Source: Rhizophagus irregularis (lineage: Eukaryota; Glomeromycota; Glomeromycetes; Glomerales; Glomeraceae). From it: a DNA stretch of 64,000 nt. The notes beneath the pieces are model-generated. The model was not told where the DNA came from. It saw only the letters and a program-made list of their open reading frames with translations, and made no database searches. Below, piece by piece: positions 1 to 64,000 of the stretch. Numbering within the stretch: the first letter of the stretch is position 1; each line of letters begins with the position of its first letter. The stretch spans positions 1,674,001 to 1,738,000 of the forward strand of contig NC_089436.1 of NCBI RefSeq assembly GCF_026210795.1, in the 5' to 3' direction. The position numbers were made by a program, and so were the translations under genes.

Positions 1-290
1 TATACACAATTCCTCATTTTCTTGCCTTAACGAAGTTTCACAGTCGCTAGTAATGGGCTTCATCTTCTGATGCTCTTTTTGCTTAATATAATTTCCAACC
101 GCCTTATTTAACAAATCTTCCACTTCGGGATGGATACTACTTGCCTGTTCTATTGATAATGGATGTTTTCGTGAAGTAAGACGTCGCCATACATCTATTT
201 TGATGGAATGAGGGAGCTGGTTAAGTTGCTTTGAGTAATATACGTGAAAAGATGGTGTTAGTATACCGGTCGTTGTTACTGGCCGTAGCT
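1..290 (-). CDS. Coiled-coil protein exon, cut by the window edge
   Basis: On the minus strand an open frame runs from a splice acceptor (TATTAG, about 291-296) to the window edge, about 95 codons, too incomplete for a start or stop. It begins near LRPVTTTGILTPSFHVYY and ends in a Lys/Glu-rich stretch (KQKEHQKMKP, then LRQENEELCI) that looks like the start of a coiled coil. A decayed paralogue lies at about 51.78-52.34 kb, where the coiled coil continues (for example ILEKKIEELLDL). I do not recognise a function; the family looks multi-copy in this genome. The paralogous locus suggests that the missing 3' part lies to the left of this window. Confidence 0.5.
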
Positions 291-491
291 AATAAAAAAT
301 TTTGAGAATTTTATAGATTCAGAAATTTTATAAGAAAATTTTGAGAATTTCCCCCAAAGGTGCTTTGCTACGCGCCAATATCACGGATTGCGTCACATCA
401 GATAGGGGATCTGCTAGAAAACTCCGATTGGCAAAAAATTCACGTGATTTTGGCAGGGGTGTCCCGGCTGAAATCTGCCAAGAATACATGA

Positions 492-692
492 TCACGTCTT
501 TCGTGATACAGATAATAAGTTTTTAACTATTTCGTTTTGTAATTGCTTATCTTCCAATTTCGCAATTCTGGCCTTAAGCTCAGCATTCCTGGCTTCAATC
601 TCAGCAAACTTCTTTCTAAGTTCGGCATTCTCGACTTCGAGCCTGGCAATGCATATTTTCAATGAATCGGTCTCATCTATTTCAGATTGCAT
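492..692 (-). CDS. Short coiled-coil protein (truncated family member)
   Basis: A 66-codon frame opens at the ATG at 692-690, chosen because MQSEIDETDSLK begins the conserved part. It is almost wholly a heptad-rich coiled coil with the repeated phrases ENAELRKK, RNAELKARIAKLEDKQLQN. The same module heads a longer protein at 9.7-10.34 kb and recurs at 58765-58992. Family members I recall are much longer, with repeated Arg/Lys-rich blocks and a C-terminal helical domain, so this is an N-terminal fragment that stops soon after the coil. A GC-rich palindrome (GTTCCCTGAGGGAAC, about 741-755) lies upstream. No function can be assigned. Confidence 0.45.
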   Translation of the reverse strand: MQSEIDETDSLKICIARLEVENAELRKKFAEIEARNAELKARIAKLEDKQLQNEIVKNLLSVSRKT

Positions 693-913
693 GCTTGCGT
701 AATGTAGTATTAGTATGTTAATATTCAAAAATAAAAAACAGTTCCCTGAGGGAACGATCGGTCATGTGATTTTCCCTCACGGCCCGTAAGCGAAATTTGC
801 CAAGAAAAAATATTGTATAGTACATGAGAATATATGTTTGTGAAATCGACCACCAGGGTCAGTTTTTATTATAATACAAAATAATAGTACATCCATAATC
901 GAAGGAGCTAAAG

Positions 914-2540
914 CTAAAGAATTATCTCATCTATAATTTCGCAGTACTGGTCAGTAGTATCCCGAAACCTAGCGCTCATCCGAACATTTTTAAAGTCCCT
1001 GTCATGCCAAAAATGGACGACATTTAATCCCTTCTCTTGAAGCTTCTCAGATGGCCAATACGGATTAGTTACAACATAATCTTCACGGGAGAAGTGTACA
1101 ATCCAGATCTCTCGGGGATGGAGTTGCTCTTTATACTTAAACACTTGCTCAAAATGCCCATCCAATTTTGAAATTGAAGCCGTCGCTAACAGTTCAAGAA
1201 GAGCTTCCAGATGGGGATTTTCAGGCTTCTTTATGGTTAGGTCGCAATAGAGGTGATAGTAGTCCCCATCATCACAAACTTGTTCGAGGTGCCACTGACC
1301 AGTGATCTCATATCCATGGATCTTTCTTAACCAATTCACTAGGACCCGGTACATCTCTGCATCGTATGTACTTTCTTGGAACTTTGATATAATGTTCGAA
1401 TTCTGTCCCTGTGGAAATGATTGGAACTTTTGTATGAGCGGGAGGATCCTAGTGCTATTATACCTTGGTCGAAATCACGTACTGCGGTCTTTAAAATCTC
1501 CAAAATGTCTATAGATTTATCATCCCGTAATGGGATATCTGCAGAAGCATCCAAAACTTTGCTAATACTTCGTTTTTTAGCGATAGGGGTGGAAGAAACT
1601 AATGAATCTGACTTTGAGGAGACCGGCTTCTCTATTATCTCTTCTTGCAGGTTAGAAGTATCAGCTAAAGGTTTGCGACCTTTTTTTCCACTAACCTATA
1701 TAAAAGTAAACCCCCTCAGTAATAAGTATCATCATTGGGGGATAATGAAATAAAAAAAATAATATTTTTTAGAATGGTGATACTAGAAGTAACGACCATA
1801 TGGGATGCTCCTATATGAACCCATCTGCCCAAACACGGAATATTACTCAGTATACTTTTATCAAAAGGAAGGTACATAACCGAATCCTCCTCCAGAAACA
1901 GTAGACCTTTAATAAAAAGTATCGCCAAATAATCTCACAACATCTAACAGAATGAATATGCTAAAACACTGCAATAACCGAGGGCTTATATATCCCCAAG
2001 CGAAAGCTTCTTGTACCTAACATACCATATCTGAAAAATGTGTATTCGGGCCTGCAAAATAGAAACACATACCTTCTTCTTAAGTAAGAGATTTCTAACA
2101 ACTTCGTGAATCTCCTGCGAGGCCATCGGATCATCACGGAAAATATATAAGGTATTGTAAAATACTGTATGTGCCTCATTTCTTTCGGTAAGCCCAAACA
2201 TATTGGTTGACCAGGATATGAAATGCTGAAGAGACCATACTCCACACGGAAAGAGCCAAAAGTATTCGATTTTGCCTTTTTCAGAGACTCTTGATTTCTC
2301 TCTAAATATCTTAGCTTGTTTTTCAAGCTTCATAGCAGGTCCCCACTTCATACCATCCTTCATGAACTTTCTTTCTGTCATGTCTGGGAAGATCTGACCA
2401 TCTATTTTCTCTTTACGAAGGATCTTGAAATCGTCCTCATCGAGATTTATGTTCAGATCGCGTAAAAAATTAATGAGGGTCTCAGTATCCCAGTTTTCAG
2501 CCAACGTGGAGCGGTTTGAAAAAGATGTAGAAGTAGACAT
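914..2540 (-). pseudogene. SAM-domain gene, probably broken
   Basis: From the ATG at 2540 the first ~75 codons encode a sterile alpha motif (SAM) domain: NWDTETLINFLRDLNINLDE, DFKILRKEKIDGQIFPDM and KWGPAMKLEKQAK match its helix pattern. Downstream, minus-strand exon-like blocks follow: a Ser/Lys-rich linker (about 1555-1700), a block with DDKSIDILEILKTAV (about 1400-1554), and a C-terminal domain (914-1354) with HFEQVFKYKEQLHP and EIWIVHFSREDY. The architecture, SAM plus linker plus a C-terminal domain of unknown function, is a large expanded family in Rhizophagus. The frame changes several times (about 1.34-1.37 and 2.1-2.33 kb), so it is a pseudogene or carries assembly indels. SAM domains mediate protein-protein association; the partner is unknown. 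Confidence 0.55.
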
Positions 2541-2977
2541 GTTTTATTAATTTGTTAGAGGTAGAAAACCCAAAAATAGCTGATAAGGCACTTCGCAAGA
2601 AATACGTATAACGAACTTACCCTCTATGATATATGGCCTTTTATAAATAAGAAGAGACGCGCTAGAGTTTGTTTTTTGGTAAGAGACGCGTATACTTATG
2701 TTTTGTAACAATGCAATTAATACAGATTGGCATATTGCTATTTTAGTAAGATTAGCATTACATTATTCGGGAGTTAATCTAGAATAGGCAGATCGTAATA
2801 TTTTACCCCTTCCTGCATAAACCTGCAGGTGGTACATTTCATGGGTGGACAATATATTATTATTTTATTGAAAAAAGCTAATATAATACATTTTCCTATA
2901 TAGCACAGATGATACAGATTCGAATACTTGAAGCCTTGTAAGAAAACTGTGTCTGGCCGATCTTTTCCCATCATTGA

Positions 2978-3592
2978 TTAGCACCGTCTATATGCCCATT
3001 TTTTGTTTTGAGAATCTTCTAACCATACTTTATATTTATACCACCAGTCACTAGTTAGCCGACTATAGGTTTTTATGGATTCTATGTCACGTGGTCCCAA
3101 CATATCCTTTCTAACAAAATACCTAAAAATGCGATTTTCTTCAGTATCAAGATAATATTTGGGATTCTGTGTCCATTTTACCATGATAGGCCATTCAAAT
3201 ACACCAGAAAGAAGTTCATAACCTTCTTGTTGTAATAATTTTTTAACAAGTTCAAAGCTTGACCAATTTAACCAGTACGCTAATTGTTCTCGTTTCTCTT
3301 CTGCCCAAGTTCTAGCAGTATAAAGGGTATAACCATTATATTGCATGTTAAAATGCCATTCTTTCCAGATATATCTTATTAGTTTTCCATTAATATAATA
3401 ATAATACTCATCTGGATGAATAATACCTAAATACTTCCATATGTCAGGAGTACTATCATTCCTCACCGCCTCCCAAATCTGTTTTGCCAAAGATTCAGGT
3501 CTCTTCTTGTAATTCCTGTAAGCTCGCTGGATAACTGTTGCATATAAATTTTCAAAGCCGTAATTATAGTATTTAGGAATCAAGATCCCCAA
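2978..3592 (-). CDS. IQ-motif protein, 204 aa
   Basis: The frame is intact from ATG 3592 to the stop at 2978. Residues about 20-32, VIQRAYRNYKKRP, are an IQ-like calmodulin-binding motif, followed by ESLAKQIWEAVRND and a Trp/Tyr-rich body (EEKREQLAYWLNWSSFELVK, then WTQNPKYYLDTEENRIFRYF) that I do not recognise. It belongs to a multi-copy family: decayed relatives lie at 54.26-54.41 and 55.27-55.90 kb, and the 3' flank (about 2774-2860) resembles the 3650-3720 segment, which suggests local tandem duplication. The IQ motif suggests a calmodulin-like partner, which is inference. Confidence 0.6.
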   Translation of the reverse strand: MGILIPKYYNYGFENLYATVIQRAYRNYKKRPESLAKQIWEAVRNDSTPDIWKYLGIIHPDEYYYYINGKLIRYIWKEWHFNMQYNGYTLYTARTWAEEKREQLAYWLNWSSFELVKKLLQQEGYELLSGVFEWPIMVKWTQNPKYYLDTEENRIFRYFVRKDMLGPRDIESIKTYSRLTSDWWYKYKVWLEDSQNKKWAYRRC

Positions 3593-3847
3593 GATCGCTT
3601 CATTGATCTTCCTGAAATACTTTATTAAAATAGTTATACAATATTGGAGGATCTAACCCAGAATAGATGGATCATGCATATTCCACATAAAATGCAGGTG
3701 ATACATTTCACAATTATACTAGGCGATCATGTATGCAGATTATATAGCGTAAAAAAATAAAGTATAAGTTATACATTGCGCCTTTAGCTAAATGATATTA
3801 ATCTTCAATAGTCTATAATTAATATATTTCTCAGTCAGTTAAACCAG

Positions 3848-4717
3848 TTAAACGAATGTGATTTTTGTACCATCTCTCAATCTTAATGCGGGTACTCCGT
3901 TTCGATTAAGATGGTCTATAGATGGTAATAAGTTATTTTGTTTAGCATACCGAGATGAGATAAATATTTCACTTGTATTACTTTTGCAATTTGATGATTG
4001 ATGTAAAACTGGCGAAATCATTTCTTGCCCGGTATTAGTAATATAAACTGGCTCGAATTTTAGAGCACTTGGGATAGTATTTTTTGCCATAGTTGTTTTA
4101 ACCTGTGTGTATGTTTCATAGCCAATTGTACGAGAATCATAATCATATGATATCGATGCCAATTTATCCTTCTCTGAGTGTGAAAGAGATTGGGATGCAA
4201 GTTCCAATTGGAGACGATTAATTTTAGCCTCTTCTTGTAATATGTATTGTCTATATTGCCAGATCTGAAATTCCCTTCTATCAATAGATTTGAGAATTTC
4301 ATTTCTTCTTGCATGTTCATTCGAAATAGTATTTCCAGAAATACATCTTTTCAAGTGGCTATCTCGATAGGTTATGGCAAGACCATCAAGGCCATTTTCA
4401 GATATGAAAACTAAGGAGTCACATACACTACAATATATGTAATTTGATGGAAGACCATGGACTCTATCACTTCTTTCAATTAAATTTCCATGCATCGTAA
4501 TATATCCATTCTTAGAAAGGATTTCCCTGGAATAGTTATCTTCTAGTATTTTCCTAAATGGATCACGAATACGAGAGCACCACATTTCTGGTGTTTCGTG
4601 ATCATGTCTTTTTGTTAAAGGGCTTAATCTTTCAAGTATTCTTCTATAATCTTCAGAGCCTCCATGAGTATTCCATGCATCAATTAGCTTAGAATAGGCT
4701 TTACTATCTAAATCCAT
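3848..4717 (-). CDS. Putative C2HC zinc-binding protein, 289 aa
   Basis: An intact frame runs from ATG 4717 (MDLDSKAYSKLIDAWN) to the stop at 3848. Residues about 95-128 hold a possible zinc site, YCSVCDSLVF followed by DSHLKRC (C-x2-C, then H-x4-C). A helical Gln/Glu-rich segment follows (QIWQYRQYILQEEAKINRLQ), then a C-terminus rich in polar residues that ends LRLRDGTKITFV. I do not recognise the family beyond its being repeated here: a broken, AT-shifted paralogue lies at about 56.0-56.4 kb in the same relative order. No membrane segment is seen. The promoter side (4718-5300) is AT-rich with no clear motif. Confidence 0.55.
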   Translation of the reverse strand: MDLDSKAYSKLIDAWNTHGGSEDYRRILERLSPLTKRHDHETPEMWCSRIRDPFRKILEDNYSREILSKNGYITMHGNLIERSDRVHGLPSNYIYCSVCDSLVFISENGLDGLAITYRDSHLKRCISGNTISNEHARRNEILKSIDRREFQIWQYRQYILQEEAKINRLQLELASQSLSHSEKDKLASISYDYDSRTIGYETYTQVKTTMAKNTIPSALKFEPVYITNTGQEMISPVLHQSSNCKSNTSEIFISSRYAKQNNLLPSIDHLNRNGVPALRLRDGTKITFV

Positions 4718-5154
4718 ATTAGCGTTTTGGTAGAATAACAGAATATAACGATTTTATTGATTTTAGCCGATTTTAGCAATTTTAGATGATTTAGCAATAT
4801 TATACTATAATAAATATCGGATTCAAATTTATAAGCAACTTTATCGATTTGTAGCCGATTTGGTGGGACTACATATTACTAAACTCAAATTCATTTTTAT
4901 TCGATTATAGGGATTTATATAGGGTCATATCCCTTCGGATTTTATATTTACATGCATATGCACAGCATCTTCGGCTAAATCAGTTTGTGGCATGATGTAC
5001 TGTATATCGTATCACATGAGATCCCCACCAGTTCCTCGATAGTTCTAGGAGAGTTCCAGGAGCTGATGAGTTTCTATAAGTCATGAGATGGTCGGCCCTA
5101 TAAAAAATTATACAGACATCATTCCGCATATAGCATACATTAAAAAACATTAGG

Positions 5155-5332
5155 AGATTAAAAAGGAGAAAAAGTTCACTATGTGAACAAAACTTTATTT
5201 GATATGCACATGCAAAGCTAATTAATTGACAGGCGAAAATAATCTAAAGGGAAGGATTATCAAATATATATATTTTGGATTTCAAATTCTCTGACGCCCC
5301 GTCAGAAAATCACGTGACTGTGGCGCAGTAGC
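5155..5332. promoter_or_regulatory. Palindromes in the 3' flank of the RING gene
   Basis: This gene-free stretch holds the palindrome GTTCACTATGTGAAC (about 5174-5188) and, closer to the RING stop, TCACGTGAC followed by TGTGGCGCAGTAG (about 5311-5330). A nearly identical TCACGTGAC-GGCGCAGTA arrangement occurs near 23105. CACGTG is the core bound by many bHLH factors, but position at a gene's 3' end and recurrence make a 3'-end or repeat-derived role equally likely. Confidence 0.3.
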
Positions 5333-7000
5333 CTATCTAAATTTCTCTCCAAGAGTATCGATATCTTCCCAGCTTAATCCATAGATATGCGACACTGGGG
5401 TCTTTACCCGCTGTATCTTTTCAAACCCAATGGTGCTAAATAAATCATAAATCTTTCTTGCTCTTTCTATCCTTTTCTCAATAGTATTTTTCGATAGATC
5501 GCTTGGGAGTTGCTTTGTAACTTCTTTGACGAGCATTCTCTGAGCCTTACGGTCTCTATGGAGACTTTTGAATCTATCAAACATATTTTCAAGTTCTTCC
5601 CCAAACGAATAATATCGCAAAATAATCTCTTGATTTGTAGCTCTATTTTTTTCTTCAGCTGTAAGGATCGCATTATATAAATCAGTAAGATTGCCTCGGT
5701 CTGCGATTGTGGGTTGTGTATCAGTGGTACTCGATGCAGAGCTTGGTGTTGCTAACTCCTTGATAAGCCTTTTCAGAGTAGGTGATTCCCCGACATTAGT
5801 TAAGGTCTTCTGCTTTTTGCTAGATGATTTTTCGGTAGAAGCAGGTTCCATAGTACGTTTATTCTGCGTGGTACTCGAGCCCTGGGTTTCAAAATTGTTG
5901 GTTACTGTTTCATCGTCGTCAGTTTCCATATCATCAGTTTCCGTATCATTAGTTGATGGACATATAGGGCATAGCTTTCGTGGATTATCGATACAGTTGT
6001 AATGGACAATATGCTTGCAGGTTAAATATACGAGCGGTTTCGAAGGACCTTGAGGTTGAGGGGCGATTCGAAGAAAGCCTAGAGGAGGGAGGGACGAAGA
6101 AAGGTCTTCAGAGCATTTAGCGCATCTCAAAGTACTTTTGTCTTGCTGAGTTACTGGACCCTCGATCCCTAACATCCGTATAGGCGGTGAAGATAGGGCA
6201 AACGTTCCCATTGAAGGTGAAATTCCACTCGATTGGGAGGTCATTCTGGGATCCGGATTGGAAATGATACCAGCTTTATCTAAGATGTCCACACTCTTTC
6301 CACAGTCGGGGGCTGGACATGCGCTTGGAGTGCCAATAAAAAGTCTATTTTCGATACAGAGTCTGTGAAAAATATGTCCGCAACTGAGGTATGTGAACGC
6401 CTTGAGAGGGGACATTAAAATGTCATTGCCACATTCAGAGCATGAACCTAGTTCTGGGAAATCAATATCTCTAACAGTCTTATCTTCGAGACTTTTGAGG
6501 ATATTATATCCAAGGTTTCTAAGGTTAATAAGAGAGGATCTCTCAGATTCCGAAATACTGCTCTTTTCTCTACCTCCATAATCGACTATGCTGTATTGGA
6601 AAGGTAATAATGGATCACTATTATCTGCCTTACCACATGAGCAAAGTAATGTTCCATCTTTATACATTGTTTTCGCACAAGTCCAATGGATCATATCGCC
6701 ACAAACGTTTAAAACGAGCGCTCTAGGTGGATCTTCTGCCAAAATGGGGGTACTACACTCTCCACACGGCCCATAATCCGGGATAGTGTTGTTGGATTTA
6801 ATCGATGAAAAATCTGGCTCTTCACGAAGAATGTCCTCTGGAAGATACTTTAATATATTTAACGCAATTGATTTAAGGGATTTGTTGCGTCTTGGTTGCA
6901 CTTCGTAAATATCTCTTCTTTGTGTGTTGCCGATTGGGTCCATATTGATTTCATCAGCAGTGATCGCTTCCAAATTAACTGAGCTCTCTTGGTTCTCCAT
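5333..7000 (-). CDS. Triple RING-type zinc-finger protein, 555 aa
   Basis: The frame is intact from ATG 7000. Three RING-like Cys/His clusters lie at residues about 79-122 (CGECSTPILA with CGDMIHWTC and LCSCG), 187-233 (CSECGNDILM with CGHIFHRLC and CPAPDCG) and 293-347 (CAKCSEDLSS with CKHIVHYNC and CPICPS). An acidic/Ser-Thr linker with a basic patch (KSSSKKQK) follows, then a helical C-terminal domain (EIILRYYSFGEELENMF, then RARKIYDLFSTIG). RING fingers usually recruit ubiquitin E2 enzymes; the C-terminal domain is also found, as I recall, in unrelated Rhizophagus coiled-coil proteins, so it may be a shared targeting module. The second and third fingers keep the C-G/K-H-I-x-H-x-x-C knuckle best. 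A decayed paralogue lies at 57.18-58.5 kb. Confidence 0.75.
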   Translation of the reverse strand: MENQESSVNLEAITADEINMDPIGNTQRRDIYEVQPRRNKSLKSIALNILKYLPEDILREEPDFSSIKSNNTIPDYGPCGECSTPILAEDPPRALVLNVCGDMIHWTCAKTMYKDGTLLCSCGKADNSDPLLPFQYSIVDYGGREKSSISESERSSLINLRNLGYNILKSLEDKTVRDIDFPELGSCSECGNDILMSPLKAFTYLSCGHIFHRLCIENRLFIGTPSACPAPDCGKSVDILDKAGIISNPDPRMTSQSSGISPSMGTFALSSPPIRMLGIEGPVTQQDKSTLRCAKCSEDLSSSLPPLGFLRIAPQPQGPSKPLVYLTCKHIVHYNCIDNPRKLCPICPSTNDTETDDMETDDDETVTNNFETQGSSTTQNKRTMEPASTEKSSSKKQKTLTNVGESPTLKRLIKELATPSSASSTTDTQPTIADRGNLTDLYNAILTAEEKNRATNQEIILRYYSFGEELENMFDRFKSLHRDRKAQRMLVKEVTKQLPSDLSKNTIEKRIERARKIYDLFSTIGFEKIQRVKTPVSHIYGLSWEDIDTLGEKFR

Positions 7001-7470
7001 ACCTACCCACTTACCACGCTTGTAGCCAGAAAAAAAATAGCTATCTTGCTGGCTAAAGCTAAAGACGGGTTTTTATATCACTTGTAAATTTCGTAGGAGA
7101 AAACATTCCCCGGATTTTCACCAGCAATTACGCACTGCATTTCGTCATTCCGTTAATCCCCTGCAAATCGATAAAAATGACTTCATGATTAGCATAGATA
7201 TCCCGATCCCATATGCGAAATAATGATTGCTGGAAAAAATATCCATACCCGATTATTGTTTTGTCAGTATGATAGTAGCGTGGCCGGAGACATGACATGC
7301 AAAAATAAATGCAAATCGAATTAGAAAAAAAAAAATAATGTGAATATATATGCGAATCCACGTCACACAGCCCCTATTCTTCGGCAAGAATTTTACCGAA
7401 TATCTTCTGCGCATTTCAGGTGATCGGCCCACATGACGAATATAGAGATGACGTTAATATCTAAGCCACC
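7001..7470. other. Conserved non-coding block upstream of the RING gene
   Basis: About 470 bases without a supported gene. The part 7110-7300 (starting GCAATTACGCACTGCATTT) is matched closely by 58600-58745 upstream of the decayed RING paralogue, so it is retained in both copies. A 77-codon frame here is interrupted in the other copy at the homologous place, so I do not call it a gene. At about 7325-7356 a poly-A tract is followed by ATATATATGCGAA, a combination repeated before other genes in this window (about 12786, 18048). Confidence 0.4.
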
Positions 7471-8134
7471 AACGTGATTCGAAAAAAGAAATGGAGAGAT
7501 AATAGGACTCATCATTGGGGAGGTTTTCCTTTCGTAACCTCCATCACGATAATAATAACCTCTATCGTATCACGTTCATCATATTCATTAAATCCGCCAT
7601 ATCCATTATATCCATCATCATCCGAATCGTCTGGCATCTCCTCTTCAGAATCACTAGAATCGTTATCATCTTCTGACTTAACTTTGTTCGATCCTTCCTC
7701 CTTTAAATCCTCCTCATCAAAATACACATCATAATAGTCTTCATTTGAAACTAAGGATTTCGCTTGCGCCTCTGGTGTCTTAGCGATTACTTCAGACTTT
7801 TTTTCAATCGCTTCATTCATTCCTTCTTCCTTAAAAACCTCCTCATCAAAATAAACTGTAACATTGAGGTGTCACTAGAGATATCGTCTGAATCGTTAGT
7901 TGAAGTAGTAGCCATGGTATCAGAGGTTTTGTTCACACGACTCTGGTGATCACTAGTGATCGTTTTCGAATTAACTTGATCTATAATGTATTGGATTTGG
8001 GGATTTTTGAGTCTTGAAATACTATCAGCATTACAAGTGATACGCTGGACCTTCTTTAGGGTTATGGGGTCATATTCAAACCCAAATAACTTATTTATTT
8101 TTCTTGCCTTACAGGTCATTACGTAAATATCCAT
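7470..8134 (-). pseudogene. Acidic Asp/Ser-rich protein gene with frame changes
   Basis: From ATG 8134 the N-terminal ~95 residues (MDIYVMTCKARKINKLFG, then SRLKNPQIQYIIDQVNS) form a conserved-looking head. The middle is acidic (YFDEE, then DDNDSSDSEEEMPDDSDDDG) and the tail, in another frame, is Gly/Tyr-rich (GYYYRDGGYERK) and ends in PMMSPII. I recall this head/acidic/Gly-Tyr architecture as a multi-copy Rhizophagus protein of unknown function. The frame changes near 7870 and again near 7565, so the copy is a pseudogene or has uncorrected assembly indels. The acidic tail is compatible with a nuclear role, but nothing proves this. Confidence 0.5.
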
Positions 8135-8434
8135 TTGAAACGTATGGTTTCATTTCCTAAATCTCGGATTGTATGTTTTGGCATAGCTTTATATATCCGA
8201 TAATATACTTAAAATGTGTTAACTATAGAGTAGCAAAAAAGAAATTTCCAAATTCCAACCATGTCTGGGTTTCTAGTATCGGCAATAATTTTTCCGAAGT
8301 ACTGTATACTGCGGTTCATTATAATCAACGGTTATAAATACCATTATTTTTAAGATCCGACATAATTTTAATATAAATAAATTAAATCATGTCTTGTCCT
8401 TTCTACAAAATTAATAAACTGGTACCGATAACCG

Positions 8435-9157
8435 ATGGAAGGTCAACAACCTAATCAACAACAGGGAGGTCAACAACCTAATCAACAACAGGGAGGTCAA
8501 CCTAACCCAGCTTTACAAACATGGTACGCGAAATCGTGGGAAGTCTCGAAAAGAATTTATGGTAAAAAAGTTTTCTGCGCCGTTTCTTTGCTAGTCAACA
8601 TATCAATAATCTGTATATTATATCTTTAGAATACTTTAACGCTCTCGTTAAAGTTATTGGAGTGATAGGATCGTTTATATCTTTTTTAATTTACTTTTTC
8701 CGAATAATGGGAGTATGTACAGTAACCTTTATCTGATCAGCATACTATATCAGTAGTTCATTTATAAATGATGCCACCTGTTTCACATAATAACATCTTG
8801 ATTTTTTAGGCGGTGGAAAAATTGGAAAAAACTATGAATGCAGGTTTTAAAGACATTGACCGTAAACTCGATTTCGTTAATAAAGAAATCTCGGTAATGA
8901 ACAAAGAGGTTACAGTCACAAATAAAATATTTGAGGGCAAACTCGGTCTGATCGAGGGCGGACTTGAGCTCGTAAATAAAGAGATTGCAATTAAACGCGA
9001 ACCTGCTATAAATTCGGAGGTAAGAATTTGTGAGCCATATTGAATAATTTTGTTGTTTGATTAATCTAAATTATGTCAATTACAGAATTGGAATTATATG
9101 AATATTATTGTAATTCTCGTGATTCTTGTTGTACTTGTCGTCCTTTTGAAAAGATAA
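8435..9157 (+). CDS. Small spliced tail-anchored coiled-coil protein
   Basis: This is the only plus-strand gene in the left 21 kb. It starts at ATG 8435 with a Gln/Gly/Asn repeat (two units of PNQQQGGQ), then YGKKVFCAVSLLVNISIICI, a hydrophobic segment. A further hydrophobic block (about 8630-8708) precedes a donor GTATGT and an acceptor TTTTTAG near 8810; the next exon (8811-9019) encodes a coiled coil (LDFVNKEISVMNKEVTVTNK). A GTAAGA donor and TTACAG acceptor (about 9085) join a last exon ending at 9157 that is one membrane helix (MNIIVILVILVVLVVLLKR), typical of a tail anchor. The join between the first two blocks is not clear. Topology suggests an organelle or ER-membrane scaffold; function unknown. 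Confidence 0.5.
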
Positions 9158-9703
9158 ACGAAAAATTCACCTGTAGGGCCAATGTCGCTCGTTTTATTAT
9201 GAAAGAATTAAGAGTATGGCTTTAGGGAAACTTCTTCTCGCAAATCACTACAAATTTATGTGAAAAAAAATTATTGCTTAATAATAATAGGTCTCTGCTA
9301 ACTTGCTAAGCTGTGTATTTATATTGGTTAAAGCATAACCTTTGTAAGTAATAAATTTCATATAAAAAATAAATAAATAAACAGTAGATTGCATGAAATA
9401 CATACTGTATATAAACCGGTCATTCTTTTTATTCATATAGCCCGATGTGGGCAAACTTTATTAATAAAATGCACACACGCTTAAAAAATTCGAAGTAAAA
9501 TCTTTATTATATTTTTGTAAAGCTGGCTGGCTAAGAAAAATGAATGTAAAAAATGGTAGAGAGCGGGATATTTCTACTCAGTATTATTATCTAACCATCT
9601 GCTAATTAACTTTACTGTACTATATTTCGAATCACTGTATCCATAATAAAAACTTTTTATAGTAGCCCTTTTCCCCGTAAGTTATTTCACAAACTACATA
9701 TAG
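9158..9703. other. AT-rich spacer, no gene seen
   Basis: No frame of note and no repeat I could match inside the window. It separates the convergent tail-anchored gene and the minus-strand coiled-coil gene and probably holds both 3' ends. Confidence 0.4.
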
Positions 9704-10342
9704 TCAACAGAATAGCTTAAGTTCCAGTCTTGTAGTTTTTTGTTGATCGTTTCCCAAGGAAACGGTTTTTGTGCTACTTTCGATTTCATCATTTCTTAGA
9801 GAAATTTCTGTAACAAGCAATAAGTTGGAAGGGACAGTTGACTCACGTTGAATTTTCTTCTCCCTATTGCGTTGCCTTATCCCATCACTAACACTTTTCT
9901 TATGTGCGAAAGCTTCCATTTTCCTATCCTCCGATAACTTCTGATCTCTCAAACAAGATGGCGCCTTATTACACTGATCTGTAATGGAACTAGGCACATT
10001 GACAACTACTTCGGAAATATCTTTGGTTGGCTGTTTGCTTTCCTCATCGCCATCCCTTAGTTTCACCACTTCGGCTTTAAACTCATCAATCACGCCTAAC
10101 ATTCTTGGCCAAGAATCTCGATTCTAGTCTTGAGTTCTGCATTCTCAGCATCACGTTTCTTACTCTCTTCCATAGCCTGTCTTAGAGCTTCGGCAAGTCC
10201 GGCCTTAAGCTCAACTTTCTCGGACTTAAATTTGGCTAACTTTCTTTTAAGATCAGGCATTCGCCATTCTAAGCTCTGCAATCTCAACTAAGAGTTTAGC
10301 ATTTAATTCTCTTAGTGAATCAATGGAGTGAGAATTTGTCAT
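9704..10342 (-). pseudogene. Coiled-coil family gene with frame changes
   Basis: From ATG 10342 the start reads MTNSHSIDSLRELNAKLLVE, then the frame changes into RLQSLEWRMPDLKRKLAKFK and ENAELKTRIEILGQEC, and again into MLGVIDEFKAEVVKLRDGDE. The latter block contains the signature KKSVSDGIRQRNREKKIQ. This is the architecture of a large Rhizophagus family: N-terminal heptad coil (ENAELK), then repeated blocks of the type VSDEIRQRNREKKL, then a C-terminal helical domain, which is absent here. The copy is therefore truncated and out of frame in at least two places (about 10265 and 10105). Function unknown; coils suggest self-association. Confidence 0.5.
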
Positions 10343-10469
10343 TATTTTTTTACAAAATATGCGATATATTCAAAATAATAAAAATCACACGTTTTTCCTT
10401 ACGAAGAAAAATTTTTATTAATACATGTAAAAAATAAATACAAATTCGGGACGTAGCCTGCAATACATA

Positions 10470-11640
10470 TTATTTTTTGATAAATTTTTTGATCCTAGCC
10501 CTCTTGCTAGTTGGGGAACTATCTCCACTAACCCGATCCTTCAATAACCCTACAATTATGCCGATTACCCTTTTTACATTGCTTCGAAGTAATTCAGGAT
10601 TATCTTTAACTGCAGACTTTGTGAGATTAATTTGGTATTCACTTCCACTCGTAGAGTATATACCATCCGGAGTATATATTATAAAATGCCACTCCGTACC
10701 TGTAGTCACAATGCCATAGAGATAGTCGAAATAATCTTCATTAAACGCTTGATCCGCTGTTCGTTTTTTCTTATTTGTTTGGAACGCACTTTCAAGTTGC
10801 GCCAGATTCTAAGAAATATAATACATCACTCTTTAGTCGTTTCAAAACCAGTAGACTAAGAAGACAAACCGTCCTACCTGCGCATATCCAATCTTAATAT
10901 TACGTGGTTTCCCTTCGGTGATGCAAAGAAGTTCTTCTAGACTTTTGATTGCATAATCTACTCGGCCTGTCGCATCTTCACCAGAAATATCTTTTTGTAA
11001 AACTATGAATATATCTTGAGAGGTGAGTTTTTTAGCGATGGCAATTGACGCATGTAATATAGCTGAAATAAATTCACAGCGTGTTGCCTCGTTAGCATCG
11101 GTCATGGTCTCCACGTTCGAAAGTTTTAAGATAATGTCCTCCATACAATGATCGAATGCCTTATCTTCATCACTAATCTCCTCGTAGACTACAGAGAAAA
11201 ATAAAGTTAATATAGCTATCTAGTCAGCTTCGAAAAATAATCACCTACCAGGAGTGAATTGCTTGATGTTTGTTATATCTTCCCCATTGACCTTATTTCT
11301 ACGTAACATTTCCTTCAGGTCGTCGAGAGTTTTAAGCGAGGAATAGTTTCGTAATTTCTGACTGAGACCTTCGATAAATTCTGCAAGAACTGTTGCTGGA
11401 CCTAATGTGAGGCCAATACTGTGAAAGTCCTCTTTAGTTAACTTGAGAAAGGCTAGACCGGTGATTTCTTCCTTTCGTAAAATTTTAAAGTGAGACTCTT
11501 TGAGCTTCAGGTCTTTCCTCCCCAAATATTCGATAAGCTCCTCTGTATTAAAATCCTTAATCGACGTCTGACATCGTTCTAGTGGGAATTTCTTCTGTTA
11601 TTGAGGCGGGTGAAGCAGGTGAAGAAGCTTGTGAAGACAT
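10470..11640 (-). CDS. SAM-domain protein, three exons
   Basis: Exon 1 (11640-11249) starts MSSQASSPASPASITEE and carries a SAM domain (FNTEELIEYLGRKDLKLKES, FKILRKEEITGLAFLKLTKE). A GTAGGT donor at 11248 and a TGTAG acceptor give exon 2 (11188-10878: VYEEISDEDKAFDHC, then ATRCEFISAILHASIAIAKK and TGRVDYAIKSLEELL). A GTAGGA donor and CTTAG acceptor give exon 3 (10808-10470: NLAQLESAFQTNKKKR, then TEWHFIIYTPDGIYSTSG, Lys-rich end). Phases agree at both introns. One frame change lies in exon 1 near 11573 just before the SAM domain, so this copy may be silent or wrongly assembled there. SAM plus this C-terminal domain is an expanded glomeromycotan family of unknown function. A poly-T/CG box (TTTTTTCGCAAG) lies about 45 nt upstream. 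Confidence 0.65.
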
Positions 11641-12012
11641 AGTGTTTATATATATGTGCTTGTGTTTGTGCTTGCGAAAAAATATGTACTTGACTGCAGT
11701 TACAGGTAAAGCTGGTTTATGGATATAAAAGTATTTTGGTTTCCGGTGTAAAGCGCTCGGAGAGAAATGATAGATTTTTTGTATCGATTCATAATGCATT
11801 TGCCCAATATATATGCAATTAAGATGTAGTACAGGATTGTCAGGCGATTATGTTACATCATTACACGTGACATTTTTCAAGAAGAACAGATCCTGAAAGG
11901 ACCACGTAAATAATATTTTATTTATGAAATAAAAAAAGTTGCCGGAAGCCGGCCTACAATACATAAAATTGCGAATATATCGCTACATGATACGAATGAA
12001 AAATTCTTACTA

Positions 12013-12312
12013 CTAGGGGTATACAGTGATATGGAAGTGCTCTGCTTTAGGTTCCTCAGAAAAATAATCGGAAATAGTGTCCTCATACCCATCCATTTCC
12101 TTTTCAATACCACCGGCTTGAATTATACAAATTTTTTTGAGAATGATATTATTAAATGGTGCCCCCAATCTGCTTCTAATTGCAGTCTGAAGGTCAATAT
12201 AACTTCCATTTTTGCGAATTGAAATTGCCTGCATTACTTTAATGCATGGAATATTCACAAGTTCTCCTATAGGAACAATAAGACAATTGAGAGTAATGTT
12301 TTCATCGGTCAT
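12013..12312 (-). CDS. Crinkler-type N-terminal domain, alone
   Basis: A 99-codon frame (ATG 12312) resembles the ubiquitin-like head of Crinkler (CRN) proteins: a short beta start (ENITLNCLIVPIG), a helix (SIRKNGSYIDLQTAIRSRLG), a strand (KKICIIQAGG) and the usual end DYFSEEPKAEHFHITVYP just before the point where CRN proteins switch to a variable C-terminal domain. Here the frame stops at that point, so only the head is present. CRN heads are expanded in Rhizophagus; their role in this fungus is unsettled. Treated as an isolated or relic head. Confidence 0.5.
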   Translation of the reverse strand: MTDENITLNCLIVPIGELVNIPCIKVMQAISIRKNGSYIDLQTAIRSRLGAPFNNIILKKICIIQAGGIEKEMDGYEDTISDYFSEEPKAEHFHITVYP

Positions 12313-12319
12313 TTTTGAT

Positions 12320-12790
12320 TCCTAAATACAAGACCCATGGTGAGAAAAACTCATTCCCATACATACATAACTTCTGGCATATACATACCTTATTTTGCGT
12401 TAGCTACGCTAGTGAAACTATTTTACAGGAATATTTTTGCGGAAAGTTGGCTGAACTTCCACATACCTCTACATGCTTTATATCTTGCTGGGAAAAAGAT
12501 AAGGAGGTATGAGGCGTAATTAGTATTGTCGTCTGATGCCAAGAGTTCCATGAAAGCATATGTAAACGGAACCCTCATACCTTTTCACATGTAGATCTAC
12601 CGGAGAGACATAGTTGGCTTTACGCCTGCTGATCTCGGAATTGCGACTCCACTAGCCTTTCATAACATATGCTTTTGTCAGCACTATTTACTTTTAGAGT
12701 TGGTCCTGTGTTGCATGTAGACCTCCTTTCACATTTTTCTCATGTTGGTTTGGGGAAAAAATAGAGGTACTGGTTAGTATATATTTTTTT
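12320..12790. other. Spacer with no supported gene
   Basis: Two overlapping short frames here (about 12315-12519) have no recognisable domain and shift against each other, so I leave them out. The sequence contains a degenerate inverted pair around GCATATG (about 12548 and 12664). I looked for a tRNA (A and B boxes) and saw none. Confidence 0.35.
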
Positions 12791-12797
12791 TTTCGAA

Positions 12798-12905
12798 TAT
12801 ATATGCGAAATTAATATGTCGTACAGACCTAACTGATGATCCACTTATTTTTCTGTAGCACAATCTGTGGCCCAGCAAATTCTTCCGAGCTGAAGAGGTC
12901 TTAAA
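12798..12905. repeat. Gene-end direct repeat, copy 1
   Basis: Starting at TATGCGAAATTAATATG and running through CTGATGATCCACTTATTTTT to GGCCCAGCAAATTCTTCCG and AGCTGAAGA, this block recurs at 13373-13487 with small differences. Each copy overlaps or abuts the 3' end of a minus-strand gene (12915 and 13472), so it is probably a duplicated 3'-end region. Confidence 0.55.
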
Positions 12906-12914
12906 GGGACCAGA

Positions 12915-13298
12915 TCATTGACCTCGGACTGACCAATATATACCATCCGGCCAGGTCCTGGAGGGACCCCATATTTCTGATCGAAGTTCAAGTGGATAAT
13001 ATGGTAATTCTATTAGACTTATTATTTGTGGGAGATAAATAACATTGGATTGTAAGAGTACATGGAATAATGACGTTGGATTACTTACACTGGGTAGACT
13101 ATATACAAATCGCTTAAGTATTTTCTCTCTCCAATACTTGACCACTTTTGTGTTCCAATGGGTCTTAATTTCACAAAAAAGGTCATCCCAGTCGTGCCAA
13201 TCATCATAAATAGTCCAATCCTCTTCTCTCTGTCCATATTCTTTGGTAAATTCATTGAAGGCTTTCTCCTTCTCAGCATCTATATCCTCATCAAACAT
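12915..13298 (-). CDS. Hypothetical acidic/aromatic protein, about 127 aa
   Basis: I start at the ATG at 13298 (MFDEDIDAEKEKAFNEF) because the seven codons before it look like leader. The protein is acidic and Trp-rich (WTIYDDWHDWDDLFCEIKTH) with a basic middle (YWREKILKRFVYSLPS) and an odd C-terminus ending IYWSVRGQ. I know no domain here. Its 3' end lies beside a repeat that is also found at the end of the next gene upstream, which hints that the gene-plus-flank was duplicated and diverged. Confidence 0.4.
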   Translation of the reverse strand: MFDEDIDAEKEKAFNEFTKEYGQREEDWTIYDDWHDWDDLFCEIKTHWNTKVVKYWREKILKRFVYSLPSVSNPTSLFHVLLQSNVIYLPQIISLIELPYYPLELRSEIWGPSRTWPDGIYWSVRGQ

Positions 13299-13372
13299 TT
13301 TGCTAATATTGTAGATCAATTATACTTAATAAAAAATAAAGTACTGGTAGCGTGCATAGCTTCTTTTCAGTA

Positions 13373-13487
13373 TATGCGAAAATTAATATGCTTTAGCGCC
13401 TTAACGGCTGTCGCACAAGACCTGTCTGATGATCCACTTATTTTTTGTCGCACAGGAGTGGCCCAGCAAATTCATCCGAGCTGAAGA
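13373..13487. repeat. Gene-end direct repeat, copy 2
   Basis: Second copy of the 12.80-12.90 kb block: TATGCGAAAATTAATATGC, CTGATGATCCACTTATTTTT, GGCCCAGCAAATTCATCCG, AGCTGAAGA. It covers the last codons of the F-box gene, so part of the repeat is coding in this copy. Confidence 0.55.
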
Positions 13488-14395
13488 TCACTGCTCCGGA
13501 CTATTGATCTAGCCAACCCTGGATCGGAATACCACTGCAAATTATCTCGCATACTTAAATCTAAGAGGCGCTGAAGTCCCTGAGCTAAAATCTGTCTACT
13601 AAAAACGTTGTTCTGTATAAGATGATTTCTAACTGCTCTAATGAGATCGGGAGGTGATAAAGTTTCCTCGAAATTCTCTATGTGGACATTTGGATTTAGC
13701 TTATTTACGGCTTCTTTGCTAATTTTATAACACCCCCCTAAATTAAGATATTTTAAATTGGGACATGATCTAGCAATTTCTTCAATAGTTATATCAGTAA
13801 TTTCACAATAGCTAAGGTCAAGTTGTTGGAGCCTCGGGCAGGAGCAAATAACATTACAAATTATTATTTCAGAAAACCCTGTATGACCCGAAATATTTAG
13901 ATATTCTAGTTTGTGGCATGAATTTGCGATTGCAGATAAACCTATATCGCTTTCTGATTTAAATCCGTGTAAAGTAGATATATTAAGATACTCCAAATTT
14001 GGGTATGACTTTGCTATTAGCTTTAGAGTTTTACCAAAACGGTCGTCTGTACTCCCTTCGAAATTTAAATGAATTATATTTGGGAATGTGTGTACAATGC
14101 CTTTGATTTTTTTATTTGAAAGTGAAGGATAGCGTGTTATTTTAAGATGAGTTAGTTTTGAGCTATAAACTGGCTTTCTTCCTCCTCCGGGTACTATTTT
14201 TAAAAATCTTTCTAATCGAGTTCGATCCTCTGCTTCCCCTCCCTTTAGCTCAATACGCCTCCATAGAATAGGAGCACCGCATCTGTACCACAATCGGGAA
14301 ACATATAGAGCGGGATAGAGAGATTTATCTATCAATAAGAAATGTAAAATATGTTCTAGTACTTCTGGTAAATAAAAGATGCTTGTTTGCGCCAT
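13472..14395 (-). CDS. F-box and leucine-rich-repeat protein, 307 aa
   Basis: Intact frame from ATG 14395. Residues about 6-50 form an F-box ([15 protein letters not shown], then [20 protein letters not shown]). The rest is a run of Cys-containing leucine-rich repeats: [94 protein letters not shown]-box/LRR proteins are substrate adaptors of SCF ubiquitin ligases: the F-box binds Skp1, the LRR arc binds the target. The gene is first (3'-most) in the compact minus-strand array and has the TTTTTTCGATTAAAGATA box 22 nt before its ATG, so it appears to share its promoter type with the array. The family is host-like and strongly expanded in Rhizophagus. Confidence 0.75.
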
Positions 14396-14417
14396 AAATA
14401 GTCTGTATTATATGATG

Positions 14418-14435
14418 TATCTTTAATCGAAAAAA
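14418..14435 (-). promoter_or_regulatory. Upstream box of the F-box gene
   Basis: On the coding strand TTTTTTCGATTAAAGATA, 22 nt before the ATG. Same box, same spacing, at three further genes of the array. Confidence 0.55.
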
Positions 14436-14489
14436 TAAATTAGCCGAGCTGGTAGTGGTCCGAAAAAACTGGATCTACCGGATGGGAAA

Positions 14490-14927
14490 CTAAGACAGGT
14501 GTTCATTTCCTCCTCGCCTGTTCTCGAGACATTGGATCACTTCAGATCGAATCAAATTCGGATCACTACCGGTTAGTATCTGCAATTTCAGATAAAGTGG
14601 AACATCTAATTTAACTAAAATTACATATAACCTATTTAGAGGATCCGAAGGTTCCTTATGGGCAAACCGGATCTTTGCCTCTTGATTGAGGCCTCTGAAG
14701 AACCCTTTTTCCATCTCTGCTTTACGTAAATCCAGACCTGATAATGAGGTGTATTCCTTATATTCCTTATACGCCTCAAAAAATTCATTTAGTAATTGGT
14801 TATCTTGAACCGGTACTGGGCTATCTTTACCTTTTTCAGGTTCCAATATTGGTGAAGTTGGAGGCCAATTTTGATCCAGCCAATTAAATGTATCGTATCC
14901 TTTAGGTGACAGGCTATCTATTTTCAT
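14490..14927 (-). CDS. Hypothetical helical protein, 145 aa
   Basis: Intact frame from ATG 14927 (MKIDSLSPKGYDTFNWLDQN). It has a Pro-rich head and a helical C-terminal two-thirds (LLNEFFEAYKEYKEYTSLSG, then EAKIRFAHKEP and LNRLYVILVKLDVPLYLKLQ), and ends in a polar tail. No motif, signal or membrane span is seen. It lies between the F-box gene and a Ser-rich gene, each with the same upstream box, so it is probably expressed with them. I do not recognise it. Confidence 0.5.
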   Translation of the reverse strand: MKIDSLSPKGYDTFNWLDQNWPPTSPILEPEKGKDSPVPVQDNQLLNEFFEAYKEYKEYTSLSGLDLRKAEMEKGFFRGLNQEAKIRFAHKEPSDPLNRLYVILVKLDVPLYLKLQILTGSDPNLIRSEVIQCLENRRGGNEHLS

Positions 14928-14952
14928 AATGGGTTAGTTTTTATAGTTACTG

Positions 14953-14975
14953 TATCTTTAATCAGAAAAAAAAAC
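14953..14975 (-). promoter_or_regulatory. Upstream box of the 145-aa gene
   Basis: Coding strand: T-tract, CTGATTAAAGATA, 25 nt before the ATG; one base differs from the F-box gene's box. Confidence 0.55.
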
Positions 14976-15026
14976 ATTCTGAGCCTAGTCCGCCGATAAT
15001 CACTGCTTTCTATCAATTAGCTTAGA

Positions 15027-15338
15027 TCAAGATTTTTTATTATATGCATTTTTCTCCTGATCTTTCTTTCGGGCTAGGCGCTCCCGAATCCTTTGATACT
15101 TAATCATGTTTACTATTACATCAATGTCAGAATCGGATGAACTGGATTCGGATGAGCTGGATTCAGATGAACTACTCTCGGATGAAGAACTTGATTTAGA
15201 CGAACTACTCTCAGATGACGAACTAGACTCAGACGAACTAGTCTCGGATGAGCTTGATTCAGATGAACTAGACTTGGACGAAGTAGAATTGGGCGGGATA
15301 TTAGTTAAGGCCGTCAAATGCTTTGGGTCACTTTCCAT
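15027..15338 (-). CDS. Serine/glutamate-rich low-complexity protein, 103 aa
   Basis: From ATG 15338 a short head (MESDPKHLTALTNIPPNSTS) leads to about 50 residues built from SSSSES/SSSETS units, then a basic C-terminus (KYQRIRERLARKKDQEKNAY). Such Ser/Glu tracts are typical of disordered, phosphorylated nuclear proteins, but no domain is present. The opposite strand gives a spurious Asp/Leu-rich frame. It carries the shared upstream box. The repeat region may be unstable in length. Confidence 0.5.
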   Translation of the reverse strand: MESDPKHLTALTNIPPNSTSSKSSSSESSSSETSSSESSSSSESSSSKSSSSSESSSSESSSSESSSSDSDIDVIVNMIKYQRIRERLARKKDQEKNAYNKKS

Positions 15339-15364
15339 TTTGATTATTTATAAATTAAACTTAA

Positions 15365-15380
15365 TATCTTTGATCGAAAA
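15365..15380 (-). promoter_or_regulatory. Upstream box of the Ser-rich gene
   Basis: Coding strand TTTTCGATCAAAGATA, 26 nt before the ATG. Confidence 0.55.
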
Positions 15381-15548
15381 TATGTAAAGTGCTTGACTCA
15401 TCAACCCACTTCAAACTACTAACCGTTTAACCTTTCTTAGTCGTGCCTTCCTTCGTTGCTTATGAGGGATATCCTCGCTCTTTCTTATCACAATTGTCTC
15501 GACCGAATCAGATCCTTCAGAAGATTCAGACGAATAGGAGGAAGCTCC

Positions 15549-15893
15549 TCATACGGCGCCTCTCGACCCTTTTTTACCAATAAGCGAGGGAACTATTTCA
15601 TGTATTATGTCGACCACAGTTTCCCTATCCACACATTCGTCCAGATCCCCAAATTCGATTTTTAAGGATCTTATGTCTTTTTCCAGTCTTTTTACCCTCT
15701 TTTCTAAAGTATTATTTTGGGAATGACAATCTTCGAATTGTTTCTTTAGTGCCTCTCTTATACTGGAAAGCGCACTATATGCTTCTACATTTTGCTTATC
15801 TGCCTCCAATAATCGGGCTAATTTTTCTGTATTTGGGATAACTCCCTGCTCGCTAGCTATACTATCGGATGAATGCTTTTGATCGGTTACCAT
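15549..15893 (-). CDS. Coiled-coil protein, about 114 aa
   Basis: From ATG 15893 (MVTDQKHSSDSIASEQGVIP) the frame encodes one long amphipathic helix: LARLLEADKQNVEAYSALSS, then NNTLEKRVKRLEKDIRSLKI, and an acidic/hydrophobic end (ETVVDIIHEIVPSLIGKKG). A Ser-rich segment of similar style to the neighbouring gene lies downstream on the same strand (about 15430-15545). Its partner could be another array product. No family recognised. Confidence 0.5.
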   Translation of the reverse strand: MVTDQKHSSDSIASEQGVIPNTEKLARLLEADKQNVEAYSALSSIREALKKQFEDCHSQNNTLEKRVKRLEKDIRSLKIEFGDLDECVDRETVVDIIHEIVPSLIGKKGSRGAV

Positions 15894-15915
15894 TTTACGA
15901 TACTTTATAATATGC

Positions 15916-15937
15916 TATATCTTGTCTGGACGAAAAA
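15916..15937 (-). promoter_or_regulatory. Upstream box of the coiled-coil gene
   Basis: Coding strand TTTTTTCGTCCAGACAAGAT followed by ATA, 22 nt before the ATG; the most diverged of the four boxes but at the same spacing. Confidence 0.45.
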
Positions 15938-15975
15938 ATAAAATTAATAAATGATGTCTAGCCCACCTATTGTGA

Positions 15976-16496
15976 TTAGTTTTCGTCGAAGAGCTCACGT
16001 AGCTGTCGATACTCTTTTTGAATTCTGTTAGATCTTCGGATAAGGTCTGGATCTTTGGCATAGCTATTAATAATCTTGGGATTCACTCCGGCTTTTACTA
16101 ATTTTTCACGAAATCGATATTGACGTGAAGCGCCTGCTATGACTTCTTTTTTATCATTATTTTTCGGTCCTAAATTTATACTATATGCGAATATCCCACT
16201 TATTACCAGTCTTGGCACAATATTCTGCCCTTTTCTCTATAGTAAACTTCTCCTTTCTTTTATCTGGTACGAGACTTTCTTCTTTTTTACTATATTTGCG
16301 CCGGTTAGGAGATCTTGACACATTTGCGGGCCTCCCAACCCTGTAATGAAGCACCAAGCTCTTTGTTGTGTTTACTCAGTTGCTTTGGACTGGACTTGGC
16401 AGATAAGTTATATTTTTCTGAAAACTGCTCTAGGATCGATTTAAAGTTATTTGTTTTGGGTTTTCGGGCCTTTGGGGTTGCTTTTGTAATAGCCAT
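15976..16496 (-). pseudogene. Truncated paralogue of the tyrosine recombinase N-terminus
   Basis: Starting at ATG 16496 (MAITKATPKARKPKTNNFKS) the sequence follows the N-terminal half of the recombinase next door almost block by block: NNFKSILEQFSEKYNLSAKS against NNFVTILEQHLDKYNLSANS, then LGPKNNDKKEVIAGASRQYR against LGPKNKDENEIVAGASRQST. It ends at FDEN before any catalytic residue, so it covers the core-binding region only. It lies tail to head with the full gene about 110 bases away, which points to a local duplication. It is broken. A DNA-binding-only product could act as a competitor of the recombinase, but that is speculation. Confidence 0.55.
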
Positions 16497-16604
16497 GCGA
16501 TATCTTACGGCCAATTTGAAATTTGCAGATAGATAGGATATGTGAAAAAAATACCCCTCAATCATAAATTTTGGGACCTAACAAAATTTGCCGAAGGCGC
16601 GTTG

Positions 16605-17823
16605 CTAGTAACTATACATATTGATAATATCAGATATTTCATCATTTTCTGCAGACTCCGATTCTGGCTCTGGGTTGTGATCAGATTCTGAGTCTTCTGT
16701 TTCCGTATCACCTTTAGAATAATTATTTCCAGCATCGAGACCTATATAATGTCTTAATGCGATTTTTGTAAGATTGCTAAGATGCTGAGGGGTCGATTTG
16801 GGTCCACCATGAGTCCTGCAAGCGTGCTTACCTCCTATTTTTCTTAAATCCTTTGGGAGAGACTTATAAGGCTTTTGTTTTAAGAATTCATTAAAGCTTC
16901 TAACATTACCAATATTACGTTTCCCATTTTTATCGTGTATTGACGGGATCACGTAACTTTCCAGCCTTAATTGCCTCTTGAATCCAGATAAGCAATTCCC
17001 TTGCACGTTCTGGATCCTTTTCCATAGAGAGAAATCGTCGTGGGTCCTTCTTCCCCTTATCCTTTTTATAACCTATGCAATACCAAGTATAACCCCTTTT
17101 ATACCATGCGGGCGGATCCTCGGATTCTGGTTCATAGTGCATAATCTGAAGAGATGATACTTCTGAAGGTCTCATGCTCAACATCACAATCACATCTGCG
17201 AGATTCTCTCGATTAGGTATTTTAGAAGTATCTATATTTTGAAGCCTTTCACATACCCTCGCTAAAGAGAAGTGTGGGGGGATTCCATCCGAGTTAGCCA
17301 TTGTCTCATCAGTTCGTTCTTTCTGAATTTTATTAGACTCTTGAATAAGTTTTGGATCTTTAGCAAAGGTATCAATAGTTGCGGTATCTACCCCACCTTC
17401 TGCTAACTTCACACGGAATGTTGACTGACGCGAGGCACCAGCAACGATTTCATTTTCATCTTTATTTTTCGGACCTAACTCCAAATGATGGGCGAAAATG
17501 TCCAAAGCAGTACCGGCCTTAGCACAGTATTTTGCCCTTTCTTCTATGGTGAGCTTTTCCTTTCTTTTGTCCGGCACGAGAACCCCTATCTGCTCTTTGC
17601 TAAATGCTTTTCTTTTTTTAGTACCTCTGACAAGGAGATTTTTAATGCTCTTGCGGTCTGTCCAATCATGTAGTTGAGCATTAAGTTCTGGAGCATGTTC
17701 TCTCAATTGTTCTAAGGTGGAGTTGGCCGACAAATTATACTTATCTAGGTGCTGTTCTAAAATCGTAACAAAGTTATTAGTTTTCAGCTTTCGAGTCTTC
17801 GGGATTGTTTTTCTGGTAGCCAT
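16605..17823 (-). CDS. Tyrosine recombinase/integrase, probably broken
   Basis: Starts at ATG 17823 (MATRKTIPKTRKLKTNNFVT). Residues 1-180 form a basic, helical DNA-binding part. The catalytic part begins near residue 208: VIVMLSMRPSEVSSLQI is the first-arginine box (usually G-x-R-x-S/E-x-x-x-L), followed by the beta-hairpin lysine region (GYTWYCIGYKKDKGKKDPRR). The second box (LRKIGGKHACRTHGG) and the nucleophile box (ALRHYIGLDAG, with the tyrosine) lie in the downstream overlapping frame, followed by an acidic tail. All of the R-K-R-Y signature can be seen apart from the usual box-II histidine. These enzymes cut and join DNA at specific sites for integration or resolution. Placed beside primase and helicase, it marks a replicating, integrating element of plasmid or virus type. 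Treated as a fossil because the frame is not continuous. Confidence 0.7.
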
Positions 17824-18159
17824 GCTGACAATAAGTAGTTATATTTGTTATCTACTTATACATACATAGAAAAAGTTTAATTCGAAAAAAAATATTCCGA
17901 TGATTGCGTTTATTTTAGTAAACGACGGCCCCCACTCATGGTCGGTGGGCAAAAAGAATATTATAACTTATTGCGGGCTCTCTATGAGGCCACGAGTTCC
18001 GGCCGGGATATCTTTTATATATATTTGAAAATTGTGGGTAGATATGATATGCGAAAAAAAAATAATAATAATTTGGAATTTTATATCGCCTAGTTGTAAA
18101 GAATAAATAGACCCTCTTACCCAAACACCTCACCTATAAACCGGCTTCTTATTCGCTTT

Positions 18160-20223
18160 TTACCAAAGCATACCATTCTCCTGGAGTATGCTTACTGTTT
18201 TTTTCCATTTCTCGTCAGTATCAAGCCAGGAGGATGTAACTCCATCATCCTCGAGCCCACGACGGATAATTTCTTCTCCTATTAATCTTTCCCGTACTTT
18301 CATGTCCATATATTCTTTGGGATCTTCTTCTAACTCTTCTGCCCAACCACACATTCGTGAATCAGTTTCCATCCTATCCCGAAATGTAATGGAATCGAGC
18401 CTGTCTTTTTCGGTAATGGTTACGAAGACATCTGGATCCTCACCAAGTTCGACTGCCCTTTTTCTGAGACGCTCATCTCGCTGAGCTCTGGCCAAAAGTA
18501 TGGCAGACGATACTTCATTGATAGGCTTAGAAGAATCGCGCTTGACATTTGTTTCTTTAGAAGGCGTATACACTACTTCACAAATAGGCTCATCTGACTC
18601 AGGATGCTTGCTAGTCTCAGGACCATCGATTAGTGGCTCAGCTGTTTTAGAAGTCTCGGATGTGCCAGATGTTGAGGCGACCGGAGCACGTGTATCTTCT
18701 GCCATATAGTCAAAAAGAGATTGGGTCAAATCGTCCTGTTTATTCGCCTTCTTATCTTTACTAGTACTAAGTGGAGGCGTATTCTTTTCTGGAAAAGGTG
18801 AGATTATTTTGGGAGGGATAATTTCCGGCACATTAAATATAGGTATGTCTGCTGTCTCATTTTCGGGTAAGACAGGTTGAGGTGTATCTTCGATAGGTGT
18901 ATCGGAAAATTCTTCCATATCACCTAGGCCAGATTCATGGAGCTTAGCTATGATCTTGGAGCGGTCGAGAATGTATTGCCATTCTCTTTTCCCACCACCC
19001 ACTCGTCCCTGTTTACATTCAATAATATTTTTCTCTGATAGCTTCTTGCCGAAAATGTTATTAGAAAATGGCTTTTCACCATTATCCCCACACCATTCAA
19101 GATATTTTTGATATAATAATGTTCGACCTGTCTTGACTATACTATTCTCAGCCCAGGATCCAATATGGTCAATAATAAATCGAATGGGATTGGGAAGTTG
19201 GTCTCGCATTATATCTTTTTTCATTTTAGTATTAGGAATTTCCTGTGGCTCAAAATCTGAAAGGTCACGACTAAGAAGATATTTCATAACTATGCCAGGC
19301 GCATCAGAATGGTCAAGTATATTTCCTAGTCTTTTGAAATACTTTGTATTTCCTCTACAGCGTGTAGAGACATTAAAACAAACTACACGAGAATCACCTA
19401 TGTCTATTTTGAGTGGCGCATCCTGATTACTAGTAATCATATACCCGGTGAAGTCTTTTAATCGTTTAGTTTCAAGACCTTTACGTTCTATAGCAACTCT
19501 TCCTTCTGTTATGAGAGATTTGAGATGTTCGTTAAACTTATACCATTCCCCACTAGACATTCCAGTCTCATTCATAATGATAAGTTTTCAAGCTTGAATG
19601 GCGCTATTAAACCGCCCAAGAATTTTTTCTAAATCCGATGTTGCGAAATGAAGATGTGGTCCTAAGACTTTATCTCCAATAAAATCTGTAATAATATTTT
19701 TTCCACACTGTTGTAGAGTGGATTTTAGTACTAAGATTGATCGGGGCTTCTGTTGTGGTTTCTGCACTAAAAGGGCCCACCAGTTCCAGATATACTCATT
19801 AAGGACTTCATTCCCATCGCAAATTATATTTCTTACATGCCAAAGGATCAGATCCATAATTTCTTTGTTAATATCCATCGCTGGCTTAGCCAAAAATCCT
19901 AGGAAAAGGTTAAAAAATTCTGTGTTTGGTTGAGGAACGCTTATGGGATATGGGAGGAAATCATAATTTGCGTAAACTATTAGACCTTTAATAACTGCCT
20001 GGTCTATCAATGATTTTAACTTCACTGCTTCACCTCCATATTCGATTATTTTAATCACAAACTTGGCAAGTTTTAGTTCGGCTCCCATACCAAAGTAAAG
20101 CCCATTTTCTGGATCCCTATGTTTTAATATCCAGACTGGCTTATCCAATTGAATATAGGCAACGGTTGATTGGATTGCTTTATAAACTTCAGCGCGGGAG
20201 AATTTACTACCTGAAGTACACAT
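18160..20223 (-). CDS. D5/NrS-1-type SF3 helicase, in two frames' worth of pieces
   Basis: The upstream piece (20223-19588) has the linker typical of the viral/phage D5 family (FNLFLGFLAKPAMDINKEIM, then IWNWWALLVQKPQQKPRSIL) and a phosphate-loop region LVLKSTLQQCGKN. The larger piece (19575-18160, 471 aa) has Walker-B-like IIMNET before SGEW, the SF3 sensor stretch DFTGYMITSNQDAPLKID and DSRVVCFNVSTRCRGN. A winged-helix-like region follows (SNNIFGKKLSEKNIIECKQG), then a long disordered Ser/Thr/Glu-rich tail. SF3 helicases unwind the origin of small replicons and DNA viruses. With the primase upstream this is the domain set usually seen in a primase-helicase protein. Broken, about one or two breaks. 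The disordered tail is unusual for the family. Confidence 0.7.
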
Positions 20224-20294
20224 ACATATTAAGTCCCACCATACAAAACGATCATTTGGGTTCGAAATTCTGGGTTGTTCTAATCTTACTGGAC

Positions 20295-21368
20295 TCAGAA
20301 GTTTTTTTCCCTATCTAAGGCTGTCTCGCTAATAGTAAGCCTTACTGAGGGATTTCTAGTTCCAGGTTCTCTTTCATGGTTTGCACGATGGCAATAAAAT
20401 CTATATGTTTTTTTATTTCGTAGGATATATGCATTATCACTTTCATGTTCCCGATCACATATTGGACAGTGCGATGGGGAGTTGCGTACTAATGGAAATA
20501 AGTCAGGGATGTTATCTGAAGGAAATGAGAGAGTATAACCTTCGATAGAATTATCTCTAAGTAATGTTTCTATGAAATCGAATTCAGCCTGATCATTTTC
20601 GATATTGGCATCAGTATTTTCATTTCCTTTGATCGGGCATCTCTTAACTTCTGGCTCTGAAACAGTCAAAAGAGGACTATCAATGATTCTGGAATCATCA
20701 TTGGGCGGACGAATCATAAAGTCAAAGATGGATCCATCTTTTGGACGAATAGCTTTTTTTATACGAACATGTTTGTCTGTTTTTTTATCATATTTGGGCG
20801 TTCCAAGCATCCGCAAGGAGAAAGATTTGAAAGAACCTATATTTGCTATATTATCAATTATCCTTTTTTTCTGTAATCCTGCTGGAAGTTTCTTGCGAAC
20901 AAGTTCGGTGAAAGCTGAAACCTTAGCGATATTTGGAAGTCTCATGCTGAAAGTTAAGACATGTAGAGATATTTTTTTCTCATCACTACTTTCGGCAATA
21001 GACATAGTTTCTTTATCCCATTCTGGGAATATTTCTAGGCAAATATCTCTAAAGGCGCGACAAAGTAAATTTTTTGCCTGACCGCTTGAAAGCTTGGGGG
21101 TAATAGCATTTAATGCTTCTACTAGTAAGTCAAAATCTATAATGGGGCGGAGTGGTTCATCACCATCGATGATTTCGTGTAAGGAATGGCCTTCACGTTC
21201 TGCGAGTATGGCCTCTATTTCGTCCTCGTTATCTGCGCCAAGGAATTGTCTTGGTCTGACGCTATCATCACGAATTTTATATTGGTATTGACCTACATCG
21301 GAGGCTTTAAACCCACATGGGGCGGAGGCGTCGGAGAGGAACTCTGAAAGCTCAGAATGTTCGGTCAT
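20295..21368 (-). CDS. AEP-superfamily primase with zinc-binding C-terminus, 357 aa
   Basis: From ATG 21368. The first AEP motif is RPIIDFD (residues about 74-80; D-x-D binds metal), the second KISLHVLTF (about 132-140; S-x-H) and the third lies near FSLRMLGTPK (about 183-192). Residues about 301-331 hold CPICDREH and FYCHRANHE, a Cys/His zinc site as in PriCT/zinc regions of viral primases. The order AEP, zinc knuckle, then D5-type helicase matches large DNA viruses, virophages and plasmids that prime their own replication. It is immediately upstream of the helicase on the same strand and divergent from a Cys/His-rich gene across 117 bases. It is not the host's two-subunit primase. Confidence 0.7.
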   Translation of the reverse strand: MTEHSELSEFLSDASAPCGFKASDVGQYQYKIRDDSVRPRQFLGADNEDEIEAILAEREGHSLHEIIDGDEPLRPIIDFDLLVEALNAITPKLSSGQAKNLLCRAFRDICLEIFPEWDKETMSIAESSDEKKISLHVLTFSMRLPNIAKVSAFTELVRKKLPAGLQKKRIIDNIANIGSFKSFSLRMLGTPKYDKKTDKHVRIKKAIRPKDGSIFDFMIRPPNDDSRIIDSPLLTVSEPEVKRCPIKGNENTDANIENDQAEFDFIETLLRDNSIEGYTLSFPSDNIPDLFPLVRNSPSHCPICDREHESDNAYILRNKKTYRFYCHRANHEREPGTRNPSVRLTISETALDREKNF

Positions 21369-21485
21369 TTTTTCTCAAGCAATTTACGATAATTTATAGT
21401 TATACCAAATCTCGAGGTATATTATTCACAAGAAAAAAGTTTAAAATGAAAATAATTCCCCGACATTATTAATTGATATATACAA

Positions 21486-21797
21486 ATGGGAGGCGGAAAA
21501 AAGGTGACACTCTGGAATTTTTATTATTGTCCATATATTCTTAGGACTGGAGAAGTGTGCAATCGGAGATGCTATCATCCAAAGGGATGTAAAGTCCATC
21601 GAAAATCTAGGCAAGTTCCTTGCAAAGAACCCGGGTGTGAAGAGAATACAAGATCCAAATATGACTATTGCGATACACATGCAAAAAAACATAGATCAAG
21701 GGAGCATTATCATCAGAAAAAGCAGGCTAAGTTGGCTTCGGCGGAGATACTGGTAGGTAATTTAGAGGTAAACAAAAATAATACAACTTATCACTAG
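21486..21797 (+). CDS. Cys/His-rich zinc-cluster protein, 103 aa
   Basis: Starts at ATG 21486 (MGGGKKVTLWNFYYCPYILR) and is dense in zinc ligands: CPYILRTGEVCNRRCYHPKG, CKVHRKSRQVPCKEPGCEEN, then KYDYCDTHAKKHRSREHYHQ. Two or three C-x2-4-C...H-x-C units are likely, followed by a Lys-rich helix. It is divergent from the primase and reads directly into the iterated-site region (its last codons overlap the first site), a position common for a replication initiator or regulator; that role is inference. I recall similar Cys/His proteins in multiple copies in Rhizophagus. Confidence 0.55.
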   Translation: MGGGKKVTLWNFYYCPYILRTGEVCNRRCYHPKGCKVHRKSRQVPCKEPGCEENTRSKYDYCDTHAKKHRSREHYHQKKQAKLASAEILVGNLEVNKNNTTYH

Positions 21798-22225
21798 TGG
21801 ATCCCTTTGGGATCGTGTCACTAGAAAAAAAAGCTGGTGACAGAAGCCAGTGACGCAGACGATAGGCTCTTTAAGAATTCTAAGCTGAAAGAAATCTTTC
21901 TCGATGAGTGTCACCAGTGTCACTAGCGTCACTAGAAAAATCTGAGTTCCTTAACTTTTTTTTATTTTTTTATAGCATATATACACTATACATATATCAT
22001 ACCATAATATATATACATCATAGAAGATAGCATAGAAAAAATTCGTTTTTTTTTTCAGAATTTATTACTCTTTTACTAGTGACACTAGTGACACTAATCA
22101 AGAAAGAAATGAAATAGCATAATAACCTCAAGAAGTATAACGAACGTGTCACTAGTTCTGTCACTAGTTCCGTATACTAACTGATGACACTAGTGACGCT
22201 CAAAAAATAGCATACACACTGCCTC
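21786..22225. repeat. Iterated-site unit A (CTAGTGACA sites)
   Basis: About ten copies, in both orientations, of a 9-bp site CTAGTGACA / TGTCACTAG. Clusters lie at about 21908-21935, a tandem direct run at about 22074-22096, a pair at about 22147-22169 and a final site at about 22186-22197. Between them are T-rich and TAGCATA-rich AT stretches, ending CTCAAAAAATAGCATACACA. The layout is matched, site for site, by unit B. Confidence 0.7.
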
Positions 22226-22339
22226 AGCTGAAGAAAAAAATAGAGCTACAAATCAAGAGATTATTTTGCGACATTATTCATAAATTCGGCTCGATAAAAT
22301 TAAAAGGTTTGATACAATACAGAACTGGCCTTAGAAAGT

Positions 22340-22845
22340 TGTCCATAGAAAAAAATCGGACTATGAATGCTTCTATGGACGTCGGAAGTAGGTTTTGGGC
22401 AGTTTAGATTCCTGGAAAGCCATCCAGATGGGTGACCGATAGTGACCATAGAAAAAAATCAGACTATGGACGTCAGAAGTAGGGTTTTTGATGCTTTTAG
22501 ATCTCTGGAAGGCTTTACAGATGGGTGACCATAGCGACCATAATGACCATAGAAAAAATCGGATCTCTTAACTTTTTTTTTTATTTTTAGCATAGCATAT
22601 ATTACACATATACCACCCATATAGCATAAAAAATGATCGCATATAATGGAACATTTATAGCATAGGAAAAGTTTCGAAAATTTCCCTACAACTTTACTTT
22701 TACTATGGACACTATGGACACTAGGGACAAATATAGAAGAAAAGAAGCAATAAACTTAAAATCCCCAAAAACGATACCATAATTGTCCATAGAAGCGTCC
22801 ATAGAAAAATTTCCCTATGGACACTCAAAAAAGTAGCATACACAT
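22340..22845. repeat. Iterated-site unit B (CTATGGACA sites)
   Basis: Paralogous to unit A: the same T-run block TTAACTTTTTTTTTTATTTT, the same TAGCATA stretches and the same end CTCAAAAAAGTAGCATACAC. All sites read CTATGGACA / TGTCCATAG or TGACCATAG instead of CTAGTGACA. Sites lie at about 22341, 22372, 22443, 22463, 22526-22551, a tandem run at 22703-22729, a pair at 22784-22805 and one at 22815. Two 110-base sub-repeats (CATAGAAAAAAATC, CTATGGACGTC) precede the part aligned with unit A. Confidence 0.7.
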
Positions 22846-22860
22846 TATCTCCGACCCAGA

Positions 22861-23172
22861 TTAAACCATGATCGGACCTCGGAAGTGCTTACAACATCCC
22901 GCCAATATACCGGCAACTAATAGGCAATAGTTGGTGCACTTCCGGCAATCAAATGGGTCAGGCCAAGATAATACATATGCACCTCCAATTCTAGATACAA
23001 AAAATATGTGGCACAAATGCATATATATTGGGTTCCGGAAACATTCCCAGAACATTCCCGTCACTATCCCGTAACTATGTGAGGGTGTTCGGACGCCGAA
23101 CAGGATCACGTGACCGGCGCAGTAAGGCGCAGTCAAAAATCGCTCCATAAATTCGGCCAGTTCTTTAGACAT
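22861..23172 (-). CDS. Doubtful hypothetical frame, 103 aa
   Basis: Open from ATG 23172 (MSKELAEFMERFLTAPYCAG), rich in Cys and aromatic residues (YCLLVAGILAGCCKH near the end), no domain known to me. It lies in a G+C-richer block that also contains TCACGTGACCGGCGCAGTAA, a motif shared with the RING gene's 3' flank, so it may be repeat-derived rather than coding. Confidence 0.25.
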   Translation of the reverse strand: MSKELAEFMERFLTAPYCAGHVILFGVRTPSHSYGIVTGMFWECFRNPIYMHLCHIFFVSRIGGAYVLSWPDPFDCRKCTNYCLLVAGILAGCCKHFRGPIMV

Positions 23173-23827
23173 AATATTTCGGCATCCAAGCTGGCAAACT
23201 ACCAGTTCCCTACCAGTTCCATGGCAGTTCCACAGTAGCTACCAGGTCACTACCATGGCACCAAGTTGGAACCTCAAATCATGTGTCTAAAAGATCGGCC
23301 GAAATTATGGCATAGTGCCGGCCGAAATTAATCGCGGATCTAGATCGAACCACTGCTTAGCCCGACGTGATATTTTTTTACGTATTTCGGCATTAGCACA
23401 ACAAAATAAGTAAAGAATAAGCCTCGACACCTTAACAGGCAACCAAAGAGACCCAGAAGCAGGTAAACAAATAAATAGCTCTTTATTAATAAAATGAGCA
23501 CAGACCATTGAAAATAAGCAGATAGTTAGAAGGTAATAAAAAAGAAATAGAGCAATAAAATCAAATAAATATCTACAAAGCAATAAAAAAGCTACAAAAT
23601 AATAAAATCAAGTAGATAGCAATAAAGCAATAAAAAAGGCCATAGAGCACGAAAACAAGAAAGTAGGTAACATTATACCCATAAGTAGGTAACATTATAT
23701 AGCAAGTAGTTAACAGTCTAATAGACTGTTAACTACTAATTTCTTTGACTTGATAGACGGTCTTGATGTAAGTTTTTTCTTCTTTCTTTTCGTTTTCTCT
23801 CCTTTTTTCTTTAAAGTTGGTACTAAT
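23173..23827. other. Spacer: CCAGTTCC repeats, then AT-rich minisatellite
   Basis: At about 23195-23265 the phrase TACCAGTTCC and variants recur five times. From about 23580 the sequence becomes A-rich with AATAAAAAAGC repeats. From 23740 a pyrimidine-rich stretch with TTCTTTAAAGTTGGTACTAA belongs to the minisatellite family that is also at 39.3-39.97 kb and is the target of the transposon that starts at 23828. A 92-codon minus frame (23305-23583) has no recognised feature. Confidence 0.4.
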
Positions 23828-26800
23828 AGGACCCCGAAGAATACATATATAACTCAGATCTAGACTCAAAATTTTAATATAACTTTATACACTTAATTTT
23901 ATTAAAAGCTTTATACAAAATCATCATATAAGTTTAAATTTTATTATAAATTATACAATTTCAGATGTGAGTTTATATATAATCAAAATTATTTTTTATT
24001 TATACTAATAAAATTTCTTCAATATCTAATTATCACATTAGTTTTGTGTAATTATATGAATTATTTCTTTTTGTTTAAAAAAATCATAATAAGTTTTTGC
24101 TTTACCTAATAATTGAAGAGTATTATCAAAATTTTGTATATCCTATATATCTAAATGATAAAGAACATTCTTTGGACATTGGTGTGTAATTAAAACTTGA
24201 CCTTCTTCTATTTTAGCTGAAAAAATATTACGAATAATAGGAGTAAAAACTTTAAGAGTTAAATATGATATATTTTCAATATCAGTAATTGGTTCCTGAT
24301 TATAAGAATGATATCCATAAGCTTCATAAAAACTAGAAATTACTTGTCCGATACAAAGTTGTACTCCAAAATAAGCTATAACATAATTTTGTTCATTAAG
24401 AGGATTATTATGATTAATATTTGCATACTCTATGTTTTTAACTATAAACAATTAAATTAAAAGTTAGTCCAAAAGTAAAATTTTAATAAATATTAATATA
24501 AAATTATTTTAATTTAAACTTACTTAAACTTTGATTACTAGATAAAATTTTTTGTTTTTTATCTGATAATTTACTTTTGTAAATATTAGCAATAGATTGA
24601 CTTACAAGTTTTCGTTCATTTTTCCATCTTTTTTCTTGCTGTTTAACAAATCACATTTCTGCATTTTCATTTTTAGTAAAAAATGATACAATATGATTTG
24701 CTTGATTTGGATTAATTAAATCTGAATTGATTATTCTTGTATTATTTGTCTTGATTGTCCATTCAATATTTCGAGAAGTATAAGCATTATGCTTTTCACG
24801 TTGATAAACCATTTCTTGAATATCAATTCCATTTTTAGTGACAAATATCACATTATCGAAATCTTAAAATTAAAAAAAAATTTAAATATTTTTAAAAAAG
24901 TTTAAAATATGTAAATAAAATATAGTAACCTGTGCTAATCATGTTTTTTGAAGTTTCTATTTCAACCATATCAATAAAAGAAAGTTGTTTTTTGCATTCA
25001 TTTAATGATGAGTTTTTACTTTCATCATTTATATCCATTTTATTTCTTTCATTTTCTCTTTACCTCAAAAGATCCACTTCATTAGCAGCATGACTAATTA
25101 TTTGAGAAAGACCACAATTAGATAAGTTTTCATTCGAATTCTCCCTATCCTGCATGTATTTATCATTTGAACCAGAAATTTCTATATCATTAGGTGTTAT
25201 TAAGACATAAGGCCAAAGTGAATTAATAGGTATAATATCAGGTGTTAACATTTCCAAATATTCAGCAAGATTACATGCTATTTGACGTGATTAATCAAAT
25301 GTATGACGAATTTGATCATCATCTGGCCAGGTTCGTAATAGATTAATTTGATCATTTTTGATAAAATTTTGATTATATTCAAACTGATACCCTAAAATTA
25401 AATAACTTATTTTTAAATGTACTGATATAAATTATAATACATACAAAAATCATTTTACTTACCTTCACGTACAGATTTATCTTTATTAAAAGATATTTCC
25501 TTCGAATTTAATGCTTTAGTATAATGTTTTATTTTTGGTACCATATCTAACAACTCTGCAAAGTCAAAATCGGCGTTGACTTGTCTTGCTGCACCAAAAA
25601 AATGCTCACATGCTTCTGAGTCATGTATTCAAGAAACAAGAGGATATTGATTATAGAAATCTCTATGAGCTTTTACGAGTAAAACCATTGATTCAGCCAA
25701 TAAAGTAAGTATTGCAAATATTTGAGATGCAATAAAATTCTGGTTAGAGGAAATGAATTTAGGGTATTTTCGTGCTAATGTATTTATATGAAATCACCAA
25801 ATTCGTAAAAAAAAGTAGGATATCATCACCATTCTTATTCGTTCAATAGAAGTAATATTTCGATTCAAATAACTATCAACCAATTCGCCTACATCAATAA
25901 TAAAAGGTAATCAATTTCAATTCATATTTTTTATTATAAAATCGGGAATACATACCAATTATAAATAGATATACAAATGTTTCTTCAAATTCAGGTTTGA
26001 TTTTATTATTAGGATCGAGACAACATTTCAGATTTTTAGGACAGAAAATTCGATAAGCAGCACCATCATCTTGTCGGTTAAGTTTATATATATATATCAC
26101 ATTTATACATAGGACTTTCAGGGTGAGTAAGCAATTTTGTAAAATGGCCAAATCCCACGGTAGAATGATTAAGTGAAAGAACTCGAGCACCTGATATTGC
26201 TGCATTACATCCTATTTTTTTAGCATGTTTAGGGTCCTGAACTTGTATTACTGGTCCAATATTTGGAAAAATCGGACAATTGAAATCAATATTGTATGGT
26301 GAATAACTAATTCTAAGTCTACTGGAAGTTGATATTTATTGAACTTGATTTTGCGCATTAAACTCAACTTGAGCACTATCAGATCCAATCGAAATTATAT
26401 GTAATTTAAGTTCTTGCGCAAAATCTAGAAGTAATGTATGTATGTCCAATATTGATTCCGTTTTATCAGATCCAAGATTAGAAAGAAGAGCAATAATAAC
26501 GGAAGGGAATTTTGGCAATGGAACCTAATATATGATTTTAATCATCAATAACCGATATTAATGCAAATGTATTAATTACAGTTTTAACTTACTTGCAATA
26601 TATATACTCTTACATATTTGGCAACAGCATTATTTTTTTTGATTTTATCAATTGTGATCGAAATATCATTATATGTTTTAATATTTGTTTCATTATTTGA
26701 GAATGTAGAGCCAATAATGCATCCCATCTGTGAAGAATAGCGAAGACGGAGTTTCAGTTTGGTATTGTCTGTCATGGCTGCGATTGGCCCATCATAACCA

Positions 26801-27104
26801 ATAGAGTTCAAAAATCGTTTGAACTGAGCCACATTTTCGAAACAAAGATTTGGATCTGTTAGCATATCTTTGGAATTAGAACGCAAATGCCTAGAAGTAA
26901 GAAATTGTTATAATAATATATTTAATATAATAAGTATACATCAGGAAATTTTATAGCGCGAAAAATTGCGTAAGTTTACGATTTTGTAAGTTTACGAAAG
27001 TTTATGGCATAATATTTCAAAAAATTTCAAAATATTACGTAAGTTTACAATTTCGTAAGATTTATGTGATATTACGGTTAAAATATTACGTAAGTTTTCA
27101 ATAT

Positions 27105-27560
27105 CGTAAGATTTACGCAATATTACGGTCAAAATATTCTGCAAATTTACGAAACTGTAAACCTGCGTAATATTACGGTTGAAATATTTCGAAAATTTAC
27201 GAAACTGTAAACCTGCGTAATATTACGGTTGAAATATTTCGAAAATTTACGAAACTGTAAACCTGCGTAATATTACGGTTAAAATATTTCGAAAATTTAC
27301 GAAACTGTAAACCTGCGTAATATTACGGTTAAAATATTTTGAAAATTTACGAAACTGTAAACCTGCGTAATATTACGGTTGAAATATTTCGAAAATTTAC
27401 GAAACTGTAAACCTGCGTAATATTACGGTTAAAATATTTCAAAAATTTACGAAACTGTAAACCTGCGTAATATTACGGTCAAAATATTCTGCAAATTTAC
27501 GAAACTGTAAACCTGCGTAATATTACGGTTGAAATATTTCAAAAATTTACGAGATTGTAA
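27105..27560. repeat. 50-bp tandem repeat, about nine copies
   Basis: The unit is 50 bases: AAATATTTCGAAAATTTACG, AAACTGTAAACCTGCGTAAT, ATTACGGTTG. Most copies differ at one to three sites only (TTTCG/TTCTG, GGTTG/GGTTA). It contains the palindrome CGTAATATTACG and forms the subterminal part of the 10-kb element; a related but not identical TTACG repeat occupies the other end (36.45-36.93 kb). Confidence 0.75.
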
Positions 27561-28069
27561 ACTGCATATGCAGTAGAACGTATACAAGGGGCATGTAATA
27601 CTATTGAATAATCAAAAATAATATAAACACCTTTTTTTTATATAAACACCTTTTTTTTTAAGTTTGGGAAAGCAAATTTATTTTTATTTACGAATTTTTT
27701 ATTATTTACAATTTTTATGTTAAAAATTAAAGTAAATTCTAATTTTTATTATAACTTAATAAAAAAAATACACATTTGATACTTGTTCACTACTATTTTA
27801 TAAAATAGTATCCAGGCTGTATGGCGTGGACGTCAGTATCAGTCACAGCCCAAAAAAAACGTGAGTCTCCAGCCGATATTTGGTACGGACTGGGCCTAGC
27901 TACTCACTTAATAAATAATAAAAAAATAAAAATAATTATCTTCTTCTACGATACGTAGGTAAGTTTCTTCTTGCCCTACGATCATCACGCGTGACTAAAA
28001 TTGATCAAATTTATCAAATTTAAAACATGAACGTAAATATTAATTATAAATTTTATTATAGTATAATTA

Positions 28070-28560
28070 CCCGGCCTCTCCCAAAATCTCGTTCTAAATT
28101 CGCGATAATATCTTGCGCCGGTACGCGTCCACAGCCGCCGCCCAGGGTTACCATTACGATAAAGGACATAGTTCTAAATATCAAAATCAGTTTGAATATT
28201 CAGTAAATACATTTAATTTATATGAATGTAATGTTATTTATTTACTTACATGGTAATCCCCTGACGAGGTTCCTCCACTTTTGGCTGCACTGTTGCCCGG
28301 AAACCCTCGTTCGAAATATTCTATTTATTCTGATTCAATTAAATGGATTGGTTAATTTGAATTTAAATTCTTTCTTAAAGAAATTATAGATATTAGTCAT
28401 ATGAACCTATTGGCAACAGAAATTGTAAAATTCCTTTAAGCGCTTCTACCATTAATATTGGTACAGAAAACGACGGCCGTCTCGGCGTACGTCAATGTTT
28501 CGTCCATCATAGCCCAGTTCCAATGGACGTTATAATGGGAATGACGACGTGTGTGGCGAG
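28070..28560 (-). pseudogene. Remnant of a Myb/SANT-like gene
   Basis: A short block richer in G+C than its surroundings. On the minus strand three exon-like pieces occur: 28560-28433 (MMDETLTYAETAVVFCTN), 28325-28255 (IFRTRVSGQQCSQKWRNLVR) and 28165-28070 (YVLYRNGNPGRRLWTRTGAR), with a GTAAGT donor and a TTTAG acceptor between the last two. QQC-x2-KW-x-NLV is the third-helix pattern of Myb/SANT or trihelix DNA-binding domains, which accompany transposases in several DNA transposons. The reading frame changes within the middle piece. Its orientation and place suggest it belonged to the 10-kb element. Confidence 0.35.
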
Positions 28561-29020
28561 GTATTATTAGTAATTTGATTTTGGGATGAGTAAAAATTTG
28601 AAAGAAAGTCATAAAATGTCACTTTAAATAAAATTTGAACAATACCTCTTTGGTTTGATTTTATTTCTCGTTTCAATTAAAATTTAATTTATTAGACTTT
28701 TCATCATTAAACATATTAATTAAATCTCATGCGGATATGGATTATCTAAATATAAATATCATGATTCTAAATATAAATATAAATCACTTAATTTATTTTA
28801 ATTTTTTTTAAAAAAAAATCTTAGTTTGATTTCAATTAAAAATAATTAAAAATCATGTACATATTTTGGTTATTTAAATATAAATATCAATATATTATAT
28901 TTAAAAATAAACCAATTTATTATTAGCACATTCTATTGAATTTTAAAAAAATCAATTTTTTTTTTTAAAAAAAAAATCATCAATATATCATATTTAAAAA
29001 TAAAACAATTATATTCTGAT

Positions 29021-29404
29021 TAAAGATGTGATATGTAATTATTTTTAAAAGGTTGTAAGGTTGCAACTATTACAACATACATACAACACTTTTGTTGTAA
29101 TTGCAATACAATATTATAATTATTATATAGTATTATAATACTATTAAAATTGTAATTATTATATAGTGTTGTAATTATTTTTAATTATACAAATATGTAT
29201 TATAATATATTAATTATTTCTTTTTATAATGATATTTATTCTATAAAAACTTATTTTTGTAATTTTTATTTTTCAAAAAGAAAATTTTTGAATAATCATA
29301 AGTGTTGTAATATTACAACACTTTAACTTTAAAAGTAGTAATAGATTGCAACCCTTACTATTACAACATAAGGTAGTAATTATCAATTACATACTACATC
29401 TTTA
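29021..29404. mobile_element. 384-bp hAT-like MITE, copy 1
   Basis: Ends TAAAGATGT...ACATCTTTA, flanked by the perfect 8-bp duplication ATTCTGAT (29013-29020, 29405-29412). Body rich in TGTTGTAAT palindromes. A copy of the same length at 53659-54042 differs at few sites. No coding capacity. 8-bp duplications fit hAT (or P/Merlin); short ends prevent a firm call. Confidence 0.8.
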
Positions 29405-29780
29405 ATTCTGATTAAATATTTTGCATACATTTCTTAAAAAAATCATAAAAAAAAATCTTGTACGTCGTACATGCAATTACTAAATATCATCCCTTTGTGA
29501 TAAATAAAAAATTACGCAACACAAATTCAACACAAACTCAACACAAATTTAACAAATTTAACGAAATTTGGCCAAAATTAATAATTTTTTACCAGAATTA
29601 TCAACACAAATTGAACACAAATTGAACACAAATTTCAGTCACGATTTATTTATGTCACACCCGTGTTGTTAATAATTAAATAAATAAATCTGCATTTTAT
29701 TTATGATATGGGAAACGTGACCATAAATTCTTTAAGAATATAATTTTATTAAAATAAATCAAAACTCCTATATCAAGTGA

Positions 29781-32761
29781 CTAAAAAATATATTTATTTA
29801 CGAAATATTCATTTTGTTTATCAAATCGGGGTACTATGTGAACGACACCATGTATAGACTCTATAGCTACAAAGTTATATAATTCTATCAATTTTAAGGG
29901 AGGACATCCATATAAATATGGGTTCCTTTTAGATTTAAAATCGTACCATTGAATTAATGCGAGATTTAGCGGTGGGTCTGTTAATACTTCTGCTAACAAT
30001 AAGGCCTATAAATAATAAATATTTATTAATACTTTATAATAAATTATTACATAAATTGGAAAAATACCTGTCCATAACAAAGTCCTTTGTCTGATATATA
30101 ATCATTTGATTCTTCAGAATCCATTGAAATAGCTATGTCGCTAAACCATACTTTATTATGATACCTGTTTGTGGCACGCATTATGGCACCATTTTCCAGT
30201 ATTACCGATCCGTATATGTTTATTCGGGTTTCACCAATAATTGTGAACTTATCAAGTAAATCTAGATATGAATTCAGACAACTTATAAATCTAGCAAAAC
30301 CGGTCTGCATTTTATTGTCTACGGAATCTTTTTTTTCATTAAAAAATGTATTTGCATCTTGTAAAGAGAAATCAAAGAGTCTTGCAGAAAATTTACAAGT
30401 GCGAGGTGTTTTTGCCGGATTCACTGAATGTTGAGACATTCTAATAGATATTGCTTGACGTTTTATCGATTAATTTAATTTCCATCTTAAGTTATATAAT
30501 AAATATATACAATAAATAAATTTCCAAATACTTACAGTTCGTAAAAGCTGAGGTTCGACATCTTTTTTATTGCTAATTCGGTAGGGTATTTTAACGAAAT
30601 ATTTGTGGAGACTTTCGTAAGTTTCTGTGGTATAGCCATTTATTGCGCCATAAGATCGTATTGAGTCAATAATGTGATAAACCCATGAATGCAATTTAGG
30701 CAACTTCAAATTGGAAGGAGAAACAAATTTAAAAGCCTTGACAAACATCCGCGCCCATCTATGTATTGCATCCTAAAATTTAAATGTTAATTTAATTTAT
30801 TTAATTTAAATTTTCGATTTTACTAAAATTTTAATACATACATTAAATTTCTCCAAGTCACTTTCACTAAATTCTTCATATCTACTTAAAATATACATTT
30901 CATTCCAATATTTGTACAATTTCACAAGATCATCATTATTTACAAAATTATCTACTTCGTTATTATTTTCATCATATAAATTATCAATAACAAATATCAT
31001 GACTTTCATCAAACTTCGATATTCATTAGCAGTTAATCTTGCAATTGACTGCAGTCCATTGGAAAAAATTTTAATGGCGGAAAAACGTGGAATTGCTGCT
31101 AGACGGCGATCTACTTCTTCAACTAATTTATTACTATTAACATGTTGCAATTTTAAGATATCGCACGTGAAGATAATTTGATAACGAAATAAACCCAAAT
31201 CTAAATGATGCATTCTGTCAGGAACAGTAGCCAAGTAGATATTTATATTCCTTGATAATATAAATATTTATAATTAATATATATATATGTTATTATAATT
31301 ATTTCTACTTTTGCATACTTACGGCAAATCCCAAAAAAAATTAGGTACAGATTCTATGCAAACAGATTTTTGTGTATCATTTTCAAAATATTTACGCATT
31401 TCATCATGAGTTCTTAGTATTACATCATTAACCGATAAGTTTATATTTGCAAGATTGTCCCTTTTAATTAAACAGGAGTGACATGGAAGGCTTGAATTGG
31501 AGGATTTATAAACTAAACAAAAACTTGCGGCTTCTGGCCAATCTGCAATAATAGTTGAAACTCTAGGATAAAACCAGGTATTTTCATTATTTATAAAAAG
31601 GTCTATACCATCTTTTAATAAAATAATTGGTTCTAGTAAATGATGTAAAGATTTATGAAAGGTATCACGAACCAGATCTTTATTTGCAGCTTCTAAAATT
31701 GGTAAATATCCCAAAAGTTGCTTTGCATCCTGTTTATTACGACACCATATTGGGATATTGCCTAATGAAATATATATTGGATGCAATTGACTTTTTCCTA
31801 ATGTATCTGTAGTTGTTGCATCTGAATATAAAATAATTGATAATAATTTGGAACCAGTAGGTAAGGATTCTTGCGTAGTTTTCCACCATTTTCCAGTGTT
31901 TTGTTCACTGTAAATACTTTTTCTATTATACTATAAAATAATATAAATAAATTAAAATAAATATTATTTAAATTATTGAATTAACTAATATTTACTATTT
32001 ACCTCATAGTTTTCGTAAGATAGCGCAAAATTTTGTGTTATGTCAGGAACAGTTAAGATATTTTTGATGCACTGTATTAAGTTTTGATAATAAAGAAAAT
32101 AATCTTTATCCTTATGTTTTGTTATAAGAACTTTACTAAATTCTAAATTAGAAAACTTCATATTATTCATAAATGCTCGTCCCTGTTCAATATTTTTTGG
32201 TAATGGTGATTCTGTAAGATTTGAATGTTTATAAAAAAAACGTATTATTTCATTACCACCTTTATTGTTTATTTTATATTTCGTTACTAATAACATTAGA
32301 TCTTTATAAGCATCATTAGGAAATTCTGTGCAAGTTTTGGTATTGAGATTTTTGGGTTCTTCAAAAATTTCAGGCTCTTCAGATGAATCTAATATATTTT
32401 CAAAGTTACTATCTTCAAGGCTCATCTCTGATATTGCACTTCCAATACTGTCAAATGACATATTTTGTACATTATTATCATCATCCACCTAAAATTATAA
32501 ACCAAAATGAGTTAGTATAATTTGAGCTTTTTCTTTAAAAAGAATAATCTGGAATAACATAATTACCTCAACTTTATCATTTTCATATTCACTACTTAGA
32601 TTACTTCTTGTATCCATTTCACTGCTATATTTTTCACTATCATTATTATCATCATCATCTTCTACTTCTACTTTTACATTTTTTAAGCATTTTTGGGCGT
32701 GTTGAGTATATGCAAAGCGTTGACTGAATATTCGCATACAAAGGGGGCATTTGAAACTCAT
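29781..32761 (-). CDS. Plavaka-type transposase, about seven exons
   Basis: Starts at ATG 32761 with a C2H2-type finger (FKCPLCMRIF, then HAQKC) and acidic linkers. Exon 1 ends at 32567 (donor GTAATT); exon 2 is 32488-32003; exon 3 is 31930-31323. Exon 3 holds ILYSDATTTDTLGKSQLHPI, the Plavaka first-aspartate region, then ILLKDGIDLFINN, FYPRVSTIIADWPEAA and CHSCLIKRDNL. Exon 4 begins near 31250 (TVPDRMHHLDLGLFRYQIIF), then 30748-30540 (AINGYTTETYESLHKYFVKI) and 30439-30066. The last exon runs from about 30005 to 29781 with the C-terminal QWYDFKSKRNPYLYGCPPLK. Phases agree where I checked them (introns 1-3). It would cut and paste DNA via a DDE RNase-H fold. Confidence 0.65.
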
Positions 32762-33862
32762 GTTACTAAATTAACGCGTCAAATTTGATGAAAAGTATCA
32801 ATTCGCTATTTAATTTATATGAGATTATGTGTGCTAATAAAATTATATTGCAAATTCATTGTAAAAATTTAATGAATTAATTGAATGGATTACAATTGAT
32901 TGAGTTATTTGAATAGACACGACTACGCAAATTTACGCATTAATGAATGGAACTGGCTGTAAGAATCTGGTGGCTAATATCGCGGAATCATTCACAATTT
33001 TACGCATTATAGCAAAATTTAAAATATGCGAAACACTCAGCAATTTTGCTGTCGGGAACTTGCCGAGTTCGTGGGTTGGCAAATCTAAAAATAAATGTAA
33101 CAAGTCTATGATGTACCATATAAATATTGTTTATTATTTTATTTACTATTTCAATTTGCCGGCAACCTGCCAAGTGAATCTGACAGCAAAAGTGCTGAGT
33201 GTTTCGCATATTTTGAATTTGCTGTAACGGGCTGTAAGAATTCAGATGGCTTATTCAATCGGCTAATCATCTGATAATTAGCCGCAAATTTATTGGCTTA
33301 ACACGGCAAATCACTTTTACAATAATGGACGGATGATCAGCCACAAATTTATGCGATAATCAGGTTATAAGCGCTCAAGATCACTATCAATCTGATCAGC
33401 CAAATGAGTTCACTGGCTGCAACTTTTTTTTTCCATGCATAAAAGCCCCAACATGTGTAACATATTATTTTTTTATAAATTGGATTTGATTAATATTTCG
33501 ATTGTACTATGTGCTTTTACGAGAGTTTTTTTTTAAAGTTCTCTTATGAAAGTGTTACAATATTTTTTCGTAATATCACGATGCAAAATTTTTGCATTAG
33601 TACATTCATTTTTCGTAATATTTCGCATTAGTTAATCCATTTTTCGCAATATTTCGCAAGTTTTTTTTCTTTTTTAGTATAGAATGGCGGAAATTACCTT
33701 ATGACAGCTTGCCTCCTTTTTCTGAATTTCTGATTCATGTATTTCCCCCTTTTTCCTCATCCTTTTCGAATTTTCTAGTTCACCTTTTTCTCATATATTT
33801 CCTCTTTTTTCTCATATATTTCCTCCTTTTTCTCATATTTTCATTTCAAATTTATTATCATA

Positions 33863-35295
33863 ATGGCTACAAAGCGTGGCGAGAAACGAAGAATTGACAA
33901 TAATGAAAGATTTTCAAAACGTAGTACTGAGGGTAGCGAAGCTGAGAAGCGAGTGAGAATATCCGATGATAGTGTTGATGGTATATATGACATAATATGT
34001 ATCATATTCTTTATAAAAGAAATTATATAATATATAGTTAAATTATATTTTATTGTTAAAGTTAATAAAAAAAACAATAGAAAAACTATTAAGAACCAAT
34101 TCGCAGATAATTTCTAAGCTTGAAGTTCTTATCACCGGACAAAAAAATCTCGAAACCCGTCTCTCGAGCATAGAAAAAAAGCTCAATGATAATAACAAAA
34201 ATAATAATAATACAATAGATCCGGAGTATGTAAAGGTAATAAAGATGAATATTATTTAATGTAAACCTGAAATGCTAACCTCGTTTGATTAGGAGCTCGT
34301 TAAGAAGGTGTCGAAAATTTTATTTGAAAATTTTGTTTATCCTTCGCAAGACGAGTACAAACTCGCTACCGAAAAATATTTAAAAGACAAAAATCCGGAA
34401 TTTATGCGCCAGTTCAAAAAAATCAATGGATTATTTTTTTCGAAAAAAAAATTGCCCCGACTGTAAGTTAAAGCAATTATGAATTTTATTAAATTTCATA
34501 CTAACATTTTTTTTTAATAGTTAGTACAACAACATAGAAGCATACGAGGGACGTTCACGTCTAGAGTTAAAGACGTTATGTATTCTGTTTTCGAAGCGAC
34601 TGGGCATAAATTACCGTCTATTAACACTCAGGCTAGTCCGTCAAAGATTCAGGAATGGAAGAGTAAGGCGGAGGTGAAAAGATGTTACAATAACCTATTT
34701 AAAAAGGTTAAAGATGGGCAACCTATGACATATATGTCGCTGATAATTGATAAGTTGCGAAAAGAAAATAAAAATCCCTCAAAAACACAAATAGCGTATG
34801 CGATTAGCATATGTGAAACGTACTTAAATCCTAATAATCAAAACATTCAAATGAGCGAAAGTATAATAAAGTCGAAGATAATCAACAACTTAGTAAGTTT
34901 TTAATTTACAATTTGCAAAATGTGAATTATTTGAATTACAGTTTATTTATTTATTTATTGATTTTTAGCAAAAGTTGGAAAATAGGGATAAATTTACACA
35001 TTCGGACGATGATTCTCATGATGGTAATGATGTAGACGATGGTGGTGATAGAGCAGCTGACGATAGAGCAGGTGCGGCTGATGATGGTGTGACTAACGAT
35101 GGTAGGCCTAACGATGGTGCGGCTAACGATGATGCGGCCAACGATGGTGCGGCCAACGATGGTGCGGCCAATGATGGTGCGGCCAATGATGGCATAGCTG
35201 ACGATGATATACTTTCTATTGACTCTTATAACACAGAGGAGGAAGGTCGGTATGTAAATAGTTTATTAGAGAATTATGGGTTGCATAAAAAATAA
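33863..35295 (+). CDS. Five-exon accessory gene of the Plavaka-type element
   Basis: Exons 33863-33980, 34081-34235, 34293-34462, 34538-34892 and 34969-35295 join with GT-AG introns and consistent phases. The start MATKRGEKRRIDNNERFSKR is basic; exon 2 is a coiled coil (SQIISKLEVLITGQKNLETR). Exons 3-4 form a helical domain (KILFENFVYPSQDEYKLATE, KDVMYSVFEATGHKLPSINT, YMSLIIDKLRKENKN). The C-terminus is acidic with seven to eight degenerate NDGAA units and ends SYNTEEEGRYVNSLLENYG. Not a known transposase. It lies inside the terminal repeats, divergent from the transposase, so it is probably a cargo or helper protein; DNA binding is only a guess from its charge pattern. Confidence 0.6.
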
Positions 35296-35819
35296 ATATT
35301 ATTTTTTATATATATCACACGTAATAGCATTTTTTTACCATAATTAATATAGTTTTAATAAATAAAATGGTTATTAATTCTTAACAACACGGGTGTGACA
35401 TAAATAAATCGTGGCTGAAATTTGTGTTCAATTTGTGTTCAATTTGTGTTGATAATTCTGGTAAAAATTTGTTAATTTTGGCCAAATTTCGTTAAATTTG
35501 TTAAATTTGTGTTGAATTTGTGTTGATAATTTTTAATTTATCACGAGGGGATAATATTTAGTAATTGTGCATATACAATTTCTGTGATTTTTTAAAATGC
35601 GGATTTCCGTAATTTTACGATATCGTATTTTCTGGCCAATCAAATTAGGCTGATCCTTGCATGTGATTTAATCATTTAATCATTTAATCATGCACGTGTT
35701 TTTGTCTTATTTATTTTTGTTTCTTATTTCTTTATTCTTTTGTTCAATATTTTTAATTTTTTTGTCTCTTCTTTCTATTATTTCTTTAATTATATACAAT
35801 ATATTTACATATATTTCAT

Positions 35820-36240
35820 AATTTATTGCTTTGCAGGTATAGAAATATTTGTTTATTAATACTAATTATTTTCATTTTTTTTTACCTCTTTGTTATTTTG
35901 TATCGTAATACTAACAATAATATCCATGTTTCCTTTATTCCTTTTTACTTGTACTTTAATACTAACGATACTAACAATACTAACAACATGTTTATTTTTT
36001 CCTTTCTCTTTATTTCTTTATTCTTTTGTTCAATTACTTTGCAGGTATAGAAATATTTATTTATTAATACTAATTATTTTAATATTAACGCATTTTTTTT
36101 TACTTCTTTGTTACTTTATGTCGTAATACTAACAATACTATCTACGTTTCCTTTATTTCTTTTTACTTGTACTTTAATACTAACGATAATATCCATGTTT
36201 CTTTTACTCCTTTTACTGTTTCTTTAACTCTTTTTACCTT
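35820..36240. repeat. Two-copy tandem repeat of about 207 bp in low-complexity DNA
   Basis: GCAGGTATAGAAATATTT plus TTTATTAATACTAATTATTT occurs at about 35835 and 36042, and the following TAATACTAAC-rich text matches too. Short frames here are low-complexity Phe/Leu strings and not genes. Confidence 0.55.
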
Positions 36241-36449
36241 AATACTAACAATAATAACAATATTTCTTTTATCTTTATATCTAATACTAACGTTACTATA
36301 GCTGTTTCTCTTCTTTTTACGTCTAATAATATTGTTACTCTACTCTTTCTTTTTTTACTTTTATGTATTCTGTATATATTAATAAATACTTGTAATTTTT
36401 TATGATTATATCTAATAAAACATACATTATATAAACTTATAGTACAGAA

Positions 36450-36937
36450 AATGAAGTATTATTTATCGAAATATTTTGAAATATTACGAAATATTAAGTT
36501 GTGTAAAATCACAGAATATTACGAATCGTCAAATTATGGAACATTACGCATCATAGAATTTCGAAATATTTTAAAAAGTTGCGAAGTATTACGCAGTAAA
36601 ATTACGGAATATTACAAATCGTAAAATTACGAAGCCTTGCATACAGTAATATTTCGAAATATTTTAAAAAGTTACAAAATATTACACTTACGCAAACTTG
36701 CGGCGGGTCTGAAAACTTACAAAATATTATGTAAAATTACGAAATATTGCGAACCGCAAAATTACGGAATATTACAAATCGTAAAATTACGAAGCTTTGC
36801 ATATCGTAATATTTCGAAATATTTTAAAAAGTTACAAAATATTACGCTTACGCAAACTTGCGGCGGGTCTGAAAGCTTACGAAATATTATGATGTGTAAA
36901 CTTGCGCAACTTTTCGCACTATATAATTTCCTGATGT
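36450..36937. repeat. TTACG-type subterminal repeats, right end of the 10-kb element
   Basis: Two copies of a unit of about 160 bp (starting at about 36636 and 36796), with CGCAAACTTGCGGCGGGTCT, AATATTTCGAAATATTTTAA and AAATTACGGAATATTACAAA. Mirrors the 27.1-27.56 kb array in position and motif type but not in unit length. Confidence 0.6.
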
Positions 36938-38209
36938 ATTACAAATGTTTTCATACCTAATACTTTGAATTGTTAACCCTTGTAGATTTTGTCGGAATAA
37001 ATTTAACACACGTGGGCTAAAGGTACCAAGAATTATGAGAAAATTTTTGAATTCTTTAGTATATTTCAAATTTCGTGTGGATATATTTTTTTCTTTTCAA
37101 ATTACAGCTTGTAACATAACATTACAAAGACTCTCAAAAACTGGCTTTTTATCAAAAACACCTTGGATGCCTTTTTCTGCCAACTTTATCCAAACATCAG
37201 ATGCTGTATTAGATTCATTATCTTGATCATTAACCAAATGGTGGCAAGGTCAGAATATTTCAGATAATTTTTTAGAGGATCATTTTCAAAATAATGTTTT
37301 GGAGTATGTTTCAGTTTTGAAACGGATGGTTTCACTATAGCAATTCGATTTTGTAAAATTTTATTGTATTTTAAACTAAGACATTGGTTACAAATATTTT
37401 GATTGGTATATCCCTCACACTCCATAGATCGAACACAATTACCTTTAATTGAATTAATAAAAATAATTAATCAATTTTTTTTCACATGGTTGTATCAGTT
37501 ATATAATTAAAAGCAATATTGACTTACAATCACGATCAATTTTCCACACTGCTTTTACATATAATTGACGATTCAACCGACGTTTTTATGAACAATCCAA
37601 CTTCTTACATGAAAAATTTGTTGGAAAAAAGACTTGGAAAAAGTTCCTTTGCAATAACTTCAATTCTTCTGGTCCCACCAAATTGAGCAGGAGTACGACT
37701 AATATATTCAGAGATAATATAAGATCTAAGACTGGGGCAAGGTTTTCGTTTATTGTTTGATGAGATTATCATATCATCATCGCTTAAAACTTCATTCTCA
37801 CAATCATTTTTAACATCACTTATTGCATCAACATTAAACAAATTATCATCATCCATTCCTTCATCATCACCACTTTCCCATTCTTCAGCACTACTAACTT
37901 CATTATCAATTTTAATTTTTTTAAATTTAAATATTGGTTTAAAAAAATTTAGAATTGACTGAACTCCTTGCTTAGCCAAACATCCTTTACCACTAACATG
38001 AATATTTAAGAAAGTTTCATCATAGCGATGACCCAATTTGATAACTTTGCCACAATGACAAATAACCTTTTTTATTCGAACTATATGGGCACAATATGGA
38101 TGTTTTGTAAGTCTCTCTTTACTATATTTTCAAAGTAGTGGCATTTTTTAAGAAAAAAAAAAAAAGTACGATATTTTTTTTCTGATCTATTTTTTTTATT
38201 CACATTCTA

Positions 38210-38691
38210 CAGTCAGCCCCCTCTACAATCACACCCCTCGGGACCATCCAATGGTGTGATTATAATGAGGTGTGCCTATTGGTAAGGGTTAAATATATAA
38301 TCACACATATATAAATTTTTAAGTAAACGTGATTATATATATATATATATATATAATAATAATTAAGTAAAAAAGTTTATATGTAAAATATACTTAAAAC
38401 CATTGAATTTTTGAAAAATAAAAAACTTAAATTTTTCCTCATGGTAAAACAACAAAATAATAAAATGAAACGCACAGTTATTTTATAAATCACGTGATTT
38501 GTGTGCTTATGCAGGGGGAATTTTACATATATTTACTATAATATGGGACCAACGTTTGGTGTGATTGTACTTATAACTAATAAAGTGATTATAAAAGGGG
38601 TATTTTATATATAAAAAAATCCGGACTAAAAAATGTGTGCCTTAAGAAGGGGAGTTCTTATATGGGAGGTGCCTATAAAGGGGGTCGACTG
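38210..38691. mobile_element. 482-bp pogo/Tigger-like MITE
   Basis: Ends CAGTCAGCCCCCTCTACAAT and, on the other strand, CAGTCGACCCCCTTTATAGG, flanked by TA on both sides (38208-38209, 38692-38693). Non-coding body with ATAATCACAC and an AT microsatellite (38338-38356). Ends of the form CAGT-GACCCC with TA duplication are typical of the pogo branch of Tc1/mariner. It sits in the 3' (right) part of the P-like element. Confidence 0.7.
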
Positions 38692-39261
38692 TATATACAA
38701 AAGAGAAATAAACTAAACTAAAAAAGCAAATGATTATTATTTTAATTATACTAATTGTAGAATTTCAATTAAGAGGTAAGATGGAATTATACTAATCGTA
38801 GAATTCTAATTAAGGAATATATAGTGGATGTATTCTGAAAAAAGAGAATTTGCTGTTATAAACAAATCTCCTACATGTCATAAACAAATCTCTATCTATA
38901 ATTTTAAATAAATTTATGAATTTTTTCATTTTTTTGCAATATTATAAAATAAAAATTTGTCTTGCTTCATTTTGAGTAAAATTAAATTTATTAAAAGATA
39001 TTTTTTCAGAAAGTTTTCAAAGATAAAATATTTCAGTATATATATAATATATATATATAATACATATATAGTATCATTATACAAAATAAAAATGTGACTT
39101 GTGTTAAAGATCATCATCGTTATACAAATAAATATCTGATTTACCAGATATTTTCCAGTTGGCTATACAAAATCAAACATATGAGATATGACTTATCGGA
39201 AAATTACTTAATAAGTCTATACAAAATCGGATCCCAGTATTATATATATTCTTCGGGGTCC
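38692..39261. other. Native 3' part of the P-like element, non-coding
   Basis: AT-rich with TATATA runs near 39040 and a short repeat GAATTATACTAAT-GTAGAATT (about 38752 and 38789). No gene is supported; a 63-codon minus frame is low-complexity Ile/Tyr. Confidence 0.4.
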
Positions 39262-39270
39262 TGTACTAAT

Positions 39271-39990
39271 CGTTCTTTATTTTTTCCCTATGGTTGACTT
39301 GCTTGGTAAATGATCTTGAGCATTGAGATAGGTTTATTTATTTTCTTTTGCTTCTTCCTTTCCTTTAAAAATGTTATTACTAAATACTAACATTAATTTT
39401 CTTATAGAAAGATTTTTTTGATTTGGTAGATAGTAAATTTTTTTCTTTTTTTCTTTTCGCCTTCTGTCTTTTTTTCTTTAAGATTGGTACTAACCGTTCT
39501 TTATTTTTTTTCTAGAATTGACTTGCTTGGTGGAATTACCTTAAGCATTGAGGTAGGTTTATTTATTTACTTTTTGTCTTCTTTCCTTTTCTTTTTCTTT
39601 AAAATTGTTATTAACTTCAATTTTTTTTTTAGAAATGTTTCAGCTTTTACTTGATAAGATGGTGGGTGGGTTTACTTTTTTTCATCCTCTTTCTTTTTTT
39701 TAAGAACAGTACTAACCATTCTTTAATTTTTTTTTCTAGGAAAGATTTCTTCTGATTGCACCGTGAAATTGCTTTGATGTAGGCGTCCTTAAAATTTTGT
39801 TGATTCTTTTTTTTAAAAAAAAAAGAAATATTGCTAGCTCTATATACTTGATTTTTTAGTTTCTTGACAAAAAAGAAACGCATGAACAGTTTTTTTTTTA
39901 TTTATCAGAAATAATTTCTTTTGCTTTGATAGTTGGAATTAAGGTAAATGCTTATACTTTTTTATTGATTGTTTACTTCAACTTTTAGAT
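39271..39990. repeat. Diverged minisatellite with TTGGTACTAACCGTTCTTTA units
   Basis: About four degenerate units of 150-230 bp. Each holds a pyrimidine run (CTTTTTTTCTTTAAGATTGG), TACTAACCGTTCTTTATTTT, TCTAG and TTGACTTGCTTGGT...GCATTGAGGTAGGTTTA. The P-like element inserted into one such unit. Confidence 0.55.
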
Positions 39991-42866
39991 GTAGAATGGT
40001 ACTAATAATTGTCTTTTGTTTTTAGAAATAATTTCCCTATAAAAAATTTTTATCTGAATATTTCCATTATTTCTCCGTGTCTTCCGTAAAAATTCCGTGA
40101 AAATGATACATTCACGGATATCCGTGTTAGTGAGATGAAAATTTTTATGATTTAAGCCTATAAATTCCATTAAAATGATACATTCACGGAAAAAATATGG
40201 AAAGATAAAACACAGATCAGATTTTTTACAGGGTTTATTTGAAGAGACTTGAGATAGTTCATTTAACTTTTGATTAATAAATTTTCGATTAAAAATAAAA
40301 AATATTTTCTATTTTAAATACGTAAGAAAATTTTAAATAATTTTGAAATCACATGGCAATAATCAAATTCAACTATCTGAATTGAGAAACTGATGCGCTA
40401 TCAAAAAATAAGATTATATTTAATAACTAATAGGAAAAATTTTTCAATTTTCATTTTTTTTTCTTTATTTTAATTTTAATCATGGATAATTCACAAGAAC
40501 CAGTAGGAAATTCCAACCCACCAGTTGATAGAAAAAGATCAATTAGAAGACCAAAATCTAGTTGGATCTGAAAATACTTTGACTCAGAAATTTGTGATGA
40601 TTATAAATGGGCAATATGCAAATTAGATAAATTTGGTACAGATATTCCCTGTAAAAAAGAATATAAAACAGACGGCTCTACTAAGAATTGCATTGATTAT
40701 TTGTTAAATAAACATAATTTTTGTAGTGATGGATCAAAAGATGATCAGGTATAATTTTTTTTTATTATTATTATTATTATTATACTCAAAGAGAGTGATA
40801 CTAATTTATTTTAAATTAATTATAATACATAAATATTTATTAAATAATCTTATTATATTTTTTATAGCAAACAATTACTGTTAAAATTATTAATAAACAT
40901 CAGGAAGTCGTCAACTTGAATTACGTCAATATCTGGTAGATTTTATTTTAAATATATCACAACCTTTAAGAGTAGTTGAAAATATGTATTTTCGTCAACT
41001 CATTCAGCAATTGGACTTAACATTTAACATCCCAAATGCTAAGAATACAGTTCACCCTTTCTATAGTGAATTTTTATATAGTGAATAATTTGCTATAATA
41101 AAGAAAAGTTCAGGTACAGTTTTTTTTATAAATAATAACTCTTGGTATAGTGAATTTTTATAATAAATTCTCTATAACTCGTAATTCGAATTTAAATTCT
41201 AGAACCAGTATTAATAAAATGACCCTTGATATAATAAAGATTTTCACTATAACGAATTTTTAAATGTTATACTATTAATTAGTGAATTTTTGATTATATG
41301 AAATTTATTTGAATATTCAATTTGCCTTTAGAAGCTAGAAAAATTTTGTGATTTAAACTAAAAAGGAAAAATATCATATTTATCTTTGATTGATAATAAA
41401 ATAATTCTGATTCAGTTAATTATTTTCTTCACACGTTAACGCTACTATGCTTAAAACTCAAAATATAAAAATTTCGTGTACTCAAATAGCCATAGGCAAA
41501 GGTAAAATATCCCAAGAAAAAACTTTGCCAAAAAGAACTTCCTTATCTCTTCCTCAAAAACATGAAATATGTCTTAAAAAAGTTACTGAACCTTCTATAA
41601 AAAATAAAGAACTAGCAAAATTATTTGATATTAGTGAAGAATGTATTAGTAATACGTCAAAAAATTCACAAAAGTGGCTTGAAATTGATTTTCAAGCATC
41701 TGAAGTTAAAGGAAAAAGACAAGTTAAAGCAATTTTTCCAGAAATTAAAGAAGCACTTACATTATATTATAAGTATTAAAAGTTTTGGAAAATGGTGTTG
41801 ATATTAGTAATCAAGTTTTACATAAAAAAGCCATGATGTTTGCATCTCTATATAAGATCGAAAATTTTAAAGGAAGTAATGGTTGGATTAACAGATTTAA
41901 AAAAAAATGTAATCTTTTTTGTTATTTAAAGCAAGGAGAAGCTGCAAGTGCGCCACTTGAAAAACTTGATGAATTTAGGAAGAAGCTTCAAGATTTGATT
42001 CATGGATATAGTCTTGATGATATTTTCAATTGTGATGAAACTGGTCTTTATTGGAAAATGGAATCTAAAGAACGATTTCTAATAAACCTGTATCTGGACA
42101 AAAACAATTAAAAGATCGGGTGATAATTCTCTTTTGTTCTAATGCAACTAATACAAAAAAGCTTAAACCAGTATTCATTCATAAATACAAAAATTCCCGT
42201 CCCTTAAAAAACTTACCAAAGTTATCCTTACCAGTAGAATATTACTGGAATATAAAAGCTTAGATGCAAGTCTCAATTTGAAATGATTGGATTTGTCAAC
42301 TTGATGCAACAATGAGATTAAAAGGAAGAAAAATTCTCCTTCTTGTAGATAATACTTCCATTTATGCTTTATATGAAGGTGTGGAATTAACTAATATAGA
42401 AATTAAGTCTTTACCTCCTAACACAACCACACACCTACAACCATGTGATAAAGGTATTATCAATAGCTTTAAGGTAAATAACTCTAAAATTTTAATGCAA
42501 TTTTTTATTTATTACAAAGTTGACTTACCATATCAGCTAACTATCAAGATTGGGCCTAATTTTATATAGTAATTTTGATCAATGTTATACCATCACAAAT
42601 AGTAAAAAAAATTTTTTTGTAATCAATTTAAGTAAACGCACCCTGAAAAAAAATAACATATTAAAACACGCGTCAAACTAATGAGCACAACCTAAAACTG
42701 ATGAATTTGAGTAGCGGAAGACTAGTAATTGGCAATTGGCATTTCACGCTTTTAAATGTTACTAATTATTAACTGTAAATAAAGTTAGTTATTGCAAAAT
42801 TACTTTTTATTTTTTAAATAATATTAAAAACATATTTATACTTTTTCAGATTTAATTACTACTAAT

Positions 42867-43451
42867 ATGTCAAACACTAATACAAGTTTTGCTTCACTTA
42901 CAACGTCTTTTACTACATTTACATCAGAATTTATCTGTTCCACTTGTCAAAAAAGATTTAAAAAACAAAGTGGACTTTTACGGCATTTGAATATTGTGAA
43001 AAAATATAATATTCCGTGTAATAACTTGGATAATTTGTCAGAAACAAACAATGAAAAGTTTAGAAGTATTCTTGTTTACTTAATTCACCGCAAACTTCCA
43101 CATGGATTTAAAAAGAGAGGTCACCAATTAGTGTCTCTTGCCTGTACTGAGCATCAGTTTTTTAATATTTTTAAAGGACATATTCATTATCATCATAGTA
43201 ATAGAAACATCTACAAGTGTATTTTTTGAAGATCTGCTGGATATCAAATATTAAGTGAAATCTTGAATAATCCATTATGGGGTCAAAAATTTTATGACAA
43301 TGAACAACAAACTTATGTTGTTTTATTTAGTGATCCACTTCAGCATTTAAAAAATAATCTATTAGCCATTGCAACTCACTGTATTATTGAAGGTGTAAAC
43401 ACTAAAAGGCACAAATCTAAATATAATCCTGGAGAAGTTGTTGTTGAATAG
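42867..43451 (+). pseudogene. C2H2 zinc-finger frame, transposon-associated
   Basis: MSNTNTSFASLTTSFTTFTS leads to one C2H2 finger (FICSTCQKRFKKQSGLLRHL) and then IPCNNLDN, RSILVYLIHRKLPHGFKKRG. A second piece continues (NNPLWGQKFYDNEQQTYVVL, IIEGVNTKRHKSKYNPGEVV). I recall this head as recurring next to transposase genes in Rhizophagus. One stop separates the pieces (about 43227). Likely an element-encoded DNA-binding protein, now broken. Confidence 0.45.
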
Positions 43452-43599
43452 AAAATTAAGGGTGAAAGAGATGCAAAGGAGAATTATTGTGAAGCAGGAT
43501 TTATATATATACGTTTTTGGGTGAAACAAATTTAAAATTTTATTGTAATAGAAAAAAAAAAATTATATACATTTATAATAAAGTGTTTTGATATTTTTT

Positions 43600-46570
43600 T
43601 CTATCTAAATATTAACCAAAGATAAATTTATAAAATGTGAATATTTTGAGGGTTTGGATAGGAAAGTGAGACATTATTTTGAGTATAAAATAGAAGTCGA
43701 TTTTCATGTTCCAAAATTTCGCAGATTGCTGATGTTTTATTTTGAAATTTTCCACCATTCTTGAGAGTTTTCTTAAAAAAATAATAAACATGATTGTGAT
43801 TCTTTTTTTCGACAGCACTGCATGAAAATGCATTTATTAATCCTCACCTTTTATGGATAAACATAAATTCCCAAACATGTGATACCAAAACATGAATATA
43901 AGAGATTATATCTGATGATTAATAAAGTTCTTGTTCTAAAATATTATTAGTTTCAGGATCTATCACAGTTTTTTTCAAAAATAATTCGTACCATACTTTT
44001 CTTTTAAACGAAAATATTGTAGATCTGTTTTTATTTCTCCTAAATGATCATAATATATAATTCAGCAAATCCATTCCACAAATTTTTAATTAATGTAGCA
44101 CGTTCTGGATCAAAAAGTTTTGCCAAATTAAAGTTCTGAAGAACACGAAGCTTATCATCTTCCATTAAAGAGATGTAATCCCAACTCTCAGTACCATGAA
44201 TTTTCCAAAACTCAAATCAAATTTTTAATTTTTCCATCTCTTTGATTATAATATTCTGAGATATATCATTAAATAATCCTTCATTTTTGATTTCTTGTAA
44301 AACTAATTCTCACAAGTGGTCAGTTATACATAACATTATGTGAAGCTTATCAGAAACATGATTTTTAAGCAAAATCATATTGAAAAGTGGTGGTAATTTA
44401 TGACCTGGGTATGCTATTGAATTTTCATTTAAAATATTTATTGATTTACTAATCACCCAATTAGAGATCCTGGGCGAAACCAAAATATTTAGTCATTTGA
44501 CTAAACCGAAATAGTTTAGACATTTAAAATTAAAAGACGAAATGCCGAAATTCAATATTCCATAGTATTTCCATGGATTTTTTATGGATTTCCATGGATT
44601 TTTAATTATAATAATTACTTATAAAAAAAAATAATAAATTTATATTAAAATATAATATTTTTTAAAGAAATTTATAAAACTATTTTATGTATAATATAAT
44701 TTAATATATTTTTATAATAAAATTATAATTTTATATAAATAAAATTTAAACTTAAAAAATATTACTATATAGTTTAGTCAATGACGAAACCGAAACTAGT
44801 TGGCAAAAAGAGTTTAGCCAGGTATCACTACACCCAATCAACTTGCCCATTTTCACGTTGGTTTTTAGTTATCTCGCATCATGGATAGAAATAATTGGAG
44901 TTTGCAGTATTAAAATCCAAACAGGTAGCGAGAATCTTCCAATCTGAGCTAAAAAAAAGCTCAAAATTCCAAAAAATATTGTTGATAATCATTTCATTAT
45001 TACTTAATTTTTGCAATTCTTGAATTAAGGCATTTACTGCAACTTTTAAAGTTGGATAATTTTCTGTTCCTGAAAATAAAACGGTTGTATAATGATAATC
45101 AGACTTGAAAAGATTCATTGAATCATCCAATAGTGCTACGGTAATCATCACGTAGCCACTTTTCGGTTCGCGTTCTACATCACCAGATATTTGAAGATGA
45201 ATAGTTGGTATTGCAGGATCTAATACTTTTTTTTTAATATATGATGGTATTATATACTCAAAAATTTTTTTGACACTTCGGTAAGCACCCTTTCCTGTTG
45301 CACTAACAACTTGTTCAATAATTAATGGATCAGTTATATCAGGCTCTTCCAAAGGTTCTTCTTGTATAATAGTAGAATTTAAATCAATAAAATTAATGGG
45401 TATTAATTCTCCCATACATGCATTAATCTCTTGACGGGTTTGAGAAATAGCATATTCTCGTGGTAATGTTGATTCTACAGCTGCAAGATGATGATATGCA
45501 TTACGAGGTATATTTTCTATATCTTGTACTATACTTTTCGTCAAAATGACAAAATACTAATTAAATTTATTTTGACATACGTAATGTATTTTGACAGATG
45601 TAATTAATTTATAGTAATTTTATAATAAATAGTGAATTGGTCCGTTCACCGAAATATGACGTAATTAATTAGCAAAGAAGTATATCTTGTACATATGCCA
45701 TTGATTGTAATTTTTGTTTTTTTTTAACACTATCATCATCTTCAAATGTTATATTATATTCTTTATTTTCTATAGTAAAATTTAAAGTTCTTAAAACTAC
45801 ACGATCTTTAGGATTGTAAAAGTCTTTAATTAAATTTTCAAAGTGTATTTGTTCTTTTTTCGCAAGACCTTTTGCACGTTTAATTTGTGTAGTTTTGCTT
45901 AATTCTTCATATAGTTTCAATTCACGTGGTCTACCTTTGCGATTTCTATCAATGCATTTTAATTGAAGTCCAAAGAGATAAACTCTGGAAACAGCAGTCT
46001 TCTTATCTGATGTTATAATCTGATAAAATATGTATAAATTAAAATACATTCTTTTATGATTTTTTTTTAAAATAATAAATGTATAAAAACTTACTTTGTG
46101 CAGTTCAACAGAAGCATCAAATGGTGATTGAGCTGAAACAACTTGATATTGTAAATTATCTCCAAAACAAATTAGGTAATGAGGTTTTTCTTCTGCGTAA
46201 TAAATAGAACATTGAATAGTACGACTTCTACTAAGGTAGTTTTAATAATATAATTATCAGATATAGGAAAATAATTAGGTGCTTCAATATGATTTACAGT
46301 TGGTGAGTAGGTACCTTCTTGAATAACAACATAAGTAAATTTTCGGTCATCATAGTATATTATTTCAGATGAAATAGGGTAATTTTCTTTTTCAAAAGAT
46401 TTTTGCTGCTTAGAATTTGACATTGAAAGTAACAGTTTTTCAGTTTTACGCGTTAAAAAATAGCAGCATATAAAAAAATTGTACAACAGATCTATAAAAA
46501 TGCAATAAGTATAAAAATTTCTGGTTATTAAAAATTCAATATGAGTCTTAACACCATATTTCTTTACCAC
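43600..46570 (-). pseudogene. Transposase-like multi-exon gene, interrupted by a MITE
   Basis: Minus-strand pieces in order: MSNSKQQKSFEKENYPISSE (46424) with YYDDRKFTYVVIQEGTYSPT; GLQLKCIDRNRKGRPRELKL (about 45990); ENIPRNAYHHLAAVESTLPR, VVSATGKGAYRSVKKIFEYI, DVEREPKSGYVMITVALLDD and FFSSDWKILATCLDFN (45544-44879). After the MITE at 44462-44830 it goes on with AYPGHKLPPLFNMILLKNHV, SDKLHIMLCITDH and, near 44180, ESWDYISLMEDDKLRVLQNF. The order resembles a recurrent Rhizophagus DDE-type transposase whose superfamily I cannot name. Stops and frame changes present. Confidence 0.5.
44462..44830. mobile_element. 369-bp hAT-like MITE
   Basis: Ends TAGAGATCCTGGGCGAAAC and, on the other strand, TAGTGATACCTGGCTAAAC, flanked by the perfect 8-bp duplication CACCCAAT (44454-44461, 44831-44838). 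The TAG-start and 8-bp duplication are hAT hallmarks. Innermost of a four-level nest. Confidence 0.8.
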
Positions 46571-49554
46571 TTAACTTTCGTAACAATAACAGAAAAATTT
46601 ACAACGTATATATAAAAATTTTTTGGCGTCATTAGTGCATGATTAGTATTATCACATAATGTCAGGTGATTTGACTATCATTATGATTGGTCCATAAAAT
46701 TTGGGGTTATCTCAAAAAAATTAGGGTTAGGGTATAGATTAGCGCATATGCTGTATTTGTATATTTGTAGGCATACTATTGAAAATTGCTCCTTTAAAAT
46801 CGTATCAAAGCCTTTGAAAAAACAGGTAATAGTAAGTTACTAATTAATATCAAAAAAACTATTAAATATATGGTATCAGCTTGGAATAAAGTTCTTTTCA
46901 AAACTATATTTAACTGCTAGAAAGATGCAGGAATTTTGCCATTAGATGATACAGATTCTCAAGATGAAATAGAAGAGAATAAACATGAAGAGACAGAAGA
47001 GAATGAACGTAGAGAAATTCAAGATTTAATTGATAAACTTGAATATACATACCTTCTTACTGCTGAAGAATATATTAGAATAGATCAAGAAAATGAAATT
47101 GATGGTAAGATATCAACTGAAGAGCAGATTGTTGCCATTCTTAAAAAAAATAATTCCATTTCTGACGATGAAAGTGATAGTGAAATTACTTTAGTATTTA
47201 GCTCTGAAGTTTTAGCCGCATTTGATAAAATATTTATCTATTTAAAACAAAATAATAGTTAAGATATTATTGATAAAAGTGCGCTTAAAGCTATAAAAAA
47301 AGCTAGGAAGGAGGTTTATAGAAATAATTTTTTTTAAAAAAAGCAAACGAGTTTAGACCTGTTCGTTAAATCTAACAACAGTGTTGACAGTATTGGTAAT
47401 AATAATATAAGAGAAGGTGTTAAAGATAATATTATGGATGTTGATAATATTAATTTTGAAACTTTATATTTTAATGAAAGGGACTTTTATAATCATGAAG
47501 AAGAATATGAAGGTTTTACTATCGAGTACCAGATTGATCAGAATTGTCTTTATAAATGATTGTATTACAGATTTATAATAATTGCATTTATCATACTTAA
47601 TAAAGTAATAATCCTTGAATGTCACAAATATAAAAAGTATTTATGCGTAAATTTATTAAAAAAAAATAAAGAAAATTTATTTTATTGCATGTGTTTTTTT
47701 AAAATATAAATTATTGCTTAGTCGAGTCGTAATTATCGTCATCATGTGATTAGAAGACTTTTGATATAGCAAAAATCTTATCTTTATTATTCGCTATACG
47801 TGATTAGTGAATTTTCTTACTATAGTGAATCTCAATTTTCAGCCTAAGAGGTTCATTATAGTGAAAGTGAACTGTATTAAAGCTATCATACATCGTGTTT
47901 ATAACTATATCTTTGAAGCTATAGTTAAATTATTACAATCAATTATTTCTGTCTATCTAACTCTGGATTTATGGACTGCAAGAAGCAACTATGGATATCT
48001 TGATATCACATGCTCTTTTCTAAATCAAGAGTATAAACTTAAAAAATTACTCTTACTGTTTCTCATCTCAGGTATCCACATACTTCTGAAAATATCAAGG
48101 ATGCTATTAATGAAGTTCTTGAAAAATGGAATTTACAGACCAAGGTATTCTTAATTACTACTGATAATGGAAGTAATGTTAAAAATTGTGTAAAAGAAAA
48201 ATTGGAAGAAATAGAATGGCATTCATGTGCTGTACACACCTTGCAGCTCGTTGTTGGAAACTGGAAAGGGATTAATGCCAGTTAAAAAATTACTAGTTAT
48301 AGTAATTTTAAGAGTAAAACGATTAATTAATTTTTTTTCAAAATCTAAGCAAGCTGAAAGATTAGAGGATGTCCAAAGAGATATAAATGAAAATATAAAT
48401 AATAAATTTTTATTGTATTAAGTTAATAATATAAATAAATCCTAAATTTAATTATTTTTTTATTATATAATAAAAATTCAAAAAAACTGATAAATATTTA
48501 CGTACTATTCAAAATTGTGAAACTCGTTGAAATAGTTTATATTTTGCTTGGAAAAGATTATTAGCCCTTCAAAATGCAATAAATATTCTTAATATACGAC
48601 TAGAGTAAAAAACAGATAAAAATTAAATTAAAGATTCCAAACAACTAAAGAAAATTTTGATTACTACTGAAGAGTGGGATTTGCTAGGAAGTTTAGTTGA
48701 TGTGTTAGAGCAACTTGCAGAAGCCACTGATTATTTAGGAAGCAGCACTTATTGTACATATAGTATTATTAATTTTTTTATTGAACAAATTAAAGCTGAT
48801 TTAATAAAAACCTTCTCTTCTGATTCTTTACAATCTTTGCCACAATCATCTTTTGTCATACTATCCTACACAAATTATTAATCAAGAAATAAATGATGAT
48901 GACGTATTTGCTAATGAAGATTTAGAAATTCAAAATGATTTAAATCTATCTGTAAATCAAACAGATAATTTGCTAAATTTAGTCAAGACAAGACTTCATA
49001 AAAATTTATGTAAATATTGGAATTTTCAAGATTCTAATACTCTTTTAGCTTCTTTATTAAATTCACGTACAAAGAATCTTAATAATATACCTGCTCAAGT
49101 TCAAACAGAAACAATAGCATTATTGTATGATAAACTTAAAGAATTAAAATTAAATCATGAATCAATTTCTTCTAATTCTACATTATCATCATTATCATCA
49201 TCAAATAAATATAAAAATTCAATTTTAAAAATTTAAATCAAGGCCAAAGACTCTGGATAATGAAATTTTAGAATATTTAAAAATAGATGAAATTGATTGG
49301 AAGGATAATTCCTTTATTTAGTGGAGATAGGAAAAAAACACTTTCATTATCTAAGTATTTTAGCACGTAAGTATTTGCCAATACCTGTTGCATTTACAGC
49401 TTCAGAGTGAATGTTTTCAGATGCAGGGAATTTGATGAGACCAAAAAAACTAGAATGAATCCTGAGTTGTTTAATAGATTTATTTTTTAAAGCGTAACTC
49501 TAAGATGTTACCTTCAATTTATCCACCTGTTTCTAATTCTGCTAATGTTTAAAT

Positions 49555-49731
49555 TATACATGCTGCCCAAATTATTTTGGGATGCCATAATTATAATTTG
49601 GGATGCCATAATTCATTCGGTTTATATATAATTTACTATGTAAAGTGCTAAAATAATTTGGGATGCCATAATTAAATTTGGGATTTTACTTATAATTACG
49701 GCAGTCCAAAATAATTTGGGTGGCATGTATA
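49555..49731. mobile_element. 177-bp MITE with long inverted ends
   Basis: TACATGCTGCCCAAATTATT and, on the other strand, TACATGCCACCCAAATTATT, with the match extending about 40 bases. Inside, AATTTGGGATGCCATAATT is repeated three times. TA may be the target. It sits at the 3' end of the hAT gene. Confidence 0.65.
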
Positions 49732-49904
49732 GTTTAAATAATAGTATTACATTTTCTTATTAATTTCAAACATTTGTACTTTATTACTTTATAAATAAAT
49801 AAATACTATTATAATCACTAATTTGCTACATTTAACTAAAAATAAGAAAATTAATTTTTATTAAATATAATGATCAATTATTGATTAAAAAATGATACCA
49901 TTTC

Positions 49905-50220
49905 TATAGCAAAGCTGTTCTGGAAGGTCAAAGCTGAAATCTACAAAAAAGAACAAAAAAGAACGTTAATAAGTGTTTTTAAATAAAAATAAATTCCCCT
50001 CCATTGAAATTACCATTTTGGAAGGTTAAAGCTGAAATCTACGAGAAAAACCAAAAAAAAAATGTTAATAAACGTTGTTAAAATAAAATAATAAAGAAAC
50101 CTTCTATTGAAATTACCTCCAAGGCTGTTCCCAGAAGGTTCAAAGTTGAAATCTACAAGAAAAAAAAGGCTTTAATAAACGTACTTAAAAAAAAAGTCTT
50201 CCTATTTTTTATGTAATTAT
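49905..50220. repeat. Minisatellite, about three units of 110 bp
   Basis: Units share GGAAGGTCAAAGCTGAAATC, TACAAGAAAAA, GTTAATAAACGT and a spacer with CCATTGAAATTACC. Confidence 0.6.
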
Positions 50221-50469
50221 CTGTTTAAACCTTTCAAAAGTTCTGAAACTTTAAATTATTTGTAAACCAGAGCTGAAAGGAGGACTGAAAAGATAAGTTC
50301 TGTGAAAAAAACGTATTTAATAAAAAAAATAAAAAAAAAGGGGTCAATCCGATATATTCAGATGCATCTGAATCAATCCAATACATTTGGATGCATCCAG
50401 CGAATATCTGGATAAGTAAAGGATGGATCTGCAGATCTATTTCGGATATCCAGATCATTTTAAATCAGA

Positions 50470-50830
<361 letters not shown>

Positions 50831-50985
50831 TAAAGTTCTCTATACTGCTGATCTTTTTTCCTATATCAAACATATATTAATCGAGAAAGCTCACATGATT
50901 TTGAGTGAACTTGGTTTGCTAAAATTTCACTAAAAAATTTTACTTTGCTTGATATAATATTAATAATACTTAGTCTCGATAATAT

Positions 50986-51752
50986 GAAAGTTGAAAAGCT
51001 TGATCTGGTAGAAAAAATCATTCTCCATGTTGATAAGATTAAAGATGCAAAAAAGTTTAACGATCCCTTAATGGTCCTTTACATTACTAATCAGTGGTCG
51101 TACCAATTCAGGAAAAACTAATAAAATCGTGAACCTATTATTAGGAAATAAGTTTTATTGCATGTTTAATAGTAAAAAGGGAGAAACATGCTATATAAAA
51201 AATGATGATTTGGTCCTTATCGGTTACTATCTTAAAGAGCTAAAATATTTATATCTAAAATCAGCATATCAGATAATTGCAAATAGCCCAAAATCATATC
51301 ATGAAAATATTACATTTTGGGTTCTGAAGCCTGATAAAATTCCAAATCCTGATTCCTTTTCTCCAGAGAGAGGTACAGTGGCCATATTCGAAGATGTGGA
51401 TGCTGATTCAAAAAAAGTTCAGGAGAAAATTAAACCTTATTTCTCTAAAGAACAATACAGTAATATTAGCAGTATTTACGTCTTTCAAAGTTTTTTTGAC
51501 TGCCCAAAACTGATAAGAAAAAACTTAAACTATTTTGTACTTTTCAATTGATCCACTTCAGATAAATTAGCTTATATTCTTCACCTATATACTAATGACT
51601 GGCGTAACATATATGCAGATGTTAAAAACTATTTATGTGAACAGAATTTCGTTGTCTTCGATTTGACAGTACCCCAAACCATCCCTACCGAATACAAAAA
51701 GGATGGGATATATCATTTCTTAGTGAATAGAATTTTCCTCAAAACTATTGAG
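50986..51752 (+). pseudogene. Fossil of an A32-type DNA-packaging ATPase
   Basis: After a head [20 protein letters not shown], the region contains a P-loop [18 protein letters not shown], then [15 protein letters not shown], a Walker-B strand [15 protein letters not shown]. Next comes the FtsK-HerA/A32 hallmark after it: [20 protein letters not shown] followed by NYFVLFN and LAYILHLYTNDW. The order P-loop, VAIFED, Q-S-x-x-x-x-P-K-x-I-R-x-N is that of packaging ATPases of Polintons, virophages and large DNA viruses. Length about 250 codons fits. Broken, with about two to three breaks, and AT-rich like its host, so it is an old copy. It is next to the decayed copy of the window's left end, so the intact-side counterpart, if any, would lie left of position 1. 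Confidence 0.6.
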
Positions 51753-51779
51753 TAAGACAAAATGTATATTTTTTTCAGG

Positions 51780-52340
51780 TTTTTAGGTCATATTCAGATT
51801 TATTACGTCTTTTCACCCATAATTTATTTTCATAAATATTAGAATATATTTCTAATTCTATAGTCACATTACTATGCTTCATTTTGGAAAGGATCTGATC
51901 AATAAGAGCAACAATTTTTCTATCCTTAGTAGAAATAATATTCTTCAGATGCCAAATTCTTTAACAAGTCAATAGACTTTTCAGTTGATGCAATAACTTA
52001 TTTTATATTAGGAATTATACTTTGAAAAAAGCTACCGAATCTGATAATTGGGTGATTTTTCTACCACTTTCCTTTAAAGACCTGGTCATGGCTACCTCAC
52101 GAGACTTATATTGCTCTTACAAATCGAGAAGCTCTTCAATCTTTTTTTCCAATATCTGCTTTGATATACACAATTTCTTATTTTTTTATCTTAACAAAGT
52201 TTTACAGTCACTAATAATAGTAGGCTTCATCTTCTGATGCTCTTTTTGCTTAATATAATTTTTAACTGCCTTATTTAACAAATCTTCCACTTCAGAATGG
52301 ATACTACTTACCTGTTCTAGCGATAATAGATGTTTTCAAA
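51780..52340 (-). pseudogene. Decayed copy of the coiled-coil gene at position 1
   Basis: 52160-52340 aligns with 1-180 (shared TTCATCTTCTGATGCTCTTT and ATTTAACAAATCTTCCACTT). On the minus strand it reads KQKEHQKMKP, then a coiled coil continuing to about 51790 (ILEKKIEELLDL, SREVAMTRSLKESGRKI). It is convergent with the packaging-ATPase fossil. Stop codons present. Confidence 0.55.
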
Positions 52341-53210
52341 GAATTCATATTTACGAATCTTTAGAATTTTTATACTTCAGAAGCCTATCCAAATGGCTGA
52401 ACTTAAAAAAAGTAAAAAATGAACAGTTACTAACCATTCATATTAAATTAAAAAATAAAAATAAATAAACCAAGTTTCATAATTACAAAACTTGGTTTTT
52501 CCATTCTTCAAAAGACACCCAAACAGAGCGGCTAAATCTAAAAAAAAAAGTAAAAAAGAACAGTTAATAACCATTCATATTAAAAATATAAAAAAAAACT
52601 TTAAAGAATTTGTATTTATAAATCTTTGAGGTTTCTATATTTCAGAAGTCCACCTGAACGGCTGAATCTAAAAAAAAGTAAAAAAAAAAACAGTTAGTAA
52701 CTGTTCATATTAAATTAAAAAATAAAATAAACCAAGTTTCATATTTACGAAACTTGGTTTTTTCATACTTCAAAAGCCCACCCAAACAGCTAATCTAAAA
52801 AAAAGTAAAAAAAGAATAGTTAGTAACCATTCATAAGGTTGCTTGTCTAAACCTCTTCAAAATCCTACGATTAGTTTCGTCAAAATTTTACTATAGATTT
52901 ATTATAGTTTCGGCAGAATTTCAGCAGTTTCGGCATTTATAATAAGTTTTGGCAGTTTCGCCTTTCTCCAAAGTTTCGCCAGTTTTTTAATATAACTTTA
53001 ATATAGTTTCAGCATAATTTCGCTTTTTGGCGAAACGCCATCTTGCCTAAACCCCTAGATTTCGGCAAGCAACTTTAACCGTTCATATTAAAAAATAAAA
53101 TAAAACTTCAAAGAATTCGTACTTATGAATCTTTAGGGTTTCTGTACTTCAGAAACCCATCTGAGCCTTTTAAATGGGTATCTTGAATCTAAAAAAGAAA
53201 AAAATGAAAA
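52335..53210. repeat. Minisatellite, about five units of 110-150 bp
   Basis: Units share ATTTACGAATCTTTAGAATT, ACTTCAGAAGCC, ATGGCTGAATCTAAAAAAAA, GTTAGTAACCATTCATATTA and, in two units, CCAAGTTTCATATTTACGAA followed by ACTTGGTTTTT, a small hairpin. A 244-bp MITE interrupts the array. Confidence 0.6.
52835..53078. mobile_element. 244-bp hAT-like MITE in the minisatellite
   Basis: Ends AAGGTTGCTTGTCTAAA and, on the other strand, TTAAAGTTGCTTGCCGAAA. Flanks CCATTCAT and CCGTTCAT are an 8-bp duplication with one change. Body rich in AGTTTCGGCA. Confidence 0.6.
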
Positions 53211-53277
53211 TGTTAGTGAAATGTTTCGTTAAAAAAAGTAAAAATTTGAAGGTATATGTATACCTTCAAAAGAGATA

Positions 53278-53440
53278 AGTGACGAAAGAAAAGGAAAAGG
53301 ATAAGGAAAGGAAAAGAAAAGGAAGGAAAAGAAGAATGAAGGAAGGAAAAGGGAAGAAGAGAAACTAGGACGAAGGAAAAGAGGAACGAAGGAAGGGAAC
53401 AGGCGGGAAGGGAAAGAAGAAAATTAAAAAAGTTTAAAAA
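53278..53440 (+). repeat. Polypurine tract
   Basis: About 160 bases almost only of A and G (AAGGAAAAGGATAAGGAAAG and variants). Such tracts can adopt triplex structures; no other feature seen. Confidence 0.6.
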
Positions 53441-53658
53441 AGAATCATCCTTTTTTAAACTTTTATTTTAATACGCATATTACATAATGCGTAACGTTTG
53501 ATTAACATAATTTAACTAGATTAAATATATGTCTAATCATAGATCTTTACTAATTGAAGTCAAATTTTATTAATTTTAGTCAAATATAAGCCAAATTGCA
53601 TTAAGGCCGAATATTTTTTTTGACTAGTGATTCTATAATCATTTTAACATGTCAGACC

Positions 53659-54042
53659 TAAAGATGTGATATGTAATTATTTTTAGAAGGTTGTAAGGTT
53701 GCAACTATTACAACATACATACAACACTTTTGTTGTAATTGCAACACAATATTATAATTATTATATAGTATTATAATACTATTAGTATTGTAATTATTAT
53801 ATAGTGTTGTAATTATTTTTAATTATACAAATATGTATTATAATATATTAATTATTTCTTTTTATGATGATATTTATTCTATAAAAACTTATTTTTGTAA
53901 TTTTTATTTTTCAAAAAGAAAATTTTTGAATAATCATAAGTGTTGTAATATTACAACACTTTAACTTTAAAAGTAGTAATAGATTGCAACCCTTACTATT
54001 ACAACATAAGGTAGTAATTATTAATTACATACTACATCTTTA
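53659..54042. mobile_element. 384-bp hAT-like MITE, copy 2
   Basis: Nearly identical to 29021-29404, with the same ends TAAAGATGT...ACATCTTTA, flanked by the perfect 8-bp duplication GTCAGACC (53651-53658, 54043-54050). The two copies show that the family moved recently relative to the surrounding decay. Confidence 0.8.
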
Positions 54043-54259
54043 GTCAGACCAGCCTGTACTTCCAACAATTATATAACCTTACTGATATAATACTCTAGAA
54101 ATAGCTATGTATGCTACAGTACCTAATCATCCATATAACTGATTTCTCTTCGCATCTGTCCAAGTAGTAGCAAAATAAATGTTATGTTTATTTTTTATAT
54201 AAAATCGATCACTCATATAATTAGATTCTATTGATATGTTTTACTATAAGGAATAATAT

Positions 54260-55060
54260 CTAAAAATTTCTTATTGTCAGAAGTATCATCATTTCTCACC
54301 ACCTCTCAAACCTGTTTTGCTAAAGACTCAGGTCTTTTTTTGTAATTCCTATAAGCTCGCTAGATAACTACTGCATAGAAATTCTCAAACTGATAGTTAT
54401 ATTGTCTCACAATAAGATGCTGCCCGAAACTATTTTTCAGTTTCCGAAACCGAAACCGAAACCGAAACTAAACCCGAAACTATTCCGAAACTCCCGAAAC
54501 TAGCCGAAACTCCTGAAATTAGCCCGAAACTCCCGAAACTAGCCCGAAACTCACTAATTTTGGCCAAAATTAAAATTTGGCCGAAATTATGACATTTTTA
54601 TCACGTGACGTTACACTAATTTCCTAAAAAGGAAATTATGTTTCCCAGTAAAATTGGAAAAATTAGTTACACAATGGTTACACAAAATTCCAAAAAAGGA
54701 AATTTTAACGTCGATCATTTTCTTGGCCAGAATTACGTCCTAAAAATGGCCAGGATTATATCAATAATTTCGGCCAAATTTTGAACTTTCAGTAATAATT
54801 TTGGCATTATAAATTTTGGATTAATTTTACCAGTTTCAGATTAGTTTTACTAGTTTCAGGTTAGTTATACCAGTTTCGGGTTAGTTTTACCAGTTTCAGA
54901 TTAGTTTTACCAGTTTTACCAGTTTTGAAAAATAAGAAAATTTCAGAAATAGTTTTACCAAGTTTCGGGCAGCATCTTTATCTCACAATCAAGAATTCCC
55001 AAGATTACTTCATTATTCTTCCTGAAATACTTCACTAAAATAGGTATACAGTATATTAAA
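54260..55060 (-). pseudogene. Decayed IQ-motif gene 5' part, split by a MITE
   Basis: 54260-54404 plus 54981-55060 align with 3420-3660 (shared TTTTTGTAATTCC-TAAGCTCGCT, CTTCCTGAAATACTT). Coding would be minus strand. The MITE at 54413 separates text that is continuous in the left copy. Confidence 0.55.
54413..54980. mobile_element. 568-bp hAT-like MITE with CCCGAAACT repeats
   Basis: Ends TAAGATGCTGCCCGAAACT and, on the other strand, TAAAGATGCTGCCCGAAACT. Perfect 8-bp duplication TCTCACAA (54405-54412, 54981-54988). The left flank inside carries CCGAAACCGAAACC and CCCGAAACTAG arrays, the right flank TTTTACCAGTTTCAGATTAG arrays. The empty site is seen at about 3570-3580 in the left copy. Confidence 0.8.
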
Positions 55061-55269
55061 AGATCTAACCCAGAATAAGCAGATTATGCATATCCACGCA
55101 GTATGTATGAGCATTCACAATTTTACTAGACAGTTATGCATACAAATTACATACTGAATTTTAGTAGGGATAGTGCAAAAAAAATATTATATTGTATTAT
55201 TTTGCAAAGCGCCATAAAGACTTAGCTAATAATTATACATAAAATATATTACACTATTTTAATAAAAAA

Positions 55270-55900
55270 TCTATGCTCCAGAAAATTCAGCATACATACT
55301 CATTATTATTATTATTCAGATCTGAGAAATCCATGATACTAAACTTTCCCTCAATAGTAAAATATCCAGATTTAAAATAATCATTTTTTAGCATATATTC
55401 TGAACTTCTAATAAAGTTTACATTACCATTGTTGAGGTATTTATTAATATGATAATATTCAGGTTTTGATAGCCACTTTAACATATCAGTCCATCCTAAA
55501 TATTTAACGATTCTATAGCCTTGCCAATGTAATTTTATAAAAGCAACTATATAAGATACAAGACATAATTAATTACTTAGCTATTCTCTTTTTTTTTCTA
55601 TCCAGCTTTATGAAGAATAATGATCATATAATATAGAAAGATTCTGATAATGTACAGGCATATCTTTAGCTTGAATTCTATCTCCATAATTAATTTCCAT
55701 CAAAAGATAACTGGGATCCTATATATAGTTTATATATCAATCATCAGGAACTCTTATTTTACAAGGAGTTATACCTAGAAACTTCTTCTTGTCAGGAGTA
55801 CCATCATTTCTCATCATATTCCAAACTCATTTCGCCCATATTTCAGGCCTTAACTTGAAAGTCCTCCAAGCCCGTTGGACAACTTTTTACATTATCGATT
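55270..55900 (-). pseudogene. Decayed IQ-motif gene, second copy
   Basis: On the minus strand: a degenerate IQ start (VVQRAWRTFKLRPEIWAK), NDGTPDKKKFLGITP, WLSKPEYYHINKYLNNGNVN and MLKNDYFKSGYFTIEG, in the order of the intact 204-aa protein at 2978-3592. Several stops and frame changes. Confidence 0.5.
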
Positions 55901-55999
55901 AAACGATTTACAATCTTTTTCCAACCTTTATGTGTTTAAGAATAAGTCATAATTATAATAGAAGAATAAACCTTTATAATGCTAAACATACTGCTTTAA

Positions 56000-56420
56000 T
56001 CGGAATATGTTAGATAAATCTCATCAATTTCATCGAACTGAGTAATGATATACTTTTTCCTTTTTTTATATTCTTTTGTACAGAATTAAAATGCATTTTA
56101 GCGGTTTTAGTAATACATTTTTTCAGATAATCATTGCTACAGTTGATGGTATTTTTACAAATGATTACTAAGGAGCCATATGCAGTACAATAAATATAAA
56201 ATAAACGCCTTTCAGCTTTGAATCCTCCATCTATATATACTCTTTCAATCATCTAAATAAACCCATTCATCGAAAGGTATTTTGGGTTATATTCAAGAAG
56301 TTTCTTAATTAAATGAATAATGAATATGAGAACACCACATTTCTGGTGTTTCATTACTATACCTATATTATAAATTGTTTAGCACCTGCACTACTTTTAT
56401 AACTGATAGTATTTTAGTGG
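56000..56420 (-). pseudogene. Decayed copy of the C2HC zinc gene
   Basis: ERVYIDGGFKAERRLFYIYC against ERSDRVHGLPSNYIYC, then DYLKKCITKT against DSHLKRCISGN at 3848-4717. The first zinc pair is lost (CTAYG for CSVCD). The 5' flank (56460-56560) still matches 4805-4900. Confidence 0.55.
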
Positions 56421-57179
56421 ATTATAATAATTTTAGTGTGTTATATCGATTCTTTATCAACCTATACTAAATAATATCATGATTCAAATTTATAGCAATT
56501 TTATTGATTTGTAGCCGATTTAGTGAGACTACATACTGTTAAACCCAAATTCATTTTTTATTTGATTGCAGATCTCTTGTGATTAATAAGTATTATGACG
56601 TATATCATATTACAAGTACTACAAGTACCACCCTAGCTCTCAGGCAGTTTCTGGTACTTCCTCACAATCTTTTCACAACTTGAATTACGAGATGATTGGC
56701 TAATCAGAAGACAGATTCATAATTTTTTGATTTGACTAAAATTTATATTACATAAGTTTCCTGTCAGTTTTTTAATAGTTCTAGGAAAGTTTCAGGTACT
56801 GGCGAGTTTCTATAAATCATGAGATGATCAGCCAATTAGATTTCAGATTTTTTCTTTAGCCAGATAGCCTTTGATTTAAGAAAATTATATTTTTTTTTTG
56901 ATGGTAAAGTATGAACACGATGTCTGGACTCAACTTAATTGCGCAGAAAAAAGAATTAATCACATAGTGTAGTAGTCAGCAGATTAGCCATGTTTTTTTA
57001 TTCGAAATCTTATTGGAAGTAGCAAATTCAGAAAAGTACATTATATTATATTTGGTAGTACACTAAAACGCACTTTAAAATAAAATCCGATATGGGAAAT
57101 ACTTTATTAATATATGTTTAAAAATGCACATATAAAAAAATACTATTTTTCTGATGGCAGAGTCTGGATACGATGTCTG

Positions 57180-58500
57180 AGCTCGTCAAAAGAAATGGCA
57201 CAGTAAACTATCGAAGTTTCTGTTTTAAGACTTCAGATATTACATAATCTTTTTTATTCTTAGTTAAATTTAAGATGAAACCTGGAGAGGTAGATTTTAT
57301 CTGTGCTATTTTTTCTTTGCCTATACTATTAAAAAGCTTATAAACCTTTTCAGATCTCTCCATCCTTTTTCGCAAAGTTTCATCAGAATATTTTGCTTCA
57401 GGAATTGCTTTTTTAATCTCACTTTTAACTAATGCTATGATTGAGTTTTAATTCCTTATATCAGCCGTTTAAATACAGCTTTCCCAAAATCAAAATAGCT
57501 GTAAATAAGACCTTGAGATGTATCTTCATTTTTAGATTCAGCGCTATCAATCTTATAGTATAGTTGCAAAAAATTGCTAGTTTTGTTTTCACTTGCTTCT
57601 TCTTTCAAGTTCTCTTCAACTACATCTGATATCACATCAGTTAATAATTTTTTGATAAGTTTTTTTAGCATGCTCGATACTTTCTTTTCACCAGTCTTTT
57701 TTACTTTCTTGTTAGAGAATTTTTTGGTAGATGATTCCCTAGTACGTTTTTTCTGTGAATCACTCAGATCTGATTCTAATAGAGTTGATATCTCTGATAT
57801 CGTTTCAGATAAAGGGCAGGTAGAACACATCTTGAGAAAATCCTTAATGCAATTGTAATGCACAACATGTTTACAGGGTAAAAAAATGGTTAATTTCATA
57901 AATTTTAGAAAGATTTCTTCAGAGCATTGTTCACATATAGGACATTAAATTTGACTGCTAGTATCCTTTAAAATCGAGTTATCTACATTTCCAAAATTGC
58001 CAGGTGTAGTACTAATAACCTCAATTGGGCTGGTTTTCTGGTCAGAAGTTTCTTTAGTGATCTCAGTCGTCTATAACGAACTTTACTCCTCTCCGCTAAA
58101 TAATTCAAGTTGTTTCATGAGTGCTACATCATCATTCACGGGAGTCTGATTTCCTAAATCTACAGGCTTGGTAGTGATATTCTCATTAGCAGTTGAAGAT
58201 TTGTCTTGCGATCCCTTAAGGAGTTCTGGAGAAAAAAAAGTTTTAATAATTTTGTTATATTTCTTATTCAGACAAATCGCCTTTCCATTCACTAAATGCT
58301 TTTCAAGACACTACTGATGATAGATGTGTCCACACGAAGCCAAAGTAAATTCTTTAAATGGTAGGAATTCCTAGGGTAAATAAAAATTTTTTTCACATAA
58401 TGAACATGAATCTACTTTTGGAAAAATAGTATTATCAGGAAGAATGTTTATCCTTTTGAGAATATTAATTGCAAAAGTTTCGATATGATTTATATGCATA
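57180..58500 (-). pseudogene. Decayed copy of the triple-RING gene
   Basis: Best block 57899-57456: IFLPCKHVVHYNCIKDFLKM then CSTCPLSE, matching the third RING of 5333-7000. It is followed by a Ser/Lys linker with KRTRESSTKKFSNKKVKKTG, TSNFLQLYYKIDSAESKN and YSYFDFGKAVFKRL. 58292-58083 and the region to 58500 keep traces of the first two fingers and of PEDILRE. Same order and orientation as the intact copy; strongly AT-shifted with many breaks. Confidence 0.65.
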
Positions 58501-58764
58501 CTGCCTTATGTTTATAGCTGAACAGTTTTGAGTAAAAAAATATACTGACCTATTTTTTATAGTATAGATATATCCAGGAGAAAACAATACCTGGATTTTC
58601 ACCAGCAATTACGCACTGCATTTTGTTATGATGATAATTCCTCTGCAAATCAACGAAAGATTAGCATATATACTTCCAAACCCCATATGCGAAATAAGGA
58701 TTATCAGAAAAAATATCTATACCCGATTATTGTTTTATTAATATGATTATGTTTTTCGCGATAC

Positions 58765-58992
58765 TTAGCCAAAGGTGTTTACGCATGACGCATGTAATAA
58801 GTTTTTTATTACTACGTTTTTCAACTGCTTCTCTTCCAATTTTATGACTCTTTTTATAAGCTCGGTTTTATCAAACTTGAACCCAGTTATTTTTGCCATA
58901 AATCTGGCATTTTTTTCTTTAAGTAAGGCAAGTTCAGATTTCATAACACCTTTTATACAAGCAGAAAAAAATAATGAGATATATATATGCAC
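58765..58992 (-). CDS. Short coiled-coil frame (family fragment)
   Basis: About 75 codons; the family part is KSELALLKEKNARFMAKITG, KTELIKRVIKLEEKQLKNVV. It resembles the coil at 492-692 (ELKARIAKLEDKQLQN). In the left copy the corresponding interval (about 7300-7340) lacks it, so it was lost there or gained here. Probably a relic. Confidence 0.4.
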   Translation of the reverse strand: MHIYISLFFSACIKGVMKSELALLKEKNARFMAKITGFKFDKTELIKRVIKLEEKQLKNVVIKNLLHASCVNTFG

Positions 58993-59505
58993 CTTACATG
59001 TTACACAGTCAGCAAGAATTTTACCAGCATTTTCAGATGATCAATCTCACACAACTGGGTCCATGATAAAATCCATCTCATATCTCATTATTCTCATTTG
59101 AAGCTTTTAACAACTCTTCAAACTATGGTATATAAGAATTTTTCATAACATTTAGGTTTAAAAAGAATAAAGTATATTAAATTTATAAAAAGCTAAATAC
59201 AATTTTACGATTACACTATCATTGCATGATTTAAAAAAATACCATTTGAATTTAAAAGTACACATCACTCAAATATTTTATTATTAAAAGATTAGCAGTT
59301 TGGAATAAAAATGATAAGTAATATCTGTTTCAAAAATATTGTACATATTTCTTTGATTACTAGTAAATTATAAAGTTCAATTGTTCAGAAGCTTTAGTTC
59401 TCAAAGTTAAGCTGAATTGACGCTTCTAATATAATCATTTATCAAAGCATGTAAGAATGTATATTAGCTATCATTGATAAATTAACAAACAACAATAATT
59501 TTCAT

Positions 59506-60630
59506 TTAACTATATTCATTTATAAACTGGGTGAGACTAACTTCATCTGTACCATCCAAAAATTTTAATGGACTTTTAGGCTTATAAACATATGCAAGTT
59601 GATCGGTAATATTGTTGCCGATCAGTATATCTTCTACTTGATCGCCAGAATCTGCTTCCCAAACTGCAATCTTCGTCTGAACCCATTTTGACCAATTATG
59701 ATCATCGCCAATCCAGATTTCAAACATTTTATATGAATGGTATTTCAATGCGCCTTCCCCATAACCTGAGCTTGCTATAGCATCTTCATCCATTCATTTT
59801 TTATGTTCCTAAATGTTCTTTTAACATGATATGGAAAGATCATTGAAGGCGCACCAGTATCTATTACACATTGATATCTTTTATTGTTGTTATCAATATC
59901 ATAAAAGTCATAATCAATTTGAGCAAACAGTCCAGGTTCTCCAGGTCTTTTGACACAAGCTTTGACCTTTATTTGAAAAAAATTAAACTACTTTGAGAAC
60001 ATATAAATTCTTATGTACTAAGACTTATAAAAGTTTTAAAAACTAATTCTTTAATTTACAATCAAGTACATATTCAAACTTTATAGTCATTCCCATTATT
60101 ATTAATTCGCTTATTAGTAGTTACCATTCTTCTTCTTTCACTACGTGGGAGATTTTCCTGATTAACCGGAAGTTGTACGACACCAGGCATCTTTTCGAAA
60201 ATTTGCATAAATTCATAATCACTATACTTTTCCCCATATTCTATTATTTTCTGGTTGTATACCGTCACCCAATCATTTTCGTGTCCTAAAAATCCCCCTT
60301 TATCAAGTACGTTGTAAAAAAATATGGTGTTGCACCCAATTTGAACATCATCAATATTAGACTGGTAATCAGTGATCTTGAAGAAACAATGTCTTCTCAT
60401 ATGTTCTGGCATTGAAGAGGGCCAGATGAAGTTATTGTCCGTATGAGCTATAAATAGATCAAGAAAATAAACATCAAAACACTATATGTATTGCCACATT
60501 GCCACAATGCTATTCAAAATATAAAAGCCTTATTACCAAGAAACGTTTTCACTTGACCAGGTTTTTTCTCATACTTTAAGAGAGTTTGAGACGTTTCAGG
60601 TAGATTTTGAACTGGCTGAAGAGATACCAT
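59506..60630 (-). pseudogene. Retropepsin-like aspartic-protease gene, three exons, probably broken
   Basis: Exon 1 (ATG 60630 to 60537, MVSLQPVQNLPETSQTLLKY; donor GTAATA) joins in phase to exon 2 (acceptor TTATAG near 60448: NNFIWPSSMPEHMRRHCFFK, IDDVQIGCNTIFFYNVLDKG, NQENLPRSERRRMVTTNKRI). The third part (about 59975-59506) has the protease motif QCVIDTGAPSMIF (D-T-G-A), SGYGEGALKYHSYKMFEIWI and EDILIGNNITDQLAYV, the second-half signature of a retropepsin fold. I recall it as a multi-copy Rhizophagus gene without reverse transcriptase, so either domesticated or host. The frame is not continuous (a few breaks). Confidence 0.55.
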
Positions 60631-60652
60631 TATTCGAGATAAAATAAAAAAT

Positions 60653-60934
60653 CTAAAGAGATGTTAATTGATAGTATAAATGCTTTTGACAGTACGTGTT
60701 TACATATTTATTTGGAAAAGATTTATACCCAGCAAACGAGAGGACTGCAAAAGGGAGCCAAATGGAAGTGAACATAATAATTGAGCAATTTATAAAAAGA
60801 AAAACAAAGAATACAGAAGGAAGTAATAGAATAAACAAGAAAACAATTAAGAGATAAATGACTATTAAAGGATTCTTGTCTTTATTAATCTCATTTTTAA
60901 AGTTTTTAGTCATAGGATCAATGGAAATATGCAT
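60653..60934 (-). CDS. Small two-helix membrane protein, 93 aa
   Basis: After a polar head (MTKNFKNEINKDKN) come a long hydrophobic stretch (LIVIYLLIVFLFILLLPSVF, FVFLFINCSIIMF) and a second one (IWLPFAVLSFAGY), then a polar tail with Cys and Tyr. No family recognised. It lies upstream of, and on the same strand as, the protease-like gene. AT-rich hydrophobic frames can arise by chance, so confidence is low. Confidence 0.3.
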   Translation of the reverse strand: MHISIDPMTKNFKNEINKDKNPLIVIYLLIVFLFILLLPSVFFVFLFINCSIIMFTSIWLPFAVLSFAGYKSFPNKYVNTYCQKHLYYQLTSL

Positions 60935-61667
60935 GACGAATTTGGTATAAAAGAAACTGTAGAAAAAGTATGCTGTATGACACTTATATGTACTACAGGC
61001 GAAAAATCAATTAGCAACTATTTATATAAAATCTATTGTTGCATAGATTAATAATGAAAAATGTAATGATTAGCAAAATCTACTCATTGAGCATAAAAAT
61101 GGCCTGAAAAAGTATCCTTGATTTTTAAGAAATTTGACGCTTATTTTTTTATCACCAAAATGATATTGCGCCAAACATTAAGATGCTTATAAAGATAAAT
61201 TAATTTTTATTTGTGAGTTATTTCCAATGATTTCATGATATTTTGATGATGATTTAATAAAGCGGTAAGATTTATATTTTATTAATTTTGCTTGATTTTT
61301 GCTTTATTTGTACAGTATAAGGCAGATAAAAAAGAACTACTAACCAGTACCTCACTCTATTTTATAGGATTTGTAGTGAGACCAAGAACTGAATTTAAAA
61401 TGCATTTTTAAAGAAAACTACGCCATCACAAAGATTGATTAACATGCACTCCTTAAAATTACAATAGATATTATTTTTATGTAAAGATACTAATATATAT
61501 TAGAACCTTCAGGAAATACACCAGGTGATCGCTAAAAATTATATATTAAAAAATGCAATTAAAAATTTTATATAAATTTTATTATATTACTAAAAAAATA
61601 TATTTGGTTAATTTTTAATATAATAAAAACTGATTAGATTTTTATTATAGAAATATTTATAAATATA
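60935..61667. other. AT-rich spacer, no gene seen
   Basis: No open frame, repeat or motif that I could support. Confidence 0.4.
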
Positions 61668-61843
61668 CAGTCATCCTCCCACCCTGTATAATCACAACTC
61701 CCTTATAAGGACATTTACATTAATCCTAAGTTACTAATAAACTTATTAAAAAAACCTTCTCTTTAATCACATCATATATAATTTTTATAGTCACACCATT
61801 TTTTTATGGTCTCAAAGGGTGTGATTATATAGGAGGATAACTG
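61668..61843. mobile_element. 176-bp pogo/Tigger-like MITE
   Basis: Ends CAGTCATCCTCCCACCCTGT and, on the other strand, CAGTTATCCTCCTATATAAT, flanked by TA (61666-61667, 61844-61845). Inner ATAATCACA motifs match those of the 38210 MITE, so the two are related. Confidence 0.7.
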
Positions 61844-62149
61844 TAATGGAAAAAATCTAATATAACTTAAAAAATTTTGCTATATTATAGTATAGACGAT
61901 TTTTATTTGTATACCATGTGTTTGAACACTATTTCCAAAAAAGCAAATTTTTATGCTGATCATTTAATGCGAAAAAAAGCAAATATATAAACACAGTTAG
62001 GCCACGTGATTATAATAAAAGTCATATGATAACAAAAGTTCATGTTTAAACTAATGAATTTATTTTTAATAAAGTTCTACTAACAACACATTAATAAAAT
62101 CAATTGTACTACATGTGACATATAAGTTTGTTCTCTACAAATTCTAAAG

Positions 62150-62440
62150 CTTGTAATAACCCAAAAACCAACTTAACAACTTACCAATTCTAACTAACAT
62201 TTTTTATAACCAACAATCCTAATATCATTTTAATAATCCTAATAACTTAACAGCTAACAATTTTAGTGATTTTCACTAATGCTCCTTCCTAACAATTAAT
62301 AATCCTAATTTCTAATACCCCTAACACTCCTAATGCTCCTAATGCTTCTACTAAGTCCTAACGTTCCTAATGCTAATATTATAATAATCTAATAACTCTA
62401 ACAATCTTAATGAAAAATAATGAAATTAGCAAACATTATC
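62150..62440. repeat. CCTAAT-rich low-complexity tract
   Basis: Irregular runs of CCTAAT, CTAACA and TCCTAATGC. Not regular enough for a telomere. Confidence 0.45.
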
Positions 62441-62639
62441 AAATTTTAATAACTTAAACTCAAAATTTCAATGAATTACGAATCTTGATGAAATTCTAGC
62501 CCAAGATGATTATATCAAGATTTGGCAAGTTTTAGTATAATGTCTGTATTATTTGCATTTTCTGCACTTACATCCTTTATTATTTTCATTGTTGTAGATA
62601 TTGATTTGCTGTATGTTATTTCTTGATACATATTTTTAG

Positions 62640-63310
62640 TGCTCTGAAAAAAATCTAATCTGTCAGATTCAGATCAGATCAGATAAATTTAATCTGCAGT
62701 TTAGATTCAGATCAAAAAAAATTTGATTTGAGCAAATCAGATTAGCTTTAGATCAAATCAAATCAAATCAAATCAGATTCAGATTAGGCTTTATTTAAAA
62801 TCTAAATCTGATTAAATTGGATCCGATAGATTTGATTCAGATCTCAAATTTGATTTTATTAATAATTTTAGCTGAATTCATAATGCCAGCTGGAATTAAT
62901 TCATAATTTTAAACTCCAGCCAAAACGGATATGTCAATCATTTCTTTTTTGGTGATAGCCATTCCACAAAAATTGACCTAAATTTCTTTTTTAAGAAATT
63001 CCATAATTCCTGCCAGAGTTAAGTGCATAATTCTGGCTGAATTACATATTTACAAATTATAGCTTTAGAATTTATAACATTTATTTAGATTCAAATCAGA
63101 TTCAAATCAGATCAAATTAGATTCAGATTAGATCAAATTTAATCAGTTTCGAATCAGATCAGATCAGATTTGAATCTTATTAAATCTGATCTGATTTAGA
63201 TTAAATTTAAACCGATCTGATTCAGATCAAATTAAATCAAATTAGATTTAATTAATTTCAGATTAGATTGAATTTAAGTAAAATCTGATCTGATCTGATT
63301 TGTTAAGAAT
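62640..63310. repeat. GATCAGATT low-complexity blocks in inverted arrangement
   Basis: Two blocks (about 62655-62850 and 63085-63300) of degenerate CAGATCAGATT units flank an AT-rich centre. The outer borders, AATCTGTCAGATTCAGATCA and on the other strand AACAAATCAGATCAGATCAG, are inverted, so this may be a degenerate foldback element. Confidence 0.45.
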
Positions 63311-63549
63311 ACTACATGTTTTCCTTTAGAAGAGAATTGTTTAACATTTAATTGCAATCTTTTTGGTGAACGCTCTTTATACTTATTAGTAATGTTAGAA
63401 TTATTAGCATCAAGAATATAATCTATTTGCTTTTTGCAAAATTATTTTGTATATCACAAAAAAATATTTTTAACATATTAGATAGATCTTGGTACTATAG
63501 ACGAATCTAATGATATGTGTTTTATTTCTATAGGATAGAGTAAAATTAC

Positions 63550-63840
63550 TATAAAAATTTATTGAATTTTGGTGTCGGAGCATGATCTAGTGATTAGATT
63601 TGAATGAATTTACCACCATTTGATTCATCATGATGAGATGATTCTAATGGCGGTAAGATCATCTTTCTAGCATTGAAATTGGCAGAGCTATTATGCTATA
63701 AATATTTAAAAGTTATTGGTATCAGAGCGCGATCTAGTAATTGGATTTAAATGGTCTTACTACCATTAGAATCGTCTTATCGAGACGAATCAAATGGTAG
63801 TAAGATCATCCAAAACGGATCATTGGGTGCCGAGTTATTA
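63550..63840 (+). mobile_element. Possible LTR-retroelement leader fossil, two tandem copies
   Basis: TTGGTATCAGAGCGCGATCT (about 63715) and a diverged TTGGTGTCGGAGCATGATCT (about 63558) are each followed by CTAGT-ATT-GATTT-AATG and TGGTAGTAAGATCATC-type text. TGGTATCAGAGC is a classic primer-binding site next to an LTR (tRNA-Met). No coding region is visible before the window ends. Old and incomplete. Confidence 0.3.
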
Positions 63841-64000
63841 TTTGTTAAAGTTTTTATATATAAATCGGCCAAAATTAAGGCTAATTCTGGCCAAATATTT
63901 TCGTAATACGAAATTAATTATGGAGTTTAAAATTAATTATAGGATACGGAGTTTTTCTAATGAATTACTTAATAATTACAGAATTACGTAATTACGTATT

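Follow-up and report, generated by a model that had tools for sequence, protein, structure and literature searches.

The window, a 64,000-nucleotide stretch of Rhizophagus irregularis DNA on contig C8, contains the right-hand part of a virus-like element of 38,203 bp (C8:1659535-1697737), which is integrated in a chromosome-size contig and bounded by terminal inverted repeats (TIRs). Two arrays of short iterated sites, here called units A and B, lie in the right TIR; the site repeated in a unit is referred to as its word. The genome searched comprised 146.7 Mb in 32 contigs. The features are as follows, in window coordinates unless another stretch (L number) is named.

18160-19575, minus strand: C-terminal part of a D5-like SF3 helicase (DUF5906 and Pox_D5)
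18946-19203, minus strand: helicase residues 125-210, putative Pox_D5/RFX-like winged-helix segment, which tracks the site word
19588-20223, minus strand: N-terminal part of the helicase, in the same frame as 18160-19575, a separate ORF in this copy
20295-21368, minus strand: 357-aa ORF, primase-like by position, without a Pfam match, starting about 420 bp inside unit A
21320-23737, plus strand: right TIR, 2.4 kb, with its outer end at 23737 (left copy at L009:5535-7953)
21486-21797, plus strand: 103-aa Cys/His-rich ORF just inside unit A
21789-22198, plus strand: unit A, module of iterated CTAGTGACA (GT), matching the element's own helicase type
21909-21935, minus strand: upstream inverted block of unit A, three sites, period 9
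21936-22075, no strand: AT-rich spacer of unit A with T runs, 81% A+T (TIR 63%)
22076-22093, plus strand: tandem direct sites of unit A, period 9
22147-22167, minus strand: downstream inverted pair of unit A
22190-22198, plus strand: final site of unit A, CTAGTGACG, followed by CTCAAAAAATAGCATACACA
22340-22823, plus strand: unit B, module of iterated CTATGGACA (TG)
22553-22702, no strand: AT-rich spacer of unit B, 74% A+T
22703-22729, plus strand: tandem run of unit B, CTATGGACA CTATGGACA CTAGGGACA
23705-23737, no strand: terminal perfect palindrome, 16-bp arms and one central base; the element begins 5'-AG
23738-23742 and L009:5530-5534, no strand: target-site duplication AATTT
Window 23705-23737, L009:5535-5567, L011:2985-3034, L012:6609-6641, L014:36-68, L015:2795-2846, L017:3492-3531, L018:6717-6766 and L019:3619-3656: terminal palindromes

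The two TIRs of the C8 element are 97.2% identical over 2445 columns in inverted orientation (BLAST, L009:5527-7953 versus window 21320-23746), and both element ends are sharp and open 5'-AGTAGTTAACAG. A second element, on C15, likewise begins with AG and has AGACA on either side. G+C content per 2-kb window was 32-40% within the C8 element versus 24-30% in the DNA to its right. Perfect palindromes of 33-52 bp were observed at or near the element end in nine of 11 stretches scanned and differ between lineages, while L016 and L020 showed no end palindrome at arms of 13 or more. The terminal palindrome of the C8 element, read from the outside inwards, has a central A at one end and a central T at the other; among palindromes of the 33-bp type generally, the single central base is A at some ends and T at others, an alternation that flip-flop of a hairpin end would leave.

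Among the ORFs of the C8 element, Pfam matches include an rve integrase (9.7e-10) and a Pox_A32-type ATPase (3.2e-8). Its two polymerase ORFs matched only DNA_pol_B and DNA_pol_B_exo1 in Pfam, with no protein-primed model, and general DNA polymerase families in PHROG. The nearest PDB chain to the first of them is 8ywg (1206 aa, named only DNA polymerase, E 2.6e-101), which we take to be the polymerase of African swine fever virus (ASFV). No Pfam match to a major capsid protein or an Ulp1-like protease was obtained in the 30 ORFs scanned, a subset of the ORFs of this element. A RING-finger protein and an F-box/LRR protein (window 5333-7000 and 13472-14395) are possibly captured host genes, and an ORF adjoining the integrase (L010:8054-8719) matches HNH/homing-endonuclease PHROG families.

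The initial annotation had described twin units with a common site layout, and this was confirmed: an inverted block, an AT-rich spacer, a period-9 tandem run, an inverted pair and a final site are found in both. Exact CTAGTGACA occurs seven times in the window versus 0.21 expected, with six of these copies in unit A, and exact CTATGGACA five times versus 0.34 expected, all in unit B; with at most one mismatch, 11-12 sites of its own word are present in unit A and 11 in unit B. The claim that each unit carries one word was borne out in that both units are enriched for their own word, but unit B is imperfect, with CTAGGGACA at one tandem site and CTATGGTCA at three upstream sites. The twin array recurs mirror-imaged in the left TIR, about 35 kb from the window copy, and the arrays sit about 0.9-1.9 kb from the element end. 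Free-standing twin units are ruled out by this mirroring at the other element end, and an ordinary satellite array is refuted, since the units belong to TIR elements carrying replication genes. On the right side, the primase ORF reads inward with unit A upstream of it; on the left, the copy of unit A precedes a 171-aa ORF and the polymerase. The first GT-like site (window 21789-21797) overlaps the 3' end of the Cys/His ORF, including its stop codon, and in several relatives the reverse complement of CTAGTGACA spells Cys-His-stop.

The arrays are widespread in the genome. Two tandem copies of the pattern CTANNGACA were found at 56 places (26 and 30 by strand) versus 4 and 2 for the reversed control, and the TIR used as a DNA query returned 111 matches, including, by our own count, twelve inverted pairs 36-91 kb apart and many single ends. 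Counting the two of the window, seven words were read in TIRs across the genome: GT (CTAGTGACA), TG (CTATGGACA), GG (CTAGGGACA), CT (CYTGTGACA), AGG (CTAGGACAA), TT (CTTAGTGACT) and AT (CATAGGGACT). In TT and AT units the first tandem period is 10. A count of 32 units spoke against random mixing of site types within units; word labels and unit limits had been set by eye beforehand, both TIRs of some elements were included, and most outer remnants as well as those units of L067, L057 and L024 that are irregular or interrupted were left out. For each word, the majority of exact sites matched that of the unit (GT 83/83, TG 11/15, GG 21/23, CT 6/9, AGG 6/11, TT 35/40, AT 12/12), AGG and CT being the least clean.

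The layout was likewise shared. The distance from inverted block to tandem run was 152 ± 12 bp (range 136-177) in 30 of the 32 units, and the spacer was richer in A+T than the rest in 30 of 30 (0.77 versus 0.63); because units were chosen for holding arrays, this spacing and base composition, rather than the presence of arrays, are the result. Sites lying inverted and scattered over tens to hundreds of bases have the same word while the intervening DNA differs, and since slippage is unable to bring dispersed inverted sites into agreement, a shared binding partner would be the natural cause. At C30:2882 (minus strand of L057:721-936), a GCCGAAAC-rich stretch interrupts the TG unit. At C22:888 a GT unit and a TG unit adjoin; this locus was omitted from the tests, its helicase not having been identified. 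Stretch L074 (C3:2859) contains a Cys/His ORF without an adjoining unit, and the word for this element was taken from C3:2835, presumed displaced by insertion.

The D5-like helicase has 97 matches in its own genome, of which 30 loci were examined. Broken frames occur in many copies, including that of the window with its two ORFs in one frame, and open-frame copies exist elsewhere; among eight aligned members DUF5906 was detected in all and Pox_D5 in seven. The Pox_D5 match at residues 147-182 and a weak RFX match (E 0.035) suggest that residues 125-210 form a winged helix. A single-sequence model of this segment had low confidence (pLDDT 43), and the fold assignment therefore rests on Pfam and the literature. 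Searches against solved structures gave weak matches to 6k9c/6k9e (E 0.034 alone, 0.001 as a profile) and, for the single protein, to 7ola at residues 95-179 (E 0.053), presumably SaPI5 Rep. A second helicase subfamily of about 32-38% identity has about thirty matches in the genome (e.g. C24:2262218, C2:991340). In one scan, no relatives in viral contigs were confirmed.

The initial annotation had proposed that the sites change in concert with a binding protein, pointing to the neighbouring primase, SF3 helicase and Cys/His-rich protein. The first part stood, as the word follows a segment of the helicase in the manner of iteron origins; among the neighbours, it is the putative winged helix of the SF3 helicase that tracks the word best, not the Cys/His protein or the primase. 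Primase-helicase pieces from 27 elements were aligned to the ORFs of the window, and identity within words was compared with identity between words. In a first scan of 21 elements, the association peaked at about helicase residues 132-192. In 50-aa windows over 24 of the 27 elements (C25, C9_4154 and C31_558 being omitted), the within-minus-between difference peaked at 0.24 for residues 148-197 and was 0.03 at 198-247 and -0.04 to 0.15 in windows before residue 123. In four windows outside residues 123-222, none of 1000 shuffles reached the observed difference either, a weaker association that relatedness alone could produce.

For the segment 125-210, which was located by scanning rather than named beforehand and was judged against word labels assigned by eye, the nearest neighbour had the same word in 22 of 23 cases, compared with 14/22 for residues 1-115, 15/22 for the primase and middle part, and 8/22 for residues 215-471. 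The sole miss was C1, where the automatic row is out of frame and the in-frame pieces are TT-like. A tree of the segment from 23 elements (C9_4154 added; C1, C30_2885, C25 and C31_558 left out) needed six changes for seven words, the minimum, the words of C13, C30_2674 and C9_4154 having come from the prediction tests described below. On the 16 rows common to all parts, the segment required five changes, again the minimum, whereas the other segments required 8, 10 and 8, and shuffled means were about 10.2. The helicase C-terminal part (215-471), with little or no tracking, and the N-terminus, with weak tracking only, were rejected as determinants. AT-word helicases have the helix segment TSKVAGKKFS in common with TT-word helicases and the wing ISID..R..NGV.VYQY in common with GG-word helicases, and the AT word CATAGGGACT itself agrees with TT in the extra base and with GG in GGAC.

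The 357-aa ORF, which holds what we take to be a primase-like hhhDhD-like motif, tracked the word weakly (8 changes against a minimum of 5 and a shuffled mean of about 10.2). As the primase gene lies between the helicase segment and the TIR, plain linkage would predict the reverse order of tracking. The Cys/His ORF family has 113 genome matches, many of them adjoining site units in TIRs, but its agreement with the word is coarse only: GG, TG and AT words are split from the rest, while in the main clade GT, AGG and TT words fall on both sub-clades, and the tree (22 of the 30 loci) needs nine changes for seven words against a minimum of six and a shuffled mean of 13.2. In the C9 element, the same GT unit is accompanied in the two TIRs (L015, L016) by Cys/His ORFs that belong to different sub-clades, and TIR parts thus seem to have been exchanged between elements.

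Words were also written down beforehand, from the helicase segment alone, for five elements with unread units. In three of the five cases a unit was found, and its word was each time the one predicted. For C30:2674, TT was predicted and found. For C13, the word of C6:184 (CT) was predicted and found, with a second unit, TT, outside it. For C9:4154, AT was predicted and arrays were located at C9:4182k, 27.6 kb off, at the expected far TIR, while the search revealed no AT array in the near TIR (about 4150-4153k), the place predicted; AT-like sites had eleven matches in the genome, eight of which, spread over four places, showed no more than one mismatch. No unit was found for C25 (predicted CT), either in the stretch read or by search, and none by search for C31:558 (predicted AT).

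These results bear on the twin array of the window. In the tree, the window's helicase falls among those of the GT type (SH-aLRT 93), so that unit A is the matching module, and the proposal of the initial annotation that the two units are a working pair with two initiator specificities was not upheld for the C8 element. A left-over origin is the preferred reading of unit B. A unit at C6:2313k is about 91% identical to unit B, and the helicase there (C6:2317) is of the TG type. Outside the full unit at C1, C3:616, C8:1554, C9:1937, C11:3836 and C30:2538, a second word (GG; GG-like in C11) survives in no more than a few sites, and such second words may be remnants of replaced origins, with the order and direction of replacement conjectural. 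A left-over site is not always on the outside: the AGG units of C21, C3:1653 and C30:2793 are each followed inwards, before the Cys/His ORF is reached, by one or two sites of the GT type.

Several short repeated sites beside an AT-rich segment, as expected of an origin, are present in each unit, and together with the tracking by the helicase this makes it probable, in our assessment with good confidence, that the units are iteron-type replication-origin modules recognized by the helicase winged helix, a prediction from sequence that extends to both binding and origin use. The D5-type primase-helicase would bind the short sites through its winged helix on both sides of the AT-rich spacer, the spacer would be melted, replication would start inside each TIR, and the element's own DNA polymerase would then copy the element. 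Where the winged helix shifts in specificity, the sites of the module would change too, with their spacing kept, and sites following the winged helix in this way would explain why no fewer than seven words are in use among the elements of a single genome. A TIR may gain a new module, and the old one, here unit B with its TG word, may persist and decay.

A role in transcription is a competing explanation that we consider quite unlikely. The modules would then control the inward-reading replication genes, and either the Cys/His protein or a self-regulating helicase would bind them. The Cys/His ORF indeed lies directly inside unit A, its relatives stand beside site units in many TIRs, and the deep split of this family matches GG, TG and AT versus the other words; moreover, unit A is upstream of inward-reading ORFs at both ends, about 420 bp from the primase ORF on the right, a position compatible with a transcriptional function, be it the sole one or a further one. 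Against this, GT, AGG and TT occur on both Cys/His sub-clades, the Cys/His tree needs 9 changes where 6 would be the minimum, and the helicase segment outdoes both the Cys/His protein and the primase encoded between helicase and TIR. Long AT-rich spacers between inverted arrays are also more usual for origins.

The integrase or transposase might instead use the sites as subterminal binding sites, since the element encodes an rve integrase and the sites are located in TIRs, but the distance of the arrays from the end and a layout about an AT-rich spacer that better suits an origin render this highly improbable. We regard it as just as improbable that the uniformity arose by neutral gene conversion or slippage within units without any binding partner: tandem runs do homogenize by slippage and both TIRs of the C8 element are alike (97%), yet inverted, dispersed sites share a word while the DNA between them differs, and a neutral process gives no reason for the word to go with a protein segment whose coding sequence lies about 3 kb off, whereas the helicase segment tracks the word. 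Within the origin reading itself, both units could be active, one for the element's own helicase and one for the TG-type helicase of another element. Neither unit is reduced, each is retained in both TIRs, and TG-type helicases do exist in the genome (C6:2317, C30:2885); the six other TIRs in which the outer word is reduced to a few sites, as expected of relics, make this variant unlikely, and we prefer origin modules of which only unit A serves the C8 element.

D5-type primase-helicases serve replication in many large eukaryotic DNA viruses. With some two dozen naturally paired words and DNA-binding segments available from a single genome, origin recognition by this class, and a change of specificity with the layout intact, become directly testable. 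We tentatively propose, as a possibility rather than a probability, that these pairs constitute a natural recognition code for D5-type helicases, with at least seven origin words each read by its own winged-helix variant. If so, helix and wing would read different halves of the site, word switching would be an escape from the replication of other elements with old origins left as fossils in TIRs, and in giant viruses (ASFV, perhaps poxviruses) the same kind of winged-helix tail would serve as an origin reader.

In the open literature on R. irregularis elements, Polinton iterons, origins and helicases, we found no description of these site arrays, and the accessible part of PMC10234402 yielded nothing on viruses. 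Mavericks/Polintons of R. irregularis are reported without such details in the available text of PMC8647823, PMC11075540 and PMC7805220, the last recording no detectable capsid gene. The C8 element resembles Polintons/Mavericks, as far as the accessible descriptions go, in its TIRs, rve integrase, packaging-type ATPase and short duplications on integration, and differs from them in its length of 38 kb, its DNA_pol_B without a protein-primed match, its D5-like helicase and its iteron modules. The target-site duplication of Polintons/Mavericks is 6 bp, whereas that of the two elements examined is 5 bp, AATTT on C8 and AGACA on C15. Endogenous Asfarviridae-like regions of R. irregularis include a 1.5-Mb viral region and, in all five strains, shorter viral regions with PolB copies (PMC10640383). 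That survey, in its available part, did not detect A32 or D5 in the five strains, whereas relatives of both were found here in a TIR-bounded element, which adds TIR-bounded virus-like elements with D5- and A32-like genes to a fungus for which the survey reported neither. Iteron plasmids are free and use a Rep-type initiator, unlike this integrated, TIR-bounded element with a D5-like helicase. Geminivirus iterons offer a parallel in which different words in the same arrangement track a segment of the Rep initiator, although these are small circular ssDNA viruses with an unrelated initiator. In phage P4, a bacterial phage satellite, the C-terminal winged helix of the alpha protein binds iterons; we know of no such TIRs in P4. 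Like the proteins considered here, P4 alpha is a primase-helicase, and its origin-binding winged helix is named in the accessible part of PMC10516667. According to the same source, ASFV C962R is of the D5 type and ends in a winged helix resembling RFX1 and the origin-binding domain of P4; origin sites are not named there for C962R or poxvirus D5, whereas candidate sites are visible here. Among the closest counterparts are SaPI Rep and SCCmec Cch2, which, in the available text of PMC7581432, combine a helicase with short iterated sites, a primase being nearby or fused, as in the C8 element. The C-terminal domain of such helicases binds the origin iterons, of which Cch2 has only three of 5 nt (PMC7581432). 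A D5/SF3-type helicase with a C-terminal winged helix, characteristic of these systems, is also predicted here. As described, SaPI and SCCmec are bacterial and their origin lies directly downstream of the helicase gene, whereas the modules reported here lie in TIRs, upstream of the primase-helicase ORFs. By this analogy, the arrays are best read as helicase-iteron origins that would work in the manner of SaPI/SCCmec in a eukaryotic virus-like element.
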